From positions 2,914,001 through 2,978,000 of the forward strand of contig NC_014364.1 in NCBI RefSeq assembly GCF_000143985.1: a stretch of DNA of 64,000 bases. Reading direction: 5' to 3'. This stretch comes from Sediminispirochaeta smaragdinae DSM 11293 (GTDB taxonomy: Bacteria; Spirochaetota; Spirochaetia; DSM-16054; Sediminispirochaetaceae). Below the pieces are notes generated by a model that made no database searches, was not told where the DNA came from, and saw nothing but the letters and a program-made list of their open reading frames with translations. The position numbers and the translations under genes were made by a program. Below are positions 1-64,000 of this stretch, in pieces. The first letter of the stretch is position 1. The number at the start of each line of letters is the position of its first letter.

Positions 1-666
1 AATGGAAGTAACACCCTTGGTCCTCGCATAATCCATAGCCATTTTTACGCTTTCGCGCATATCTGCATACGAAACATGAGGAATAATTTTTTTGATGCAC
101 TGTATGGCATTTTCACCGAAAACGCCATTTGGCTCACCGTCGTGATCAAAACCAATAGAACCGCCTTCCGGCTGATGCGTATTTCTGTTGATTCCGGCCA
201 TCTTAAGTGCTAATGAATTACAAGAAACGAGATGTCCACAAACGCGATCTAAAATGATTGCATGTTTCTTTGATATCTTATCGATATCAAATTTCGTCAA
301 GACTCGTTTTTTATCAGTAAAATAATCCTGGTTCCAACCGACACCACGCAACACAGTGCCAGGAGCAGGTCTATTTTTCTCAATAAACTCCTGACCGCGA
401 GCTATAATCTCGTCGATAGATGTTGCACCGGAAACCTTAATCATCTTCATCTTTGATCCAAGATCATAGAGGTGCATATGAGAATCATTAAAGCCCGGTA
501 TCACGGTATTCCCTTGTGCATCAATTTTTTTTGCGTCGGAAGGAATGGCATCACGTAAATCTTCTAAACTTCCAACAAGAGAAATTTTTCCATCTTCGAT
601 CAATAAGGTGTCAGCAAAAACTCCACGATCAACGTAGATGCGTGCATTATATATTGCAATATTCAT
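1..666 (-). CDS. Amidohydrolase (YtcJ-like), partial
   Basis: This is the N-terminal 222 codons of a metal-dependent amidohydrolase; the gene runs off the left edge. The start ATG at 666 has a GGAGG ribosome site a few bases upstream. The protein opens with the usual small beta-sandwich (MNIAIYNARIYVDRG) and reaches the metal-binding HxH motif as NDSHMHLYD at about residue 66, followed by GVGWNQDYF, which resembles the YtcJ/ExeE-type amidohydrolases that cleave exocyclic amide or ester bonds. It is the last visible gene of a leftward set with the permease and GntR regulator, so it probably hydrolyses the compound that the permease imports. The exact substrate is unknown. Base composition is AT-rich like its neighbours. 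Confidence 0.8.
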   Translation of the reverse strand, partial: MNIAIYNARIYVDRGVFADTLLIEDGKISLVGSLEDLRDAIPSDAKKIDAQGNTVIPGFNDSHMHLYDLGSKMKMIKVSGATSIDEIIARGQEFIEKNRPAPGTVLRGVGWNQDYFTDKKRVLTKFDIDKISKKHAIILDRVCGHLVSCNSLALKMAGINRNTHQPEGGSIGFDHDGEPNGVFGENAIQCIKKIIPHVSYADMRESVKMAMDYARTKGVTSI

Positions 667-717
667 TACAACCTCCAAGATTGTAAGACATCAATTTTAA
701 AATACGATTTACGATAA

Positions 718-2112
718 TTATGCGTTATGTTCCATTCCTTTCTGGTTTCTGGCTTTAAAATAGCGATAAAAAAGATATCCAACAGCCGGGACAACCAAGC
801 CGACCAAAGAAGTAGTGGGATCATTAATCAATGTATTAATAATCAATCCAACCATAACCAAAATGGTAATAACGACAGTCGTTAAACCACCCCAAACTTT
901 GTACGGGCGTTCAATATTTGGAAGTTTCTTTCGAAAGACAATAACAGCACCTATTGTCAACGCCTTGAAAGTCATGCTGGAAAAAATAACTAAAGAAGTT
1001 AGTTGATTTAAATCTCTTAACAACACCAGCAGGCTCGAAATAATCATCTGCACAATAATTGCTGTTGAGGGGGTTTTGTATTTCGGATGGAGTTTTTTAA
1101 ACGACTTAAAAAAAAGGTTATCATGTGCCATTGCATAATACTCACGTGGGAAAGACATAATACAACCATTCAATGATCCAATCATAGAAATAACCATCGT
1201 TACTGCAACAATTATTCCACCGATACTTCCCAATACTACTTTTGCAACTTTTGTTCCAAGATATAAATCACCGTTGTTTATCATGTTATTAATCTGATCA
1301 GCAGGTAATACTCTGTAGATTGCAAAATTGAATAGCACATACAAAACAGTAACCGAGCTAATTGCAATAATTATTGAGAGCGGCAAATTCTTCTTTGGAT
1401 TTTTAATTTCTTCAGCAACTGCATTGAGGTTGGTCCATCCGTCATAGGCCCATAGTGTAGCAATAGTTGCAAAGGCAATCATCCCAAGTATTCTTGACAG
1501 TCCAGGATCAGAGACGGGAATCAGACTTAGGTTAAGTGGCTGTTTCCCCATAAAAAGACCTAATACAAGAATCAGAACAAGTGGTATTGTTTTTGCAATC
1601 ATAAAAATATTCTGAATAACTGACCCTTGTTTAACTCCTCTATAATTAACTCCTGACAAAATAATTATCGTTAAAATTGCAACAAATTTTATTGTAATAG
1701 TCCCCATTGGAATAAGGACGGCTAAAGCAGTAGAAAAAGCAAGAGCAATTGCAGCATTAGAGCCAGCGCCACTAATTAGCCAACTAGTAAATTCGTTCAT
1801 AAATCCAACGGCTGGTGAATATGCTCTGCTGAGGTATACATACATACCTCCTGCCTTTGGCATCATTGCTCCCAACTCTGCAAAACAGAGCCCACCCAGC
1901 AAAGATATAACGCCACCAATAATCCATGCCAAAAGGGAAAGCCCCATGCTCATACCACTTCGTTGAAGGGCATATGCACCTATATAAAAAATACCCGAAC
2001 CAATCATTATTCCACCAATAATGCTCACTCCGCCAAAAACACCTATTTCCTTTTTGAATTCTGATTTTTCAGCGAGCAACTGTTGAACTTCATGTTCCTT
2101 CTTATTGTTCAT
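718..2112 (-). CDS. APC-family amino acid permease
   Basis: A 464-residue integral membrane transporter of the amino acid-polyamine-organocation superfamily, with about twelve hydrophobic segments. The first segment carries the family signature GGIMIGSGIFYIGAYAL, where the helix-breaking GSGIF binds the substrate amino group in characterised relatives. The ATG at 2112 is chosen over an upstream in-frame codon at 2169 because AAAGGAGGG lies at ideal spacing before it. It sits between the GntR regulator and the amidohydrolase on the same strand, and faces a divergent M20 hydrolase beyond the regulator. Import of an amino acid or acylated amino acid followed by hydrolysis is the simplest reading; specificity cannot be told from sequence. 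Confidence 0.87.
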   Translation of the reverse strand: MNNKKEHEVQQLLAEKSEFKKEIGVFGGVSIIGGIMIGSGIFYIGAYALQRSGMSMGLSLLAWIIGGVISLLGGLCFAELGAMMPKAGGMYVYLSRAYSPAVGFMNEFTSWLISGAGSNAAIALAFSTALAVLIPMGTITIKFVAILTIIILSGVNYRGVKQGSVIQNIFMIAKTIPLVLILVLGLFMGKQPLNLSLIPVSDPGLSRILGMIAFATIATLWAYDGWTNLNAVAEEIKNPKKNLPLSIIIAISSVTVLYVLFNFAIYRVLPADQINNMINNGDLYLGTKVAKVVLGSIGGIIVAVTMVISMIGSLNGCIMSFPREYYAMAHDNLFFKSFKKLHPKYKTPSTAIIVQMIISSLLVLLRDLNQLTSLVIFSSMTFKALTIGAVIVFRKKLPNIERPYKVWGGLTTVVITILVMVGLIINTLINDPTTSLVGLVVPAVGYLFYRYFKARNQKGMEHNA

Positions 2113-2254
2113 CGTTCCCTCCTTTACTATTAGATCAGAATGAAAACCGAAAAATCTATGCACAAACAATTAGGTCTGAACATTTTTTTACTATAGAGAA
2201 CCTCCTTATTTTAGTTGAGAGTATCTATTAAATACTTTTTAGGATCCAAATTTT

Positions 2255-2914
2255 TTATGTAATCAGATTTTTGATATCCTGTTCAAATGACAAAATATCA
2301 TTTCGGAGATTTTCTACCGCGGAATCTAAATCTCCTTTTTCTAAAGCCTTTACGAGTCCTGAATGAAAGGTAGATACTGGAAGTTCCATACTATATTCAC
2401 GGATCATTGTTTGAGTCACACCACGACGAACCAATTGCATTGTCTCTTTCAACATTCGAGCCATTAAAAGATTTCCTGACAATTCATTTAACCTAAGATG
2501 GAATTTATCATTAAGCTGCATTTTACGATCCAACGTCTCACCAGCATCCTGGGAAGCCCGAACTTTATCCGATTCAATAGCCACTTCTTTCAACTCCCGA
2601 ATGTTTTCCTTGGTAAGGCGAGGAAAAGCAAGTTTTAATCCTTCAAGTTCTATAATAAGCCGCATATATAAAGCGTCTCGCATATCTTTTTCAGAAATTC
2701 TCACTACCTGATATCCCGCCCGAGGAATATTCTTAAGAATATTCTCCTGGCAGAGTTCAATTAGAGCCTCACGCACAGGGGCTCTGCTAACATTGAACAT
2801 CTTTGTAAGCTGACTTTCGACTATAAGCGAATCTGCTTCAAAATCATTTTGAAGAATCATAGTCAGAATTTTTCGATACACTTGTGATTTTAATGTCTCT
2901 TTCTTTGTTGCCAT
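2255..2914 (-). CDS. GntR-family (FadR/FCD) transcriptional regulator
   Basis: A 219-residue regulator with an N-terminal winged helix (KSQVYRKILTMIL through FNVSRAPVREALIEL, residues about 8-55) and a C-terminal all-helical FCD ligand-binding domain whose acidic and histidine residues (DKFHLRLNELSGN, STFHSGLVKAL) normally bind a metal and a small carboxylate. GTG at 2920 is an alternative start two codons upstream. It heads the leftward permease-amidohydrolase set and is divergent from the M20 hydrolase, so it probably controls both. A TTGACA/TATACT promoter and an imperfect inverted repeat overlapping its -10 element lie immediately upstream, consistent with autoregulation. Confidence 0.88.
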   Translation of the reverse strand: MATKKETLKSQVYRKILTMILQNDFEADSLIVESQLTKMFNVSRAPVREALIELCQENILKNIPRAGYQVVRISEKDMRDALYMRLIIELEGLKLAFPRLTKENIRELKEVAIESDKVRASQDAGETLDRKMQLNDKFHLRLNELSGNLLMARMLKETMQLVRRGVTQTMIREYSMELPVSTFHSGLVKALEKGDLDSAVENLRNDILSFEQDIKNLIT

Positions 2915-2958
2915 TAACACTCTCGCTCCATTATTGTATGATTTGTTGTATATCTTTA

Positions 2959-2987
2959 GTATTACTACTGATCATATCAGCAGTATA
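2959..2987. promoter_or_regulatory. Imperfect inverted repeat, likely GntR operator
   Basis: The arms GTATTACTACTGAT and ATCAGCAGTATAC are near-perfect reverse complements around a CAT centre, with one inserted base. The repeat overlaps the -10 element of the regulator's own promoter. Binding by the GntR protein is inferred from position. Confidence 0.45.
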
Positions 2988-3011
2988 CAGGCACATCTCT
3001 GATTCTGTCAA
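2982..3011 (-). promoter_or_regulatory. Promoter of the GntR-permease set
   Basis: On the minus strand, TTGACA (3006-3011) and TATACT (2982-2987) are separated by 18 bases, a good sigma-70 type promoter. The -10 element lies inside the inverted repeat at 2959-2987. Confidence 0.6.
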
Positions 3012-3095
3012 ATTTTTTCTTTCCACTTTTTATAGCTTCACCGTTAATTGGATTTCAAATAGTATAGAAATTTTACACTCCCAATTTTGCCTACA

Positions 3096-3124
3096 TTGAC
3101 AGCTCAAAGTATTTCTCTTAACAT
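3096..3124 (+). promoter_or_regulatory. Promoter of the M20 hydrolase
   Basis: TTGACA (3096-3101) and TAACAT (3119-3124) are 17 bases apart. The expected transcription start, near 3131, is only a few bases before the ATG at 3134, so the transcript would be almost leaderless. The ATG lacks a clear ribosome binding site, which agrees with this. Confidence 0.5.
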
Positions 3125-3133
3125 CAGAAAGAC

Positions 3134-4309
3134 ATGAAAAATATAAATGCGCTATCTGATGCCTACTTTTCATATGCTGTTGATTTAAGAAGAGAATTAC
3201 ACCAAAACCCAGAACCAAGCCTTCTTGAAGAACGTACTTCCCGTAGAGTTGTCGAAGAATTAAATAAAATAGGTTTAGAGGCAAAAAAAATAGCAGGTAC
3301 AGCTGTTATAGCCGAAATTGAAGGAAACACAAGCGGAAAAACTGTTGCCCTACGTGCTGATATGGATGCTCTTGAATTAGTTGAAGAAACAGAACTGCCG
3401 TATAAGTCAAAAGCGGTCGGTTTAATGCATGCCTGTGGCCATGATGCACATACCGCCAGCCTCTTGACGGCTGCCAAAATACTCTCTGAATTAAAAACAT
3501 CATTTCCGGGAAAGATAAAATTAATTTTTCAGCCAGGTGAGGAAATTGCTTTAGGTGCAAAAAAAATTATATCAACAGGGGTACTTTCCGACGTTGATGC
3601 TATTTTTGGTATCCATATCTGGAATGAAGTTCCGTCAGGTAGAATTGCGATTGATGCTGGTGCTCGGATGGCCGCAGTTAGCAAGTTCACAATTGATGTC
3701 ATTGGCCAAGGAGGTCATGGATCAATGCCGCATCAAGGAATTGATGCCATCGCTGCAGCTTCAGCCATTGTTCTTAATTTGCAAAGTATCGTCAGCCGTG
3801 AAATAGACCCAATGGAAGCGGCTGTCCTTACCGTCGGGGTTCTTAACTCAGGTACTACTTATAATATCTTAGCTGGAAAAGCTCATTTGGAAGGTACTAC
3901 ACGATGTTTTAATCAAGACGTAAATGAGCAGCTTCCTTTAATGATAAAGCGAGTGGCTTCGGATACCGCAAAAGCCTATCGGGCAGAAATCAAAACCGAT
4001 TATCAGAATTTGACCTTAGTTGTAAAGAATGATCAATATCTAACACTATTGGGGAAACATGCTGTACAAGAATTATTTGGTCCTTCCGTACTCTTCAACC
4101 TGAAGCCAACGACTGGCGGAGAAGATTTTTCTTTCTATGCAAAAGAAGCTCCTTCACTTTTTGCCTTCGTCGGAGGCAGAAATGAAATGAAATTGCCCTA
4201 TTACCCTCACCATCATCCCAAATTCGATATTGACGAGGATGCCATCAAGCAGGCAACTGCCCTTTATGCAAAGTTTGCCATTGACTTCTTAAACGATACA
4301 GAAACCTGA
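3134..4309 (+). CDS. M20-family N-acyl-amino acid amidohydrolase
   Basis: A 391-residue zinc hydrolase of the M20D (hippuricase / N-acyl-L-amino acid amidohydrolase / IAA-amino acid hydrolase) group. Metal and catalytic motifs are in order: RADMDALE (about residue 75), MHACGHDAHT (about 97), QPGEE with the catalytic acid (about 135), GGHGSMPH in the dimerisation lid, and GGEDFSFY with HHHPKFDID near the C terminus. The family removes acyl groups from amino acids in the cytosol. It is divergent from the GntR-permease-amidohydrolase set and shares its AT-rich composition, so all four genes look like one acquired module for uptake and hydrolysis of acylated amino acids or small peptides. Substrate is not known. 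Confidence 0.9.
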   Translation: MKNINALSDAYFSYAVDLRRELHQNPEPSLLEERTSRRVVEELNKIGLEAKKIAGTAVIAEIEGNTSGKTVALRADMDALELVEETELPYKSKAVGLMHACGHDAHTASLLTAAKILSELKTSFPGKIKLIFQPGEEIALGAKKIISTGVLSDVDAIFGIHIWNEVPSGRIAIDAGARMAAVSKFTIDVIGQGGHGSMPHQGIDAIAAASAIVLNLQSIVSREIDPMEAAVLTVGVLNSGTTYNILAGKAHLEGTTRCFNQDVNEQLPLMIKRVASDTAKAYRAEIKTDYQNLTLVVKNDQYLTLLGKHAVQELFGPSVLFNLKPTTGGEDFSFYAKEAPSLFAFVGGRNEMKLPYYPHHHPKFDIDEDAIKQATALYAKFAIDFLNDTET

Positions 4310-4332
4310 GACACGTTTCTTATTGACTTCGA

Positions 4333-4584
4333 TCAAGCTTGCTTCTGCAGAACTCTCAAAAGGTGCACCTGTATTGTCAGAGAGATGTCGCTGATTTCAT
4401 CCAAAACGAAAGCTACACAGTTAACAGCGACAAAAGGCGTATCCCAGCGTGGAAAAAGATGATGGATAGCTCCGGTAAAAAGCTTCTTTCCTGTACCACT
4501 TGCTCCTTCGATGAGGACAGTACTGCCGCTTTCGGTCAGAAGCGGTAAGATATCAAAATGCCGAGTCATAGCAGGGCTCCCTCC
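4333..4584 (-). pseudogene. Remnant of an NtrC-type sigma-54 activator AAA+ domain
   Basis: The minus strand encodes a recognisable slice of a sigma-54 interaction domain: SPAMTRHFDILPLL, the Walker A motif GASGTGK, PFVAVNC, then directly VLDEISDIS and VHLLRVLQ. In intact proteins about fifty residues, including the GAFTGA loop that contacts sigma-54, separate the VNC and LDEI motifs; here they are fused in frame by a deletion. There is no receiver or DNA-binding domain around it. It is a dead fragment stranded between the AT-rich module and the molybdenum hydroxylase operon, opposite to another broken gene that begins at the same place. Confidence 0.75.
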
Positions 4585-5223
4585 AAAGATAAAGAAAGCG
4601 GTTGTCGTCGGAGGCGAATTGATTGGTATCGAAACCTGTGTAGCACTTGAATTGGTTGACATTAAGACTACGGTCGTGGAAATGCTCCCACAGATTCTTA
4701 TACTCCTCGATTGGCAGCTGGCTAAATGCTGGAAACCATGAAAAAAATCCATACAGTTGTGACGTTCATCACAGACAATGCTGTGGCAGCCTTTTTAGGT
4801 GCTGACGGAGATACAGGCAAGCTTCTCGGATTCGAATGGCTCCCCTTCTCGCCGGCCATCGACAACATTGTTGCCTGTGCCGAGGTGTTACAGGATAAGA
4901 TGAGGGGCCTTATGGATGGGATCTCATGTGTCGAGGTCAAGGAAAAACTTGATCGGGGAGAAAAGCCCTTCATCATCGATGCACGAAGCCCAGAAGAGTG
5001 GGAATCGATGCGGATAGGCATCGGCGAACACCTCATACCTGTAGGTACCGTTCGTCACCGCCTTAACGAACTCCCCGAAGATAAAAGTACTGAAATCATC
5101 ACCTACTGTAAAATTTCTCTCAGGGAGTATGAAGCGGCAAGAACCCTCATCGCCAATAGATATACGAATGTAAAAGTCATGGAAGGCGGCATCATGGCCT
5201 GGCCATATCACCGGGAAAAATAA
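4575..5223 (+). pseudogene. Broken CoA-disulfide reductase / NADH oxidase with rhodanese domain
   Basis: The plus strand encodes an internal slice of a pyridine nucleotide-disulfide oxidoreductase: VVVGGELIGIE (the NAD-binding motif), then TTVVEMLPQILI. The frame shifts near 4726, most of the FAD/dimerisation region is missing, and the tail of the dimerisation domain (LPFSPAIDNI) continues into a C-terminal rhodanese domain with the active-site loop YCKISLR and the end motif VKVMEGGIMAWPY. The N-terminal FAD domain is absent. The rhodanese part (4726-5223) is still open and could be translated, but it has no ribosome site, so a pseudogene is the better call. Intact relatives reduce CoA disulfide or persulfides. 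Confidence 0.75.
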
Positions 5224-5230
5224 CCTCGCC

Positions 5231-5260
5231 TGCCGGCAGCAACGTTGGCTGCTGCCGGTG
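5231..5260. terminator. Stem-loop after the broken oxidoreductase gene
   Basis: CCGGCAGCA and TGCTGCCGG form a perfect nine-base stem with an eight-base loop just after the rhodanese stop codon. Only a short T run follows on the plus strand (ATTTTC), so termination would be moderate. Between here and 5362 I see no gene. Confidence 0.5.
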
Positions 5261-5362
5261 ATTTTCATCCCCATACTACGTCATGGAAACCGAAGAGTTC
5301 CAGATAGAAGCGAAGGAAGCACCTCCGACATAGCTATGTTGACTGACTGAAAACTCTGCCAC

Positions 5363-7729
5363 TCAGCTTTTGTTCCCGGCCGCAACCTCTTTAATATACT
5401 CAGGAGTAAGAGGTATTCTGTCCAGCTTAACCCCACCCAGGGCATGGGAGACGGCATTGACCACCGCCCCTGCTATGCCGTCGGTGGCACATTCGCCTAT
5501 GCTTTTTGCTCCGAAGGGGCCAGCCTCTTCCGGATCTTCTACCGTTTCGACATGAATTTTCGGCATTTCCGAGGCCCTGAACATGTGGTATTTCTTGAAG
5601 GTTGGATTGGAAACCTTTCCGGATTCGGAATCGATCAACATCTCCTCGGAGAGGGCGTAGCCGAGTCCCATATGCATGCCACCGTGGACCTGCCCTTCAT
5701 ACGTGGCCGGGTTGATCACCTTTCCCGAATTGTGAACCGACAAAAGATCGATCACCTTTACCTCTCCGCTCTGTCTATTCACTTCGACCTCGCAGAAGAC
5801 TGCCACGTAGCTGTCGATAGAATCGAGAGACTCAAAGGTCTCGGTGGCGATGAGTTCACGCTGAGGATTTCCCGCGCTTCCATCCTGGGCCGAGCCGACC
5901 ACGTCCTCAAAGCTTACCCGTGTATCAGGCTCCTCCCGGTCCACAACAAAGCACTCCTCGAGTTCAAGGCGATCTTTCGGAACCTTAAGCATCGAAGCGG
6001 CCTCTTTGATGAGTTGTCCCCGGAGATTTCGAGCAGCCATGATGGTGGCGTTTCCGCCGATATAAGTGGTTCGGCTTGCCTGAGCGCCGAGATCGAGGGG
6101 GGTGACATCGGTATCCGCTTCTATGATTTCGATCTCACCGGGAGGAATGGTAAGAATCTCGGCCGCAATCTGGCTAAGGACCGTTTTGGCACCGGTACCT
6201 AGGTCGTGGGTACCGGTCAGAAGGGTTGCCGTACCGTCGTTATTCATTCGCAGGGTAATGGTGGTGATATCCTGATAGACTGGATACCAGCCGTTGCCGT
6301 GAACGGCAACATCCATACCGATGCCGTGAACGATGGCCTGTGCCCCGTCGTTACCATCTTCGGCCCTGGCCCGCCGCCGTTTCCAGTCGAAAAGCTCCAC
6401 ACCGCGGTCGATGCAGTCGACGATACGGGCATTGTGCATATCGTTGCCCATACAGTTTTTATGGTGCGGCTTTACGACGTTCATCCGCCTGAATTCGGCA
6501 GGATCGTAGCCGAGGGCTCGGGCGATGTTTTCGGTGTGGGTCTCCCGGGTCACCATGATCTGCGGACAACCGTAACCGCGCATGGCACCGGCCAGGGGGG
6601 TATTGGTGTAGTAGCTTGCACCGGAATAGAACATCTTTTGTGCACCGTAGAGAATAAAGGTCTTACCCGACTGGGCCCCTACGGTGTTGGGACCGCTGCC
6701 GGCATAGGCACCGGTATTCAGCGCGCTTTCCACATGCTGGGCAACGATCGTGCCGTTTTTGTCTACGCCGGTACGAATTCTCAGAATTCCTTCGTGCCGG
6801 GTCCGGCTTGCCATGAAGTTTTCCTGCCGGGTGAGACGGATCTTGACCGGGCGCAGGGTTTTCATGGAGAGCAATGCAACAACGGGTTCGTGCATCACCT
6901 CGAGTTTTCCGCCGAAAGCGCCGCCGCAGACGGTTTTGATGACCCTGACGCGGCTCTGTTTCATGCCGAGGCTGGTGGCAATAACATCCCGAAAACAGAA
7001 CACATTCTGGCCGCTGGTCCAGATCGTCAACTTTCCGTCCCGGGTGTAATGGGCGATGTGGGTAACAGGCTCCATATAGCCGTGATGGACCCTGCTGGTA
7101 TGAAAGGTATCATCAAAGCTGTATTCCGCCTCTTCGACGGCACGGAGGACCTCATCTTCATCGTGGCTGCCGTAGGCAACCCTGCCCCCACAAATATTGC
7201 TTCCATCCACACCATAGGGATTGGCCTGCACAGCATCCGGCTGGATGGCATCCTCCAGGCGTATCACCGACGGAAGGATTTCATACTCCACATCAATCAG
7301 CTTGATTGCCTGGGCCGCGATGAACTCATCATCGGCAGCCACTGCGGCAACCCGGTCCCCGACAAAACGGACCGTATCGTCGAAGATATACTCGGTCTTC
7401 GGCATGTCGAAGGGACTTGTATCCATGTAAAAGCGCATGGCACTATTGAAAATAATCCTGGGAGCATCCTTCCAGGTCACCACCGCCCGCACCCCGTCAA
7501 GGGCCTCGGCTTTGCTGGTATCGATGGAAACGATCCTCGCATGGGCGTGCGGAGAAAAGAGGATCTTCGCATGAAGCATTCCCGGCATTCGCAAATCGTC
7601 GATGTAACGAATCTCTCCGGCAGCCTTCATTTCGGCCTCCCGGTTGGGAAGGGGCTGACCCACATAGCGGAAACCTCGTTCGGCGATCTCCTTCTCAAAA
7701 ATCTTCATCTCCCGATAACGTTCAGCCAT
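5363..7729 (-). CDS. Xanthine dehydrogenase family molybdopterin-binding subunit
   Basis: A 788-residue large subunit of the molybdenum hydroxylase family. Visible motifs are GGAFGGKLEV (cofactor-binding glycine-rich loop, about residue 255), RGYGCPQ, and GAKSIGECATDG near the C terminus, whose glutamate is the catalytic base in relatives. The start ATG at 7729 has AAGGAG seven bases before it and overlaps the stop of the preceding 2Fe-2S subunit by eight bases, so the two are co-translated. No FAD subunit follows, so it must share the one encoded at 9814-10683 or use another electron acceptor. The family hydroxylates purines and other heterocycles; the neighbouring YgeW-like and hydantoinase genes point to purine-type substrates. 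Confidence 0.9.
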   Translation of the reverse strand: MAERYREMKIFEKEIAERGFRYVGQPLPNREAEMKAAGEIRYIDDLRMPGMLHAKILFSPHAHARIVSIDTSKAEALDGVRAVVTWKDAPRIIFNSAMRFYMDTSPFDMPKTEYIFDDTVRFVGDRVAAVAADDEFIAAQAIKLIDVEYEILPSVIRLEDAIQPDAVQANPYGVDGSNICGGRVAYGSHDEDEVLRAVEEAEYSFDDTFHTSRVHHGYMEPVTHIAHYTRDGKLTIWTSGQNVFCFRDVIATSLGMKQSRVRVIKTVCGGAFGGKLEVMHEPVVALLSMKTLRPVKIRLTRQENFMASRTRHEGILRIRTGVDKNGTIVAQHVESALNTGAYAGSGPNTVGAQSGKTFILYGAQKMFYSGASYYTNTPLAGAMRGYGCPQIMVTRETHTENIARALGYDPAEFRRMNVVKPHHKNCMGNDMHNARIVDCIDRGVELFDWKRRRARAEDGNDGAQAIVHGIGMDVAVHGNGWYPVYQDITTITLRMNNDGTATLLTGTHDLGTGAKTVLSQIAAEILTIPPGEIEIIEADTDVTPLDLGAQASRTTYIGGNATIMAARNLRGQLIKEAASMLKVPKDRLELEECFVVDREEPDTRVSFEDVVGSAQDGSAGNPQRELIATETFESLDSIDSYVAVFCEVEVNRQSGEVKVIDLLSVHNSGKVINPATYEGQVHGGMHMGLGYALSEEMLIDSESGKVSNPTFKKYHMFRASEMPKIHVETVEDPEEAGPFGAKSIGECATDGIAGAVVNAVSHALGGVKLDRIPLTPEYIKEVAAGNKS

Positions 7730-8213
7730 GGTTCTGCTCCTTCATTCGCTCGGCGGCGAGGGCCACGGCCTTCACGATGTTGACATAGCCGGTACAACGA
7801 CAGAGATTGCCGTCCAGCGCTTTGCGAATTTCCTCTTCCGACGGATCAGGATTCTCCCTAAGAAGGGCCGTTGCCGAGATGATCATTCCCGGGGTGCAGA
7901 AACCGCACTGAATGGCCCCGGCATCGACAAAGGCCTGCTGCAGGATATTCAGCTGGCCGTTTTCCTGCAGGCCTTCGATGGTTACCACACACTTTCCGTC
8001 AAGATTCTTTGCAGGTATGACACAGCTGTTGACGGCCTTACCGTCGACAAGTACCTTACAGGCTCCGCAGTCGTTGGTCCCGCAACCGTATTTGGTACCG
8101 GTGAGACCGAGGACCTCTCGCACAAGGTAAAGCAGGGTCCACTTGCGTCTGACCTGCAAGCTCATGGGAGTTCCGTTAATCGTTACGTTTACCGAAAATT
8201 CTTCTTCAGCCAT
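7722..8213 (-). CDS. 2Fe-2S subunit of a molybdenum hydroxylase
   Basis: A 163-residue electron-transfer subunit with two 2Fe-2S clusters: a plant-ferredoxin-type motif ([11 protein letters not shown] ending with the later SCV cysteine) and a C-terminal four-helix domain with CGFCTPGM and CRCTGY. It passes electrons from the molybdenum site of the next subunit to FAD. Its ribosome site CGAGGT begins immediately after the T run of an intrinsic terminator at 8226-8254, so its expression depends on readthrough from the upstream genes or on a promoter I cannot see. Confidence 0.93.
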
Positions 8214-8225
8214 GTATACCTCGTG

Positions 8226-8254
8226 AAAAAAAAGGCCGGCCGACAGGGCCGGCC
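8226..8254 (-). terminator. Intrinsic terminator inside the operon
   Basis: On the minus strand, two GGCCGGCC arms separated by five bases form a perfect eight-base GC stem followed by eight T residues. It lies after the YgeW-like gene and directly before the ribosome site of the second 2Fe-2S subunit, and should lower transcription of the last two genes of the set. Confidence 0.9.
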
Positions 8255-8276
8255 CTCGGTCGATACTACTCGCCTG

Positions 8277-9257
8277 TTAGATCATGGTGGCGGCCATAAT
8301 CGCCTTCATGATGTGAAGACGATTTTCGGCCTCGTCGAATACTACGGAATGGGGTCCGTCCACCACTTCGCTGGTCACTTCGATGTCCCGGTCGTAGGGC
8401 ATGCAGTGCATATAAATCGAATCCCTGGATGCCATGTTCATCCGCCGCTGGTCTACGACCCAACCGGGGTTCTTGTCGATAAGAGCCAGGCCTTCCTTCT
8501 CGTCTTCGGTGTAGACGATGGGGCCCCATCCCTTTGCGTAGATGATGTCCGCACCTTCGGCAGCAGCATCCATGCTGTCCACAACCTCGAACTTGGTACC
8601 GGCAGCCTCTGCATTGGCCTTCGCGGTCTCCATGATTTCGGGTTTCAGCTTGAACTCAGGGGGATGGGCCAGGGTTACATCGAGGCCGAAACGGGGCATA
8701 GCGAGAACCAGAGACTGGGCCATGGAAAGGGGCCTGATGTAATTGGGTGCACTGGTCCAGCTGACGCAGATTCTACGCCCCCGTAGTTCGTTGTTGAACT
8801 TCTCCTTGATGGTCATGATGTCCGCAAGAACCTGGGTGGGATGGTAATCTTCACACTGCATGTTCACCACGGGAATCTTGGACCATTTGGCGATCTCCCG
8901 CATGTAGGCGTTTCCGGTACCGAATGTCTTGCGAATACCGAGCCCCTCACCATAGCGCTCAAGGACCTTAACGGTGTCCTTTGCGGTCTCTCCATGGTCG
9001 ATCTGGGTCGCTTTTGGGGTAAGAAAGTGAGCATGTCCGCCAAGCTGGTGAATACCGGCTTCAAAGGCGTTCCTTGTTCTGGTCGATTCTTCAAAAAAAA
9101 GCATGAAGAAGGTCTTGGCCAGAAGCAGGGTGTTATGAGGGATGCCGAGCTGCCGCTCCTGTTTGAGCCGGGAAGCAACGGCGAGAAGCTGCTCCAATTC
9201 GGGGAGCGTCCAGTCCTGAGTCGAAATCAGATGTTTTCCTTTTAGATTGTTGTACAT
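8277..9257 (-). CDS. YgeW-like carbamoyltransferase
   Basis: A 326-residue member of the aspartate/ornithine carbamoyltransferase fold. FFEESTRTRNAFE carries the STRTR carbamoyl-phosphate loop (about residue 55), QCEDYHPTQVLAD matches the HPxQ motif, and YMHCMPYDRD gives the HCxP motif. GNAYMRE and RFGLDVTLAHPPEF closely recall E. coli YgeW, a carbamoyltransferase of unresolved substrate. E. coli YgeW is about seventy residues longer. The ATG at 9257 follows AAGGAG by eight bases. YgeW genes typically sit with molybdenum hydroxylases, hydantoinase and YgeY hydrolases in selenium-linked purine catabolic clusters, as here, suggesting phosphorolysis of a carbamoyl (ureido) breakdown product. That role is inference. 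Confidence 0.8.
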   Translation of the reverse strand: MYNNLKGKHLISTQDWTLPELEQLLAVASRLKQERQLGIPHNTLLLAKTFFMLFFEESTRTRNAFEAGIHQLGGHAHFLTPKATQIDHGETAKDTVKVLERYGEGLGIRKTFGTGNAYMREIAKWSKIPVVNMQCEDYHPTQVLADIMTIKEKFNNELRGRRICVSWTSAPNYIRPLSMAQSLVLAMPRFGLDVTLAHPPEFKLKPEIMETAKANAEAAGTKFEVVDSMDAAAEGADIIYAKGWGPIVYTEDEKEGLALIDKNPGWVVDQRRMNMASRDSIYMHCMPYDRDIEVTSEVVDGPHSVVFDEAENRLHIMKAIMAATMI

Positions 9258-9319
9258 ACACACATCTCCTTAAAATCTAAATATGCTTTGAAGCCGCTAC
9301 GCCTCGCATTTTACCGTGT

Positions 9320-9811
9320 TTAATGACGCCTTTTGGCGGCAAGCATGTTTCTTGCAGCCAGCCTGATTGCATCGACAATCTGTTTGTAACCGGTACATCG
9401 ACAGAGATTTCCGCTGATGGCCTGCTTGATCTCCTCGTCGCTCGGTTCCAGGGTCGTATTCAGCAATTCCAGGGAACTCATGATCATACCGGGGGTACAA
9501 AAACCGCACTGGATTGCTCCGGCATCGATGAAGGCCTTTTGAAGGGGATGGAGTTCCCCATCGCTTCCGTTCACCCCTTCGATGGTAAGGATATCCGCCC
9601 CCCTCGCCTGTCCCGCAAGTACCATACAGGAGTTGACCTTCTTTCCATTCATCAGGACGGTGCAGGCCCCGCATTCACCAATACCGCAGCCCTCTTTCGT
9701 CCCTGTCAATCCAAGCTGATCCCGCAACACATCCAGCAGTCTGGCGCTTGGCGCACAATTCACATGGTATTCTTTTCCGTTCACCCGGAAGTCCACAGCA
9801 ATATCTTCCAC
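9320..9811 (-). CDS. 2Fe-2S subunit of a second molybdenum hydroxylase
   Basis: A 163-residue protein with both 2Fe-2S motif sets ([19 protein letters not shown] and CRCTGY), homologous to the copy at 7722-8213. The start is a GTG at 9811 preceded by GGAGGAATAGAA; the ribosome site lies in the end of the FAD subunit gene, whose stop is two bases upstream. With the FAD subunit (9814-10683) and the large subunit (10696-12993) it completes a three-subunit molybdo-flavin dehydrogenase of the E. coli XdhD/YgfM or XdhABC kind. Confidence 0.93.
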   Translation of the reverse strand: MEDIAVDFRVNGKEYHVNCAPSARLLDVLRDQLGLTGTKEGCGIGECGACTVLMNGKKVNSCMVLAGQARGADILTIEGVNGSDGELHPLQKAFIDAGAIQCGFCTPGMIMSSLELLNTTLEPSDEEIKQAISGNLCRCTGYKQIVDAIRLAARNMLAAKRRH

Positions 9812-9813
9812 TT

Positions 9814-10683
9814 CTATTCCTCCAGAGCCAGAGCACGGGCTATATTCCGGCTGACAAGTTTTTCCACCACAGGCTTTTTATAGTCGGTAGACCAACGAAT
9901 ACCGCCCTTTTCAATCATATAGGCCGCAGCCGCCAGCCCCGCCTCTTTCAAGAGCCCTTCATCTCCCCTCTTGCCTATCAGCATCTGTTCCACCGTCGGA
10001 AAACGGCTGGTTGTAGGAAGGGCGGAACCGATGGCAAGTCGCATCTCCTGTATCATGCCGGAAGCATCCTGCAAGGCAACAACGGCAAAGTTAAGCCTGC
10101 TTTTTGCAACGGCCTTTCGGCGAATCAATTTCTCAAAACTTGCCCCGTATCCATCCACAATGGAGGGGAAACGGATCTCCGTCACCAGCTCACCGGGATG
10201 TACATCGCTTTTCTTTGGGCCCGGGAAAAAATCGACAATGGGAACCTCCCGCCGTCCGGCCACGGACTCAAGAACGACGCATGCATCAAGAACCATGAGA
10301 GCAGGAACCGTATCCGCACATTGGGCAGCCGTTACGATGTTGCCGCCGATGGTGCCACGATTCCTGATCTGGGGAGATCCCACAGAGGCACTGGCATCCT
10401 GAAGAATCAATGACTCATGAAGGACCAGCTCGCTGGCGGCAATCTGTGCATGGGTGGTGCCCGCACCGATTCGCAGCCATGTGCCCTCTTTTTTAATATA
10501 GGAAAGCTCCGGAATCCTACTGATGTCGATCAGGGCATGGGCCCCTCCGGGAAGCCTTCCCTCCCGAATTCCGATCATAAGGTCGGTGCCACCTGCAACC
10601 GGGCGGGCCTTTGAACCATATTTGTCCAAAAGAGAAAGAACTTCATTCTTATTTTTCGCCGCTAAAAATTCCATATCAACCAT
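9814..10683 (-). CDS. FAD-binding subunit of a molybdenum hydroxylase (YgfM/XdhB-like)
   Basis: A 289-residue subunit of the CO dehydrogenase/xanthine dehydrogenase flavoprotein family. RPVAGGTDLMIGIREG (about residue 28) binds the FAD pyrophosphate, and ASVGSPQIRNRGTIGGN (about 100) is the second flavin motif with AAQCADTVPAL after it; the C-terminal CO_deh_flav domain follows. The start at 10683 has a GGGGAG ribosome site. It is the only FAD subunit among five molybdenum hydroxylase genes here, so it may serve both large subunits. Confidence 0.92.
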   Translation of the reverse strand: MVDMEFLAAKNKNEVLSLLDKYGSKARPVAGGTDLMIGIREGRLPGGAHALIDISRIPELSYIKKEGTWLRIGAGTTHAQIAASELVLHESLILQDASASVGSPQIRNRGTIGGNIVTAAQCADTVPALMVLDACVVLESVAGRREVPIVDFFPGPKKSDVHPGELVTEIRFPSIVDGYGASFEKLIRRKAVAKSRLNFAVVALQDASGMIQEMRLAIGSALPTTSRFPTVEQMLIGKRGDEGLLKEAGLAAAAYMIEKGGIRWSTDYKKPVVEKLVSRNIARALALEE

Positions 10684-10695
10684 GTTCAGCTCCCC

Positions 10696-12993
10696 TCATT
10701 TGGTCAGATTTCTACCGATCAGCACCCGCTCAAGATTGAGGGGAAGCTCCCGAATTCGCCGGCCCGTTGCAAACATGAGGGCGTTGGCTATGCTCGGGGC
10801 GGCAAGTTCGATTCCGATTTCACCGACGCCCTTAGCCCCGAAGGGGCCGATATTGTCATCGGTCTCGTACAGTTTCAGATCAAAAACAGGAAGGTCGGCC
10901 GCCGTAGGAATCATATAATCGTCAAAGTTGCGGGAAAGCAGCACACCATCTTTGCTTTCCATATCTTCCATGATGGCATAGCCGATTCCCTGCATAAAGC
11001 CGCCGATCAGCTGCCCTTCTACCTGCTGGGGATTGATGGCCCGCCCCAGTTCGTAACTGAGGGCAACATGATCGACGCTTATCCGGCCGGTATCGGTGTC
11101 CACCGAGATATCGCTCACGGCCACACCGTAGATGTAACTGGGATAGGCGTTTCCCCGCCCGGTGGCATGATCGAGGTGTTCAGGGCCCGGCGTATGCCAG
11201 CCCTGGGCACTAAGCGTTACACCCAGGCCCTGAAGACAGCGAAGTACAAGGTCGTCAAAGCCGATCTCAAGTTCCTTTCGCTCTTTGTGACTCACCACCT
11301 CATGCTCGATCTCAAGATCTGCTGGATCAACCCCCCAGTCCTCTGCAGCTACCTTGAGCATTCGGTCTTTGAGCTTCTGGGCAGCCAGCATAACCGCTTT
11401 GCCCCCGGCCAGGGTGCCTCTGCTGGCAACGGTAGGCCCTCCATCCATGGTGACGCTGGTGTCGCTGGTGGAGAAGGTCATGCGATCGAGTCCGACGCCA
11501 AGCACCTCTGCGGCGATCTGGGCATGAACGGTTCGCATTCCCTGCCCCATCTCGATCAGATCGCTCTGGATGTTGATGCTGCCGTCTTTATCTATGGTGA
11601 TGGTTGCACCGGCACAGTCGATTCCCTCGCCTCCAAGCCCAGTGCCCCGAAAGGTGATGGACATGCCGATTCCCCTCTTGATCACCTTCGACTCTTTGTT
11701 AAAGGCAGCAAAACGCTTTCGCTTTTCATCCCAGTCGGCACGGGTACAGGTATCCCGTATCATCTCGGCAAGGGGTACCTCAATCTCGCCGGGCTTGAGA
11801 ATCTGCCCCGTGGCGATCTCATCCCCCGCCTTCAGACAGTTCTTCAGCCTGAAATCCCGGGGGTCCATCTTCAGGTATTCGGCGATCTCGTCCATCAGCG
11901 ACTCATTGGCAAATACGATCTGAGGAGCGGAAAAGCCACGATAGGCCCCGCCGTAGATGGTATTGCTATAAATTCCGTAGACATCGGTTTTAACATTGGG
12001 CGAGTAATAGGCACCGGCGGCATGAACCGAACCTCGCCAGTTGGCGAACATCGCCTTGTTGTTGTAGGCCCCCCCCTGGGTATAGATGGCATCTTCGACG
12101 GCGGTGATACTTCCGTCGGCCTTGACCCCAACCTTATAGTTGCAAAGGTACGCGTGTCGCTTGCAGCTTTCGGCAAAACACTCTTCGCGGGTCAGCACCA
12201 TCTTAACGGGGCGCCCTGTCTTCAGGGCAAGAACCGAACATCTGGCAGCCATGGACATGACGGATTCGTCCTTCCCGCCGAAGCTACCGCCGATGGTTCC
12301 CTGAATCACTCGAACCTGGCTCAATTTAAGACCGAGGACCTTTGCCACGTTCTCCCTGATAGAATAGGGATTCTGGATCGATCCGTGAATTTCCACACCG
12401 ATACGGTAAGGATCAGGAAGGGCGATAATGACCTCGGGCTCAATATAGGCCTGATCGGCGAACTGGGTACGGTAACTTTGTTCAAAGACATGATCGGCCT
12501 CGGCAAAGCCCTTTTGAACATCCCCCATATACATGGGATAATGGCTGCTTTCGATAACATTATCCGGAAGATCATCATGGACCTTCAGGTTTGCCTCGAT
12601 TCCCGCATCCACGCTCCAGACGCCGGGCAGCGTTTCGTATTCCACCTCGACCAGGGCCGCAGCTTGGCTTGCCACATCCTTGGTTTCCGCAGCCACAACA
12701 GCAACGCCGTCACCTATGTACTTCACCTCATGATCGGCAAGAACAGGAAAACGACCGAACATAACATTGGTGGCAGGAACATCACGGGCGGTAATAACCG
12801 CAGCAACACCGGGAAGCGCCTCAGCCTTCGAGGTATCGATCTTTATGATCTTTGCATGGGGATATGCCGCATAGACGGTCTTTGCATAGAGCTGATGCCC
12901 AAAGTTGACATCACCGACATATTTGACACGCCCTGTCACCTTCTCAAAAGCATCCAGTCTGTTGACTGGTTTATTTACTACCTGATACTTCAC
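10696..12993 (-). CDS. Xanthine dehydrogenase family molybdopterin-binding subunit (second copy)
   Basis: A 765-residue large molybdenum hydroxylase subunit with GGSFGGKDESV (cofactor loop), GAYRGFSAPQ, GMGIEMGQG-type substrate-channel region (LIEMGQGMRTV), and GAKGVGEIGIELA with the catalytic glutamate near the C terminus. The start is a GTG at 12993; AGGAGG lies nine bases upstream, inside the 3' end of the hydantoinase gene, which it follows by three bases. It differs clearly from the copy at 5363-7729, so the two probably act on different heterocycles, or on successive steps. Xanthine, nicotinate-like or hypoxanthine substrates are possible; sequence alone does not decide. Confidence 0.9.
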   Translation of the reverse strand: MKYQVVNKPVNRLDAFEKVTGRVKYVGDVNFGHQLYAKTVYAAYPHAKIIKIDTSKAEALPGVAAVITARDVPATNVMFGRFPVLADHEVKYIGDGVAVVAAETKDVASQAAALVEVEYETLPGVWSVDAGIEANLKVHDDLPDNVIESSHYPMYMGDVQKGFAEADHVFEQSYRTQFADQAYIEPEVIIALPDPYRIGVEIHGSIQNPYSIRENVAKVLGLKLSQVRVIQGTIGGSFGGKDESVMSMAARCSVLALKTGRPVKMVLTREECFAESCKRHAYLCNYKVGVKADGSITAVEDAIYTQGGAYNNKAMFANWRGSVHAAGAYYSPNVKTDVYGIYSNTIYGGAYRGFSAPQIVFANESLMDEIAEYLKMDPRDFRLKNCLKAGDEIATGQILKPGEIEVPLAEMIRDTCTRADWDEKRKRFAAFNKESKVIKRGIGMSITFRGTGLGGEGIDCAGATITIDKDGSINIQSDLIEMGQGMRTVHAQIAAEVLGVGLDRMTFSTSDTSVTMDGGPTVASRGTLAGGKAVMLAAQKLKDRMLKVAAEDWGVDPADLEIEHEVVSHKERKELEIGFDDLVLRCLQGLGVTLSAQGWHTPGPEHLDHATGRGNAYPSYIYGVAVSDISVDTDTGRISVDHVALSYELGRAINPQQVEGQLIGGFMQGIGYAIMEDMESKDGVLLSRNFDDYMIPTAADLPVFDLKLYETDDNIGPFGAKGVGEIGIELAAPSIANALMFATGRRIRELPLNLERVLIGRNLTK

Positions 12994-12996
12994 CCT

Positions 12997-14385
12997 TCAT
13001 CCCCTCCTGTAGAGCTCCGGAAGTCCTGCGGCAAGGAACTGGCCGCTTCCGGCTTTTCCATGATAGATACCGTCGGAGACAATCAGTGTTCCCCGAAATA
13101 TGGTGGCTTCGACCATCCCCTTTACCTTCCAGCCGTTGTAGGGAGTATAGCCGGCTGCGGTATGCTGACGCTCATCGGTAAGAACCACCTCTTTTTCCGG
13201 ATCGAAAATAACAAGATCGGCATCGCTGCCTTCGGCAATCAAGCCCTTGCGAGGGTACAGCCCAAAGGCCTTTGCCGGCATCTCGGAAAGGAGGGAGACC
13301 ATGCGCTCCAGGGAAATACGCCCCTTGCCTACTCCTTCCGTGTGAACCAGGGGCAGAAGTTCCTCGCTGCCGGGAATACCGGGAAGAATGGTGAGAACCG
13401 AATCGGAGGCCATTTTCTGTTCCCTGGTGAAGGAGCAGTGGTCCGTGGCAATGATATCGATGTTCCCCGCCTCAAGGCCCTTCCAAAGGGCTGCATTATC
13501 CTCCGGCCGCCTTAATGGCGGCGTCATGATATACTTCTGAGCTTCCGGCCTGGAAAGGAGATCGTTGTCAAGGAGAAGATAATGGGGGGTTGTCTCTATC
13601 ATCATCCGAACCCCCTTCCCTTTCAACTCACATACGGCATCGTAGCCCCGGCTTGAGGAGAGGTGCACGATATAGATCGGCATGGAAACCGAATGTGCAA
13701 GTTCCCCTATCTTCTTTATCGCACGGTATTCCGACTCCGAGGGACGAAGCACGGGATGCATGGAGGGAGGTAGAGGGCGGCCCTCGTATTCCGCCTCCAA
13801 CTCCTCTATCATGTCGTCGTCTTCTGCGTGCACGCTCACCATCATCTGAAGGTCTCGGCACGCTTCGAAAAGCCGTCTGAGACCGCTTTCATCAATCAGA
13901 TACCCTTCCCGTTTATAGGTCGTAAAGATCTTGACAGTGGTAACACCCAGCGCCTTGAGGTGCTGTAACTCTTTTTCGATTCCGTCATGCACGGTATAGA
14001 CAGATTGATGGAGGGCAAAGTCACAGGCCATTCCCTCCCTCATCGCCGCTATTCGTTCGCTGCTGGACTCTTGTAAACGCTTCCCCGCTTCCTGATCTGC
14101 AAAATCAATTACCGTGGTCACCCCGCCGAAGGCTGCGGCACGGCTGCCTTCGAAAAAGCTATCCGCCGTTACGGTTCCGCGGCTTTCCAGATGGTAATGG
14201 GTGTGGGCATCGATAATACCGGGAAAGATAAGCTTACCGGAAGCATCGATGCATGTGGCACCGGCGGCCTCCTCGCTGCCAGCAAGATCTCCGATTGCGG
14301 CAATCTTCTCTCCATCGATCAAAAGATCGGCCCTGGTTTTCCCGAGGGGCGAGACGATCGTTCCACCACAAATTAAGCTTTTCAT
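12997..14385 (-). CDS. Dihydropyrimidinase / hydantoinase (HyuA-like)
   Basis: A 462-residue cyclic amidohydrolase. DAHTHYHL gives the metal-binding HxH (about residue 60), TVKIFTTYK holds the lysine that is carbamylated in the family (about 150), VSVHAEDDD and IVHLSS supply the further histidine ligands, and ATDHCSF the catalytic aspartate. The family opens the ring of dihydropyrimidines or hydantoins. It overlaps the upstream PreA-like gene by four bases and is followed closely by the molybdenum hydroxylase genes. E. coli hyuA lies in the same kind of cluster with ygeW, ygeY and xdhD. A role in reductive opening of purine- or pyrimidine-derived rings is likely. Confidence 0.87.
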   Translation of the reverse strand: MKSLICGGTIVSPLGKTRADLLIDGEKIAAIGDLAGSEEAAGATCIDASGKLIFPGIIDAHTHYHLESRGTVTADSFFEGSRAAAFGGVTTVIDFADQEAGKRLQESSSERIAAMREGMACDFALHQSVYTVHDGIEKELQHLKALGVTTVKIFTTYKREGYLIDESGLRRLFEACRDLQMMVSVHAEDDDMIEELEAEYEGRPLPPSMHPVLRPSESEYRAIKKIGELAHSVSMPIYIVHLSSSRGYDAVCELKGKGVRMMIETTPHYLLLDNDLLSRPEAQKYIMTPPLRRPEDNAALWKGLEAGNIDIIATDHCSFTREQKMASDSVLTILPGIPGSEELLPLVHTEGVGKGRISLERMVSLLSEMPAKAFGLYPRKGLIAEGSDADLVIFDPEKEVVLTDERQHTAAGYTPYNGWKVKGMVEATIFRGTLIVSDGIYHGKAGSGQFLAAGLPELYRRG

Positions 14386-15470
14386 CCTGTCACCTCACTT
14401 CTTGAAAGGGCACCTGTGGGACATGCAGTTACACACAGGCCGCAATAGCGGCACATCGACCGATCAAGATTCATCTGTCTGCCCACCATACTTCGGGCCT
14501 CATAGGGGCAGACCGTAACACAGCGTCCACATTCGGTGCAGATATCCGGGTTATAGGAAAATGAGAATTTCGTGCTGTTCTCTCCCGACCGCAGATAGGG
14601 TTGGGAATAGCCCGATATCTCGGACAAAGAAGAGAAGCCAAGCTTCTCCGCCAGGGAAATAATCTTCTTGTTTAGTGTTCCCAGGGCCTTGGTACCACGA
14701 ATAATCGGGTAGCTGCAGACCCCAACGGCGCTGGCGCCTGCCATCATCATCTCCACCGCATCTTCGGCGTTCATCACCCCGCCGAGCCCAATGATGGGCT
14801 TATCGGTTTTCGCGGCAATCTCGGCGACATAACTCAGTGCAATAGGTTTTATGGCGGCCCCGCTCAGCCAGCCTTCCCCGTGGGCTCCACCAAGCATCGG
14901 GCGCCCGGTTTTGATGTCGATACGCAAGACAGGCCCCAAGGAATCCATGGCCGTTATGCCGTCGACCCCAAGCCTGAGCGTATCGATGGCAGCTGAAACG
15001 GCATCGGGCCAGTTTGGGCTGATTTTTACAAAAACAGGTTTATCGGTCAGGCGCTTCGCCCGCACAACCATCTCTCGAATGGTCTCTTCACGATAGCTGA
15101 CAAGCTCGATCATATCGGCGCCGGCCCGATCGACATCACAGATCCAGTGGTCCACCGCTTCGGGGGTATACCCGATACTGCCGATCACCACGACCCCTGC
15201 GGCCTTTGCCCGAGGAATCTCTTGATCAATCCACTGACGGGCAGGAAAATCGGACCATTTTTCAGCATTTACAAGGCTTTTTGCATCAGATAACGCAATA
15301 TGAGGAAAAGGATTATCAGCCGCCTGATCACGAATGGTTTTAGTCACGACGGCCCCGGCCCCGTGATTGAAAGCACGAATCATACCCTCGGCGCCGTAGC
15401 TAATGGGCCCCGATCCTACAATAAGCGGACTCTTTAATCTGATACCGCACAAGTCAATGGAAAGATCCAT
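14382..15470 (-). CDS. PreA-like dihydropyrimidine/dihydroorotate dehydrogenase with ferredoxin tail
   Basis: A 362-residue protein. Residues about 1-290 form an FMN-binding TIM barrel of the dihydroorotate dehydrogenase family (SPLIVGSGPIS at the start, GVDGITAMDSLGP, GLGGVMNAEDAVEMMMAGA for phosphate binding). Residues about 310-355 hold two 4Fe-4S motifs, CTECGRCVTVCP and CRYCGLCVTACP. This arrangement is that of PreA, the catalytic subunit of NAD-dependent dihydropyrimidine dehydrogenase, but no PreT partner is adjacent. It heads the hydantoinase-molybdenum hydroxylase operon and overlaps the hydantoinase by four bases. It probably oxidises or reduces a pyrimidine-like ring before or after the hydantoinase step. 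Confidence 0.83.
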   Translation of the reverse strand: MDLSIDLCGIRLKSPLIVGSGPISYGAEGMIRAFNHGAGAVVTKTIRDQAADNPFPHIALSDAKSLVNAEKWSDFPARQWIDQEIPRAKAAGVVVIGSIGYTPEAVDHWICDVDRAGADMIELVSYREETIREMVVRAKRLTDKPVFVKISPNWPDAVSAAIDTLRLGVDGITAMDSLGPVLRIDIKTGRPMLGGAHGEGWLSGAAIKPIALSYVAEIAAKTDKPIIGLGGVMNAEDAVEMMMAGASAVGVCSYPIIRGTKALGTLNKKIISLAEKLGFSSLSEISGYSQPYLRSGENSTKFSFSYNPDICTECGRCVTVCPYEARSMVGRQMNLDRSMCRYCGLCVTACPTGALSRSEVTG

Positions 15471-15551
15471 GGGTGTTCCCCCTTCCTGGTAAGGATTGCT
15501 TCCGCTTGTCGATGCTTTTCACTTCCGTGGGCAAGCGAAAACAGTGGCAAA

Positions 15552-15588
15552 CGGAACGGCTAAGGTATAACCAAAGGAGTCCGTTCCG
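15552..15588. repeat. Inverted repeat upstream of the PreA-like operon
   Basis: CGGAACGG (15552-15559) and CCGTTCCG (15581-15588) are a perfect eight-base inverted repeat with a 21-base spacer in the gap before the PreA-like gene. A TTGACA hexamer on the minus strand (15640-15645) lies upstream, but I see no good -10 partner at 17 bases. It may be an operator or an RNA hairpin in the leader. Confidence 0.4.
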
Positions 15589-15682
15589 GAAGGCTTCGGA
15601 GCACTTTCTATCTTTAATGAACACTAAGAAAGCACCTGTTGTCAAGGGTTTGAAACCGTTTTTATGCGAAACTCGTAGTTTT

Positions 15683-17155
15683 TTACCGATCAATGATCCG
15701 GTACAAATCATCGATCACCGAAACGATCTTTTTATAGCGCGGATACGCACGAGTGTAATATGTTACCGCTTCCGGATCAGACTCGATTATCCGGCGTTTG
15801 GAAAACCACGACCCGACCAATGCATCAAGGGAGGGTGAAAATCCGAGGCTCCAGGCCGCAAGCAAGGCCATGCCTCCGCTTGCACCGCCGTCGGGGGTGA
15901 GCACAAGTTCCCGGCCCAAGACCGAGGCGATGATGGATGCAAATATCGCACTTCGGGCACCGCCGCCGGCAAGCAATATCCGGCCGACCTCCCCTTCGAT
16001 CGGCTCATACCCCTCCCTCAGGCGGTAGGCGACCCCCTCCAGAAAGGCCCGAAACAAGATATCTGGTCCATGGGAGGTCTCAAGGCCTACAATGCTTTCC
16101 CGGTCACGGAGGCCCTCTTCGTCGGTCCCCCGCTGCTTGAGATGCGGTATCACAAAGACTCCGTCAGATCCGGGCGGGACCTCGGAGGCGGCGGCATCGA
16201 GTTCCCGCCACCCCTCTTTTCCCAGAAGCGTACGGTAATGCTCCATGGACTCACCACAGGAAAAAATCCTGCCGCAAAAGCTGGCACGACCCGCTCCATA
16301 GTGAGGCCCTGCGGCAATAGTTTGCAAAGGCGCCTGGACCAGGATTCTGGTGGCACTGGTGCCGAGGTAGATCATAAGATCTCCGGGAGAGACGGCTCCC
16401 TCACCTACTAATGATGCAAAGCTATCCCCACTTCCGGCGATAACGGAGCTCTCTTGTGTAACCGAAAGGAGTTCTGCAGCCTCGGGACTAAGTTCCCCTA
16501 CCCGTGCCGTAACAGGGACAGGTTTCGGAAGGATAAGAGGATCGATACCCACACGGCTACACGCATCCTCATCCCAGCTGTGGGAAGAGGCATCGAAGAT
16601 GCCGCCGTAAATCGAAGCGGTGTCGTAGTCGCAGACCATCTTCCCTGTGAGGCGATAGACAAGATAGGCATGAGGCACGAGAACCTTGGAAATCCTCGCA
16701 TACGTATCCGGTTCATGATCTTTTATCCAAAGAAGCTTCGGAAGCAGGGTTCCGAGACTGACGGGCTCATTCAAGCGCTGCTGAATCTGCTGTAGTTCCG
16801 CCCCGGCGCGAAGGTCGGTATGCATGATCCCCATCCGAACCGGGAGCCCAAAACGGTCCAAGGCGCAAAGTCCGGGAACGAAACCGGTAATCCCGATTCC
16901 CGCCAGCCTAAGGGGCCCCTTTTCTGCCATGGGTCGTGCCGCTACTTGGAGCTTGATGCTCCGGACGATATCGACGAACTCCTCCCACCAGAGAGCCACA
17001 GGATCTTGTTCCTGCCATCCCGGGTGAGGACGGTCGATTGTATGAGAACGAGAAACAGAGGCAAGCACCTGACCCGAAAGGTCACGAAGGGTCGCCTTGG
17101 CGCCGTGCGAACCTAGATCGTAGCCCAGAAAAAGCACAGGATCGATAAGGGCCAT
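15683..17155 (-). CDS. FGGY-family carbohydrate kinase
   Basis: A 490-residue kinase of the xylulokinase/gluconokinase group with an actin-like ATPase fold. The N-terminal phosphate loop is LGYDLGSHGAKATL; IGITGFVPGLCALD and the aspartate in LVGEGAVSPGDLM region follow; the second phosphate/adenosine region is LLAGGGARSAIFASI with GGASGGMAL after it. It phosphorylates a sugar or polyol. The ATG at 17155 has AAGGAGTG upstream. It is co-directional with the Zn alcohol dehydrogenase (20-base gap) and DhnA aldolase, giving a kinase-dehydrogenase-aldolase set. Which sugar is used cannot be told. Confidence 0.87.
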   Translation of the reverse strand: MALIDPVLFLGYDLGSHGAKATLRDLSGQVLASVSRSHTIDRPHPGWQEQDPVALWWEEFVDIVRSIKLQVAARPMAEKGPLRLAGIGITGFVPGLCALDRFGLPVRMGIMHTDLRAGAELQQIQQRLNEPVSLGTLLPKLLWIKDHEPDTYARISKVLVPHAYLVYRLTGKMVCDYDTASIYGGIFDASSHSWDEDACSRVGIDPLILPKPVPVTARVGELSPEAAELLSVTQESSVIAGSGDSFASLVGEGAVSPGDLMIYLGTSATRILVQAPLQTIAAGPHYGAGRASFCGRIFSCGESMEHYRTLLGKEGWRELDAAASEVPPGSDGVFVIPHLKQRGTDEEGLRDRESIVGLETSHGPDILFRAFLEGVAYRLREGYEPIEGEVGRILLAGGGARSAIFASIIASVLGRELVLTPDGGASGGMALLAAWSLGFSPSLDALVGSWFSKRRIIESDPEAVTYYTRAYPRYKKIVSVIDDLYRIIDR

Positions 17156-17175
17156 GGTGCATCACTCCTTCGAAG

Positions 17176-18234
17176 CTACATTTCCATGATGACCCGATAG
17201 GTATCAAGGCGTCCTGCAAGCGAGAAAGCCTCCTTTACCGAATCGAAGGGCATACGCTTACTTATCAGGCTTTCCAGAGGAAGGGAACCACTACTTATCA
17301 GCTCCGCGGCCCTCCGAAAGGTATCCTTTGTATGCTTTGTCACACCGGTAAGGAATATCTCATCGTAATGGAGGGTTGATGGATCGAGGGGAAAACTGTC
17401 TCCCTTCGGCGTCGAGCCATAGACGACGAGAATACCGTTCTTCATCAGGATTCCGATCCCCGATTCCACAGCCTTGGCCCCTCCGGCGGTAAAAAAGACC
17501 GTTCGGGCACCGATTCCACCTGTTTCCGCAAGCACCGCAGCCTTCAGATCCTCATGCAGGGGATCGACGGCCTTAATCGCCCCCAGCTCAAGCGCCTTTT
17601 TTCTCCGCTCCCCATCAGGTTCACTCATGATAACACGGGCTCCCCGCGCCTTTGCCAACATCAGATGAAGGAGTCCCATGACCCCGCCGCCCATGACCAC
17701 GACGGTATCACCGAACTCGATGCCTCCCCGGTCGATACTTCGCAATACACAGGCGAGGGGTTCGGCAAGGGTTCCGACAGCCGCAGGCATTTGATCGGAA
17801 ACCTTGAACACCTCATATCCCCTTGCAACAAAATATTCTGCGAAACCGCCTGGGCCCCACATTTCTCCCGGAGTGGACTCTGAACCGGTATGAAGACAAA
17901 GATTGTCCATGCCCCTCCTGCAGTAATAGCACTCACCACACCGGGTAAGGCTGGCCACGACAACCTTATCGCCAGGAGACAGGGGCTGAGCAACCGCCGG
18001 TCCGACGGCAAGAACCCGGCCGGAAATCTCATGTCCGCCGATAAAGGGGTAAGAACCGGGAATTCCCTTAAAGAATTTCTGCTCCCAGGTGCAGATCCCA
18101 ACCGCGTCAATCTTCACCAGTACATCACCTTCCCCCATAACAGGAAGGGCCACATCCCGAAGCTCAATCGACCCCGGTTCGGTCATCACCGCTTGCTTCA
18201 TCGAAGAGGGGAGTTGTAAATCGTTGCTACCCAT
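17176..18234 (-). CDS. Zinc-dependent alcohol/polyol dehydrogenase
   Basis: A 352-residue medium-chain dehydrogenase. The catalytic zinc site is seen in GICTWEQKFFKG (cysteine about residue 43) and GGHEISG, the structural zinc site in CGECYYCRRGMDNLC, and the NAD(P)-binding glycine motif in VVMGGGVMGLLHL (about residue 190). It resembles sorbitol/threonine dehydrogenases. AAGGAG precedes the ATG by eight bases. It lies between the DhnA aldolase and the FGGY kinase genes and probably oxidises a polyol or sugar alcohol in the same pathway. Confidence 0.88.
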   Translation of the reverse strand: MGSNDLQLPSSMKQAVMTEPGSIELRDVALPVMGEGDVLVKIDAVGICTWEQKFFKGIPGSYPFIGGHEISGRVLAVGPAVAQPLSPGDKVVVASLTRCGECYYCRRGMDNLCLHTGSESTPGEMWGPGGFAEYFVARGYEVFKVSDQMPAAVGTLAEPLACVLRSIDRGGIEFGDTVVVMGGGVMGLLHLMLAKARGARVIMSEPDGERRKKALELGAIKAVDPLHEDLKAAVLAETGGIGARTVFFTAGGAKAVESGIGILMKNGILVVYGSTPKGDSFPLDPSTLHYDEIFLTGVTKHTKDTFRRAAELISSGSLPLESLISKRMPFDSVKEAFSLAGRLDTYRVIMEM

Positions 18235-18246
18235 CGAATGTTCTCC

Positions 18247-19035
18247 TTACCACTGTTGAGACTGATAGATGTCCCAGGCCGCTTCGGTATTGGCATGTTC
18301 ATGGATGATTGCGGAAAGGGCCTTAGCCATTGCAGCAGGCTTCGCATTTCCCCAGACATTTCTTCCGATGGCAACGCCTGCTCCGCCTTGCGACACCGCG
18401 TCGACAATGGAAGCGAGAAAGCTCTTCGTATCATTGGTCTTTGCACCGCCCAGAACAACAACTGGACAGAAACAGCCCTCGATAACCTTCTCAAATCCCG
18501 GTCGATACACTGTTTTGACAAAGTCGACACCCAGTTCCGCAGCGATACGGGCCCCAAGAACAATGTTGTCGATGGTCTTTAATTCCGGATCGGAATCAAA
18601 GCCTCCAGGGCTCATCTCCCCCACGACCGGCATACCGAGGGCATCGCAGGCGTCCACAACGGCTGCTATATTGGGTAATGTCTCTTCCTCCACACCGATT
18701 CCCGGTCCGCCGTTTACAATAACGGCATCGGCACCGAGCCGGAGGGCATATTCGACCTCATATACAAGATGGCTTGCATGCCCCTTTCCGATCATCGTGG
18801 GAGAAACATCCATCCGTGCGATAAAACCGACATCGGCCATCTCCGAGGCAAAGCGCTTTGCAAAACCCATGTTCGCAATAATCGCATCGGCCCCGCCGGC
18901 TACGACCGCTTCAATCACCTTGGCAGGCTGTTTGAGACCTTTAACGGCTCCGGCATTACTGCCGTGGTCCATGGCCACTATCAAACTCTTTCCATCCTTG
19001 CGGAAGATCTGCCGCATTCTTCGCGTCTTATCCAT
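18247..19035 (-). CDS. DhnA-type (class I) aldolase
   Basis: A 262-residue TIM-barrel aldolase of the DhnA/LsrF/archaeal class I fructose-bisphosphate aldolase family. SLIVAMDHGSNAG starts the barrel, and the Schiff-base lysine is expected in VDFVKTVYRPGF (about residue 175). VLGGAKTND and GVAIGRNVWG form the phosphate-binding end of the barrel. The family includes aldolases and thiolases for phosphorylated sugars, autoinducer-2 and sulfo-sugars. Its partner kinase and dehydrogenases suggest that it splits a phosphorylated keto-sugar. AAGGAG precedes the ATG. Confidence 0.85.
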   Translation of the reverse strand: MDKTRRMRQIFRKDGKSLIVAMDHGSNAGAVKGLKQPAKVIEAVVAGGADAIIANMGFAKRFASEMADVGFIARMDVSPTMIGKGHASHLVYEVEYALRLGADAVIVNGGPGIGVEEETLPNIAAVVDACDALGMPVVGEMSPGGFDSDPELKTIDNIVLGARIAAELGVDFVKTVYRPGFEKVIEGCFCPVVVLGGAKTNDTKSFLASIVDAVSQGGAGVAIGRNVWGNAKPAAMAKALSAIIHEHANTEAAWDIYQSQQW

Positions 19036-19098
19036 TATTGCTGTTGCTCCTTCATATGGGGGTCACAAGCCCCTTGTTCTTACATTCCGCCAAACGGA

Positions 19099-19824
19099 TT
19101 AATCAATATCAACCTCAAAAACATAGCTGTCGCCACGATACCAGCTGATACTGTATTCAATAGGAATATCGCCGGAGAGAAAGGTAGTCCTTTTGGTATG
19201 AAGAACAGGAGAGCCCTCTTTTATTCCGAGAAGGCTTGCACACTCCCGGTTCGCCGCAATTGCTTCCAATTGCTCTCTTGCCCTCTTTAGATTCAGCATC
19301 AGCTCTTCAGCGAGAAATCGATAAATGGAGTCATGTTCCAGATCAAAATTCAAGACCCCTGAGCAGCGGGCAGCGGGAAGAAAAACCTCCTGAATACCAA
19401 TGGGATCCTTGCCGACGGAACGGAGCCTGCGAATCTGATAGACCGTATCGTGGCCGGAAAGATGTAGGGGCTCTGCCACCTCTTCCGAAGGTGTAACCTC
19501 TTTTGCAAAGAGAACCTTGGAAATCACCGTATATCCCTTGCGGGTCATGGTATCGAAAAAGCCGCTAAACCTCGCCGAACTTTCTTCAAACTTAGGTTTG
19601 GTTACGAAGGTTCCCTGTCCATGAATACGTTGAAGATATCCATCGTTGACAAGTTCCGTTACGGCGTTTCTCGCGGTCAATCTGCTTACGCCATACATCT
19701 CCGCCAGCTTAGGCTCGGAAGGAATACGCTGCTTCGGCTGGAAACTCCCCTGCATGATTTTGTTGTGAATATCCTCTTTTATCTGCCAGTACACCGGTAC
19801 ATGGCTATTTCGATCAATCTCCAT
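19099..19824 (-). CDS. GntR/HutC-family regulator with UTRA domain
   Basis: A 241-residue regulator. The winged helix spans residues about 8-75 (HVPVYWQIKEDIHNKI, SEPKLAEMYGVSRLTARNAV, RIHGQGTFVTKP) and the UTRA effector domain fills the rest (VYQIRRLRSVGKDPIGIQEVFLP). The ATG at 19824 is preferred to in-frame codons up to 20034 because GAGGGGATT precedes it and the HTH begins properly there. It heads the aldolase-dehydrogenase-kinase set and is divergent from the aldehyde dehydrogenase, so it is the probable repressor of the module; a perfect 14-base palindrome lies in the shared intergenic region. Confidence 0.9.
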   Translation of the reverse strand: MEIDRNSHVPVYWQIKEDIHNKIMQGSFQPKQRIPSEPKLAEMYGVSRLTARNAVTELVNDGYLQRIHGQGTFVTKPKFEESSARFSGFFDTMTRKGYTVISKVLFAKEVTPSEEVAEPLHLSGHDTVYQIRRLRSVGKDPIGIQEVFLPAARCSGVLNFDLEHDSIYRFLAEELMLNLKRAREQLEAIAANRECASLLGIKEGSPVLHTKRTTFLSGDIPIEYSISWYRGDSYVFEVDID

Positions 19825-19875
19825 AATCCCCTCAGGCCTTATAAGGTATAGATGTATAGATAACCTTCCTTCTTC

Positions 19876-19904
19876 AGAATACTTTACATAGTACCGGCTG
19901 TCAA
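19876..19904 (-). promoter_or_regulatory. Promoter of the GntR-aldolase-kinase operon
   Basis: Minus-strand TTGACA (19899-19904) and TATTCT (19876-19881) are separated by 17 bases. Confidence 0.65.
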
Positions 19905-19911
19905 CTACATC

Positions 19912-19940
19912 TTGCCTTTTCCTTAAAGCGGCAGTATCAT
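19912..19940 (+). promoter_or_regulatory. Promoter of the aldehyde dehydrogenase gene
   Basis: TTGCCT (19912-19917) and TATCAT (19935-19940) are separated by 17 bases on the plus strand. The -35 regions of this and the divergent promoter lie within eight bases of each other. Confidence 0.6.
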
Positions 19941-19945
19941 GCGTA

Positions 19946-19959
19946 TGGAACCGGTTCCA
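19946..19959. promoter_or_regulatory. Perfect 14-base palindrome, likely repressor operator
   Basis: TGGAACCGGTTCCA is a perfect palindrome placed just after the -10 element of the aldehyde dehydrogenase promoter, where a bound repressor would block transcription start. The GntR protein encoded next door is the obvious candidate binder. Confidence 0.6.
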
Positions 19960-19988
19960 AAGCGTTTTTAGAAAAAGGGGGGTCATAT

Positions 19989-21485
19989 ATGAAACCATTT
20001 TCTGTTCCGGCCGAAGTGGAGCGTTTTCTCTCAAGAAAAGAAATAGGTATGATTATCGACGGAGCATCTACTCCAGCCGCAGGAGGCGGACATGCTCCGG
20101 TGATCAATCCCTCTACCGGAGAGACGATCGCACGTCTGGCCCAGGGGGATGCAAGGGATGTCGACAGAGCCGTTGCAGCCGCGGCTAAGGCATATGCCAA
20201 TGGTTGGGAGGGAATGCTGCCGGCGCAGAGGGAGGCCCTTTTACGACGATTCGCATCCCTGATCGAAACACATGCCGAAGAGCTTGCCTACCTTGAAAGC
20301 ATCGACAACGGAAAGCCCATTCACCATACAAAAGCCATTGATGTACGGGCATCGGCGGGAAATCTCTATCATGCGGCAGGACTGCCCACGAAAATCCAGG
20401 GGACGGTGCCTGCAGTTTCCATTCCCGGTCATATGGTATACACACGGCGGGAGCCCCTGGGGGTCGTCGGGATCATCCTTCCCTGGAATTATCCCCTCAT
20501 CCATGCCATGCAAAAGGCGGGACCGGCCATGGCATGCGGCAACTGTGTGGTGGTAAAACCGGCCTCCGACGCATCCCTTGCAGTGGTGCGCCTGGGAGAA
20601 CTCGCCCTTGAAGCCGAATTACCACCGGGGGTGTTTAATGTTGTGACAGGCCCCGGTTCACTTATCGGGAAGGCCCTTGCTGCCCACCCCGATGTGGCAA
20701 AGGTCCAGATGACAGGTTCCACCGCCGTGGGACGCGGGGTAATAGCAGCCTCCGCAGGAAACATCAAACGGCTTGCCCTTGAGCTGGGAAGCAAGGCTCC
20801 GAACATCATCTTTGCAGATGCGGATCTGACCGAAGCCGTTCCCGGGGCCTTTGCCGCCGCCTTTGGTCACAGCGGACAGAGCTGCGTTGCCGGATGTCGC
20901 CTCTTCGTGGAACGTCCCGTATATGATACGGTCCTGTCGAAGATGATCGAGATGACCAAGACAATCAAACCTGGCAACGCATTGGACCCCGAAACAAATC
21001 TGGGACCGATTGTAAGTAAGGCTCAATTTGAAACGATTATGAACTATATAGAAGAGGGCCGAAACTGTGGAGCAAAGATGGCCTGCGGCGGTAAGCGAAT
21101 GGTTCCACCAACGGTACCAGAGGGTGGATACTATATCGAACCGACGATCTTCACCGATGTCCCCGATGACGCCAGGATATCGATCGAAGAAATTTTCGGA
21201 CCGATGGTCAATATCTACCCCTTTGATTCGGAAGAGGAGTTGATCCGCCGAGCAAACGCAACGCACTACGGACTTGCCTCGGGATTGTGGACGAAGGATG
21301 TCGCACGAGCTCACCGGGTTGCAGCGAAGCTGAAAAGCGGCGTGGTTTGGATCAATACCTATGATATGTTCCAGCCGACAGTCCCTTTCGGAGGATTCAA
21401 GCAAAGCGGCTACGGAAGGGACAACGGAAGCGAGGCGGTGGAGGCCTTCACGGAGGTGAAATCAGTCTGGGTAAAGACCGTGTAG
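19989..21485 (+). CDS. NAD(P)-dependent aldehyde dehydrogenase
   Basis: A 498-residue aldehyde dehydrogenase. Visible motifs: PWNYPLIHAMQKAGPAMACG (cofactor cradle), VKPASDASL, GSTAVGRG (NAD-binding), the general-base glutamate in ALELGSKAPNI, and the nucleophile in GHSGQSCVAGCRL (about residue 297). The C-terminal EEIFGPMVNIYPF and GGFKQSGYGRD complete the family signature. It oxidises an aldehyde to an acid. It is divergent from the GntR regulator and preceded by a good promoter plus operator, so it probably removes the aldehyde released by the DhnA aldolase or the alcohol dehydrogenase. Confidence 0.92.
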   Translation: MKPFSVPAEVERFLSRKEIGMIIDGASTPAAGGGHAPVINPSTGETIARLAQGDARDVDRAVAAAAKAYANGWEGMLPAQREALLRRFASLIETHAEELAYLESIDNGKPIHHTKAIDVRASAGNLYHAAGLPTKIQGTVPAVSIPGHMVYTRREPLGVVGIILPWNYPLIHAMQKAGPAMACGNCVVVKPASDASLAVVRLGELALEAELPPGVFNVVTGPGSLIGKALAAHPDVAKVQMTGSTAVGRGVIAASAGNIKRLALELGSKAPNIIFADADLTEAVPGAFAAAFGHSGQSCVAGCRLFVERPVYDTVLSKMIEMTKTIKPGNALDPETNLGPIVSKAQFETIMNYIEEGRNCGAKMACGGKRMVPPTVPEGGYYIEPTIFTDVPDDARISIEEIFGPMVNIYPFDSEEELIRRANATHYGLASGLWTKDVARAHRVAAKLKSGVVWINTYDMFQPTVPFGGFKQSGYGRDNGSEAVEAFTEVKSVWVKTV

Positions 21486-21548
21486 TGACGATCATTGCTC
21501 ATCGGTTTGCGTAAAACAGATTATCTGCATTCCATATCTTATTTTTGC

Positions 21549-21576
21549 TTGCCTAGCAAAAGGTGAATGCTATAAT
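21549..21576 (+). promoter_or_regulatory. Promoter of the 21600 gene
   Basis: TTGCCT (21549-21554) and a perfect TATAAT (21571-21576) are 16 bases apart. The -35 element lies in a seven-base inverted repeat (TTTTGCT and AGCAAAA, about 21543-21561), which may be an operator or the weak terminator of the preceding gene. Confidence 0.65.
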
Positions 21577-21599
21577 CTAAAGTCACGGAGGCAAAACCG

Positions 21600-22385
21600 A
21601 TGCAAGATCCTGTTCATCTTTACCTTATTCTTCATCCGAATGTCGCTCTGGTGGGAAGCCAGTATCCGCCGGAGCGCTTTAGTGAACACTATACCGCGGG
21701 GTCCTCCCGATATTACAACGGAAAAGTAATTTTTGCCGAGTTGGATCCCGACTTCCGTCACCCCTTTTTCCCCATAAAAGAGCTCCTGCCGGAAATCGTG
21801 GCTCATGAGGACGGGAGCCCCAAGGCAACGAAATTTATTGCAAGCTACCGCGTGCTCGAACACATCGATCTCGATTTTCTTAAGACCCTCCACTTGGTCA
21901 CCTCTGAAGGAGACTGTATCGCCCTCTCACCAGGTAGCGTCAATACGGAAGAGGAGGAAGAGCGGGTACGGATTTACGCCGAGATTGCCCCCCTGCGGAT
22001 GCTGGTTCTATCGAACTACAATATCCGGCAGTTCGGGCGCTATATCACCGAGCCCGATAATCCCAAAGGGGCTCCGAAGCTCTTTTTTACCCAGATTGAT
22101 ATCGACATCGAAGCCTTTCTCGAGGAGTTCGAGTTAAATCCTTTCAGACAGGCGCCCATAGAGAGCATCCATCCCTCAAGTCTTAAAAACGCCTACCGCG
22201 CCCTTCTCGAAACCGATGGTAAACGCACAAAGGGGCTCTGTCTCGATAGTTCACTCGACTATATCGGATATCGCTATATTCGAACGGGTTTTGTATTTGC
22301 CTGTGGAGAAAAAGAAGTTGTCTTTCCCATGCCTGATCTGGAGCGTATCGAACATCTCAATTTCAGGTTTTGGAAACATATGTAG
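21600..22385 (+). CDS. Conserved hypothetical protein, unknown function
   Basis: A 261-residue soluble protein that I do not recognise. It has no signal peptide or membrane segment and is rich in acidic and aromatic residues (EELDPDFRHPFFPIKELLP-like region, FYIDIDIEAFLEEF-like region). The ATG has CGGAGG upstream and a strong TATAAT promoter. It is followed within nine bases by the FecR-OmpA gene, with which it is probably co-transcribed, so a link to envelope or flagellar physiology is possible but unproven. Codon use is like the neighbours, so it looks like a normal chromosomal gene. Confidence 0.75.
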   Translation: MQDPVHLYLILHPNVALVGSQYPPERFSEHYTAGSSRYYNGKVIFAELDPDFRHPFFPIKELLPEIVAHEDGSPKATKFIASYRVLEHIDLDFLKTLHLVTSEGDCIALSPGSVNTEEEEERVRIYAEIAPLRMLVLSNYNIRQFGRYITEPDNPKGAPKLFFTQIDIDIEAFLEEFELNPFRQAPIESIHPSSLKNAYRALLETDGKRTKGLCLDSSLDYIGYRYIRTGFVFACGEKEVVFPMPDLERIEHLNFRFWKHM

Positions 22386-22393
22386 GAGTTCGG

Positions 22394-23416
22394 ATGAAAA
22401 TTGATATCTCAAACATCAAAAAAAGTTTCCTTCTGGCGGCTCTGATTGCTCTGCTCCTGGTCATCTTCATCATCACAGCCACAGTGAGATTGGCGGCAAG
22501 AAGCGAACTGGCATTTAGAAGCCCGGTTCGTATCCTGAAAAATCCCGTGGCAACCTGGGTCGTTCCGGAGAGCCTGCTTTTCTATAAGGGGGATAGGGAC
22601 GGAAAAGAGATAGAAACGGGGCAAAAAATCGGCGAAAAGAGTTTTATTCGCACAGGTGAAGGCGGAGAGGTCGATCTTCGTTTCGACGACGGAACGCTTA
22701 TCAGGATTGCCGAAAACAGCCAGGCCTCCATTGCCGATATCAGCCTGAAAGAGACCGACATCTCCCTTGAAAAGGGAAGAATCATTTCCCGCTTTCAGAA
22801 GATTACCGGCAGCGGTAACCATAGAGTCGAAACGCCCAATGCCGTCTGCGGTATACGCGGAACAGAGCTTATCTTTGACGCAGGCCAGGAGGGGACCACC
22901 ATCTACGGGATGTCCGGCCTTACCGAGGTAGCGTCCCCGGATCATCCGGAGAACCCCGTTCTCCTCGGATTTCAGCAAAAGACCAGGGTGAACCAGGGGG
23001 CCCTTCCCTCCCCTCCCGAAGAGATGAGCGACGAAGAGGTCGCTTATTTCAGGATGCTCTTAGATTCCCTCCACAACGAGGTGGTGGTCCTGGTAACCTC
23101 AACCCTCTCTTTTAAGCCGGATTCGGCGGAGCTCACCCCGGAGTCCGGTGAAGAACTTTCGCGTATCGCCTCGATTCTGAAGAAAAAAAGGATAGAGGTT
23201 GAGATTGCCGGACATACGGCCGATGTGGGCGACCGGGCGAGCCAGTATACCCTTTCCCTTCAAAGGGCAGAATCGGTCAAACGGACCTTGGTATCCCTCG
23301 GTGTTAAGGAGCGCAGGCTATCGGTAAAAGGATACGGAGGCTCCAGGCCGATCGCCTCAAACGATAGCCAAGAGGGGCGCGCACAAAACAGAAGGGTGGA
23401 ATTTCTCGTACGATAA
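22394..23416 (+). CDS. FecR-domain protein fused to OmpA peptidoglycan-binding domain
   Basis: A 340-residue envelope protein. Residues about 12-34 form an uncleaved signal anchor; residues about 60-165 are a FecR domain (TGEGGEVDLRFDDGTLIRI, then TPNAVCGIRGTEL); residues about 225-340 are an OmpA-type domain with LSLQRAESVKRTLVSLGV, GYGGSRPIASN and RAQNRRVEF, which binds the peptidoglycan peptide. The ATG at 22394 has TAGGAG before it; an earlier in-frame ATG at 22370 lies within the preceding gene. The architecture suggests an inner-membrane-anchored protein that clamps peptidoglycan. Its gene ends three bases from the convergent GH13 gene. Confidence 0.85.
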   Translation: MKIDISNIKKSFLLAALIALLLVIFIITATVRLAARSELAFRSPVRILKNPVATWVVPESLLFYKGDRDGKEIETGQKIGEKSFIRTGEGGEVDLRFDDGTLIRIAENSQASIADISLKETDISLEKGRIISRFQKITGSGNHRVETPNAVCGIRGTELIFDAGQEGTTIYGMSGLTEVASPDHPENPVLLGFQQKTRVNQGALPSPPEEMSDEEVAYFRMLLDSLHNEVVVLVTSTLSFKPDSAELTPESGEELSRIASILKKKRIEVEIAGHTADVGDRASQYTLSLQRAESVKRTLVSLGVKERRLSVKGYGGSRPIASNDSQEGRAQNRRVEFLVR

Positions 23417-23419
23417 TCT

Positions 23420-25144
23420 CTACCCATCACAGAGAATGGCGACAGCTTCCCAGGGAAGAAAGGGCTCACCGGCAGCCAGGGCTGTGAGGCGGTTGGGATC
23501 ATCCTCACAGCTTGTAAGAAGTATCCTATCCCCTTCGGTCTCCTTGATCGCCCGGTTAACTGCCGGGGATTGGACCGCTTGGTCGCCGCTCCAGTTGAGA
23601 ACGACAAGAAGGGTTTCCTGCGAGGGTCCATCTTCCCGCCGATAGGCAATAAGGCCTCCGCTGCTGCCGGCAATCTCTTCAAAAGAGCCATAGGCAAAAA
23701 CGGGATGAACCTTACGGAGGGCGATGAGGCGACGGTAAAACCAGAGGATCGAATCCTCTTGGGTTTTCTGCATTGATACGTTTATCCGATGATAATCGGG
23801 GTTGCAGGCGATCCAAGGCTCGACGGAACTAAATCCGGCATGGGGAGAATCGTTCCACTGCATGGGGGTTCGGGCATTGTCTCGTCCCCGATACAAAATA
23901 CGTCGAAAGACCTCTTCCTTGTTTTGCCCCTCTTGCACGGCACGTTTCCAGTAATTCCTGCTGCTGATATCACGGCACTCATCGATCGAGGTAAAGGGAA
24001 CATTGGCCATCCCGATCTCTTCACCTTGATAGACATAGGGCGTTCCCTGAAGGGTGTGCAAAAAAAGGGCAAGCAACTTTGCAGACCTGTTTCGATACAC
24101 ACCGTCGTCTCCGAACCTGCTCACCTGTCGGGGTTGATCATGGTTGTTCAGGAAAAGGCTGTTCCACCCCTTTCCGTTAAGGGCCATCTGCCAGCGGGCA
24201 AAAATCGAGAAAAGTTCGGCAGGGGTCCAGCTATCGATATCCCAGGATCCCCCCTTACCAAAGTCGATGTCCATATGCTCAAAGCTGAACAACATATTCA
24301 GGGCCCCCTGCTCTTTCCCTACATAACGCAGACCAATTTCGGGGGTCACATCGGGGGTCTCTCCCACGGTCATGATATCCCGTCCGTCAAGAACCTTGCC
24401 GCGAAGCTGAGAGAGATACGCTTCCAAACGGGGACCGTTGATAAAATGTTCTCCACCGACGATACGGCTTGTGGAACCTTTACGGGAGTTAGGTAAACCT
24501 GGGCGCTTACTGATAAGATTGATCACATCCATACGGAAGCCGTCGATCCCCTTGTCCAGCCAAAATCCCATGAGATCATACACCTCTTCACGTACCCTCT
24601 CGTTTTCCCAGTTGAGATCGGGCTGCTTTTTCGAAAAGAGATGAAGGTAATATTCCCCTGTCGCTTCGTCGAAATCCCAGGCAGGCCCCTCGAAAAAGCT
24701 CTGCCAGTCATTCGGCACACCGCCGTCCGCAGCGGGAGGCCGCCAGATATAGTAGTTGCGATAGGGATTATCACGGCTTTTCCTGCTCTCGATAAACCAT
24801 TGATGCTCATCCGAGGTATGGTTGACAACCAGATCCATGATAAGACGGATGCCTCTGTCGTGAAGACCGGTTAAGAGCTCATCGAAATCACTCATCGTCC
24901 CGAAATCCTCCATGATGGAACGATAATCGGAAATATCGTAGCCGTTGTCGTCGTTGGGGCTCCGGTAGATGGGATTAAGCCAAACGATATCGATTCCCAA
25001 CCATTTGAGATAGTCAAGGTGATTGATAATTCCCCGTACATCACCGATCCCGTCTCCGTTGCTATCGGCAAAACTTCGGGGGTAAATCTGGTATACTACC
25101 CCCTCTTTCCACCATCGTCGTTCGTGTTCGGCCCCGCTTTTCAT
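23420..25144 (-). CDS. GH13 alpha-glucosidase (oligo-1,6-glucosidase type)
   Basis: A 574-residue cytoplasmic glycoside hydrolase of family 13, subfamily of oligo-1,6-glucosidase/trehalose-6-phosphate hydrolase. WWKEGVVYQIYPRSF opens the barrel; MDLVVNHTSDEH is conserved region I; DGFRMDVINL carries the nucleophile aspartate; TVGETPDV the acid/base glutamate; FLNNHDQPR the third acid. The ATG at 25144 with AAGGAGG upstream is preferred to the in-frame codon at 25186. No signal peptide is present, so it acts on imported oligosaccharides. No sugar transporter is adjacent. Whether it prefers isomaltose, sucrose or another alpha-glucoside is not decided. Confidence 0.9.
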   Translation of the reverse strand: MKSGAEHERRWWKEGVVYQIYPRSFADSNGDGIGDVRGIINHLDYLKWLGIDIVWLNPIYRSPNDDNGYDISDYRSIMEDFGTMSDFDELLTGLHDRGIRLIMDLVVNHTSDEHQWFIESRKSRDNPYRNYYIWRPPAADGGVPNDWQSFFEGPAWDFDEATGEYYLHLFSKKQPDLNWENERVREEVYDLMGFWLDKGIDGFRMDVINLISKRPGLPNSRKGSTSRIVGGEHFINGPRLEAYLSQLRGKVLDGRDIMTVGETPDVTPEIGLRYVGKEQGALNMLFSFEHMDIDFGKGGSWDIDSWTPAELFSIFARWQMALNGKGWNSLFLNNHDQPRQVSRFGDDGVYRNRSAKLLALFLHTLQGTPYVYQGEEIGMANVPFTSIDECRDISSRNYWKRAVQEGQNKEEVFRRILYRGRDNARTPMQWNDSPHAGFSSVEPWIACNPDYHRINVSMQKTQEDSILWFYRRLIALRKVHPVFAYGSFEEIAGSSGGLIAYRREDGPSQETLLVVLNWSGDQAVQSPAVNRAIKETEGDRILLTSCEDDPNRLTALAAGEPFLPWEAVAILCDG

Positions 25145-25211
25145 GGTTTTGACCTCCTTATCCAAGTGTAAAGAAGCAGGCCTCAAAGGACAAGAAGCCT
25201 ATACGGCAACC

Positions 25212-25237
25212 TGTACGTCAGAAAAGCTGGACGTACA
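25212..25237. promoter_or_regulatory. Inverted repeat before the corrinoid activator gene
   Basis: TGTACGTC and GACGTACA form a perfect eight-base inverted repeat with a ten-base spacer, just upstream of a TATACC hexamer (25252-25257) and the ATG at 25265. No good -35 element is present, as expected for a promoter that needs an activator; the PocR-AraC regulator downstream is a candidate. Confidence 0.45.
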
Positions 25238-25264
25238 CCCGTACTCTCTGCTATACCAGTACAT

Positions 25265-26833
25265 ATGGGCATAACTAATGGCACTGTTATAAAGGTAAAA
25301 GCAGATCAGAGTCTTTTGGAAGCCATACGGGCCGCAGCCCCGGAGGATGTGGAAAGTCCCTGTGGAGGCAGAGGCACCTGCGGGAAATGCAAGATAAGGG
25401 TTCTTGAGGGTAACCCCGGTCCTCCTAGCCCTGAGGAGCGGGGGCTGTTGACACAGCAAGAGATAACGTCAGGCATCAGGCTTGCCTGTCGCTGTACCCC
25501 TGCGAATGATATAACGGTTGCGACCATAGGAAAGAAGGACCATACGATCCTCGACGGAATCGGCCTCCTCTCCCAAGCTCCGGATCCCAGATACAAAGAA
25601 ACAGGAGACTGCGGTATTGCGGTCGATATCGGTACCACAACCGTTGTCGCATACCTTGTTGAATTCTCTCCTCCGGTGCGGGTAACGGCGGTGGAATCCG
25701 CAATGAATGCACAACGACAGTGGGGGGCCGATGTTATCAGCCGGATAACCTTTGCGGGAGAAAAAGGCGAAAATCTTGAAACCTTGTGCTCCGCAATACG
25801 GGGCCAGGTCGACCGGCTCATAAGAAGGCTCATAACGAAAAAAGGTCTCGCCCCCTCTTCGGTACAAGAGATTTCGGTCGTGGGGAATACCACCATGCTG
25901 CACCTTTTTGCCGGTATAGACCCCTCGCCCCTTGGCGTGGCACCGTTCACCCCGGTATTTGTGGAGCAGAGAGTCCTGCCTGCTCAAAGCCTTGATCTCG
26001 CCTACCCAAATGCCATCCTTCGTCTTCTGCCCTCTGTTGCGGCCTATGTAGGAGCCGATATTACCGCGGGAATAGCAGCGGTCGAAATCGACGAGAGCAA
26101 TGAGCTTTCCCTCCTCCTCGACCTGGGGACAAATGGGGAGATGGCTCTTGGTAATAAAGAGCGCATCCTTACCTGTGCCACGGCAGCAGGCCCGGCATTC
26201 GAGGGGGCCGGGATAAGCTGCGGTACAGGGGGCGTCGAAGGCGCCATCGATACCGTTGCCGTGGCAGGTGGTAAGCTCTCGTGGACTAGCATAGGGGACA
26301 CTGCCCCCATAGGGCTCTGCGGATCGGGTATTCTCGATACAGTCTCCGCGCTGCTGACCCTCGGGATCATTGATGAAAGCGGTGCAATGAAAGAACCCTA
26401 CGACAAGGAAGGCTACCCCATTGCACAGACACAAACAGGTGGAAAGATCCTTTTTACCCAAAAAGATGTACGACAATTCCAGCTGGCAAAGGGAGCCGTC
26501 GCCGCCGGCATCGCCGTACTCCTGGAGGCATGGGATGCTGAGGCCTCTGAAATAGCTGCCGTTTACCTTGCCGGAGGCTTCGGGACATTTCTCCGCCCCT
26601 CCTCTGCTCTTGGAGTCGGCCTTCTTCCTCCAGCAGCAGAGGGCAAAATCGTATCGGCAAAAAACAGCGCAGGAAGAGGAGCGGTACGCACTCTTCTCTA
26701 TGCAAGGGAGGCGGAGAGGATAGCGAACATAGCAGAGCATGCCGAATACATAGAATTGAGTACGAATCATCGTTTCCAGGACCACTTTATGGAACAGATG
26801 TTCTTTCCCTCCTATGATCGGGAGAGGCTGTGA
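25265..26833 (+). CDS. RamA/RACE-type reductive activator of corrinoid proteins
   Basis: A 522-residue protein. Residues about 1-85 are a 2Fe-2S ferredoxin domain (CGGRGTCGKCKIRV, later RLACRC). The rest is the ASKHA-fold activator domain of the DUF4445/RACE family: VDIGTTTVVAYLV, VVGNTTMLHLF, LLLDLGTNGEMAL, GLCGSGILDTVSALL, AGGFGTF. Such proteins use ATP and a low-potential electron to reduce inactive Co(II) corrinoid to Co(I), so that methyltransferases can resume turnover. There is no ribosome site before the ATG, and a TATACC hexamer ends eight bases upstream, so a leaderless transcript is possible. It overlaps the PocR-AraC gene (TGATG). Short by about 100 residues relative to some RamA proteins. 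Confidence 0.88.
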   Translation: MGITNGTVIKVKADQSLLEAIRAAAPEDVESPCGGRGTCGKCKIRVLEGNPGPPSPEERGLLTQQEITSGIRLACRCTPANDITVATIGKKDHTILDGIGLLSQAPDPRYKETGDCGIAVDIGTTTVVAYLVEFSPPVRVTAVESAMNAQRQWGADVISRITFAGEKGENLETLCSAIRGQVDRLIRRLITKKGLAPSSVQEISVVGNTTMLHLFAGIDPSPLGVAPFTPVFVEQRVLPAQSLDLAYPNAILRLLPSVAAYVGADITAGIAAVEIDESNELSLLLDLGTNGEMALGNKERILTCATAAGPAFEGAGISCGTGGVEGAIDTVAVAGGKLSWTSIGDTAPIGLCGSGILDTVSALLTLGIIDESGAMKEPYDKEGYPIAQTQTGGKILFTQKDVRQFQLAKGAVAAGIAVLLEAWDAEASEIAAVYLAGGFGTFLRPSSALGVGLLPPAAEGKIVSAKNSAGRGAVRTLLYAREAERIANIAEHAEYIELSTNHRFQDHFMEQMFFPSYDRERL

Positions 26834-28164
26834 TGGAAGAGTTGCCCTTTCCCAGGCATGTCATGGAAGAGATGAGGGAGCTACTTGAAAAGGCACACCA
26901 GGCGGCCCTTCACTACAAAATAGCAACAGGAGTTCGCTGTGTCGTGATCGATACCGAAGGAAACAGCTTTGAGCCGGATCCGACGGAAATACCCGAATCG
27001 TGCAAGGTCTGTTCTGCCCTGGAAAAGACGGGCGCTGCCGGTACAAATTGCAGGGATCTCCATCTCTACGGTTCCTATCAAGCCGAACGGTTTGGGGGAA
27101 TCTACATCTATTTCTGTCCGATAAGCCTCATCCACTGGGCTAGCCCGATTCTCAGCGACGGAAAAACCGTCGGATCAATGATTGCCGGTCCCGTTACCGT
27201 AATCGGTACCGAAGAGGTGGTGGATGAGATTCTCCGTAAATATCCGTCAGCCTCAAACATACGTCCGATGCTGACGGAGAGTGTCGCCACGGTTCCCCAG
27301 GTAAGCACCGAAAAGGCAAAGAGCCTTGCGGAGGTGCTTATGATGAGTGCCGGCTGGGTATCGGGAGACGACCGGCCCCTTGCGGAGCGAAGAGACAATC
27401 TTGATCTCCAGAGCCGCATATCAGAAGAGATCCAGGAACAGAAAAAGCGTTTCTCTTCGGGAATAGAGGTGCCCGGCTATCCCATCGAGAAAGAACGGGA
27501 ATTGCTTGCCGCCATAAGAGGAGCCGACAAGCAGTCAAGTAAGCGTATTCTAAACGAATTACTTGGTGCGATCTTTTTCTCAAGCGGAGGTCGCTTTGAG
27601 ATTGTTAAATTTCGTACCTTGGAACTACTGGTTCTGTTGAGCAGGGCTGCAATGGAGGGAGGGGCCGACCCCGAACAAAGCCTCTCGCTTAATTTGCGAT
27701 ACATCAGGGATATCGACCGCCTGAGGGACATCGACGAATTGAGCTTCTGGCTCGGCAAGGTGCTCAACCGTTTTATCAATTTGGTATTCACCTTCCGCGA
27801 GGTAAAACACCTTGGAGCGATCGAACGGGCCGTTCGCTATATTCAGCTTCACTATACCGAAAAGGTCACACTTCAGGAGACCGCCGAGGCGGCAGGATTA
27901 TCGCCTGCCTACTTCAGCTCGATATTCAAAGAGGAAATGGGTGTCAGCTTCTCCGAATATGTGAATCGGCTCAAGGTCAGCTATGCCAAGAACCTGCTTT
28001 CTACCACCGAACTTTCCCTTGCCCAGGTGGCCGGACAAAGCGGATTCGAAGATCAGAGCTATTTTTCCAGAATTTTTAAACGTATCGGCGGAGTTTCACC
28101 GGGGCGCTACCGTGAAACAGGGGGAAGACTTCCCGAAGATCGACATACTTTGAAAGATATGTAA
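26833..28164 (+). CDS. PocR-domain AraC-family regulator
   Basis: A 443-residue regulator. Residues about 10-185 are a PocR sensory domain with its cysteine set (SCKVCSALEK, NCRDLH, YFCPISL) and small-ligand pocket (IHWASPILSDGK, MIAGPV). Residues about 335-435 are two AraC helix-turn-helix motifs (LQETAEAAGLSPAYFSSIFK; QVAGQSGFEDQSYFSRIFK). PocR domains sense diols or similar small molecules in relatives. The ATG overlaps the stop of the activator gene. It precedes the riboswitch-controlled corrinoid genes and is the probable activator of the whole set, responding to the methyl donor or a derivative. This role is inferred. Confidence 0.88.
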   Translation: MEELPFPRHVMEEMRELLEKAHQAALHYKIATGVRCVVIDTEGNSFEPDPTEIPESCKVCSALEKTGAAGTNCRDLHLYGSYQAERFGGIYIYFCPISLIHWASPILSDGKTVGSMIAGPVTVIGTEEVVDEILRKYPSASNIRPMLTESVATVPQVSTEKAKSLAEVLMMSAGWVSGDDRPLAERRDNLDLQSRISEEIQEQKKRFSSGIEVPGYPIEKERELLAAIRGADKQSSKRILNELLGAIFFSSGGRFEIVKFRTLELLVLLSRAAMEGGADPEQSLSLNLRYIRDIDRLRDIDELSFWLGKVLNRFINLVFTFREVKHLGAIERAVRYIQLHYTEKVTLQETAEAAGLSPAYFSSIFKEEMGVSFSEYVNRLKVSYAKNLLSTTELSLAQVAGQSGFEDQSYFSRIFKRIGGVSPGRYRETGGRLPEDRHTLKDM

Positions 28165-28229
28165 AAATCTCACCACCTGTCTAAATATTTTACAATACTA
28201 CGCCACTGGCCCATTCTATGCTACAAGTA

Positions 28230-28375
28230 CAAAACAACCGGCCATCTTCGGGGGAAGCGGGGTGAAATGCCCCCACGAGCCCGTCACTGTAAGCGCGGAC
28301 AACCTTGCAGAAAGCCACTGGTACTTTGAATACCGGGAAGGCGCAGGGAAGGCTGAAACGCAAGTCAGGATATCC
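28230..28375 (+). ncRNA. Cobalamin riboswitch
   Basis: The leader of the corrinoid gene contains the conserved cobalamin riboswitch elements in order: GGGGTGAAATGCCCCC, GTCACTGTAAGC, AAGCCACTGG, GGGAAGGC and AAGTCAGGATA. The ends are approximate. I see no T-tailed terminator between the aptamer and the ATG at 28450, so control is more likely at translation through the AAGGAG site at 28437. It controls corrinoid-using genes, not synthesis or transport genes. Confidence 0.9.
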
Positions 28376-28449
28376 CGATATTGGCTATCGCTAAAAGATG
28401 TCTCGAGGAAAGGACGGAACGGCGAAGCTTACGATTAAGGAGCGTAGCA

Positions 28450-29085
28450 ATGGCAGACATGATGCAATTGTCCGAGTTCCTGCAGAAGGGCCGGGCAAAA
28501 GAGGTAAAAGAGCTGGTCCAGCAGGCCATCGATGAGGGAATGAGTGCGAAAGCGATCCTTGAAGGTGGCCTGATGCATGGCATGGGTATCATCGGTGAGA
28601 AGTTCAAAAAAAACGAGATTTTTGTTCCTGAGGTATTAATCGCCGCCAGGGCCATGAATGCAGGGACCGAGCTGCTCAAACCCTTGCTTATCGAAGACGG
28701 CGTGGAAACAAAGGGAACCGTGGTCATAGGAACGGTTAAGGGTGACCTCCACGACATAGGTAAAAATCTGGTTGCGATGATGATGGAAGGGAAGGGAATG
28801 AAGGTTGTCGATTTGGGCAGCGATGTTTCCGCTGAAAAGTTCGTAGAGGCGGCACAAGAGCAAAAAGCGAATATCATCGCCTGCTCTGCACTGCTCACCA
28901 CTACCATGAATCAGATGAAGAACGTGGTAAAGGCTGTCGAAGATGCCGGTCTACGGGATTCAGTTAAGATCATGGTGGGCGGCGCTCCGGTAACCGAATC
29001 CTTCTGCGAGAATATTGGTGCCGACCGCTATACGGCGGATGCCGCTACCGCTGCAGAAACAGCAGTAGAGCTCTGTCAAAAGTAG
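28450..29085 (+). CDS. Corrinoid (B12-binding) methyltransferase protein
   Basis: A 211-residue corrinoid protein of the MtaC/MtbC/MttC and MetH-cobalamin-module type. Residues about 1-85 are the helical cap (GLMHGMGIIGEKFKK). Residues about 88-211 are the Rossmann B12 domain with the base-off signature GDLHDIGKN, whose His101 replaces the lower axial ligand, plus CSALLTTTM and GGAPV for the nucleotide tail. It carries the methyl group between two methyltransferases. The ATG follows AAGGAGCGTAGCA and lies about 75 bases after the riboswitch. The UroD-type methyltransferase follows after 35 bases. Confidence 0.93.
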   Translation: MADMMQLSEFLQKGRAKEVKELVQQAIDEGMSAKAILEGGLMHGMGIIGEKFKKNEIFVPEVLIAARAMNAGTELLKPLLIEDGVETKGTVVIGTVKGDLHDIGKNLVAMMMEGKGMKVVDLGSDVSAEKFVEAAQEQKANIIACSALLTTTMNQMKNVVKAVEDAGLRDSVKIMVGGAPVTESFCENIGADRYTADAATAAETAVELCQK

Positions 29086-29120
29086 CAAAACACGCAAAGA
29101 GTAAGCATGAGGAGTACTGA

Positions 29121-30470
29121 ATGACGGGAAAAGAACGAATCGCAAAGGTTATGGCCAACCAAAAGACCGATAAAATCCCCTGGGTTCCCTTTGCCGGTGT
29201 ACATGCGGGTAAGCTTAAGGGCTACAATGCCAAAGAGGTTTCATGTGATCTTGAAAAGCTGGTCGAAAGCCTGCTTGAAGTACACAGGATCTATGAGCCG
29301 GACGGCCAGCCGGTGGTTTTCGATCTGCAGATAGAGGCAGAAATCCTCGGCTGTGATCTGGTCTGGGCAGATGATGCTCCTCCCACGGTCTCCAGCCATC
29401 CCTTATCCGAAAGCGATGAGATCCCGACCGCCATTCCCGCTCCCGACGAGGGGCGGCTTCCCATGGTCCTCGAGGCGATGCGTCGAATGAAAAAGGAGGT
29501 GGGAAAGGATACGGCTCTCTATGGGCTGATCTGCGGCCCCTTTACCCTTGCAAGCCATCTTCGGGGAACAAACATCTTCATGGACATGATGCTGGAGCCG
29601 GAAAAGGTGGAAAAGCTCCTTGCCTACACCCTGGAAGTAGCAAAGGCAATGAGCGGATACTATGTTGAGACGGGAATGGACGTTATTGCCGTCGTGGACC
29701 CCCTAATCAGTCAGATCAGCCCCGCCCACTTCGACCAGTTTATGGCCGCCCCATTTTCCCGGCTTTTCGATCATATCAGAGGACTTGGAGCGTTTTCCAG
29801 TTTCTTCGTCTGCGGTAATGCCACAGCCAATATCGAGCCCATGTGTAAAACCGGGCCGGATTCCATTTCCGTCGATGAAAATGTCGACCTTGCCGCGGCA
29901 AAGCAGATTACCGACCGCTACAATATCGTGATCGGAGGGAATATTCCCCTTACAACGGTAATGCTTTTCGGCACCCAGCAGGACAACATGAAGGCGACCC
30001 TGGACCTCATCGATTCTGTGGATCCGAAAAACCTTATTGTCAGTCCCGGCTGTGATATGCCCTACGACACCCCCATCGAGAACAGCGTCGCGATCGGCCA
30101 GACCCTTAGGCAACCGGAGCTATCCCGGCAGATGATCGCCAATTACCAGAAAGAGGATCTGGTTTTCGAAGGCGAACTTCCCGACTACGACACACTGCCC
30201 CGCCCGCTCGTTGAGGTCTTTACCCTGGACTCGGCCACCTGTGCTGCCTGTACCTACATGCTGGCCAGCGCAATGGATGCCAAAGCACATTTCGGCACGG
30301 CCATCGATGTGGTGGAGTACAAATACACAACTCCTCAGAACATCGCACGCATGGCGAAGATGGGGGTAAAACAGCTGCCGAGCATCTATATAAACGGCAG
30401 GCTGGCCTACTCCTCCATCATTCCCGGCAGGGAAGAACTTATTGCAAACATAGGTGCACATCTGTCATGA
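29121..30470 (+). CDS. UroD/MtaA-like corrinoid methyltransferase with thioredoxin-like C-terminal domain
   Basis: A 449-residue fusion. Residues about 1-345 are a uroporphyrinogen decarboxylase-fold methyltransferase of the MtaA/MtbA/CmuA group (MTGKERIAKVMANQKTDKIPW start, YGLICGPFTLASHL). In characterised MtaA/MtbA the zinc site is HxC plus a distant Cys; here it reads F229-V-C231 and C311 (SPGCDMP), so the histidine is replaced by phenylalanine. Residues about 365-449 form a thioredoxin-like domain with CAAC (374-377) and a cis-proline region (GVKQLPSIYING). The methyl acceptor could be a thiol, possibly handled by the fused domain. Its stop overlaps the GTPase start (ATGA). Confidence 0.83.
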   Translation: MTGKERIAKVMANQKTDKIPWVPFAGVHAGKLKGYNAKEVSCDLEKLVESLLEVHRIYEPDGQPVVFDLQIEAEILGCDLVWADDAPPTVSSHPLSESDEIPTAIPAPDEGRLPMVLEAMRRMKKEVGKDTALYGLICGPFTLASHLRGTNIFMDMMLEPEKVEKLLAYTLEVAKAMSGYYVETGMDVIAVVDPLISQISPAHFDQFMAAPFSRLFDHIRGLGAFSSFFVCGNATANIEPMCKTGPDSISVDENVDLAAAKQITDRYNIVIGGNIPLTTVMLFGTQQDNMKATLDLIDSVDPKNLIVSPGCDMPYDTPIENSVAIGQTLRQPELSRQMIANYQKEDLVFEGELPDYDTLPRPLVEVFTLDSATCAACTYMLASAMDAKAHFGTAIDVVEYKYTTPQNIARMAKMGVKQLPSIYINGRLAYSSIIPGREELIANIGAHLS

Positions 30471-31426
30471 CGTCCAACACCTCCAAGCTGCTGTTGATTA
30501 CCGGTTTTCTCGGGTCTGGGAAAACGACCCTGCTGAATCGGCTCCTTAGCCTCCTGGAAGCTAAAAAAGTCGGCGTTATCGTCAACGAGTGGGGAGCAAT
30601 GAACATTGATGCATCACTGATCGAGACAAAGGGGGAAGATCAGATCGTGGAACTCTCCGGGGGGCAGATTTTTTGTAGCTGCCTTTCGGGCTCCTTCGTC
30701 GAATCGGTGGTGGCAATGGCGGCAAGAGGTCCCGACTACATTCTGACCGAGGCTTCGGGCCTGGCAAAGCCATCGGTTCTCTCCTCTATCATTGCCGAGG
30801 CGACAAAGCGGGCAGAGGGGAGGCTTATATACGATGGGACCATCTGCATCATCGATGCAGAACGATTTCTGACCCTGCGCCAGGCAGTAAGAGCCATCGA
30901 CGAGCAGGTGGTATATGCCGATCGCTACCTCATCAACAAATGCGACCTCGTCGATGAAGCGAGGATTACGGAGATCAAGGAAGTAGTGGCTTCCCTCGGT
31001 CCCGGAAAGCCGATGTACACCGTCACCGAGGCAAAGATTAATGCTGAAATTCTGACGGGGGATGCTCAAAGTTTCACCATGAAGCCCAATGTGAGGTATA
31101 AGGGTTGGGGAGCCTGCGGAAGGCCCAGTTCCTGCGTCTTGCGAACAACATCACCAGTTGATCCCGAAAAACTGCATGCATTTCTCATAGAGGCCAAACG
31201 CTTCGCCTTCAGGCTGAAAGGATACCTACCGCTTGCTCCTGAAGGGTTGCTCCACTTGGTGGATTGCAGCGATTCGCAGATTTCCATACGGCCAGCTACC
31301 TTCGGCACAGGGGGAAAAAGGGAAGAGGGCCTTGTGGTGATCGGCAAAAAACTCGCTCCTCCGAACCAGGAGGTAATTACCGGCTGGAAGCAGCAGGTGG
31401 GAACGGATATCTATATCGAAGAATAG
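30467..31426 (+). CDS. CobW/G3E-family GTPase (COG0523 metallochaperone type)
   Basis: A 319-residue P-loop GTPase of the G3E family. GFLGSGKTTLLNRLL is Walker A, VIVNEWGAMNID switch I region, the metal site GQIFCSCLSGSF stands where most relatives have CxCC, TEASGLAKP is Walker B region, and NKCDLVD the base-recognition motif. A C-terminal domain of about 100 residues follows. Family members insert metals or cofactors, or gate cobalamin loading of mutases. Being translationally coupled to the methyltransferase, it probably loads zinc into it or corrinoid into the carrier protein. Which one is inference. Confidence 0.85.
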   Translation: MTSNTSKLLLITGFLGSGKTTLLNRLLSLLEAKKVGVIVNEWGAMNIDASLIETKGEDQIVELSGGQIFCSCLSGSFVESVVAMAARGPDYILTEASGLAKPSVLSSIIAEATKRAEGRLIYDGTICIIDAERFLTLRQAVRAIDEQVVYADRYLINKCDLVDEARITEIKEVVASLGPGKPMYTVTEAKINAEILTGDAQSFTMKPNVRYKGWGACGRPSSCVLRTTSPVDPEKLHAFLIEAKRFAFRLKGYLPLAPEGLLHLVDCSDSQISIRPATFGTGGKREEGLVVIGKKLAPPNQEVITGWKQQVGTDIYIEE

Positions 31427-31427
31427 C

Positions 31428-32102
31428 ATGGAAAAGCACTGCATAGAGGCAAAAGAGTTTACCATTCCCTTTGAAACCCTTGCCAGAAGAGTCAGACTCG
31501 ATCTCGCCCCGGATATGGAAGGTCCCTTGCGAGGGCTTCTGGAAGCGGCATTGAAGATCGCCCGCCCCCGGGGAATCTGGATGACAACATATATAGAAAA
31601 AAGAGACAATAAGGGATTTAACAGTGGAGGCGAACGCTTTTCCAGTAGCCTTGCCGCAAGAAACGTGGCAGAGGTGCATCGTATCTTTCCCTACCTCGTC
31701 ACCTGCGGTCCGGAGTTCGATGAAATGGAACTGCCGGGAACGGATATGCTCGAAGGCTTTTGGCTCGATGAAATGAAGGAACTCGCCCTCGGAGCCGCCC
31801 TCAAGGCGGTCAGAACGGATCTGCGCACGACCCATAAGACCACGGCCCTCCATTCCATGAACCCGGGATCGGGGAACATCGATGTTTGGCCCATCGAAGA
31901 ACAGCGCCCCCTTTTCAGGCTCATCGGAGAAGATGCCCAAAGATGGAGCGGTGTCACATTGACCGATTCGCTGCTCATGGTGCCGAACAAAAGCATATCA
32001 GGCTTCTTTTTTACCGGAACTTCCAATTATGAGAGCTGCGCCTACTGTGACAGGCATGACTGCCCGGACCGCAGGGCCCCCCGCCTCCGCGTTAAAGCCT
32101 AA
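31428..32102 (+). CDS. MetH-activation-domain-like protein
   Basis: A 224-residue protein resembling the S-adenosylmethionine-binding activation domain of cobalamin-dependent methionine synthase, found here as a separate protein. The core runs from VRLDLAPDMEG through TCGPEFDEME, LHSMNPGSGNIDVWPIEEQ, to VTLTDSLLMVPNKSISGFFF, the last resembling the MetH activation signature. The tail has a cysteine cluster, SCAYCDRHDCPDRR, suggesting a metal or Fe-S site not present in MetH. It is the last gene of the corrinoid operon, one base after the GTPase stop. A second reactivation route for oxidised corrinoid, beside the RamA-like protein, is likely. Confidence 0.78.
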   Translation: MEKHCIEAKEFTIPFETLARRVRLDLAPDMEGPLRGLLEAALKIARPRGIWMTTYIEKRDNKGFNSGGERFSSSLAARNVAEVHRIFPYLVTCGPEFDEMELPGTDMLEGFWLDEMKELALGAALKAVRTDLRTTHKTTALHSMNPGSGNIDVWPIEEQRPLFRLIGEDAQRWSGVTLTDSLLMVPNKSISGFFFTGTSNYESCAYCDRHDCPDRRAPRLRVKA

Positions 32103-32164
32103 GGGACCATACACACGACGGCCTGATTGTGTTGAGAGGAGTGTTTCCGAATAGTGGTGATGGA

Positions 32165-33445
32165 CTATGAGGCGAGTATCCCCTCGGCCGCCCGAATTCC
32201 ACTTGCCCAGGCAGCGGTAATACCACGGCTGGTACCCGCTCCGTCACCCGCAAACCAGATGGAATCCGTCACGCGAAAATGGCGGTCGCAGAACTTCGGA
32301 CGGTTCGCATAGGTTTTCAGCTCGGGATAGTACATAATGGTGCTGGGATGCATGACCCCCGGTACGATGGTATCGAGCATTTTCATGGATTTCCAGATAT
32401 TACGAAGGATTTTCGCAGGCATGGCAAGGGAGATATCACCCGGAGACGCTCCGGCCAGCGTCGGCTTAAAATCATACAGATCACCGGTAAAGCTCCCCTG
32501 TTTCGAACGCTTGCCGAGGCGAAAGTCACCTACCCGCTGCATCAAAGGCTTGCCGCCTCCCATCAGCATGGCCTGAAGGCCGAGATTCTCGGCAAACTGC
32601 TGACCACTTACCACCGGTTCGGTCAGACGAACGGTATTGAGGATGGCAAAGTTGGCAAGACCGTTGTTTTGTCCCCTGGCGGAAGAGTATGCATGGCCGT
32701 TCACCGAATAGAAGGTCTCTCCCCGGGAACTTTTGTAACGTTCCTGTACCACATGTGCATTACCACTGTTCGTACAAAAGGTTCGTACCTTTCCGGGAAA
32801 GAGGAATTTCGGGTCGTAATAGTCGCGCACAATGGAGTAATGCTCCACTCGGGTTTCTATGCGAATTCCAATGTCGACGGTATGGTCCACGTATGCAATG
32901 CCAAGCTTGTCCATAAGCTTCTGAAGGAAAAGAAAGCCCTTTCTTCCCGGGGCCACAAGAAGCGAGGAATAGCCGAAACGACCATCGCCGACGGTAATAA
33001 CCCTTGCATCCTGGTCGATATCCTGCACCGCCGAGCCGAGAGTGAAGCGCACGCCCCGTTCCTCCAGGCGCTTGGTAAGGACTTTGATCAACTCAAGCCC
33101 GCCGTCGGTGCCGAGATGGGTCTGCTGGACATTCAACAGTTCCGCACCCAGGCGTTCCGCACGGCGTTGGTAGACAAGCAGGTTCGTCTTAGCAAGAATC
33201 GTCGGTACAAGTTCCCTCTTTACCAACTCAAGATAGTGTTCTGCCTCTTCCTTCTCCCAGTTTTCCCGGGGAAAACCGATCGGATAGGTAAAGTTCATTT
33301 TGCAGTCGTTTCGAAGCCCTCCGGTGCTGTAACGCTCACCGTCAATCAAGAGAATCGATAGCTTCGGCGAAGCCTCGGATATGGCAAAAGCCGCCCCCAG
33401 ACCGGCAGGACCTGTTCCAATAATAACGACATCAAAGGTTTCCAT
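32165..33445 (-). CDS. FAD-dependent oxidoreductase (COG2509-type)
   Basis: A 426-residue flavoprotein. VVIIGTGPAGLGAAFAI (residues about 5-22) is the dinucleotide-binding motif, YSTGGLRNDCKMNFTYPIG marks the COG2509 family, and FAGDGAGTSRGITAAWASGI near the C terminus closes the FAD site. The start overlaps the stop of ilvH (TAATG), so it is co-transcribed with the acetolactate synthase genes, though no functional link to branched amino acid synthesis is known to me. It converges on the corrinoid operon, which ends 62 bases away; nothing is seen in that gap. Confidence 0.82.
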   Translation of the reverse strand: METFDVVIIGTGPAGLGAAFAISEASPKLSILLIDGERYSTGGLRNDCKMNFTYPIGFPRENWEKEEAEHYLELVKRELVPTILAKTNLLVYQRRAERLGAELLNVQQTHLGTDGGLELIKVLTKRLEERGVRFTLGSAVQDIDQDARVITVGDGRFGYSSLLVAPGRKGFLFLQKLMDKLGIAYVDHTVDIGIRIETRVEHYSIVRDYYDPKFLFPGKVRTFCTNSGNAHVVQERYKSSRGETFYSVNGHAYSSARGQNNGLANFAILNTVRLTEPVVSGQQFAENLGLQAMLMGGGKPLMQRVGDFRLGKRSKQGSFTGDLYDFKPTLAGASPGDISLAMPAKILRNIWKSMKMLDTIVPGVMHPSTIMYYPELKTYANRPKFCDRHFRVTDSIWFAGDGAGTSRGITAAWASGIRAAEGILAS

Positions 33446-33945
33446 TAAGCTCCCTTTCCATTCCCGACCTTTTTCCCCCGTTCCAAAGCAATGCGGCCGG
33501 TTCTAATGGTTTCAAGTATTCTGAATTGTGAAACCAGATTGATGGCACTGTCAACCGATGCACTATCCCCGGTAAGCTCAATGATCCAGATATTTTCAGA
33601 AGAATCAAGAATTTTGGCATGAAGAGAGGTGACTAGCTGAAGAAGCTGCGGTCGTTCCTCGTCGCGAACCTCAAGCTTTACAAGGGCATGCTCCCGCTCT
33701 ATGATACGCTCACGGTCGATGTCCCACACCTTGATGACGTGTACCAGTTTCTGAAGCTGTTTACGAACCTGTTCCAGAACCGCATCATCCCCGGAAACGA
33801 CAATGGTAAAACGGCTTTTTCCCTTTATTTCGGTATTTCCGACGGCAAGACTTTCGATATTGAAGCCTCGGCGGCTGAACAGGCCGGAAATTCGAGTCAT
33901 GACACCGGGGGTGTCGTCGCACAAGATGGAAATGGTATGCTTCAT
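33445..33945 (-). CDS. ilvH: Acetolactate synthase small (regulatory) subunit
   Basis: A 166-residue regulatory subunit with an N-terminal ACT domain (HTISILCDDTPGVMTRISGLFSRRGFNI) and the C-terminal ALS_ss_C domain (ELTGDSASVDSAINLV). It stimulates the catalytic subunit and confers feedback inhibition by valine. The start overlaps the ilvB stop by four bases (ATGA) and its own stop overlaps the flavoprotein start. Length and motifs are normal. Confidence 0.95.
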   Translation of the reverse strand: MKHTISILCDDTPGVMTRISGLFSRRGFNIESLAVGNTEIKGKSRFTIVVSGDDAVLEQVRKQLQKLVHVIKVWDIDRERIIEREHALVKLEVRDEERPQLLQLVTSLHAKILDSSENIWIIELTGDSASVDSAINLVSQFRILETIRTGRIALERGKKVGNGKGA

Positions 33946-35615
33946 GCTTCTACTCCTTCAATAAGGTCGGTAAGGGTGGAACCGGTCACCATGGGATAGA
34001 CATTTTCCTCCTCTTCCACCATGCATTCGATCACCTTCGGACCACGAACCGTCTCAAAATCTTTCAGGACATCCTTCAGTTCACTGGCAGAGGCGACACG
34101 GCGGCCGGCAGCCCCGAGGGCCTCTGCTGCAAGGGCAAAGGAGACACTTCCTCCTATCTTACTCGCATCGAAGCCTCCCCCGTAAAAGGCATCCTGCAGT
34201 TGTTTTATCATCCCCAGGCGCCTGTCATGAATGACCACCACAGTAAGATCCACGTCCAGTTCCGCCGCGCAGGCAAGCTCCTGAATGTTCATCATAAAAG
34301 AGCCGTCACCACTGACAAGCAATACCCGCTTATCGGGCCTTGCCAAGGCCGCGCCGATGGCGGCGGGAAGGCCGAACCCCATGGTACCGAGCCCTCCGGA
34401 CGTAATAAAGCTCCTGCCCCCGTGTACGGGGAAGTATTGGGCGGCATAAATCTGATGCCGCCCAACATCTGTAACGAGGATCGGATCCGGAAAAAAGGTT
34501 TTTACGTTTCTGAGGATGGAGGGAGTCGAAAAGCCGTCATCTCCTCCCGGGAGGGGATGCTCGGATGCGAAGACCGAAAGTTCATCGCTCCAGGATGAGT
34601 CGGAGGATCGTTCCACCTGTTCACGTAAACGAGGAAGGATGTCCTCGATATCACCGACAATGGGCAGGTAGGCCGGAACATTCTTTCCGATCTCCGCAGG
34701 ATCGATGTCGATATGGATAATCTTCGCATCGGAAGCAAAACTGGCCAGGGGACCTGTGGAACGATCTCCGAAGCGGGTTCCCACGGCTATGATAAGATCG
34801 GCTTCGGAAACCGCCTTATTGGCCACAAATCTTCCGTGATAACCGAAAAGCCCAAGATTACGGGGATGTTCGTTGTCCAGAGCCGATTTTCCCATCAGGG
34901 TATGCACAACAGGAATCGAGCTTTTATCAACAAAGGAAGCAAAAGCATCGAAGGCATCGGCAAGAAAGATGCCACCACCTGCAATGATCAGAGGACGTTT
35001 TGCCCCATTGATCATTCCCGCTGCCCGTTTCACCTGTCCGGTATGTCCCTTTATGGTCGGAGCGTAGCCCTCAAGCTGGCGTTTTTTTTCATTCGTCGTC
35101 GAAAACTCGGCAGTTAAGATATCCTTCGGAATGTCGAGCAGGATCGGTCCTTTTCGTCCGGTTGAAGCAAGGTAGACGGCCTGTTCCACTATGGGGCCGA
35201 TCTCTTCGGCCTCCTGTACAAGATAGTTGTGCTTCGTAATGGGAATGGTGATGCCGGTGATATCGACCTCCTGAAACGCATCATTACCGATCATATTCCG
35301 GGGGACCTGACCGGTAATGGCAAGTATCGGAGAACTATCCATATAGGCTGTGGCGATACCGGTCACAAGGTTTGTGGCACCGGGACCGCTTGTGGCCATA
35401 CAAAAGCCGACCTCGCCGCCTGCCCTGGCAAAGCCGTCCGCCATATGTGCCGCTCCCTGCTCATGACGTGCAAGGATGGGACGAATGGTACTGCGGGAAA
35501 GCGCCTCGTATATTGGAAGATTGGCGCCCCCGGGATATGCAAAGATATATCGTGCCCCTTGCCGCTCCAGCTCCTTCACCAAGCGCTTTGCGCCTGTCGA
35601 TTTCCCTTTCTTCAC
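33942..35615 (-). CDS. ilvB: Acetolactate synthase large subunit
   Basis: A 557-residue thiamine diphosphate enzyme that condenses pyruvate into acetolactate, the first common step of valine and leucine synthesis. YIFAYPGGANLPIYEAL starts the pyrimidine-binding domain; the catalytic glutamate lies in RHEQGAAHMADG; GDGSFMMNIQELA is the ThDP/metal motif near residue 440. The start is a GTG at 35615 preceded by GGAGGTGGAAC. It is controlled by an attenuator: promoter 35838-35866, Val/Leu-rich leader peptide 35700-35795, and terminator 35644-35680 all lie upstream in the right order. Confidence 0.96.
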   Translation of the reverse strand: MKKGKSTGAKRLVKELERQGARYIFAYPGGANLPIYEALSRSTIRPILARHEQGAAHMADGFARAGGEVGFCMATSGPGATNLVTGIATAYMDSSPILAITGQVPRNMIGNDAFQEVDITGITIPITKHNYLVQEAEEIGPIVEQAVYLASTGRKGPILLDIPKDILTAEFSTTNEKKRQLEGYAPTIKGHTGQVKRAAGMINGAKRPLIIAGGGIFLADAFDAFASFVDKSSIPVVHTLMGKSALDNEHPRNLGLFGYHGRFVANKAVSEADLIIAVGTRFGDRSTGPLASFASDAKIIHIDIDPAEIGKNVPAYLPIVGDIEDILPRLREQVERSSDSSWSDELSVFASEHPLPGGDDGFSTPSILRNVKTFFPDPILVTDVGRHQIYAAQYFPVHGGRSFITSGGLGTMGFGLPAAIGAALARPDKRVLLVSGDGSFMMNIQELACAAELDVDLTVVVIHDRRLGMIKQLQDAFYGGGFDASKIGGSVSFALAAEALGAAGRRVASASELKDVLKDFETVRGPKVIECMVEEEENVYPMVTGSTLTDLIEGVEA

Positions 35616-35643
35616 GTTCCACCTCCGGCGATAATCTCGGAAA

Positions 35644-35680
35644 CAAAAAAAGGGCCTGTCGCCAATCGGCGGCAGGCCCT
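35644..35680 (-). terminator. Attenuator terminator before ilvB
   Basis: On the minus strand GGGCCTG and CAGGCCC form the base of a GC-rich hairpin extended by CCGCC/GGCGA, followed by seven T residues. It lies between the leader peptide stop and the ilvB start. An upstream GCAGGTC (35717-35723), within the last leader codons, can pair with GGCCTGC of the 5' arm (one G-U pair) as an antiterminator. Confidence 0.92.
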
Positions 35681-35699
35681 GGAATTGCTCCGGTATTCC

Positions 35700-35795
35700 C
35701 TATCCGCTTCTTCGGCGACCTGCGTCAACGACTACTAGTACGACTACTACGAGAACAGATAGAGATACGACAAGATTTCGTACAGTCGCCGTCAT
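35700..35795 (-). CDS. ilv operon leader peptide (Val/Leu attenuation)
   Basis: A 31-residue reading frame that starts MTATVRN, continues LVVSLSVLVVVVLVVV, and ends DAGRRRSG. Fourteen of the sixteen central residues are valine or leucine, a composition that marks attenuator leaders of branched-chain operons. AGGAG lies eleven bases before the ATG; a GTG two codons upstream, closer to the AGGAG, may be the real start. When charged tRNA-Val or tRNA-Leu is short, a ribosome stalled in the run would leave GCAGGTC free to open the terminator. Mechanism is inferred from the family of leaders; the peptide and hairpin are directly visible. Confidence 0.88.
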   Translation of the reverse strand: MTATVRNLVVSLSVLVVVVLVVVDAGRRRSG

Positions 35796-35837
35796 CGACA
35801 CAAAACTCCTATGGATAGGTTCAAGCTTATGGAAGAG

Positions 35838-35866
35838 AGTGTAAATCTATGCTACGCTTCGGTCAA
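35838..35866 (-). promoter_or_regulatory. Promoter of the ilvB leader
   Basis: Minus-strand TTGACC (35861-35866) and TACACT (35838-35843) are 17 bases apart. Transcription would start near 35831, about 35 bases before the leader ATG. The promoter lies just ahead of the queH start chosen here. Confidence 0.7.
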
Positions 35867-35867
35867 G

Positions 35868-36422
35868 ATGGTAACGGAAGAAAAAGGTGGAAAGATACTG
35901 CTTCATGCATGTTGTGCTCCCTGTGCCGCCCCTTCGGCCGAGAGACTTTTAGAGGAGGGGTTCCTCCCCACCCTTTTTTACTCAAATCCGAATATCGCAC
36001 CTGAGGCAGAATGGAAACGGCGGCTTGAGGCCCTGGAAGTACTCGCAGAAGCCTTCAAACTCCCGCTTATCGTGGAGAGCTACGACCATGCATCCTGGCT
36101 CGCTTTGGTCCGCGGCCTGGAAAGCGAACCGGAAAGGGGAGGACGCTGCACTATCTGCTTTCGCAGATCAATCGATGCGGCGGCAGAGGAGGCACGGCGC
36201 CTGAATATTCCCCGTTTTACAACAACGCTGACCCTCAGCCCTCTGAAGAACGCCCGCCTTATATGTGAACTCGGTAACCGGCACGAAGGCTTTCTTGAGC
36301 GGGATTTCAAAAAAAAGGGCGGTGTGGCCAGAAGCGTCGAACTGTGCCGAAGCCTTGGACTCTACCGCCAAAACTACTGCGGATGCGAATTCAGCCTTCG
36401 ACCCGGGCAATATAATCCTTAA
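35868..36422 (+). CDS. queH: Epoxyqueuosine reductase QueH
   Basis: A 184-residue QueH (DUF208) protein that reduces epoxyqueuosine to queuosine in tRNA, the last step of queuosine synthesis, without the cobalamin used by QueG. Cysteine motifs are HACCAPC near the N terminus, GRCTICF in the middle and NYCGCEFS near the C terminus, which bind a 4Fe-4S cluster and a second metal in characterised QueH. In-frame ATGs at 35811 and 35829 would add up to 19 residues, but none has a ribosome site, and the ilv promoter occupies that stretch, so the start just before KILLHACC is preferred. It overlaps the convergent NDK-like gene by 32 bases. Confidence 0.9.
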   Translation: MVTEEKGGKILLHACCAPCAAPSAERLLEEGFLPTLFYSNPNIAPEAEWKRRLEALEVLAEAFKLPLIVESYDHASWLALVRGLESEPERGGRCTICFRRSIDAAAEEARRLNIPRFTTTLTLSPLKNARLICELGNRHEGFLERDFKKKGGVARSVELCRSLGLYRQNYCGCEFSLRPGQYNP

Positions 36423-37608
36423 GCACCCTTCCGCAGTTGTTCTCTTCAATTTTCAGGATCTTCATCTCACGTTTGGCATTCTCCGGTGAATCGGAGGCAT
36501 GCGCGGTGTTTACCATGACATTGCTCCCGAACTCCCGGCGGACGGTTCCTCCCGGCGCCTTTGTAGGATCGGTAGGTCCAAGCACATCCCGTATCTTCTT
36601 GACGGCATCGATCCCCTCGTATATCAGCACCATGCTCTTCACCTTCCCCGGATTGTGCTGTTCATCCACAGGACAATCCTCGGGTCGAATGCCCGACATA
36701 AATTCGACAATCTGTCCGAACTGGTCCTCGGCATAGTAGACACCAAAGGTGTTGGTAATCTCGCGCCGAAGCTCCTCCCCTATCGAAATTCCGAACTCCC
36801 GCTCCAGCGTGGCCGTCGCCTTCTTACCGAATACCGGAGAAAGCTTATCACGCAAAACATTTTTTACCGGTCCGTAAAACTCCAGGGCCTGGGCTACCGA
36901 CATGCGCTGCACCTTACAACCGATAATACGCAGACCGGTGCGGCTGAACATATCGATAATGGTCCCCGGCCGGCTGGATGCAAACTGCCAGTTATCGGGT
37001 TTGATGATAACAAGAGTCCGTTCAATCTTTTCCGGCTCGGGATAGGTCATATTGTCGATCAAATTCGGTTCACTGTCGATGAAGTCGGCAAAGACCTTCA
37101 TATGCTTCAGTGCTGTCTCCTGATTTCGGGGAGTCATCACCGCAGGTTCAAAGTAGCGCACATTGTGGGGATTTTCTCTATCGAGAATAAGATCGGCATA
37201 GGTATCCCGAATCGTCTCGCCCGTAAGCGATTCCGGACCCCGATTTTCCTGGTACAGGGCACCGGCGACATCCGAGAGCTTTTTACAGGCATCTGTACCT
37301 CGGAAGAGCATCATAAGCACCCGATGCCGTCGCCCACCGCTAGGTACGAAATTCTGACGGACATAGTCGGCAAGAAGCCTTCCTGCGGAAGGCAAATTGA
37401 CATCCTCGTGATGGGGAGGCGTGTTTTGTTCAAGGGAAGCAGCATAGGCCTCGGCAAGTTCCTTTGAGGGAGCAAAAATCTGTGACCCAACCAACTCAAG
37501 GTCGAGACGGGACAGAAGCCGAGAAATGACACCGCCGGTTCTACTTTTTGCAATGGTATAGGGCGTAGCCAGAATATAGGAAATTTCGTCGCTTTTCTCT
37601 TTCTCCAT
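36391..37608 (-). CDS. Two-domain nucleoside-diphosphate-kinase-like protein
   Basis: A 405-residue protein with two NDK-like domains. The C-terminal one (residues about 195-390) starts TLVIIKPDNWQFA and keeps the phosphohistidine motif VMVNTAHASDSPENA, but has an insertion of about seventy residues. The N-terminal one (about 10-180) starts YILATPYTIAKSRTGG and lacks the active histidine (NVRYFEPAVMTP). Ordinary NDK is about 140 residues, so this is an unusual, apparently duplicated form in which one half has lost the catalytic residue. AGAGG precedes the ATG. It lies 28 bases after the sphingolipid gene pair, possibly as the last gene of that operon. Real NDK activity is plausible but unproven. 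Confidence 0.75.
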   Translation of the reverse strand: MEKEKSDEISYILATPYTIAKSRTGGVISRLLSRLDLELVGSQIFAPSKELAEAYAASLEQNTPPHHEDVNLPSAGRLLADYVRQNFVPSGGRRHRVLMMLFRGTDACKKLSDVAGALYQENRGPESLTGETIRDTYADLILDRENPHNVRYFEPAVMTPRNQETALKHMKVFADFIDSEPNLIDNMTYPEPEKIERTLVIIKPDNWQFASSRPGTIIDMFSRTGLRIIGCKVQRMSVAQALEFYGPVKNVLRDKLSPVFGKKATATLEREFGISIGEELRREITNTFGVYYAEDQFGQIVEFMSGIRPEDCPVDEQHNPGKVKSMVLIYEGIDAVKKIRDVLGPTDPTKAPGGTVRREFGSNVMVNTAHASDSPENAKREMKILKIEENNCGRVLKDYIARVEG

Positions 37609-37636
37609 ACATTAATCCTCTTGTTTCTCGAATTCT

Positions 37637-38860
37637 TTAGATAATATGCAGCTTTTTTGCCTCTTCTTCGGCAATATCCAAGAACATATCCAATTCAGCA
37701 TCCGTATGAATGGACATGTAGCTGGTTCTGATAAGCGCCCGGTTCGGAGGAACGGCAGGACTAATAACGGGATTGACATAGATGCCCCGTTCAAAGAGGG
37801 CCTTCCAGAACATGAAGGTTTTTTCATTATCGCCGATAATCAGGGGAATAATCGGAGTCGATGCTGTTCCAATCTCAAAACCGAGAGAGGTAAAACCGTC
37901 AAGCATCTTTCGGGCTATCTGCTGAAGGCGATGGATGCGCTCGGGTTCGGTCTCAATAATATTCAGGGCTTCCAACGCAGCTGCTACATTGGAGGGAGGC
38001 ATGGAAGCACTGAATATGAGGGGCCGGGCAAAATGACGGATATAATCGATAATGTCCCTGTCCCCGGCAACGAAACCGCCGATGGAACCAAAAGCCTTTG
38101 AAAAGGTACACATGGTCAGATCGGTAAGCAGACTGTCGCCATAGTATTCACAGGTACCTCGACCGGTCTCTCCGACCACTCCGATGGCATGGGCCTCATC
38201 AAGATAGAGAGCCGCACCATAGGTATCGGCAATGGCCTTTAGCTGTGGAAGCGGTGCAATATCCCCCTCCATGGAAAAGACGCCGTCGGTAACCAAAAGC
38301 TTCGGAGTGGATACAGGCAATTTACGTAAGACCCCTTCCAGGTCTTCGAGATTATTGTGGCGGTAGCGGTGAAGCGTAACCTCCCGATGCAGGCCCCGGG
38401 CCAAGAAAATTCCATCCATGATCGATGCGTGATTATATTTATCACTGATTACATGGGATCCCCTGGTGGCAAGGGCGGAAATAGCACCAAGATTGGTCTG
38501 ATATCCCGTGGTAAAGCAGATGGCGGAATCTCTTCCGACGAAGGAGGCCAAACGCCCCTCCAACTCTTCATGGAGGTCGAGGGTCCCGTTCATAAACCGG
38601 GAACCGGAACAACTTGTCCCATACTTTCGAACCGCCGCTTCAGCCGCTTCCTTTAAACGAGGATCCAATGCCAGCCCAAGATAGTTGTTGGAACCTGCCA
38701 TAAAAAGTTCGCGTCCCTCGATCACGACCTTGGAACCGCGATATGCTTCGATCGGCCGGAAAAAGGGGTAAAGGCCGCTTTCTCTTGCCTGATCTGCTTC
38801 CCGATACTCATGACAAGGCTCAAAAATAGGCTTCATGGCCCTTTCGGAACTAATGTTCAT
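37637..38860 (-). CDS. Serine palmitoyltransferase-like alpha-oxoamine synthase
   Basis: A 407-residue PLP enzyme of the alpha-oxoamine synthase family (KBL, BioF, HemA, SPT). YLGLALDPRLKEA, the substrate-binding GTSCSGSRFMNGT, LYLDEAHAIGVVGETGRG and the PLP-lysine motif MCTFSKAFGSIGGF (about residue 257) are all present. The family ties an acyl-CoA or acyl-ACP to an amino acid. Assignment to serine palmitoyltransferase, which makes 3-ketosphinganine, rests on the adjacent reductase, which closely resembles 3-ketodihydrosphingosine reductase. Its start overlaps that gene's stop (ATGA). Alternative identities are glycine C-acetyltransferase (but no threonine dehydrogenase is adjacent) and BioF (no bio genes). 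Confidence 0.78.
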   Translation of the reverse strand: MNISSERAMKPIFEPCHEYREADQARESGLYPFFRPIEAYRGSKVVIEGRELFMAGSNNYLGLALDPRLKEAAEAAVRKYGTSCSGSRFMNGTLDLHEELEGRLASFVGRDSAICFTTGYQTNLGAISALATRGSHVISDKYNHASIMDGIFLARGLHREVTLHRYRHNNLEDLEGVLRKLPVSTPKLLVTDGVFSMEGDIAPLPQLKAIADTYGAALYLDEAHAIGVVGETGRGTCEYYGDSLLTDLTMCTFSKAFGSIGGFVAGDRDIIDYIRHFARPLIFSASMPPSNVAAALEALNIIETEPERIHRLQQIARKMLDGFTSLGFEIGTASTPIIPLIIGDNEKTFMFWKALFERGIYVNPVISPAVPPNRALIRTSYMSIHTDAELDMFLDIAEEEAKKLHII

Positions 38861-39702
38861 AGCTGATCTTCCTTTCTATCATTTTGTTTTTGTCGCTGAT
38901 ATCTTCTTACCTCACGATCCATAACGGAGCGGACGAATCCGGGACAGAATCGTGAAAGAAGATAGACCATTTTCGCCTCCGATCCCGGGATAATGAGAAA
39001 TTTCTTTTTGTATATCCCCTCGAGTAGAGCCGCCGCTACCCTATTGGGAGACAGGAGTCTCACATTTCCGCTTACAGCCCTGGTTTCCGGTGGCTTTGTT
39101 CGATCTTCCTGCTGAAGTTGTGGCGTATCGGTATCGGGAGGGCACAGGACCGAAACACCAATCCCCCTGGGTTTCAGCTCTCCCCTAAGCGCCTCGGAAA
39201 ACCCCATGACCGCAAATTTTGTCGCCCCGTAGGCCGTGTATCCGAAGGTACCGACAAATCCTGCAACCGAAGAAACCGTAACAATATGCCCACCAGAACT
39301 CATATGTGCAAGAGACGACTGAACAAAATTCCATGTCCCTGTTATATTGATATCAACCATGTTTTGATATTCTTGAAATGGTAACTGCTGAAAATAATCC
39401 GGATAGGCAGTCCCGGCACAGGTGACTAGGATATCGGGAGCCCCGGCGGATGTAACCGCTTTGCCAATGGCATCATCCACATCCCTTCGATTGGAAACAT
39501 CGACCCGGAAGGTATGGACGGCTTTCGGATAGCGTACATTCAAAGCCTGGCCGACAGCCCCTAAGCGCTCCGTGCCCCGGGCGAAAAGAGCCACGCTTGC
39601 ACCCTCGGCAAGAAAAGCCTCTGCCGCTGCCCGCCCGATACCACTTGATCCCCCGCTGATATAGACCAGCCTCCCAAGGAAGCTTCCGGAGGAACGGCTC
39701 AT
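38857..39702 (-). CDS. SDR family, 3-ketodihydrosphingosine reductase-like
   Basis: A 281-residue short-chain dehydrogenase. VYISGGSSGIGRAAAEAF is the NADP-binding motif, CAGTAYPDYF, the catalytic serine VSSVAGFVG and YGATKFAVMGF follow. The sequence VLCPPDTDTPQLQQEDRTK is characteristic of eukaryotic 3-ketodihydrosphingosine reductases (KDSR), as is the C-terminal hydrophobic stretch with basic tail (RQKQNDRKEDQL) that would hold it at the membrane. The ATG at 39702 has GGGAG upstream and overlaps the MarR stop (ATGA). With the SPT-like enzyme downstream it would form sphinganine from serine and an acyl thioester. Confidence 0.8.
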   Translation of the reverse strand: MSRSSGSFLGRLVYISGGSSGIGRAAAEAFLAEGASVALFARGTERLGAVGQALNVRYPKAVHTFRVDVSNRRDVDDAIGKAVTSAGAPDILVTCAGTAYPDYFQQLPFQEYQNMVDINITGTWNFVQSSLAHMSSGGHIVTVSSVAGFVGTFGYTAYGATKFAVMGFSEALRGELKPRGIGVSVLCPPDTDTPQLQQEDRTKPPETRAVSGNVRLLSPNRVAAALLEGIYKKKFLIIPGSEAKMVYLLSRFCPGFVRSVMDREVRRYQRQKQNDRKEDQL

Positions 39703-40223
39703 AGCCCAGCTCCCAAGGATTCGCTCTTTTTTCGGGCAAGAAGCCAACTGCTTAATTCCCTGTAGTAGCTTCCCTCGAGATGGCTGACAGCCTCGGTAAG
39801 CACATTAATAAGCTGTCGTCGCTTTTCGTCGTTATCGAGGGCATGAAGGATATTGGCGGCTATGACCCGATCGACCCGATCATGGTCCCGCTGGATTGCC
39901 CTTCCCGCCTCGGTCAGTTCAAGGCCGTAAGACCTCCGATCCCGGTTGCTTTTTACCCGCTTTATCCATCCACGATGAACAAGGCGGTTGATACTACTGG
40001 TCACCGTACTCCCGGGAAGCGACATAATATCCCTCAGCTCCTTGATGATGATGTCGGGCTTTAACCAAACAAGGCCCATCAGCTGTAGATCGATAGGAGG
40101 AATATTATTCAAACTCGGAGCCCAGGCTCCGGGAAAGCGAACGGCATTAATAAGTGCATGAATAAGAATATTCAATTCTTCAATTTGCTTCCCGGGATAG
40201 AGTACCGGATCTGTTTCTTCCAT
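39699..40223 (-). CDS. MarR-family transcriptional regulator
   Basis: A 174-residue winged-helix protein. The HTH is at LRDIMSLPGSTVTSSINRLVHRGWIKRV with the wing SNRDRRSYGLELTEAGR, as in MarR proteins, flanked by dimerisation helices. It starts the translationally coupled MarR-SDR-SPT operon and so probably controls sphingolipid synthesis, perhaps sensing a fatty acid or lipid. It is divergent from the YgeY-like hydrolase gene. Confidence 0.85.
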   Translation of the reverse strand: MEETDPVLYPGKQIEELNILIHALINAVRFPGAWAPSLNNIPPIDLQLMGLVWLKPDIIIKELRDIMSLPGSTVTSSINRLVHRGWIKRVKSNRDRRSYGLELTEAGRAIQRDHDRVDRVIAANILHALDNDEKRRQLINVLTEAVSHLEGSYYRELSSWLLARKKSESLGAGL

Positions 40224-40302
40224 AGCGCATTTAAATTATCATAAAAAAAAGAGAAAAGGAAGCTTAACACTTCGTAAGTTTTCTAATAAAACCGTTTTCA
40301 AG

Positions 40303-40331
40303 TTGAACGAATTTCGTATTTCTTGTAAGCT
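40303..40331 (+). promoter_or_regulatory. Promoter of the YgeY-like gene
   Basis: TTGAAC (40303-40308) and TAAGCT (40326-40331) are 17 bases apart, 32 bases before the ATG. The -10 element is poor, so this is tentative. Confidence 0.35.
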
Positions 40332-40362
40332 ATGGCGAGATACGGACTGCTGGAGGTGTGTC

Positions 40363-41565
40363 ATGGAAACAGTTGCTATTGCTGGAAAAATCTCTTCGTA
40401 TATGGAACAAAATAAGGCAGAAATCGTCACATTTCTCCGAAATTTTGTTGCAATCAAAAGCGTGACCTATGAGGAAGAGGCGGCGGTGCGGTGGTATGCC
40501 GACCAATTGAAGAATTTCGGGTTTGATGAGGTGCGAATAGACCCGGTAGGAAACTGTATTGGGAGGATCGGATCGGGAAAGACCGTTCTCCTTTTCGATG
40601 CCCACATCGATACGGTGGAACCTGGTAAGGTTGAAGATTGGGGAATGGATCCTCTCAGATCAAGCTATGAGGATGGAATCATCAGGGGCCGAGGCGCGGT
40701 GGATGACAAGGCGTGTCTTACAGGATTCGCCTTTGCCGGAAAGGCGCTGAAGGAGTTGCATCTTGACGGAGATTATACCATGTGGGTCTCTGCCAGTATC
40801 AGCGAAGAAGATGTCGAAGGCTCCTGCGTCAAGGCAATGATGGAAGAAAACAAGGATATCAAACCTGATTACATCGTTGTCGGAGAAGCAAGCGAAATGC
40901 GCATCATCCGAGGTCATAAGGGACGGGCCCTTATCAAGGTGGAGGTGAAGGGAAAGGCCGCCCATGCCAGCGCAGCCTGGAGGGGGGAAAACGCCCTGAT
41001 AAAGGCCCTGCCTCTAATCAAGGGGATCGACGACATGAAAGAGTTTGTAAAGGATCCCTTTCTCGGAGGTGGTTCAATCGAAGTAACGAAGGTGGACTGC
41101 GATACCCCAAGCCTCAATACCATCCCCGGAAGGGTGACGGTGACAATGGACCGCCGTATAAGCTGCGGAGAAAGCGTACAAGATCTTCTGAACGAGGTAA
41201 AACCCTTGGTGGATCAGGTGGGAGGAAAGGCATCCATCGATGTGGAAAGGGTTACCACCTATACCGGTTACCAGATCGAACAGGAAGACTATTTTCCAAG
41301 CTGGGTCATTCCCGAAGATCATGTACTGATCGCTACCGGCGTTACAACCTTTAAAACACTATTCGACCGAGATCCTGTTGTAGGGTCCTGGGATTTCTGC
41401 ACAAACGCAACTCATCTCTGCGGTCGTACCGGTATTCCGGCCATCGGCTTCGGTCCCGGAGACGGATCACTGTGCCATTCCACCCAAGACAAGGTATTGG
41501 ATTCCGAAGTAGTTGATGCGGCAAAATTCTACGCCCTTTTTCCTCTCGCCATGGCGGGAAAATAG
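40363..41565 (+). CDS. YgeY-like M20 family hydrolase
   Basis: A 400-residue zinc peptidase-family hydrolase (ArgE/DapE group). FDAHIDTVE and GRGAVDDKACL give the first metal ligands, SISEEDVEGS the catalytic glutamate, VVGEASEMRI the next ligand, and the final histidine lies in LCHSTQDKV. It closely fits the YgeY group, which is linked by genome context to selenium-dependent molybdenum hydroxylases. The ATG at 40363 has TGGAGG upstream. In E. coli ygeY lies directly beside ygeW and hyuA; here those genes are 31-26 kb away, yet the same metabolic role is likely. It may act on a carbamoyl or acyl amino acid intermediate. Confidence 0.87.
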   Translation: METVAIAGKISSYMEQNKAEIVTFLRNFVAIKSVTYEEEAAVRWYADQLKNFGFDEVRIDPVGNCIGRIGSGKTVLLFDAHIDTVEPGKVEDWGMDPLRSSYEDGIIRGRGAVDDKACLTGFAFAGKALKELHLDGDYTMWVSASISEEDVEGSCVKAMMEENKDIKPDYIVVGEASEMRIIRGHKGRALIKVEVKGKAAHASAAWRGENALIKALPLIKGIDDMKEFVKDPFLGGGSIEVTKVDCDTPSLNTIPGRVTVTMDRRISCGESVQDLLNEVKPLVDQVGGKASIDVERVTTYTGYQIEQEDYFPSWVIPEDHVLIATGVTTFKTLFDRDPVVGSWDFCTNATHLCGRTGIPAIGFGPGDGSLCHSTQDKVLDSEVVDAAKFYALFPLAMAGK

Positions 41566-41578
41566 AGCATTGTCCCCC

Positions 41579-41601
41579 GCCCCGCTCCCGAAAAGCGGGG
41601 C
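41579..41601. terminator. Stem-loop between convergent genes
   Basis: GCCCCGCT and AGCGGGGC form a perfect eight-base stem with a seven-base loop between the YgeY-like and histidine kinase genes. No strong T run follows on either strand, so it is a probable but weak bidirectional terminator. Confidence 0.5.
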
Positions 41602-41616
41602 AATTAGGGGAAAGCA

Positions 41617-42996
41617 TCATACAGGAAGGAAAAAGTAGAAGTGAGCTCCCGCTTCCGACGGATAGAGGCCTACACGGCCTCCGTGTAACTCTACGGCGCT
41701 CTTAACGATGGCCAAGCCAAGCCCCCGTCCTCCCGGATTCTCCTCCGAACCCGTGCCCCGATAAAAGCGTTCAAAAACCCGCTTTCGCTCCTCTTCTGCA
41801 ATTCCCGGGCCTTCATCTCGAATGGAAAATTCATATCCACCATCTCCCTTTACAAGGCCCATGGTGATGGTTGAATCGGGAGGAGAAAAACGAAGGGCGT
41901 TTGAAATTAAGTTATCAAGTGCCCTATCGATCTTTACCGCATCGATCATAATTGTGGTCCCTTCCCGAAGAGAACTGTCGAAAACAATCTGCACCGATCG
42001 TTCTCTGGCCGCCGGTTGAAAACGGTCCTTGGCACGCAGACAGAGGGCCACAGGATCGCTTTTTTTAAGAGACAGCCGGTCGAAAAGGCGTTCCATGCTG
42101 CTGATCGCCCGCAGCTCTTCAATCAAAGAACTCAGGCGGTCGACATCCGACAGGAGGGCATTAAGCTGCCGATCGTCAAGATGGTAAACCCCGTCCGAGA
42201 CCATCTCCATACGGGACTTCAACAGCGCCACGGGAGTTCGCAGTTCATGGCTTACATCGGCAATGAGTTGTCGCTGGCGCTCCTCGCTTCTCCGCAAATT
42301 CGCCGCCATCTGGTTGAATTGCACCACAAGCTGGTCAAACTCCGCGGCTCTTCCGGCCGAAGATGGCAGTCTGACCGAAAGATCACCCTCGCCAATCTTT
42401 TGTGCGGCCTGCTGTAACTCGCCGATGGGTCTGATAATGCGGTAGGTGATAAAAATAACCGCGGCGATCGCTACAAACGCGGAAAAGAGGGCCGAGAGAA
42501 GGAGGGCCCTGGCAACTCCGCCGAGAAAACGCTTTTGATAGGGAAGCAGCTGAGTGCCAAGCATCGATCCGACAAAGACCTCTCCAATTTTATCGTTTCC
42601 TACCAAAATCGATACCCCTTCTCGTTTCCGAAGGGCCTCACGTATATCCTCGGTGATATCGGGAAGCGTATGAAAAATAATCCTGCCCTCTCTGTCGACA
42701 ATGACGATTCGCTGTCTCGGAGGCATAGGAGGTTCTCTATCGCCCATTCCTCCCTGCCCCATCATCGGATGCATATGGTGATCGGGAGAAAAGGGAGCGA
42801 ACTCCAGCTCATCCCTGTTTCGATTTGCAAGGGCCATTGCCAAACTCCGGGCAAATTCCCGATCACCACGATCTACAAGATGAGAGAATTCGATACGAAT
42901 CCGCTGCTGGACCGTGATCCAGACCATAAGAAAGGCAAAAAGGAGCACAAAGGAGAATGCAAGGGTCAGCATCTTCCAGAGGGAACGACTACGCAT
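41617..42996 (-). CDS. Sensor histidine kinase with His/Met-rich sensor loop
   Basis: A 459-residue membrane kinase: TM1 at about residues 10-30, an extracytoplasmic sensor of about 130 residues, TM2 with FVAIAAVIFITYRII, HAMP linker, HisKA motif DVSHELRTPVALLKSRM, and HATPase motifs NLISNALRFS, DEGPGIAEEE and GRGLGLAIVKS. The sensor holds a His/Met-rich loop, SPDHHMHPMMGQGGMGD (about residues 70-86), which could bind a metal such as copper. ATG 42996 gives proper spacing from GGGAG; it overlaps the response regulator by eight bases. The target genes are not apparent nearby. Confidence 0.88.
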   Translation of the reverse strand: MRSRSLWKMLTLAFSFVLLFAFLMVWITVQQRIRIEFSHLVDRGDREFARSLAMALANRNRDELEFAPFSPDHHMHPMMGQGGMGDREPPMPPRQRIVIVDREGRIIFHTLPDITEDIREALRKREGVSILVGNDKIGEVFVGSMLGTQLLPYQKRFLGGVARALLLSALFSAFVAIAAVIFITYRIIRPIGELQQAAQKIGEGDLSVRLPSSAGRAAEFDQLVVQFNQMAANLRRSEERQRQLIADVSHELRTPVALLKSRMEMVSDGVYHLDDRQLNALLSDVDRLSSLIEELRAISSMERLFDRLSLKKSDPVALCLRAKDRFQPAARERSVQIVFDSSLREGTTIMIDAVKIDRALDNLISNALRFSPPDSTITMGLVKGDGGYEFSIRDEGPGIAEEERKRVFERFYRGTGSEENPGGRGLGLAIVKSAVELHGGRVGLYPSEAGAHFYFFLPV

Positions 42997-43708
42997 CATC
43001 CTCTCCCGGAGGGACCGTAAAGCGATAACCGATCCCGTGTATTGTCTCGATATAACGGGGATGTGAAGGATCATCCTCAATGGCCTTTCTGATGTTCTTG
43101 ATATGGACATCTATGGTCCGCTCATAGACCCCGGTATAATCTCCGGAAACCTCCTGAAGGAGTTCGTTTCGTGTAAAAACCCGATCGGGGTAGGAAACAA
43201 GCTGTTTCAAAATGGCAAATTGCCCCGGCGTAAGGGCCACCGGATCATTGCCAAGCCTTACTTTCATGCTTACCGGATTCAGCCGAAGGGCTCCGCGGAT
43301 GATCTCCGTATCTGCCTCAGGCTCTTTCTCCCCAGAAGCCGAGCGGCGCAAGACGGCCCGTATCCTGGCGGCAAGTTCCTTCATACTAAAAGGCTTGGTA
43401 ACATAGTCGTCTCCACCAATCTCGAAACCAAGTATCCGATCCGATTCTTCGGCTCTGGCCGTGAGAAAGATGATGGGAAGCCCCCGATCGGCCCGAACCT
43501 TACGGGCAACATCGAAACCGTCGAGCCCCGGCATCATGACATCGAGGACCAGAAGATCCCACTCCTTTTCCCCAATAAGACGCAGTGCCCGGGGACCATC
43601 AGAGGCGCTTTCGCTAGTAAAGCCCATGGCCGAAAGATAATCGCAAATCATCTTGGCAAGCTCCTTCTCATCGTCGACAACAAGAATTCGCTGTGTATGT
43701 CCATTCAT
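42989..43708 (-). CDS. OmpR-family response regulator
   Basis: A 239-residue regulator with a receiver domain (ILVVDDEKELAKMI, phospho-acceptor aspartate in LLVLDVMMPGLDG at about residue 54, conserved lysine in DYVTKPFSMKEL) and an OmpR winged helix (VFTRNELLQEVSGDY, RTIDVHIKNIRKAI). It partners the histidine kinase encoded next. It is divergent from the helicase gene; there is little ribosome site before its ATG. Confidence 0.93.
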   Translation of the reverse strand: MNGHTQRILVVDDEKELAKMICDYLSAMGFTSESASDGPRALRLIGEKEWDLLVLDVMMPGLDGFDVARKVRADRGLPIIFLTARAEESDRILGFEIGGDDYVTKPFSMKELAARIRAVLRRSASGEKEPEADTEIIRGALRLNPVSMKVRLGNDPVALTPGQFAILKQLVSYPDRVFTRNELLQEVSGDYTGVYERTIDVHIKNIRKAIEDDPSHPRYIETIHGIGYRFTVPPGEDDA

Positions 43709-43781
43709 ATTGGTAAGATATCATAAAAATATGAACAAAGTGTGTCGATCTGCCCCTTATCTATTGAGAAAGAGGTAAAAC

Positions 43782-45332
43782 GTGGTAAAGGATATCATCG
43801 CACAATGTGCAAAAGAACATTTCGGAATCGAATCACTTTATCCCCAGCAAAGAATTGTCATAGCGAATATTCTCAGTGCCGCCGGTTTTTACGGTGAAGA
43901 AGAGGCAGAGGATGCTCCTAAACATCAGTTGGTAATTCTTCCCACTGGCATGGGCAAAAGCATCTGTTTCATGTTGCCTTGCCTCCTCATGAAGCCCCTT
44001 ACCCTGGTGGTCTTTCCCCTCCTTTCTCTCATGTCCGATCAGAAGCGCCGGTTCGACAATGCCGGTATTCCCGTCGTCCTGATACGGGGAGGACAAAGCC
44101 GTGAAGAACGGCAAAAGATATTCCGCAGCATAGAGCAGGAAAAGGTAGCTGCGATTTTGACAAACCCTGAAATGCTGGAATCTCAAAGGCTTATGGAGCT
44201 CCTTTCAACCGTCGAAAGGATTCATCTGGTCGTGGATGAGGTACATACCCTCCCCGAATGGGGAGAGAGTTTTCGTCCGGCCCTTCTAAAAATCGGGGGA
44301 CTTGCCGAAAGGCTTCCAATCACTCAGATCACCGCATTTACCGCCACCGCAGGAGAGCGCATCATCGAGGGAGTCTCACGTCTGCTCTTTCACGGAGATC
44401 CCCCGAACCTTGTCACCGCACTTCCCGATAGACCCAATATCCACTACCGGGTCATTCCAAGCCTCAATAAGAGTGCCGACATCGCAGCCTTGCTTGCCGA
44501 CGGAATGGGCAAGACGGAAAACCATCGGGGAGAAGCCCCTACTCCTTTTGTCTCCCCGATGCCGAGGCCAGCGGTCATATTCTGCAGGACACGCAAGGAA
44601 ACCGAACGGATGGCAAGAGAACTCCGATACAAGCTGGAAGAGGACTCAATTCGCTTTTACCATGCAGGGCTCGAGCGAGAAGAAAAAGAGCTATGTGCCG
44701 ACTGGTTTTTTACAAGTATAAGGGGGATTCTTGTAGCCACGACAGCATACGGCATGGGTGTCGACAAAGCAAATATCAGGACCGTCATCCATCACCGACC
44801 ATCTCCCTCGGTTGAAGCCTTCCTGCAGGAATCGGGACGGGCGGGAAGAGACAGAAAGCCAGCCTGGTCGGTGGTACTACTCTCCCCTGATGATCTTCAC
44901 CCGGACCACGGCGACCAACGCTATGAGGCCCTGCTTGCCTGCTTCACCGATGCGAATCGTTGCCGACGGGAAGCGCTCCTGAAGCTCCTCGACGCACAGA
45001 TCAAGGAATGCGGCGGCTGTGACGTTTGCGACAGCAGTGTCCAGCAAGAGGCACGCGGACGCCGAGAGCTGCTCACCCTTTTCAGGGCAATGCCCCTGCG
45101 CTGGAAGGAAAAAGAGGGAGCGACCATGGCTGCAATCCGCTTCCCGAACATCACAACGGAAGAGGCCCATTCACTCATCACCGCCCTTTTTGCCGAAGGA
45201 AGCCTAAAGAAGGTTTCTCGAGGGCCCTGGAAGGGGCTTATCTACCCGGCTGGTTTTCCCGTTTCCATTTTTCGAACTGATCCTTATCGTTCTGCCGCCA
45301 GAGGGCGAAGTCCCCTTCCACAACCCCGTTGA
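43782..45332 (+). CDS. RecQ-like ATP-dependent DNA helicase
   Basis: A 516-residue superfamily 2 helicase. LPTGMGKSICFMLPCLL is motif I, VVDEVHTLPEWGESF motif II (DEVH in place of DEAH), TAFTATAG motif III, VFCRTRKETERMAR-like region (IFCRTRKETE) motif IV, VATTAYGMGVDKANIRTVIHH motif V and QESGRAGRDRK motif VI. The zinc cysteines RCRREALLKLLD and CGGCDVCDSS are present, with a short winged-helix region after them but no HRDC domain. The start is a GTG with AAAGAGG upstream. Its last 95 bases overlap the convergent NlpC/P60 gene. It unwinds DNA during repair; the shortened C terminus is like several compact RecQ variants. Confidence 0.87.
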   Translation: MVKDIIAQCAKEHFGIESLYPQQRIVIANILSAAGFYGEEEAEDAPKHQLVILPTGMGKSICFMLPCLLMKPLTLVVFPLLSLMSDQKRRFDNAGIPVVLIRGGQSREERQKIFRSIEQEKVAAILTNPEMLESQRLMELLSTVERIHLVVDEVHTLPEWGESFRPALLKIGGLAERLPITQITAFTATAGERIIEGVSRLLFHGDPPNLVTALPDRPNIHYRVIPSLNKSADIAALLADGMGKTENHRGEAPTPFVSPMPRPAVIFCRTRKETERMARELRYKLEEDSIRFYHAGLEREEKELCADWFFTSIRGILVATTAYGMGVDKANIRTVIHHRPSPSVEAFLQESGRAGRDRKPAWSVVLLSPDDLHPDHGDQRYEALLACFTDANRCRREALLKLLDAQIKECGGCDVCDSSVQQEARGRRELLTLFRAMPLRWKEKEGATMAAIRFPNITTEEAHSLITALFAEGSLKKVSRGPWKGLIYPAGFPVSIFRTDPYRSAARGRSPLPQPR

Positions 45333-46215
45333 AGCTATCCCAGGGAGAATCCTCCACCTGATAATAGCTCTTACACAGGGTCCCGGGGCGGATCCGGGCA
45401 GCCGACCCTTCGCCAATGGACCTTGTAATGGAAACGATTCTTCCCCGATTCCAGAGGGCGCTCAGGGTTGAACCGTCATGAAACAAGATAGTCCCTTCTC
45501 CGTGAAAGGTCCCAGCCTGAAAGGCACCTTGATAGCGATCACCATTCTTCCAGAGATACTCTCCCTTGCCGTCGGGAAATCCTCCATGAAAATCACCACG
45601 ATAAGAATCACCGTTGGAAAGATGTATAAGGCCTTCCCCTTCGGGTTCTCCCTGATTCAGGTTACCCCTATACGCTCCCTTGGCGTAATCTCGCTCAACC
45701 ACCTGGGCAGCAGCAGTTTCCGATTGCGATCCACCGGTCTCACGGTAGAACCGATCATCAAGCACTCTTCTGCTCGTGTAGTAATGATTGTTCCAATAGC
45801 GGGAACCGAGGCTTGTTATTGCGACGCCCCGGTTGGGGCCGTTCGAAATCGCATGAATCAGAGAGCCTTGCCCCAGATACACAGCCACGTGTGTCACCTG
45901 CCCTGCAGAAGAGCCGGTAGCGAAAAAGACAAGATCACCGGGAAGCAGTGATTGTCGCTGCACGGTACGGCCCAAACGGGCCATATCCCTGCTGACCCTG
46001 GGAAGGTTCTCCAAATAGGGTTTATAGAGGTAGGTAACGAAACCGGAACAATCGAATTTATCGGGACCGGTAGCCCCCATGACATAGGAAGACCCGACCA
46101 GTTTCATTGCCGGTACGAGAATCAAACGATTAATTTCATTCGCAGATGCAAGATCAACGATCACCGGCAGCAAGAAAGATAACAACAGTGTTCTGATAAC
46201 CTTGGCATGGCGCAT
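45238..46215 (-). CDS. NlpC/P60 peptidase with MORN repeats, exported
   Basis: A 325-residue protein with a signal peptide (VIRTLLLSFLLPVIVDLASA). Residues about 30-150 form an NlpC/P60 cysteine peptidase domain: nucleophile in DKFDCSGFV, catalytic histidine in THVAVYLG. Residues about 190-270 contain MORN-type repeats (YRGNLNQGEPEGEGLIHLSN, YRGDFHGGFPDGKGEYLW, YQGAFQAGTFHGEGTILF). NlpC/P60 enzymes cut D-Glu/L-diamino-acid links in peptidoglycan. The dipeptide epimerase gene ends four bases upstream, so the pair probably works in murein peptide recycling. The C-terminal 95 bases overlap the convergent helicase gene. Confidence 0.87.
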   Translation of the reverse strand: MRHAKVIRTLLLSFLLPVIVDLASANEINRLILVPAMKLVGSSYVMGATGPDKFDCSGFVTYLYKPYLENLPRVSRDMARLGRTVQRQSLLPGDLVFFATGSSAGQVTHVAVYLGQGSLIHAISNGPNRGVAITSLGSRYWNNHYYTSRRVLDDRFYRETGGSQSETAAAQVVERDYAKGAYRGNLNQGEPEGEGLIHLSNGDSYRGDFHGGFPDGKGEYLWKNGDRYQGAFQAGTFHGEGTILFHDGSTLSALWNRGRIVSITRSIGEGSAARIRPGTLCKSYYQVEDSPWDSFNGVVEGDFALWRQNDKDQFEKWKRENQPGR

Positions 46216-46218
46216 GAC

Positions 46219-47319
46219 TTATTCTAAAACCAAACGACGATCGATTGCAATCGCCTTCTCGTCGAGGACTGCCCCGTGTCCGGGCGCATCTCCCGGAGTA
46301 ATGGTGGCGCCCTCGTACACGGCGCCACCGATAACAGGGTCGATGGTGTGCATAAGGGGGCCATCGAGGTCCGCATAACGAAAAATCGGCCGCGCCGATG
46401 CAAGATGGGCGGCTGCACTCTGGTAGATTCTGCTTTCGCTCATACAGCCTATCATACACTCGATACCCGAGGCCTCGGCAAGAGAGGCAATGGCCAGGGC
46501 GCCGGTAATACCCGCCGATTTTGAAAGCTTGATATTGAACAGATCACAACTCTCCTCCTTTATCAAACGCAGGGCATCTGAGACGGAAAAGAGGGATTCA
46601 TCGGCCATGATGGGTATCGAGGTACGACGACGCAGCTCTCGAAGCTGATCGAAACGATCGGCGGGAAGGGGCTGCTCACAGTACTCAATATTCCACTTTT
46701 CTATCGCGGTTAAAACCTTTACGGCATCGGGGAAACTCCATCCCTGATTTGCATCGACACGGAGAAGAACCTCAGATCCAACGGCCTTACGAATTGCCCT
46801 GACCCGCTCAATGTCCAAAGACGCATCGGTCCCAAGCTTTATCTTAACGGCATTATATCCCTTCCGGACAAAAGAACGAGCCCGCTCCGCCATCACCTCA
46901 GGAGAGAACAGACCAATGGTATTATCACTTATCAAAGCCCGCCGAGAGCCCCCGAGAAAGGCATAGAGCGGCATGCAAGCCCGCCTTGCAGCAAGATCCC
47001 AGAGTGCAATATCAAAAGCGCTCCTTGACGTGACATTATTGGGGAGAAAGTCCTCCATTGTTTTCGCATGTTCGTGAAATGCAAAAGCATTTTTGCCGAG
47101 GAGCAAAGGAGCAAGGGCTTCGGCAGCGGCAAATACCGTCCCTATGGTCTCGCCGACAATTGAACGAAAAGGATTTCCTTCCCCCGTACCGGTATTTCCT
47201 TCGCTGTCGCTTATGCGAACAAAAAGGGATTCGGTATCCCGAACCTCCATGGTAGCAATCCTAAAAGGAACCTCAAGAGGAATCCTCCCGGTCAAAAGTT
47301 CTATCCGTTTGATAAGCAT
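46219..47319 (-). CDS. L-Ala-D/L-Glu dipeptide epimerase
   Basis: A 366-residue enolase-superfamily enzyme. The general-base lysine pair is seen in AVKIKLG, metal ligands in RVDANQGW, YCEQPL and MADESLF, and the second lysine in NIKLSKSAG. This set is that of the Ala-Glu epimerases (YcjG/YkfB type), which convert L-Ala-D-Glu from peptidoglycan into L-Ala-L-Glu for degradation. It lies four bases before the NlpC/P60 gene on the same strand, supporting murein peptide salvage. Confidence 0.88.
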   Translation of the reverse strand: MLIKRIELLTGRIPLEVPFRIATMEVRDTESLFVRISDSEGNTGTGEGNPFRSIVGETIGTVFAAAEALAPLLLGKNAFAFHEHAKTMEDFLPNNVTSRSAFDIALWDLAARRACMPLYAFLGGSRRALISDNTIGLFSPEVMAERARSFVRKGYNAVKIKLGTDASLDIERVRAIRKAVGSEVLLRVDANQGWSFPDAVKVLTAIEKWNIEYCEQPLPADRFDQLRELRRRTSIPIMADESLFSVSDALRLIKEESCDLFNIKLSKSAGITGALAIASLAEASGIECMIGCMSESRIYQSAAAHLASARPIFRYADLDGPLMHTIDPVIGGAVYEGATITPGDAPGHGAVLDEKAIAIDRRLVLE

Positions 47320-47473
47320 GCCCTAGAGTATCCTCGCTAAAACCATTAATCAAGATCCGATTTCTCCCACGATTTTCTCCTACCCATCCTTTCGTACAGT
47401 ATGAAAACCTGGACACTCGATAAGATTCGGGTGCATACTGATCACCACTGTAGAGCATCAAGGAGTACGCCAG

Positions 47474-48595
47474 ATGGTCGACATCATTCAGGCAACTAAT
47501 AACAAAATGCTAAAAGAGTTTATCAGATTTCCTTTTACCCTATATCGCAACCATCCTTGCTGGGTCCCCCCCCTCTTTTTCGATGAATGGAACACCCTTC
47601 ACTGGAAGAGAAATGCAGCCTACAGCTATTGCGAAAGCAGATTTTTCCTCGCCAAGAAAGAGGGAAAAACCGTCGGTAGAATTGCCGCCATCAAAAACGA
47701 TCGCTTCATCGAAAAGTGGAAACACCGCTACATCCGCTTCGGTTGGGTTGATTTCATTGATGATCCGGAGGTATCGCAGGCACTCTTTGCAGCAGTCGAA
47801 TCATGGGCCGAAGAGCAAGGGATGGAGGGAATTCACGGCCCTCTCGGCTTTACCGATCTTGATCCCGAGGGGCTTCTCACTCAGGGTTTTGAGGAAGAGG
47901 GAACGCTCCCCATGATCTACAACTACGACTACTATCCCAGGCATATCGAAGCCCTTGGATACCATAAAGATATAGATTGGTTGCAGTTCGAAATTCCCGT
48001 CCCGAAGGAGATCGGTCCCAAATTTACACGACTTACAAAAGTGGTGCTTGAACGAAATGAACTGCGCATGGTTCAAGCAAAAAGGCGAAAGGACTTTTTG
48101 CCCTACGCCAGAGGGATCTTCGAGGTCATAAACAGATCGTACGCACAGCTCTACGGTGTGGTCGAATTAAATGATGAACAGATTGATGCGTATGTAAGAC
48201 AGTATGTCGGCTTTGTAAACCCGGACTTCGTCAAAATCATTCTGAATGAAAAGGATGAGGTCATAGCCTTTGCCATTGCCATTCCCCGACTATCATCGAC
48301 GCTGATCAAGCATAAAGGAAGGCTCTTTCCCTTCGGTGCCCTTGCGCTTCTGCATACCCTTCGTAAACCGACGGAACTTGTATTTTATCTTCTGGGGATC
48401 AGACCCGATTACCAGGTGAAGGGGCTTACCTCGATTCTCATGACTGAACTCTACAGGGAGTGCATCGATTACGGAATTACAAGAGTACAAACCTGCGGAG
48501 AGCTGGAAAACAATTCGAATATCGTCACTTTGATGAACAATTTTGAACACCGGCAGCATATACGCCGCCGGTGCTATATCAAAACATGGAAATAG
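47474..48595 (+). CDS. Large GNAT-fold protein (YghO-like)
   Basis: A 373-residue protein of a widespread family with a GNAT N-acyltransferase fold. FIRFPFTLYRNHPCWVPPL opens it, RFGWVDFIDD and GIHGPLGFTDLDPEGLL are the family-defining middle motifs, and the acyl-CoA-binding region is expected at LLGIRPDYQVKGLTSILM, with RQHIRRRCYIK at the end. The ATG has AAGGAG eight bases upstream. The substrate is unknown. Bacterial ceramide synthase of Caulobacter is also described as GNAT-related, and this genome encodes SPT and KDSR-like enzymes 9 kb away, so an N-acyltransferase role in ceramide formation is one possibility; this is speculation from fold and context. Confidence 0.72.
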   Translation: MVDIIQATNNKMLKEFIRFPFTLYRNHPCWVPPLFFDEWNTLHWKRNAAYSYCESRFFLAKKEGKTVGRIAAIKNDRFIEKWKHRYIRFGWVDFIDDPEVSQALFAAVESWAEEQGMEGIHGPLGFTDLDPEGLLTQGFEEEGTLPMIYNYDYYPRHIEALGYHKDIDWLQFEIPVPKEIGPKFTRLTKVVLERNELRMVQAKRRKDFLPYARGIFEVINRSYAQLYGVVELNDEQIDAYVRQYVGFVNPDFVKIILNEKDEVIAFAIAIPRLSSTLIKHKGRLFPFGALALLHTLRKPTELVFYLLGIRPDYQVKGLTSILMTELYRECIDYGITRVQTCGELENNSNIVTLMNNFEHRQHIRRRCYIKTWK

Positions 48596-48609
48596 CTTGG
48601 TAGGTACGA

Positions 48610-49563
48610 TTATTTATCTTCACGCATATAGCTAACACCAAGAGCCGCAGGAGAACCGACCTTCCTGTTGTGAGTCTCCCACCAGGTCATTATAACGAGG
48701 ACGATAACCGTTGCAAGATAAGGAGCCATGTTGAGGTAGGCAGCAGGGATGGTGGTACCCGAGGCCTGCAAACGAAACTGGACGGCATTGATGCCTCCGA
48801 AGATAATCGCTCCAAGTATCGCCCTTCCCGGATTCCACATGGAAAAAATAACCAAAGCAATGACAATCCATCCCCTTCCACCGGTGATATTTTCGGTCCA
48901 GCCAGGAGTATAGCTGAGTGAAAGATGAGCACCTCCAAGGCCTACCAGCATGCCTCCGAGTATGGTATACACGTAACGTATCTTCGAAACATTCACACCC
49001 ATGGCGTCGGCAGTCTGAGGATTTTCTCCCACAGCCCTGAGATTCAATCCGTAGCGAGTCTTGTAAAGAAAAAACCAGGCGACGGGAATCAATAGGAAGA
49101 CCACATAGGTGAGCAGATCCTGGTCGAAAACGGCTCCAATAATCGGAAGCCGAGAAAGGCCGGGAATGGCAATCGAATGGAAACGAGGAGCAACGAGTCC
49201 TGCAAGATAATACCCATTGCTCTCAGGACCAAGTCGCTGTCCCAAAAAACTTGCAAAGCCGCTGCCGAAGATGGTAATGGAGAGGCCGCTGACGACTTGA
49301 TTTGCACGCATGGTTATGGAAAGAAAGGCATGCAGGGCGGCAAGGACCGCTCCCACACTCATGGCCGCGAAAACAGCAAGCAACAGGTTTCCGCTGTGAT
49401 AAGAAACAGAGAAGGCCGTAACTGCCCCCATCAGCATCATTCCCTCAATTCCGAGGTTGAGGATCCCCGACCGCTCGGTATAGATTTCGCCGATGGTTGC
49501 GTAAACCAAGCTAGTTCCGGCCCTAAGGGTTATGGCAAGAATTGAAGTTACAAGAAGAATCAT
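48610..49563 (-). CDS. Nucleoside/BMP-type ABC transporter permease (second)
   Basis: A 317-residue inner-membrane permease with about nine hydrophobic segments, of the BPD_transp_2 family (YATIGEIYTERSGILNLGIEGMML, RAVGENPQTADAMGV). It pairs with the permease encoded before it, whose stop its ATG overlaps (TAATG). In relatives (NupQ, YufQ) it transports purine nucleosides. It is the last gene of the operon and lies 14 bases from the convergent GNAT gene. Confidence 0.9.
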   Translation of the reverse strand: MILLVTSILAITLRAGTSLVYATIGEIYTERSGILNLGIEGMMLMGAVTAFSVSYHSGNLLLAVFAAMSVGAVLAALHAFLSITMRANQVVSGLSITIFGSGFASFLGQRLGPESNGYYLAGLVAPRFHSIAIPGLSRLPIIGAVFDQDLLTYVVFLLIPVAWFFLYKTRYGLNLRAVGENPQTADAMGVNVSKIRYVYTILGGMLVGLGGAHLSLSYTPGWTENITGGRGWIVIALVIFSMWNPGRAILGAIIFGGINAVQFRLQASGTTIPAAYLNMAPYLATVIVLVIMTWWETHNRKVGSPAALGVSYMREDK

Positions 49564-50636
49564 TATACCCCCTCCTTTTCCGGCTTTATCACTTTCAATC
49601 GATATTCGGTAAAGAGACTACCCGCCAGCATGGGGAAGAGAATCATCCCCTGGAGGACCAGGCCCATGGCAGAGGGAAGCCCCATAGTCATCTGAACCTG
49701 ATCACCCCCAACCAAAAGTGCGGCCATGAGGAGCCCCACAAATAATGAAGCAATCGGGTTGAGTTGGCTCAGCCAGGCCACAATGATGGCGGTATAACCA
49801 TAACCGATTGAAAGTCCCTGCTGGAGACGGTGACTGATCGCCGTCACTTCGCAGGCTCCCGCAAGCCCGGAAAGAGCCCCGGAAAGCAAGAGTGCCAGGA
49901 GGATATTCCTCCCGATACCGACGCCAAGACAGCGGGCAGCCTTTTGGTTCTTGCCGATCATCTTTAGTTCAAATCCCCAGCGAGTACGATTCATGACGAC
50001 CCAAAGGAGGAGACCGATAATAATGGCAAACCAAAGACCGGCATGGGCCCGTCCGGAAAATCGAGGTAACCAGGCAGCCTCGGGAAACATTCTCGTACCG
50101 GGGAAGCCAAAGCCCTTCGGATCCCGCCACGGTCCATAGTATAAGCCCTCGGAAAAAAGGATCGCGACATAATTGAGCATCAAAGTGGTAAGGGTCTCAT
50201 CCACCCCCAAACCGACCTTAAGCCCCGCAGGAATTCCCGCCCACAAGGCACCGGCAAGGGCCCCCACAATAATTGCCACAGGTAACAGAAGAGGAGCAGG
50301 CAGCCAGGAAGACCAGAACAGGGCAACCCATGCCGCTGCTACGCCACCGAAGGTCAGCTGCCCCTCGGCCCCGATATTCCAAAACCGAAGTCGGAATGCT
50401 ATGGAGACCCCTAAACCGGTAAGCATAAGGGGAATCGCCTTGACCAATGTTTCGGTGAAATTACTCCAAGAACCAAAGGCACCGGCAAACATCCCTGCGT
50501 AGGTTTTCAGAGGATTGGTTCTGAAAATTATAAGAAGGATCCCGGTAAGAAAAAGACTGATGATAAACGACACAACCGGAACAAGAATAAGCGCCCGGCG
50601 GCTCATGAACTTTCTTTTTTCAAAAACCACTCTCAT
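49563..50636 (-). CDS. Nucleoside/BMP-type ABC transporter permease (first)
   Basis: A 357-residue permease of the same family (RFWNIGAEGQLTFGGVAAAW, MIGKNQKAARCLGVGIGRN), with about ten hydrophobic segments; NupP/YufP-like. The ATG has AGGAG eight bases upstream and follows the ATPase gene by five bases. With the ATPase, second permease and BMP lipoprotein it makes a complete importer. Confidence 0.9.
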   Translation of the reverse strand: MRVVFEKRKFMSRRALILVPVVSFIISLFLTGILLIIFRTNPLKTYAGMFAGAFGSWSNFTETLVKAIPLMLTGLGVSIAFRLRFWNIGAEGQLTFGGVAAAWVALFWSSWLPAPLLLPVAIIVGALAGALWAGIPAGLKVGLGVDETLTTLMLNYVAILFSEGLYYGPWRDPKGFGFPGTRMFPEAAWLPRFSGRAHAGLWFAIIIGLLLWVVMNRTRWGFELKMIGKNQKAARCLGVGIGRNILLALLLSGALSGLAGACEVTAISHRLQQGLSIGYGYTAIIVAWLSQLNPIASLFVGLLMAALLVGGDQVQMTMGLPSAMGLVLQGMILFPMLAGSLFTEYRLKVIKPEKEGV

Positions 50637-50641
50637 GGCGG

Positions 50642-52222
50642 CTACTCCTGTTCACATGTTGCGGCGGCGAGCTTCGCAGCCTCTTCTTCAACCTTGGAAA
50701 GAGGAACCCCGGCCATCATCAGACCGAGCGTTTCAGTATCCGCCTCCTCGGAAGAAACAATTCCCATTATCTGGCCTTCAAACAATACGGCAATCTTGTC
50801 GGCAACGGAGAGGAGTTCTTCGAGGTCTTCCGAAACCATGAGGACCCCTTTCCCTTTATCACGCTGGGCAACAATCTCGTTACGCACGGCCTCGGTCGCA
50901 CCGACGTCAAGCCCACGACTGGGATAAGCTGCAACCAGAAGACCTCCGCAAGCATCAATTTCTCGGGCCAAAATGGTCTTTTGAATATTGCCGCCGGAGA
51001 GGAATTTCACATGGGTCTGTGGCGCGGGAGTCGAAATCTTGAAAAGGTCTATCATTTTCCGTGCCATCAGCAATATTCTTTTCGGATTAAGAAAACCACC
51101 CTTCAGAAGAGGGGGCTTACGGTATCCCTTCATGGCAAGGTTATTGGCGACACTCATATCACCCACGACTCCCATGGCGATGCGGTCGGAAGGAATATGG
51201 CTTACTCCCGCCTGAATCATGGCAAAGGGGCTACGTCCCGTCATGTCTCGTCCTTCAAGAAATACCTTTCCACCGGTAGACGAGTGAAGGCCGGTTATGA
51301 CCTCCGTAAGCTCACGCTGACCGTTACCCGCGACACCCGCGATCCCCATGATCTCACCGGCCCGAACTTCCAAATTAATGCCCGTTAAAGCAGGAAGCCC
51401 CTTTTCGCCGTCGGCGCGGATATCCCGAAGTTCAAGAACGACCTCTCCGGGGCTATAATGTTTTTTTTCAATTCGGAAAAGAACCTCCCGACCAACCATG
51501 AGCCTTGCAAGCTCCTGAGGATTGGTTTCGGAGGTACGCTTCACCGTAACCAGCCGCCCCTTCTGAAGAACCCGTACCCAATCGGAAAAGTCAATCACCT
51601 CTTCCATCTTGTGTGTGATAAAAATGGCCGAACGCCCCTCACCGGTCATCTGTTGCAAGACACAGTTTAATTCATCCGACTCCTGAGGAGTGAGCACGGC
51701 AGTCGGCTCATCAAGGATAAGGATGGTTGCCCCCCGATAGATCTGCTTCAGGATCTCAACCCGCTGCTGCTCGCCAACCGAAAGCTGCCAAATATATGCA
51801 GCCGGATCAACTTTCATAGAATAGTGTTCGGAAATTTCATGAATCTTGCGATGGACACTCCGCATATCAGGGATCGCCGCGACACTCTTGAGACCAAGAA
51901 TAATGTTCTCGGCAACGGTCATCGTATCTACCAGCATAAAATTCTGGTGTACCATCCCAATGCCCAAATCCATGGCATCCCTTGGGCTTTCGATATCAAC
52001 ACGCTTGCCGCGAATATAAATCTCACCTTCATCGGGGCGATAGAGTCCTGCAAGAACATTCATGAGTGAACTCTTTCCCGCTCCGTTTTCACCGAGAAGG
52101 GCAAGAACCTCTCCGCAGTAGAGTTCAAGATCAACATGGTCGTTTGCCACGACTCCGGGGAACCGCTTGGTTATTCCCTTCATCTCAAGGATAGGGACTT
52201 TCCCTACTTCGTCACTTCCCAT
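50642..52222 (-). CDS. Nucleoside/BMP-type ABC transporter, double ATPase
   Basis: A 526-residue protein with two nucleotide-binding domains, as in NupO/RbsA-type transporters. The first has GENGAGKSSLMN (Walker A), LSVGEQQRVEIL (signature) and ILILDEPTAVLTPQE (Walker B). The second has a degenerate Walker A, GVAGNGQREL, and FLSGGNIQKTIL. The ATG at 52222 with AAAGG upstream is preferred to a TTG nine bases earlier. It powers uptake of the ligand captured by the BMP lipoprotein, probably purine nucleosides, which would feed the molybdenum hydroxylase pathway. Confidence 0.92.
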   Translation of the reverse strand: MGSDEVGKVPILEMKGITKRFPGVVANDHVDLELYCGEVLALLGENGAGKSSLMNVLAGLYRPDEGEIYIRGKRVDIESPRDAMDLGIGMVHQNFMLVDTMTVAENIILGLKSVAAIPDMRSVHRKIHEISEHYSMKVDPAAYIWQLSVGEQQRVEILKQIYRGATILILDEPTAVLTPQESDELNCVLQQMTGEGRSAIFITHKMEEVIDFSDWVRVLQKGRLVTVKRTSETNPQELARLMVGREVLFRIEKKHYSPGEVVLELRDIRADGEKGLPALTGINLEVRAGEIMGIAGVAGNGQRELTEVITGLHSSTGGKVFLEGRDMTGRSPFAMIQAGVSHIPSDRIAMGVVGDMSVANNLAMKGYRKPPLLKGGFLNPKRILLMARKMIDLFKISTPAPQTHVKFLSGGNIQKTILAREIDACGGLLVAAYPSRGLDVGATEAVRNEIVAQRDKGKGVLMVSEDLEELLSVADKIAVLFEGQIMGIVSSEEADTETLGLMMAGVPLSKVEEEAAKLAAATCEQE

Positions 52223-52251
52223 CTCGTGCAACCTTTGAATATGGTATGAGA

Positions 52252-52273
52252 GGACCCGGCAAAAGCCGGGTCC
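52252..52273 (-). terminator. Intercistronic stem-loop after the BMP lipoprotein gene
   Basis: GGACCCGGC, AAAA and GCCGGGTCC form a perfect nine-base stem with a four-base loop in the gap between the lipoprotein and ATPase genes. No T run follows on the minus strand, so it more likely protects the lipoprotein mRNA 3' end, giving more binding protein than transporter, than ends transcription fully. Confidence 0.6.
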
Positions 52274-52305
52274 GATGATTCGAACAATTGATTGGCTATA
52301 TGCCG

Positions 52306-53433
52306 TTAATTACCGGTCTTCCCAAGAACACCGTCCACAAACACACTCATGTTGAGCATATCGGGATCACTCATCTTCTCACCGGCAGGTACCATCATAC
52401 TCCCATCCTGGGCCTTGACAGGTCCCCAGAAAACATCCCATTCTCCGGCTTCGATCTTAGCGGTCTCTTCATCGACCAGGGATGTAACATCGTCGGTGAC
52501 CTTTGGGCTGAACTCGGAAAGCTCAACAACGCCGTCTTTCAAGCCACCCCAGAAGGAGTGAGTCTTCCAGACACCAGCCATGGCCTGCTCTATGGTTTCG
52601 GCATAATAGGGTCCCCAATTCCACATGGGACTTACAAGAACAGAATCACCAACAAATTTACCCATATCGGAGTCGTAACCGATGGAAACCATTCCCCGTT
52701 CCTGGGCAGCCTTCTGAGGTTCGGTAGTATCCTGGTGCTGAGTAATCAAATCACAGCCATCGTCAAGCAATGCAACGGCGGCTTCCCGTTCTTTTACAGG
52801 GTCGTACCAGGTGTTGGTCCAAACGACCTTGACGGTAGCATTCGGATTAACCTTTCTTGCACCGATGGTAAAGGCATTGATTCCACGAATAACTTCGGGA
52901 ATAGGGAAGGCTCCTACGTAACCGATTTTGCCACTCTTGGAACTCTTTCCGGCAACCAGTCCGGCAAGATAACGAGCCTGATACATTCGGCCGAAATAGG
53001 TCGACATGTTCTCAGCAGTTTTATAACCGGAGCAGTGCTCAAAATAGACATCAGGGAACTCCTGAGCAACCTCATACATGAAATCCATATAACCAAAGCT
53101 GGTGGCAAAGATCATGTCGTATCCCTTCTGAGCATACTGACGGATGATTCTTGCAGCATCAGGCCCTTCGGGCACATTTTCGATAAAGGTGGTTTCAACC
53201 TTATCCCCGAGCTGAGCCTCTACATATTTTCGTCCCCTTTCATGCTCATAGGTATAGCCGAGATCTCCCGGAACACCTATATAAACAAAAGCAGCCTTAA
53301 AGGGTTCGGCCTGTGTTTCCTGCGACTCCGCTGCGGGCACTTCGGCAACCGGCTCTTCCTTTTTCTGGCAGCCGGCAAAGAAAACCGACATAAGCACCAG
53401 CCCCACGGTCAGCGTGAGTAATACCTTTTTCAT
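52306..53433 (-). CDS. BMP-family substrate-binding lipoprotein
   Basis: A 375-residue lipoprotein with the lipobox VFFAGC at about residue 22, followed by an acidic linker and the Med/BMP periplasmic binding fold (FVYIGVPGDLGYTYEHERGRKY, YGYDSDMGK-type ligand region as SIGYDSDMGKFVGD, SPMWNWGPYY). Relatives such as TmpC/PnrA of Treponema pallidum and BmpA bind purine nucleosides. The ATG at 53433 is chosen because AAGGAG lies seven bases upstream; a GTG two codons earlier is in frame. A clear promoter lies upstream, and a stem-loop separates it from the transporter genes. Confidence 0.93.
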   Translation of the reverse strand: MKKVLLTLTVGLVLMSVFFAGCQKKEEPVAEVPAAESQETQAEPFKAAFVYIGVPGDLGYTYEHERGRKYVEAQLGDKVETTFIENVPEGPDAARIIRQYAQKGYDMIFATSFGYMDFMYEVAQEFPDVYFEHCSGYKTAENMSTYFGRMYQARYLAGLVAGKSSKSGKIGYVGAFPIPEVIRGINAFTIGARKVNPNATVKVVWTNTWYDPVKEREAAVALLDDGCDLITQHQDTTEPQKAAQERGMVSIGYDSDMGKFVGDSVLVSPMWNWGPYYAETIEQAMAGVWKTHSFWGGLKDGVVELSEFSPKVTDDVTSLVDEETAKIEAGEWDVFWGPVKAQDGSMMVPAGEKMSDPDMLNMSVFVDGVLGKTGN

Positions 53434-53467
53434 CTCCACTCTCCTTTTTTTATTGGAAATTTACAAC

Positions 53468-53495
53468 ATTGTACAACAGAACACGAAGGAGGCAA
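53468..53495 (-). promoter_or_regulatory. Promoter of the BMP transporter operon
   Basis: Minus-strand TTGCCT (53490-53495) and TACAAT (53468-53473) are 16 bases apart, about 35 bases before the lipoprotein start. Confidence 0.6.
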
Positions 53496-53547
53496 ATAGT
53501 TTTCACAAAAAATAGTGTTCGGAATCGTGGTGGTACCGGAACAGCAA

Positions 53548-56022
53548 CTACAATTTAGCACCAAGATAGCTGGCAAGGCGCAATAGATCGGCAAACACCC
53601 CTCCAGCCGTTACCTCAGGCCCTGCACCAGGCCCCTGAATAACAAGAGGCTGCTGACGATATCGTTCGGTCGTAAAAGCCACGATGTTATCGCTTCCCGT
53701 GATACGGGCAAAAGGATGATCCATCGGGTAGCCCTTCAATTCGACACGGCAGTTTCCCGACTCGTCGATGGAACCGACATACTTGAGCATCTTGTTCTCA
53801 GCCTGGGCACCCTTAAGCAAGCTGTCCATCTCCTCGTCTATGTCGCTCAGCCGTTTCATGAAGTCCGCAACCGAAACGTCTACAAGATGCGGAGGGACCA
53901 GGCTTTTCACCGGAACATCCTCGACCTCAACGGGGTAACCGACCTCTCGGGCAAGAATCACCGTTTTTCGAACAATATCCATTCCCGAAAGATCATCCCG
54001 AGGATCCGGCTCGGTATAACCCAACTTTTTCGCTTCGGCAACCAACGAGCTAAATGGCGAGGAACCGTCGAATCGCCAGAAAAGATAGGCCAGCGTGCCT
54101 GAAAAAACGCCTTCAATGCTTATTATCTTGTCTCCGGTACGGATAAGCTCGCGCAAGGTTCCAATAATAGGCAGACCGGCACCAACGGTCGTTTCATATA
54201 AGAAGTGGCGACGACGGCAATTGGCGATTTCCGTCATTTTCGTGTACTCATTCCATGGTGCCGTACCGGCTTTTTTATTGGGGGTGATGATATGAATTCC
54301 GCGATTCAACCACTCTGCATAACGTTTGGGAAGTTCATCGCTGGAGGTACAGTCGATGATCACCGCATGAGGGAAATAGTCTGCAGCAACATGGTCGACG
54401 AAGCGATCGATATCAGCCTCTTCTGCATGCTCTTCAAGCGTCTTTTTCCAGCCGTCGATATCGATTCCCTGCTCGGCAAGAGTCATCCTCCGGCTATCGG
54501 TAATCCCCCGAACCCGAAGATCGAGGTTGAAGGCTTTACGAAGCGCCTTACTTTCACCTGCAATCTGATTGATGAGGGTTCCACCGATCAGTCCAGGCCC
54601 GATAATCCCGATACTGAGACTCTGGGGGGAAAGATAGAAGCCAGCATGTACGGCTCGAAGCGCCCTGGCCGAATCGGAACGACGTATCACCGCGCTGATG
54701 TTTCGCTCCGATGAGCCTTGTGCAATGGCTCGTACATTGACACCGGCCTTACCAAGAGCACCGAAGAAATTCGCGGCAATTCCGGGAATACCGGACATCT
54801 GATCCCCTACCGCAGCAAGGATGGCACAATCCCCTTCTATATCGATAGAGTTGATTCGATACGTGGCGAGCTCGGAGGCAAAGGCCCCTGTCGCAGTCTC
54901 TTTCGCCTCTTCCCCCTGCGAGGAAGGAACGGCACAGCAAATCGAATGCTCGCTGGAGGCCTGGCTGATCAGAATAACGGAGATTCCTTTTCCGTTTAGG
55001 GCACGAAAAAGTCGGGCGGAAATTCCGGGAACACCGATCATCCCCGCCCCTTCAATATTCAAAAGTGCGATATCCGAGATAATCGAGAAACCTTTTACGG
55101 GATGGTCCGCACCGTTCGTGGGTGTTCCCGATATTCTGGTTCCCGGGAAATCGGGATGGGTAAAAGGAGAAATGCAGATGGGAATATCCTTGATCATCGC
55201 AGGAGTCATGGCAGGAGGATGCAGAATATCTGCTCCGAAAAAAGCGAGTTCCGTTGCTTCTTGGTAGGTAAGTTCGGGAATCACCTCTGAGCCCGGAACC
55301 ATATTGGGATCGGCACTCATGACCCCGTCGACGGAGGTCCAAATCCGCACCTCTTCGGCCTCTACAAGATTGGCAAAAATCGTTGCCGTCATCTCCGCAC
55401 CGTCGGAGTGAAAAGAGGCCCCGCCCCCGTTTTCGAGGGTTGCAAGTCCCCCGGGAACAACAAGGACATCAAAGGAATTGTCTTTTTCCAGAAAATTCTT
55501 CCACCGCAGCTCGGTCTCGCTCCAGCACACTTCCGGACCGGATTCGCTGTAGCGAATGACCAAAACCTCCTCCGCATTGCCATAACGGACAGATAAGCCC
55601 TCGGCCTTGAGGCGTGCGGCAATCGCAGCCGTAATCCATATGGTTCCTAGTGAACTGATATAGTAGCGGGTTCTGTCCGAACAGTCCCTGACAAGCCATA
55701 CGGCCCTGATAATGTCTTCAAGATCATGGAAATCACGCCGCAGGCGTTCATCGAACTGATCACGATAAAGGGAGGGCACCATTTCATCGATCATGGAAAA
55801 ACGATTCTCCCGCAGTTCCTCCATCCGGCCCCACAGTTGTTCGTTTCTGGCCATTGCCAGATGTATCAAAGATATGAGGATCTCGGTGACATCTTTCTCT
55901 GAGGCAACGGAGACAACAGAACGCATATCTGTGCCGTCGGAGAGAATCTCCTTTAAACGATTAATACCTTCACGGCTTCCGCATGCCCTGCCGTCTACCC
56001 GATGTACAAGCCACCCGCTCAT
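53548..56022 (-). CDS. ThrA-like fusion: degenerate aspartokinase, ACT domains and homoserine dehydrogenase
   Basis: An 824-residue protein laid out like bifunctional ThrA: aspartokinase fold (about 1-300), two ACT domains (about 310-460), homoserine dehydrogenase (about 470-824). The dehydrogenase keeps IGIIGPGLIGG, TPNKKAGTA, YTEPDPRDDLSGMD and GGVFADLLRL. In the kinase fold, however, the motif KFGGTS reads RVDGRA (8-13), GE is SLGT (124-127), GRGGSD reads HSDGAE (205-210) and IWTDVDG is IWTSVDG (227-233). So the kinase active site looks lost while the general fold (SYQEATELAFFGADILHP) remains. It probably acts as homoserine dehydrogenase with an allosteric kinase-like domain. Starts at ATG with AAGGAG. 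Confidence 0.85.
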   Translation of the reverse strand: MSGWLVHRVDGRACGSREGINRLKEILSDGTDMRSVVSVASEKDVTEILISLIHLAMARNEQLWGRMEELRENRFSMIDEMVPSLYRDQFDERLRRDFHDLEDIIRAVWLVRDCSDRTRYYISSLGTIWITAAIAARLKAEGLSVRYGNAEEVLVIRYSESGPEVCWSETELRWKNFLEKDNSFDVLVVPGGLATLENGGGASFHSDGAEMTATIFANLVEAEEVRIWTSVDGVMSADPNMVPGSEVIPELTYQEATELAFFGADILHPPAMTPAMIKDIPICISPFTHPDFPGTRISGTPTNGADHPVKGFSIISDIALLNIEGAGMIGVPGISARLFRALNGKGISVILISQASSEHSICCAVPSSQGEEAKETATGAFASELATYRINSIDIEGDCAILAAVGDQMSGIPGIAANFFGALGKAGVNVRAIAQGSSERNISAVIRRSDSARALRAVHAGFYLSPQSLSIGIIGPGLIGGTLINQIAGESKALRKAFNLDLRVRGITDSRRMTLAEQGIDIDGWKKTLEEHAEEADIDRFVDHVAADYFPHAVIIDCTSSDELPKRYAEWLNRGIHIITPNKKAGTAPWNEYTKMTEIANCRRRHFLYETTVGAGLPIIGTLRELIRTGDKIISIEGVFSGTLAYLFWRFDGSSPFSSLVAEAKKLGYTEPDPRDDLSGMDIVRKTVILAREVGYPVEVEDVPVKSLVPPHLVDVSVADFMKRLSDIDEEMDSLLKGAQAENKMLKYVGSIDESGNCRVELKGYPMDHPFARITGSDNIVAFTTERYRQQPLVIQGPGAGPEVTAGGVFADLLRLASYLGAKL

Positions 56023-56051
56023 ATTCTTCTCCTTGTCGTAATAAGATACTA

Positions 56052-56093
56052 GTAAAAAAAATACCCGAAGCTCCTTAAAGGCGCTCCGGGTAT
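56052..56093 (-). terminator. Terminator after rpmB
   Basis: On the minus strand ATACCCGGAGC and AGCTTCGGGTAT pair (one mismatch) to form a hairpin followed by a run of T residues (plus strand 56054-56060). It lies 30 bases before the thrA-like start codon, so the latter is probably transcribed from a promoter I could not identify, or by readthrough. Confidence 0.85.
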
Positions 56094-56128
56094 CTGCACT
56101 TCGTCGGTTAAAACAGAAAAGCCCTGCT

Positions 56129-56356
56129 TTACGCCTTCACAACTTTGTTGCTTTTCAGGCAGCGAGTGCAGACTGTAATAGTCTTCTTCTGGTTTCCGAC
56201 AAGAGCCTTCACCTTTACCAGGTTAGGCTTAAATACGCGTTTCGTTCTGACTCCGATATGCTGGCCGGCCCCCCCCTGTTTCTTGGGTTGACCCTTTCGC
56301 GGTACGCTATGGCCGGCTACCGTTCCTTTTCCACAAATTTCACATCTCCGCGACAT
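56129..56356 (-). CDS. rpmB: 50S ribosomal protein L28
   Basis: A 75-residue ribosomal protein, MSRRCEICGKGTVAGHSVP start, with SKRTKRVFKPNL-type core (GVRTKRVFKPNLVKV) and the zinc-ribbon cysteine pairs CEIC and CTRC (C+ form). The ATG at 56356 has a CGAGG site; an in-frame codon 27 bases earlier is not needed. It binds 23S rRNA in the large subunit. Upstream there is a very good promoter, and downstream a terminator, so it is a single-gene unit. Confidence 0.97.
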   Translation of the reverse strand: MSRRCEICGKGTVAGHSVPRKGQPKKQGGAGQHIGVRTKRVFKPNLVKVKALVGNQKKTITVCTRCLKSNKVVKA

Positions 56357-56400
56357 CGTTTCGTACCTCGACTTATTATTCACCCTAAAAAGGCATCGGC

Positions 56401-56429
56401 ACTATAGCAGATTCGACAAAACATGTAAA
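56401..56429 (-). promoter_or_regulatory. Promoter of rpmB
   Basis: Minus-strand TTTACA (56424-56429) and TATAGT (56401-56406) are 17 bases apart, 45 bases before the L28 start. Confidence 0.75.
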
Positions 56430-56448
56430 GCCATGGAAAGGTGCTATT

Positions 56449-58185
56449 TTACTCTCTTTCCACGCGACGAGTGTCAAATAAATTCCCGGCAAGAACCCCA
56501 GCCGTTTCAAAAGCCGCCGATTCAATTGCCGCTGCACTTCGGCGAAAGTGATCGGGGTGCTGTGAGACAAAAAGCTCCAGCCGTTCTCTTTCTTCAGGTT
56601 TGGCAGCTATCAATGTCGGAATGGTATGATTGAAAAAGTAGGAATCGACCCTACTTCTATCCTGCTGCATAAGATACGCCATAAATTCATTGACCAAAAG
56701 ATAATTGTCTTCTAAGACATTATAACGCTTCCAATCAAGGAAGATACGCCAAAAATCTTGTTCTTCGGTCGAAAGCGTGTCCCAATAGGAAAATACCCGA
56801 TCACGAAAAGGTTTACTTGAGAAGAAAAGACCGTGATACCCTTCATGGACCAAAAAGAGATAACGAAGCCGGTCGGAAGACTCCCTGGAAAGAGAAAGAA
56901 ATCCCCCATCCACACCTTTCCACCCACCCGCTTCATCGGGTGCAATGATGTTGTTCTCTTCCAAAATATCCCTCAGCATGTATTCTTCGTCGTTTAGAGG
57001 GAATTTCTGGCGCTGTGCCTCGGTAAAAAAGCGAGCGAGGTCCTCGCTACGATAGTCGTGGGCATTCCAGCCGTGGCGCTTTTCCAGTGCCTCATTTGGT
57101 AAGAGTTCTCCGGCGCTGCCCTTTTTTTCGACAAAAAAAGCAAGCCGTTTCAACATTGCCGACTGAACCGCATAGTCCCGATAATCAAAAATTAGAAGCT
57201 GGGGAAAAAGGTTCCATGAATAGAGTTCAAAATCACTTCGTCGCCATGTGGAGGCCGAACGGTCGAGGACCTCACCCATGTCTGCAGGCATGGGTGACCA
57301 CCGGCTATCGGTCCACAGGGCCCGTCGATTGATACGGAGAGCCTGCGGGGTAAGCCCCTTTTCGCCTTCAAGCTCAATCCGAAGATCGCCGGACAACGGA
57401 AAATCAGGGAGAAAAAAAAGCTCATGCTCGCCGGGGCGCAAGGTAATCGTGTAATCGGCACGAAACTCCCCTTCATTCCGAAAAATCCGTATCACTGCCT
57501 GTCCCGGCATTTCCAGCGTTGCATCGAAACGATAATCAAGTTCAAGCTCATGCCGATAGAGGCTACTTCCATCCTGTCCGATATAAAACTCGAGGTTCCA
57601 TTGTCCCGGTTCGGCGCCCCCTGTATCGACACGACAGGTTGGATAAAGCGAGGCCTCCCAACGTTGGGAAGTCTCCTTTTCAAAGTCCGGAAAGCGTACC
57701 ACAAGAAGATGTTCCGTCGGATCTGCAGAGCCGACTCCACGGAGCAGAAAAGAGGAATATGCCGGTGCCTTCCCTGCCCCTATCCTGAACCACTGCAGCA
57801 GTCTTTCCATTGTGATGGGTAAACGTACTGTGGTTTCCCAGGATTCCGGCGTATGAGGAAGCGGTAACGCGAAAGTCTCCTTGGTGCCAAATGCCGAGTC
57901 ACCGGCCTCAAGGCTCAGGTCTATTCCGGGGCTGATATAGTCGACAAGAAAATCGCGACCGGAGAAAAAGCTTGTATCGCCCTTGATATAGTAGCGAGGA
58001 GTGACAGAGCCCTTCTCAGAGACAAAGAGCCGACCTTCTTCCGCTCTCGAATGGTTTGGCCGTTCCCGAAGATGAAAGTTCACGTCGGTGCCGATAATCT
58101 CGACCGATTTCACGGATCCGCCACAGGAGGCGAGCAGTGCTACACATCCCATAAAAACAAAAGAGAACAATAAGGTATGCTTCAT
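56449..58185 (-). CDS. Lipoprotein with HExxH metallopeptidase-like motif, unknown function
   Basis: A 578-residue lipoprotein (signal peptide with lipobox LLASC at about residue 21). I do not recognise the family. Residues about 100-300 look like beta-sandwich modules. The C-terminal half carries LVHEGYHGLFF, with His447-Glu448-x-x-His451 in the HExxH zinc peptidase pattern, and a downstream NEFMAY with Glu500 suitably placed as third metal ligand of a gluzincin. Both spacing and helix context support a real zinc site, but activity is unproven. The ATG lies just after the stop of the preceding nucleotidyltransferase-like gene, so the two are probably co-transcribed. Cell-surface or periplasmic location is expected. 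Confidence 0.72.
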   Translation of the reverse strand: MKHTLLFSFVFMGCVALLASCGGSVKSVEIIGTDVNFHLRERPNHSRAEEGRLFVSEKGSVTPRYYIKGDTSFFSGRDFLVDYISPGIDLSLEAGDSAFGTKETFALPLPHTPESWETTVRLPITMERLLQWFRIGAGKAPAYSSFLLRGVGSADPTEHLLVVRFPDFEKETSQRWEASLYPTCRVDTGGAEPGQWNLEFYIGQDGSSLYRHELELDYRFDATLEMPGQAVIRIFRNEGEFRADYTITLRPGEHELFFLPDFPLSGDLRIELEGEKGLTPQALRINRRALWTDSRWSPMPADMGEVLDRSASTWRRSDFELYSWNLFPQLLIFDYRDYAVQSAMLKRLAFFVEKKGSAGELLPNEALEKRHGWNAHDYRSEDLARFFTEAQRQKFPLNDEEYMLRDILEENNIIAPDEAGGWKGVDGGFLSLSRESSDRLRYLFLVHEGYHGLFFSSKPFRDRVFSYWDTLSTEEQDFWRIFLDWKRYNVLEDNYLLVNEFMAYLMQQDRSRVDSYFFNHTIPTLIAAKPEERERLELFVSQHPDHFRRSAAAIESAAFETAGVLAGNLFDTRRVERE

Positions 58186-58188
58186 ATT

Positions 58189-58962
58189 TCACCCATGCAT
58201 CAGGAGTATACTTCTCGTCAACAGCTCCGCAACTTCCCGTTTCCGCTCCGGTCCGAACTCAACATCGTCCCGCATGAGCGAATCGAAGCGGCCGCGAAAG
58301 TTCTCGGGTAGTATGGGAAGAGCAAGCACCTGCTCTCCCAGCTGCCGGGGTGATGGCTCGAAGCGATGGTTTACCGCAAGAAGGAAACTGCAGATTCTTC
58401 GGATAAAGCCAGCAAGGCTGATGACATAAAAAAGGGAATCACCCCTTACAACCGCCGATCCGAGATCTGCAAGATGATGTTCGGCCCTTGCACGGTGCGC
58501 CTCCGACAGTTGCGTCCAGAAAGAAGCAGAGATCCGGTCGAGTTGGCCACGGACCTCATCAAGCCAAACCCCTTCTTGGAAGATGATTCGTCCGTAGCGG
58601 AGACGATAGAAGGTATAGGTACCGGAATCGCGAAAGGCAGCAAGGTTTTCATCAGGGCTCCTCAAAAGGCGATTGATAAAATCGATATATTTATATTCGA
58701 TTCGAACCGGCAGGGTATCGATAAAAAAACGGTCCTTCATTGCATAGGCGGAACTTTCGAAAGCCCCTAAACCGGAAAAAATGTCTTTTCGAATCTGGGG
58801 GTCGGGAAGCGATCCTCGATAGTATACATCGAGACTAAGGTAGAAATAGGGATCATCGGGAGATATTTCCGCGGATTCATGAAGCGTAATTGCCTCTATC
58901 CCTGAGATAACCTTTAACTGCTCAATAAGCTTTTTTGCAGCCTGGGCAACATCGCGTACCAT
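58189..58962 (-). CDS. Nucleotidyltransferase-like protein (DUF4037-type), unknown function
   Basis: A 257-residue soluble protein. SPDDPYFYLSLDVYYRGSLP and LPVRIEYKYIDFINRLL recall nucleotidyltransferase-fold proteins of the DUF4037 type, with an alpha-helical C-terminal half, but the GSxxxDxD motif is not clear, so this is a tentative assignment. AAGGAGG lies seven bases before the ATG at 58962. It is followed at three bases by the HExxH lipoprotein gene. Confidence 0.55.
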   Translation of the reverse strand: MVRDVAQAAKKLIEQLKVISGIEAITLHESAEISPDDPYFYLSLDVYYRGSLPDPQIRKDIFSGLGAFESSAYAMKDRFFIDTLPVRIEYKYIDFINRLLRSPDENLAAFRDSGTYTFYRLRYGRIIFQEGVWLDEVRGQLDRISASFWTQLSEAHRARAEHHLADLGSAVVRGDSLFYVISLAGFIRRICSFLLAVNHRFEPSPRQLGEQVLALPILPENFRGRFDSLMRDDVEFGPERKREVAELLTRSILLMHG

Positions 58963-58998
58963 CAAATATCCTCCTTGCGCAACCGGGGATCCTGTGAC

Positions 58999-59565
58999 AT
59001 GCTTTCCGGCATGGAAACGATACCCGCAGGTCGGTATGGGGTCATACTGCCAAACGACACCCTATCTTCGGCAATCACATCGTTGCAGACGCGCTTATAC
59101 CGGGAACTCGGTCTCTTTCAGGCCAGATTCTTCCCGCCAATGGTGCCGCTGTTTCTTCTCAAGCATAGCGATTTCTCAGAGGAAAGACCAGTCCGTAGCG
59201 AAGAGGGGCGATCGATCGGGAAGGAAATCCGTACGGCTCTTCCCGGTCTGCTGCACTACACAACACCGAAAGCTTTTTCCGACGGGAGCATGGGACTGCC
59301 CCTGAGGGAAGACGAAAGCAATGCACTTTCGTCGCTGCTTTCTGGAATTTCAGGAGCACAAGCGCTTTCGTCTATAGAGACCGTGATTCTCATCTTGCCG
59401 GGAAACACCCAGAAAAAGGAAAAAGAGAAAAACGAAGCATTAAGACTTGCAAAGAATTGTTTTCCGACAGGGGGGACCCTTACAAAATGGAAACCCGCCC
59501 TTCTCGACATCAAAACGATCGATGAGGATGGGATTTCCTGGACACTTTATCCCTTGATCTCTTGA
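58999..59565 (+). CDS. Conserved hypothetical protein
   Basis: A protein of about 188 residues that I do not recognise. It begins METIPAGRYGVILPN close to the N terminus and is rich in leucine and serine, without signal peptide or membrane segments (LYRELGLFQARFFPPMVPLF near residue 45). The start is uncertain: ATG 58999 has GGGGA nine bases upstream, ATG 59011 and a TTG at 58975 are alternatives. It is divergent from the 58189 gene by 36 bases and its last 19 bases overlap the convergent GGDEF gene. Composition is like the surroundings, so it is probably a real gene. Confidence 0.6.
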   Translation: MLSGMETIPAGRYGVILPNDTLSSAITSLQTRLYRELGLFQARFFPPMVPLFLLKHSDFSEERPVRSEEGRSIGKEIRTALPGLLHYTTPKAFSDGSMGLPLREDESNALSSLLSGISGAQALSSIETVILILPGNTQKKEKEKNEALRLAKNCFPTGGTLTKWKPALLDIKTIDEDGISWTLYPLIS

Positions 59566-61244
59566 TGATGATAGACAACCACACGGTTGCGCCCGTTTTC
59601 TTTGGCACTGTACAGGGCCTTATCGGCAGCCAAAGTGAGTGTCGATGCATCCGCACATTCGGGAAAACCAGCTATGCCACAGCTAAAGGTCACAAAAAAC
59701 TGTTTTGATTCGGATTGTTGAATAACCCGGGAGAAATTTTCCCTAATTTCATTCATGATGTGCTCGGCGGCGGTGACATCTGTATTCAACAGGATAATAC
59801 CGAACTCTTCGCCGCCGTAACGGCCGATAATATCGGTACGTCTCAGACGATCAAGCAGAAGTCGCGCCAGATTCTTTAAGACACGATCTCCGGTGAGATG
59901 GCCATAGGTATCATTTACCCGTTTAAAATGGTCGGCATCGATCATAGCAAAGGTGAGGAACGTTTCCGAACGTGAGGCTCTGAGGAGCTCACGGGAAAGA
60001 TGTTCCTTGAGATTCGTATGATTCAAAAGTCCCGTGAGGGAATCCCGCTCCATAAAATACCGAATATTCCTGTTTCGTTCGGCTCGGGTACTGACAACTT
60101 GGATCAGATAATCAGGATTAATAGGTTTGGTGAGAAAATCATCTCCGCCCCTGCAAATGGCTTCCATCTGCTTCTCTTTGTTTGATTCAAAGGAAAGAAA
60201 GACGATAGGCACACCGACAAACGCCTCATGCTGACGAAGGAGTGCGGTTAGTTCAATTCCACTACATCCGGGCATGTACATATCCATGAGAATCAACTCA
60301 GGTTTCGATTCGATCAGAATGCTCAGCACCTTCATGGGATCACTGGCAACCGAGGTTACCATACCTGCCTGCTGGAGAAGAAATGCATAGTAGGCTACCT
60401 GCTCGGGATCATCGTCGACAATAAGAATATGATACGGAGCAGCCTCAACCCTGGAGACAAGACTGTCGATTTTATCCACGAGACGACCGATATCCAGAGG
60501 CAGGAGAAAGAAAGCATCACCGCCCGCCCGTACAGCCTGCAGGCGCGTCATAAAATCTTCGTGTTCCGAAACAAAGATGATACCAAGCTTATTGCGGTAA
60601 TGCCGTTTTACGGCCGATAAACCAGCCGAAAGCTCTTTGTCGTGAAGAAGATGCTCGGTGTTGACAATAAGAAGCCTTCGACCTCCCGATTCGAGTTTCC
60701 TCCGTACAATCGAAAGATCATCAATCTCCTCAACCTCATATCCGTAATAGCCCAGCTGCTCGACAACATTGGAGGCAATCACGCCTGTACGGTCAACAAG
60801 ATGGATAATTTTCTTCTCGGAAAGGCTCCCTCCCCCATTGCTCTTCGAATCAGGACCTTGACGTAACTCCGAAAAATCAGGAGCTTCCAACTCCTCCAGT
60901 TCTTCAGGCTCGCCCTCTTCACAGAGCCCCTCCAGGGCAGCTACTGCCTCCCGAAGGCGGGAGTAGTCTTCCGGCTCCGGAGGTTCTCCATTTTCGATAA
61001 GTTTCTCCAATCGATTTTCCAGGACCTTCCCACTTCGAGAAAGTTCTTTAAAACCAAAAGTAGCACCAGAACCGACCAGTTTATGGACAAGAAGACGAAG
61101 TGTAGGAAGGCTCCCGGCAGAGCCATCCCTTTCCGCCATCACTAAAGCATCTCTAATTTCCCGGAAACGTTCGGGAAGCATCCTTATATACTCTTCCGCA
61201 AGGGCTGCAAGCTTTTCTTTTAATTGACCGGATAATTCGTCCAT
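59547..61244 (-). CDS. Hpt-REC-REC-GGDEF diguanylate cyclase
   Basis: A 565-residue signalling protein. Residues about 1-105 form an Hpt-like helical domain with the phospho-histidine motif LVHKLVGSGATFGF. Then a degenerate receiver (LLIVNTEHLL, no acidic phosphorylation site), an intact receiver (ILIVDDDPEQ, LILMDMYMPG, FLTKPINPD), and a GGDEF domain with GRYGGEEFGI and an RRTD inhibitory-site motif exactly five residues before it. It makes cyclic di-GMP with product feedback, under phosphorelay control. The ATG at 61244 is chosen for domain start; a TTG at 61301 is in frame. It is divergent from the DtxR-family gene. Confidence 0.87.
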   Translation of the reverse strand: MDELSGQLKEKLAALAEEYIRMLPERFREIRDALVMAERDGSAGSLPTLRLLVHKLVGSGATFGFKELSRSGKVLENRLEKLIENGEPPEPEDYSRLREAVAALEGLCEEGEPEELEELEAPDFSELRQGPDSKSNGGGSLSEKKIIHLVDRTGVIASNVVEQLGYYGYEVEEIDDLSIVRRKLESGGRRLLIVNTEHLLHDKELSAGLSAVKRHYRNKLGIIFVSEHEDFMTRLQAVRAGGDAFFLLPLDIGRLVDKIDSLVSRVEAAPYHILIVDDDPEQVAYYAFLLQQAGMVTSVASDPMKVLSILIESKPELILMDMYMPGCSGIELTALLRQHEAFVGVPIVFLSFESNKEKQMEAICRGGDDFLTKPINPDYLIQVVSTRAERNRNIRYFMERDSLTGLLNHTNLKEHLSRELLRASRSETFLTFAMIDADHFKRVNDTYGHLTGDRVLKNLARLLLDRLRRTDIIGRYGGEEFGIILLNTDVTAAEHIMNEIRENFSRVIQQSESKQFFVTFSCGIAGFPECADASTLTLAADKALYSAKENGRNRVVVYHHQEIKG

Positions 61245-61307
61245 CCTTCGATTATGGTTGAGAAGATATGCCGAGTCAAGGAAGAGGTTGCCTTGAAGCA
61301 ATCTCTT

Positions 61308-61325
61308 TAGTATAGTGTTATACTA
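61308..61325. promoter_or_regulatory. Palindrome at the start of the DtxR-family gene
   Basis: TAGTATA, GTGT and TATACTA form an inverted repeat with a four-base centre. It covers the base before and first base of the ATG at 61325 and contains a TATACT hexamer on each strand. It is a likely binding site for the DtxR/MntR-type protein itself, and may influence the divergent GGDEF gene. Confidence 0.55.
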
Positions 61326-61789
61326 TGATCAATGATAGTGATTTGTCGGCCAGCTTGGAAGACTACCTCGAAGCCATCCTGATACTGGAAAAACGTAATC
61401 GAGTTGCCCGCGTGAAAGAAATTGCGGAAGCGCTAAATGTCCAAATGCCTTCGGTGTCCGGGGCCTTAAAGGTTCTTCGCAGCAGAGGGTTGGTCCACTA
61501 TGAAAAAAACAGTTACATACGGCTGACGGAAGAAGGGATGAAGGTAGCCAAATCGATCCAGGATCGACACTTTGCCCTTGCCGGATTCTTACGAAAGGTG
61601 CTTAATCTTTCCGCAGATAGCGCCCAGGATATCGCCTGTAAAATAGAGCATGTCATCACCCCAGAACTTGCATCAAGGTTCAGATCTTTGACCCAGTATA
61701 TCGAAGACGAAGTTATTGCTAATCAGATGAGTCGGGATTCCTGGGAAACGCTCATTAGCGGTCATCAGACGAACGATTCCGATCACTGA
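61325..61789 (+). CDS. DtxR/MntR-family metal-dependent regulator
   Basis: A 154-residue regulator: winged helix with SLEDYLEAILILEKRNR, VKEIAEALNVQMPSVSGALKVL, then the dimerisation domain with metal-binding residues (DRHFALAGFL, ACKIEHVITPELASRF). The order of residues D, H and E matches MntR/TroR, which bind manganese or iron. No SH3-like third domain is present, as in MntR. The ATG has no ribosome site and lies inside a palindrome, so the transcript may be leaderless or the gene poorly translated. Its 3' end overlaps the convergent nth gene by 35 bases. Target transporters are not in the window. Confidence 0.87.
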   Translation: MINDSDLSASLEDYLEAILILEKRNRVARVKEIAEALNVQMPSVSGALKVLRSRGLVHYEKNSYIRLTEEGMKVAKSIQDRHFALAGFLRKVLNLSADSAQDIACKIEHVITPELASRFRSLTQYIEDEVIANQMSRDSWETLISGHQTNDSDH

Positions 61790-62408
61790 AATAGCGGCAC
61801 ACATCTTGTACAACACATTCGGAACATCGAGGATTCCTGGATAAGCAGACATAGCGCCCGTGCAGGTTGGCAGCCATGGAAAAATCGGTTTGGTCGGCAG
61901 AGGGAATCAGGCTTTTGACTTCTCTCTCAACAATCGCTGGATTTTCGCTATCGGAAAGGCCGATACGTCTGACAACCCTTCCGAAGTGAGTATCAACAAT
62001 GATTGCAGGCTTGCCAAAACAGTCCCCCAACACTACATTGGCACCTTTCCGCCCCAGCCCCGGAATCATCAACAGCTCTTCCATAGATTCCGGCACGCTT
62101 CCATCGAATTTTTCAAGCAAAGCAGCGGCTGCTGCCACAATGTGACGGGCCTTGACACGATAAAAGCCCACCGAATGGATAAGGTCCTCAACCTCTTCCC
62201 CATCGGCCTCGGCAAGCGATTTCGCATCAGGAAAACGTCGAAACAGTTTCTCGGTAACAACATTAACCTGCGCATCTGTGGTTCTGGAAGAAAGGATGAC
62301 GGCAATCATAAGCTGATAACAGTTATCATGCCGCAAAAGCGTTTCGGCCTTTGGCCATGCCTGCAAAAGACGCTCGACCACCATTGCCGACAGCAAATCT
62401 CGGTTCAT
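61755..62408 (-). CDS. nth: Endonuclease III
   Basis: A 217-residue DNA glycosylase/AP lyase of base-excision repair. The helix-hairpin-helix LMIPGLGRKGANVVLGD carries the catalytic lysine, IIVDTHFGRVV the catalytic aspartate, and the C-terminal cysteines in CLSRNPRCSECVVQDVC match the C-x6-C-x2-C-x5-C 4Fe-4S cluster. Length is normal for the family. The first exon-free frame starts at an ATG without strong ribosome site (62408). It overlaps the DtxR-family gene end to end. Confidence 0.94.
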   Translation of the reverse strand: MNRDLLSAMVVERLLQAWPKAETLLRHDNCYQLMIAVILSSRTTDAQVNVVTEKLFRRFPDAKSLAEADGEEVEDLIHSVGFYRVKARHIVAAAAALLEKFDGSVPESMEELLMIPGLGRKGANVVLGDCFGKPAIIVDTHFGRVVRRIGLSDSENPAIVEREVKSLIPSADQTDFSMAANLHGRYVCLSRNPRCSECVVQDVCRYFSDRNRSSDDR

Positions 62409-62447
62409 AAAGATAGCCTATCATAAGCGCAGAAGAAGGCCAACGGC

Positions 62448-62476
62448 TTGACCCAAAAGAGGACGATCGTTATACT
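62448..62476 (+). promoter_or_regulatory. Promoter of the tRNA pair
   Basis: TTGACC (62448-62453) and TATACT (62471-62476) are 17 bases apart, 13 bases before the tRNA-Pro. Confidence 0.75.
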
Positions 62477-62489
62477 TTGCCTCGGTCTC

Positions 62490-62562
62490 CGGGATGTAGC
62501 CTAGTGGCTAAGGCGCCTGCTTTGGGAGCAGGAGATCGCCAGTTCGAGTCTGGCCATCCCGA
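62490..62562 (+). tRNA. tRNA-Pro (anticodon TGG)
   Basis: Acceptor stem CGGGATG pairs with CATCCCG; the anticodon loop TTTGGGA (62521-62527) gives anticodon TGG; the T arm reads GTTCGAGTC. No encoded CCA end. Confidence 0.95.
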
Positions 62563-62570
62563 TGATGCAT

Positions 62571-62644
62571 GCGTCCATAGCTCAGCTGGATAGAGCAACG
62601 GCCTTCTAAGCCGTAGGTCGCAGGTTCGAATCCTGCTGGACGTA
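62571..62644 (+). tRNA. tRNA-Arg (anticodon TCT)
   Basis: Acceptor stem GCGTCCA pairs with TGGACGT (first pair G-U); the anticodon stem ACGGC/GCCGT encloses CTTCTAA with anticodon TCT (62605-62607); the T loop reads GTTCGAATC. No encoded CCA. An integrase gene begins 103 bases after its 3' end. Confidence 0.95.
62625..62644 (+). other. Candidate attachment site (tRNA-Arg 3' end)
   Basis: The T-arm/acceptor 3' end of tRNA-Arg, followed by a tyrosine integrase pointing away from it, is the usual place for site-specific integration. The matching direct repeat at the far end of the element would lie beyond the window, so the exact limits are a guess. Confidence 0.4.
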
Positions 62645-62747
62645 ACAACTAATCCCTTACAAAATAAGGAATTACAAAAAAACAGAAAGCAAGACACTAT
62701 GGCAATCTGCATTTTTACTGCATTTTATTTTCTAAAAGGATTCAGAT

Positions 62748-63998
62748 ATGCCAAGGAAAACTGAACAATTCTCCATTATTCTCCGTCCTCCATCAAAGGT
62801 GTATCATTTCAAGTTGGCAGGGTGGTCCAACTATAAGAGCACTCAGGTGTTTTTCGATCAGCACCGGGAGCGTTTTCAGAAACACCTAAACTGCAAAACA
62901 AAAGCCGATGCCCAAGAAGTGGTCAGAATGGCAATCACCATTCAGGAAGAATCAAAACGGCCTATGCCATTATCTTCCCAGGTGAGACTAATAGACCTGC
63001 TGAAAGATGCCTACACTTGGGACCGATGTCCACATGTCCGGCGTCTACGGGACGAGGGAAAGGCTATCACAAAGCGCCATGTCCAAGACAGTCGGAACAT
63101 TATCAAATCCCACATCCTCTGTTGTAAAGATTTTGTGAATAAGCCAATTGCCAAGATGAGAAGATCAGACGTTCTGGAGTTCCGGTCATTCATGTTGGAT
63201 CGGGTAGGACCAAGAACTGTCAACAAAGCACTTTCGATTGTAAAGGCGGTTATTAGAGAAGCAATCTTCCAGGAGGTGATCGACCGAGATCCTACAATCG
63301 GAGTAAGCAAGGTGAAGCTTACCGAGAAAAAAGAACCTGGCGTTTTCACTAAAGAGGAGCTTCTATTGATGTTTCCGGAAAAAGGGATTGGCCCATGGAA
63401 AAGCATCACTGATCATACGGTCTTCCTTACCGCTGCAAGCACCGGGATGCGGAGGAGTGAGATACTGGCCCTACGGTGGGAGAACGTGAACCTGGAAAAG
63501 CAGTTTATCAATGTGGTCGAAGCTTTCAAAGACTACCGGATGATAGAGATCGGCAAACCGAAATGGGAGCGTTCCCGGGTGGTCCCGATTCCCAAGAAAC
63601 TGGTCACCAGGCTGAAGGATCTGAGAGATCAATCACCATACGCAAAAGATTCGGATTATGTGTTTTGTTACAAGGATGGTACTCACTTGGGTGGAACTTG
63701 GTGGAGTAAGCATTTCCGCTCCGCTTGCATTGCTATTGGAGTGATCAAAGCTAAAAAAAAGGTCAAAGAAAATGAAGATCCTAACCCACGGAACCTTACT
63801 CCACATTCCTTCCGGCATACACTAAATACACTGTTACTAAGCAACGGATACGATAGCGGAAAGATCAGAGCTACTCTGGGATGGACCAGTGAAAAAATCC
63901 AGGACAATTATACTCATTTTTCGATAGACCACCTGAACGGTCAGTCGGATATGGTAGAGAGCTTTTTTGAAAAGGATAAAAAAAATGGAACCAATTAA
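62748..63998 (+). CDS. Tyrosine-family site-specific integrase
   Basis: A 416-residue tyrosine recombinase. An N-terminal SAM-like core-binding domain spans residues about 85-200 (ITKRHVQDSRNIIKSHI, RTVNKALSIVKAVIREA). Catalytic residues are the arginine in TGMRRSEILALRW (about residue 240), HSFRH (about 348), and the nucleophile in NYTHF (about 385). It has AAAAGG upstream of the ATG. It lies just downstream of tRNA-Arg and its composition is more AT-rich than the central region, so it is the first gene of an integrated element reaching past the right edge. It ends two bases before the window end. Confidence 0.93.
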   Translation: MPRKTEQFSIILRPPSKVYHFKLAGWSNYKSTQVFFDQHRERFQKHLNCKTKADAQEVVRMAITIQEESKRPMPLSSQVRLIDLLKDAYTWDRCPHVRRLRDEGKAITKRHVQDSRNIIKSHILCCKDFVNKPIAKMRRSDVLEFRSFMLDRVGPRTVNKALSIVKAVIREAIFQEVIDRDPTIGVSKVKLTEKKEPGVFTKEELLLMFPEKGIGPWKSITDHTVFLTAASTGMRRSEILALRWENVNLEKQFINVVEAFKDYRMIEIGKPKWERSRVVPIPKKLVTRLKDLRDQSPYAKDSDYVFCYKDGTHLGGTWWSKHFRSACIAIGVIKAKKKVKENEDPNPRNLTPHSFRHTLNTLLLSNGYDSGKIRATLGWTSEKIQDNYTHFSIDHLNGQSDMVESFFEKDKKNGTN

Positions 63999-64000
63999 AA

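Follow-up and report, generated by a model that had tools for sequence, protein, structure and literature searches.

Several proteins of the UroD superfamily, among them MtvB, OdmB, VdmB, CdmB and CmuA, load methyl groups onto corrinoid proteins, as part of O-demethylases and chloromethane dehalogenases (PMC13222342), and in these systems the UroD-type enzyme and its corrinoid protein are paired with a folate methyltransferase. MtsA, as cited in PMC10418091, catalyzes both half-reactions, such that one UroD-type protein and one corrinoid protein (MtsA/MtsB) make a separate loader unnecessary; MtsA uses coenzyme M and, according to the same source, has a His-Cys-Cys metal site. Type 1 mlp clusters of anaerobes (Kountz and Balskus 2023, PMC10418091) combine MtaA-like proteins, a corrinoid protein and a Ram/RACE activase with no folate methyltransferase, and need at least Mlp2 and Mlp3, with a His-Cys-Cys site. 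A first-pass annotation of the locus described here held that classic systems require a loader of the MttB, MtbB or MtaB type; the UroD-type loaders and MtsA contradict this, and a missing MttB or MtaB gene is therefore not by itself a sign of a new system.

The locus occupies positions 25265–32102 on the + strand of the window, a 64,000-nucleotide stretch (positions 2914001–2978000) of the complete 4,653,970 bp chromosome of Sediminispirochaeta smaragdinae, a spirochaete of marine oil-field origin, and consists of seven head-to-tail elements, six genes and a cobalamin riboswitch; all seven parts named in the first-pass annotation are recovered on this strand by Pfam and RF00174 searches. Neighboring genes abut or overlap by a few bases, so the set is likely one operon, and the arrangement is far beyond chance, as other loci have the same set. 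The first gene (25265–26833) encodes a RACo/RamA-like corrinoid reductive activase with an N-terminal 2Fe-2S ferredoxin domain, a RACo middle domain and a RACo C-terminal ASKHA domain (PF14574, 240 bits; PF17651, 169 bits; PF00111, 39 bits), which scores 388 bits against the NCBIfam AcsV-like model, under its cut-off. A GTG start overlapping the RACo stop opens the gene for a regulator (26830–28164) that joins a PocR sensory domain to an AraC helix-turn-helix domain (PF10114, 73.9 bits; PF12833, 82.4 bits). The cobalamin riboswitch (28251–28375; RF00174, 81.8 bits) lies between the regulator gene and the corrinoid protein gene, and four other loci (L047, L048, L049 and L065) have one in the equivalent position; a possible Shine-Dalgarno hairpin, which would bear on whether this riboswitch acts as an ON or an OFF switch, did no better than shuffled sequence and is, by eye, absent from relatives. 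The corrinoid protein (28453–29085; 210 aa, MtgC/MtbC-like; PF02607, PF02310) carries the His-on motif DLHDIG (DLHDIGKN) and scores 227 bits against NCBIfam MtgC_2, under the cut-off; we place its start at ATG 28453, preceded by AGGAG, in preference to a longer TTG open reading frame. The corrinoid protein and the activase are thus encoded in one direction, as in Type 1 mlp clusters. These parts are ordinary, and the central enzyme is unusual.

The central gene (29121–30470) encodes a UroD (MtaA/CmuA)-type methyltransferase (URO-D, 203 bits) fused to a C-terminal thioredoxin domain (Thioredoxin_3; residues about 361–449) that contains a TCAAC motif with C374 and C377; we refer to the fusion as UroD-Trx. 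It is nearest to MtaA in both sequence and fold: an AlphaFold2 model with a pLDDT of 91.2 retrieves the MtaA structure 4ay7 first in Foldseek (TMt 0.88), at about 23% identity, and the score against TIGR01463 is 151 bits relative to a cut-off of 235. Alignment to MtaA identifies F229, C231, E253 and C311 as the site residues; the Cys, Glu and Cys of the MtaA/MtbA methylcobamide:CoM methyltransferases are retained, but the zinc-ligand His is Phe, giving Phe-Cys-Cys in place of the His-Cys-Cys zinc site of the MtaA/CmuA methyltransferases, so UroD-Trx may not act like MtaA. The His-Cys-Glu-Cys positions of MtaA read Phe-Cys-Glu-Cys in 38 of 38 fused sequences examined, and the two metal-site Cys and two thioredoxin Cys are invariant, whereas the His is kept in MtaA and in all 19 unfused UroD proteins compared. 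This strict coupling of His loss to fusion suggests that the thioredoxin domain may compensate for the lost ligand. The thioredoxin fusion is a further difference from MtaA and, to our knowledge, from MtsA. The combination of fusion and His-to-Phe substitution is the most unusual feature of the locus and was absent from the first-pass annotation.

We find the fusion at 39 loci, 28 from a search of a genome collection and 11 from 393 spirochaete genomes, with one genome probably sampled twice. The family is all-or-none, with open frames of ~450 aa apart from fragments at contig ends; Pfam Thioredoxin_3 is detected in 23 of 30 relatives, and match strength past the UroD-Trx set falls from E near 1e-134 to 1e-38. 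Hosts include Spirochaetes, Firmicutes, Chloroflexi and Hodarchaeota, with Eubacterium callanderi, Parasporobacterium and Pelolinea among them. A G3E (CobW/COG0523) GTPase (30467–31426 here; cobW, 134 bits; CobW_C, 37 bits), with the CxC motif GGQIFCSC, adjoins the fusion in 31 of the 39 loci and is likely, judging from sequence and position, a metallochaperone for it. Other partners are less constant: within 9 kb of UroD-Trx, 20 of the 39 loci encode a corrinoid protein, 20 encode RACo and 12 the MetH-activation-like protein, and several have no corrinoid gene nearby. UroD-Trx and G3E are therefore the conserved core, and the loader varies, with MttB nearby in three loci (L075, L076, L086) and MtmB in three others (L074, L087, L089). 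We found no paper combining UroD, thioredoxin, corrinoid protein, methyltransferase and GTPase, nor one on UroD with CobW and a corrinoid protein, in a search of openly accessible literature. The UroD-Trx form of the operon appears to be undescribed, within a known kind of system.

The last gene (31428–32102) encodes a stand-alone protein resembling the MetH activation domain, which scores 25.3 bits against PF02965 relative to a cut-off of 25 bits. Its best match in a profile search is TM0269 (1j6r; E 1.5e-18), which also ranks first in Foldseek (probability 1.00) and is its closest solved relative; TM0269 was reportedly found by Huang in 2007 to reactivate Thermotoga maritima MetH. TM0269 serves MetH, whereas the operon protein is linked to RACo and a separate corrinoid protein and has a C-terminal Cx2Cx4C tail, which is present in most members of its family, its three Cys being invariant in 16 of 16 aligned sequences. 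The motif RxxxGYP, the AdoMet binding motif of E. coli MetH, is absent from the operon protein, where the region reads MNPGSGNIDVWPIEEQ; close relatives are similar in the alignment. At one locus (L077) a single protein consists of the MetH-activation-like domain followed by RACo, which makes it probable that the two form one machine and act jointly on the corrinoid protein rather than as competing routes; the earlier idea of two different reactivation routes is thus doubtful. The MetH-activation-like protein is not tied to UroD-Trx, since at locus L064 a relative shares its neighborhood with a UroD protein, a corrinoid protein and a homocysteine S-methyltransferase.

UroD-Trx is the only methyltransferase of the operon, which probably transfers methyl groups onto or off sulfur independently of folate. 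Our leading reading, to which we give somewhat less than an even chance, is that it is a self-contained, folate-independent corrinoid methyl-transfer module in which UroD-Trx exchanges methyl groups with a sulfur compound and, in S. smaragdinae, works on both sides, one of the two alternatives raised by the first-pass annotation. UroD-Trx would bind a soft substrate, a sulfur compound, at a metal site made up of Cys, Glu and Cys, with the G3E protein supplying the metal. It would exchange methyl groups between the corrinoid protein, in its Co(I)/methyl-Co(III) forms, and a thiol or thioether, serving both sides as MtsA does in Methanosarcina; coenzyme M is not known in this system. The fused thioredoxin dithiol would keep the site or substrate reduced, or help handle the thiol. 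When the corrinoid is oxidized to Co(II), RACo, with electrons passing via its 2Fe-2S domain and with ATP, would restore it together with the MetH-activation-like protein. A soft substrate is supported by the invariance of both site Cys, a soft-ligand signature (PMC10418091), and we count in favor of sulfur that MtaA, to which UroD-Trx is closest, is a thiol methyltransferase, and that the host, a strict anaerobe, produces sulfide from thiosulfate and sulfur (PMC3035371). Against this reading, the loss of the zinc-ligand His means that MtaA-like behavior may fail, the operon contains no sulfur-metabolism gene, some relatives have a separate loader, seven other UroD paralogs in the genome could provide the missing half, and several UroD-Trx loci have no corrinoid gene nearby.

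The strongest competitor, which we consider unlikely though worth serious attention, is that UroD-Trx works on the acceptor side only, with a thiol or sulfide, and that the loader is encoded elsewhere, as a UroD paralog or a member of an unrecognized family. The placement of UroD-Trx beside MttB or MtmB in other bacteria favors it, as do two relatives (G224 and G261) in which an MTTB gene is present but lies outside the operon. Among the 34 UroD-Trx genomes, a count that includes G376, in which just a remnant of the operon is left, MTTB is present in 13 and MtmB in 12, with neither in 13; this last group takes in S. smaragdinae and the majority of the spirochaetes that have this operon. The complete S. 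smaragdinae genome contains no MTTB, MtmB or MtaB gene, so the classic three-component arrangement is lacking; the first-pass observation that no substrate methyltransferase is adjacent therefore extends genome-wide for these three families, and its second alternative, a loader elsewhere, loses ground. Nor is there a loader sharing the riboswitch, the other two cobalamin riboswitches adjoining B12 synthesis and transport genes. The seven UroD paralogs keep the split arrangement in play, but those whose settings were inspected lie among genes for transporters, a sugar kinase, an amidohydrolase and an aldehyde dehydrogenase, without a corrinoid gene, and are not obvious partners. With no MttB, MtmB, MtaB or MtrH, and with MetH as the only corrinoid protein besides that of the operon, a simple split system of the kind that the first-pass annotation had said would make this locus ordinary is not what the families searched reveal. 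The constancy of UroD-Trx and G3E as the loader varies suggests that UroD-Trx serves the acceptor side wherever there is a loader, as at loci with MttB or MtmB alongside, and takes both roles in S. smaragdinae.

It is improbable, in our estimate, that UroD-Trx is purely a substrate-side demethylase, acting like MtvB, CdmB or CmuA on an ether, halide or other donor, with the methyl group leaving via MetH or an unknown acceptor. The UroD superfamily does include O-demethylases and haloalkane dehalogenases (PMC13222342), and PocR sensor domains also occur with the mec genes for dichloromethane (PMC9768040). However, both site Cys are kept in every UroD-Trx, whereas O-demethylases swap one or both for carboxylates or non-ligands (PMC10418091), and a position beside MttB and MtmB is ill-suited to another loading enzyme. 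The folate partner of the MtvB-type systems is also missing: the genome has no MtrH and no free-standing pterin methyltransferase of the MtgA type, its sole Pterin_bind protein being MetH, and this leaves no folate acceptor besides MetH.

Two further readings are each very unlikely. Recycling of methyl-selenium in the manner of Type 1 mlp clusters would account for the shared ingredients, an MtaA-like protein, a corrinoid protein, a Ram/RACE activase and no folate methyltransferase (PMC10418091), with no folate methylase within 20 kb of the operon and MetH far away, but the operon has one MtaA-like protein rather than at least two, that protein lacks the metal-site His, the thioredoxin fusion, G3E and MetH-like partner set it apart from those clusters, and SelA is absent from the S. 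smaragdinae genome, as it is from roughly half of the 34 UroD-Trx genomes. Service to methionine synthase, by repairing MetH or replacing it through homocysteine methylation, draws on the resemblance of the last gene product to the MetH activation domain and TM0269 and on the homocysteine S-methyltransferase at L064, but the MetH of this genome is full length with a C-terminus like the activation domain, so a separate helper is probably unneeded; moreover, the operon corrinoid protein is separate and dedicated, and UroD-Trx lacks the His that MtaA keeps.

A bolder reading, which we rate as a long shot, would place UroD-Trx in a class of corrinoid methyltransferase of its own, with the fused thioredoxin standing in for a metal ligand as well as for the external thiol: a thioredoxin Cys would substitute for the lost His and accept or relay the methyl group, providing a folate- and coenzyme M-free acceptor half-reaction for several donors in bacteria and Asgard archaea. 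UroD-Trx offers a testable protein with which to ask where corrinoid methyl groups go in anaerobes that have neither folate nor coenzyme M as acceptor, as a widespread fusion that has always lost the same zinc ligand, always kept both Cys and is usually accompanied by a G3E GTPase. The locus also suggests that a RACo activase and a MetH-type reactivation domain can work together in corrinoid reactivation.

We find that MetH is the sole Pterin_bind protein of the S. smaragdinae genome in a whole-genome search, and that a separate dihydropteroate synthase is not detected genome-wide at the threshold used. In a sister species, the operon persists as a remnant within the locus G376:C13:117000-134000, with the G3E GTPase gene cut off at about position 9400 of this locus, at its border with phage-like genes (terminase-like, head protein-like); the G3E tail and the stand-alone MetH-activation-like gene are still present, and a search of this genome (G376) finds no UroD-Trx methyltransferase gene.

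Two other loci encode RACo proteins of ~870 aa with a C-terminal partial UroD domain (L089:3605-6217, where it gives a URO-D match, and L087:3880-6477), with an HxCGK motif in this domain of both; TAG-interrupted MtmB and pyrrolysine-like genes are present at these loci. Many MtmB-family genes of genomes with UroD-Trx lack an in-frame TAG, e.g., L074:3940-5316, and on the basis of this absence, pyrrolysine would not be used in those genes.

In the region L124:7895-12145, an MTTB-family gene has a BPD_transp_2 permease gene on one side and an FGGY sugar kinase on the other; no gene for a corrinoid protein was seen in its neighbourhood. A spirochaete cluster (L064:7761-11381) encodes a corrinoid protein, a homocysteine S-methyltransferase, a MetH-activation-like protein and a UroD protein, and possibly represents a folate-free route to methionine.
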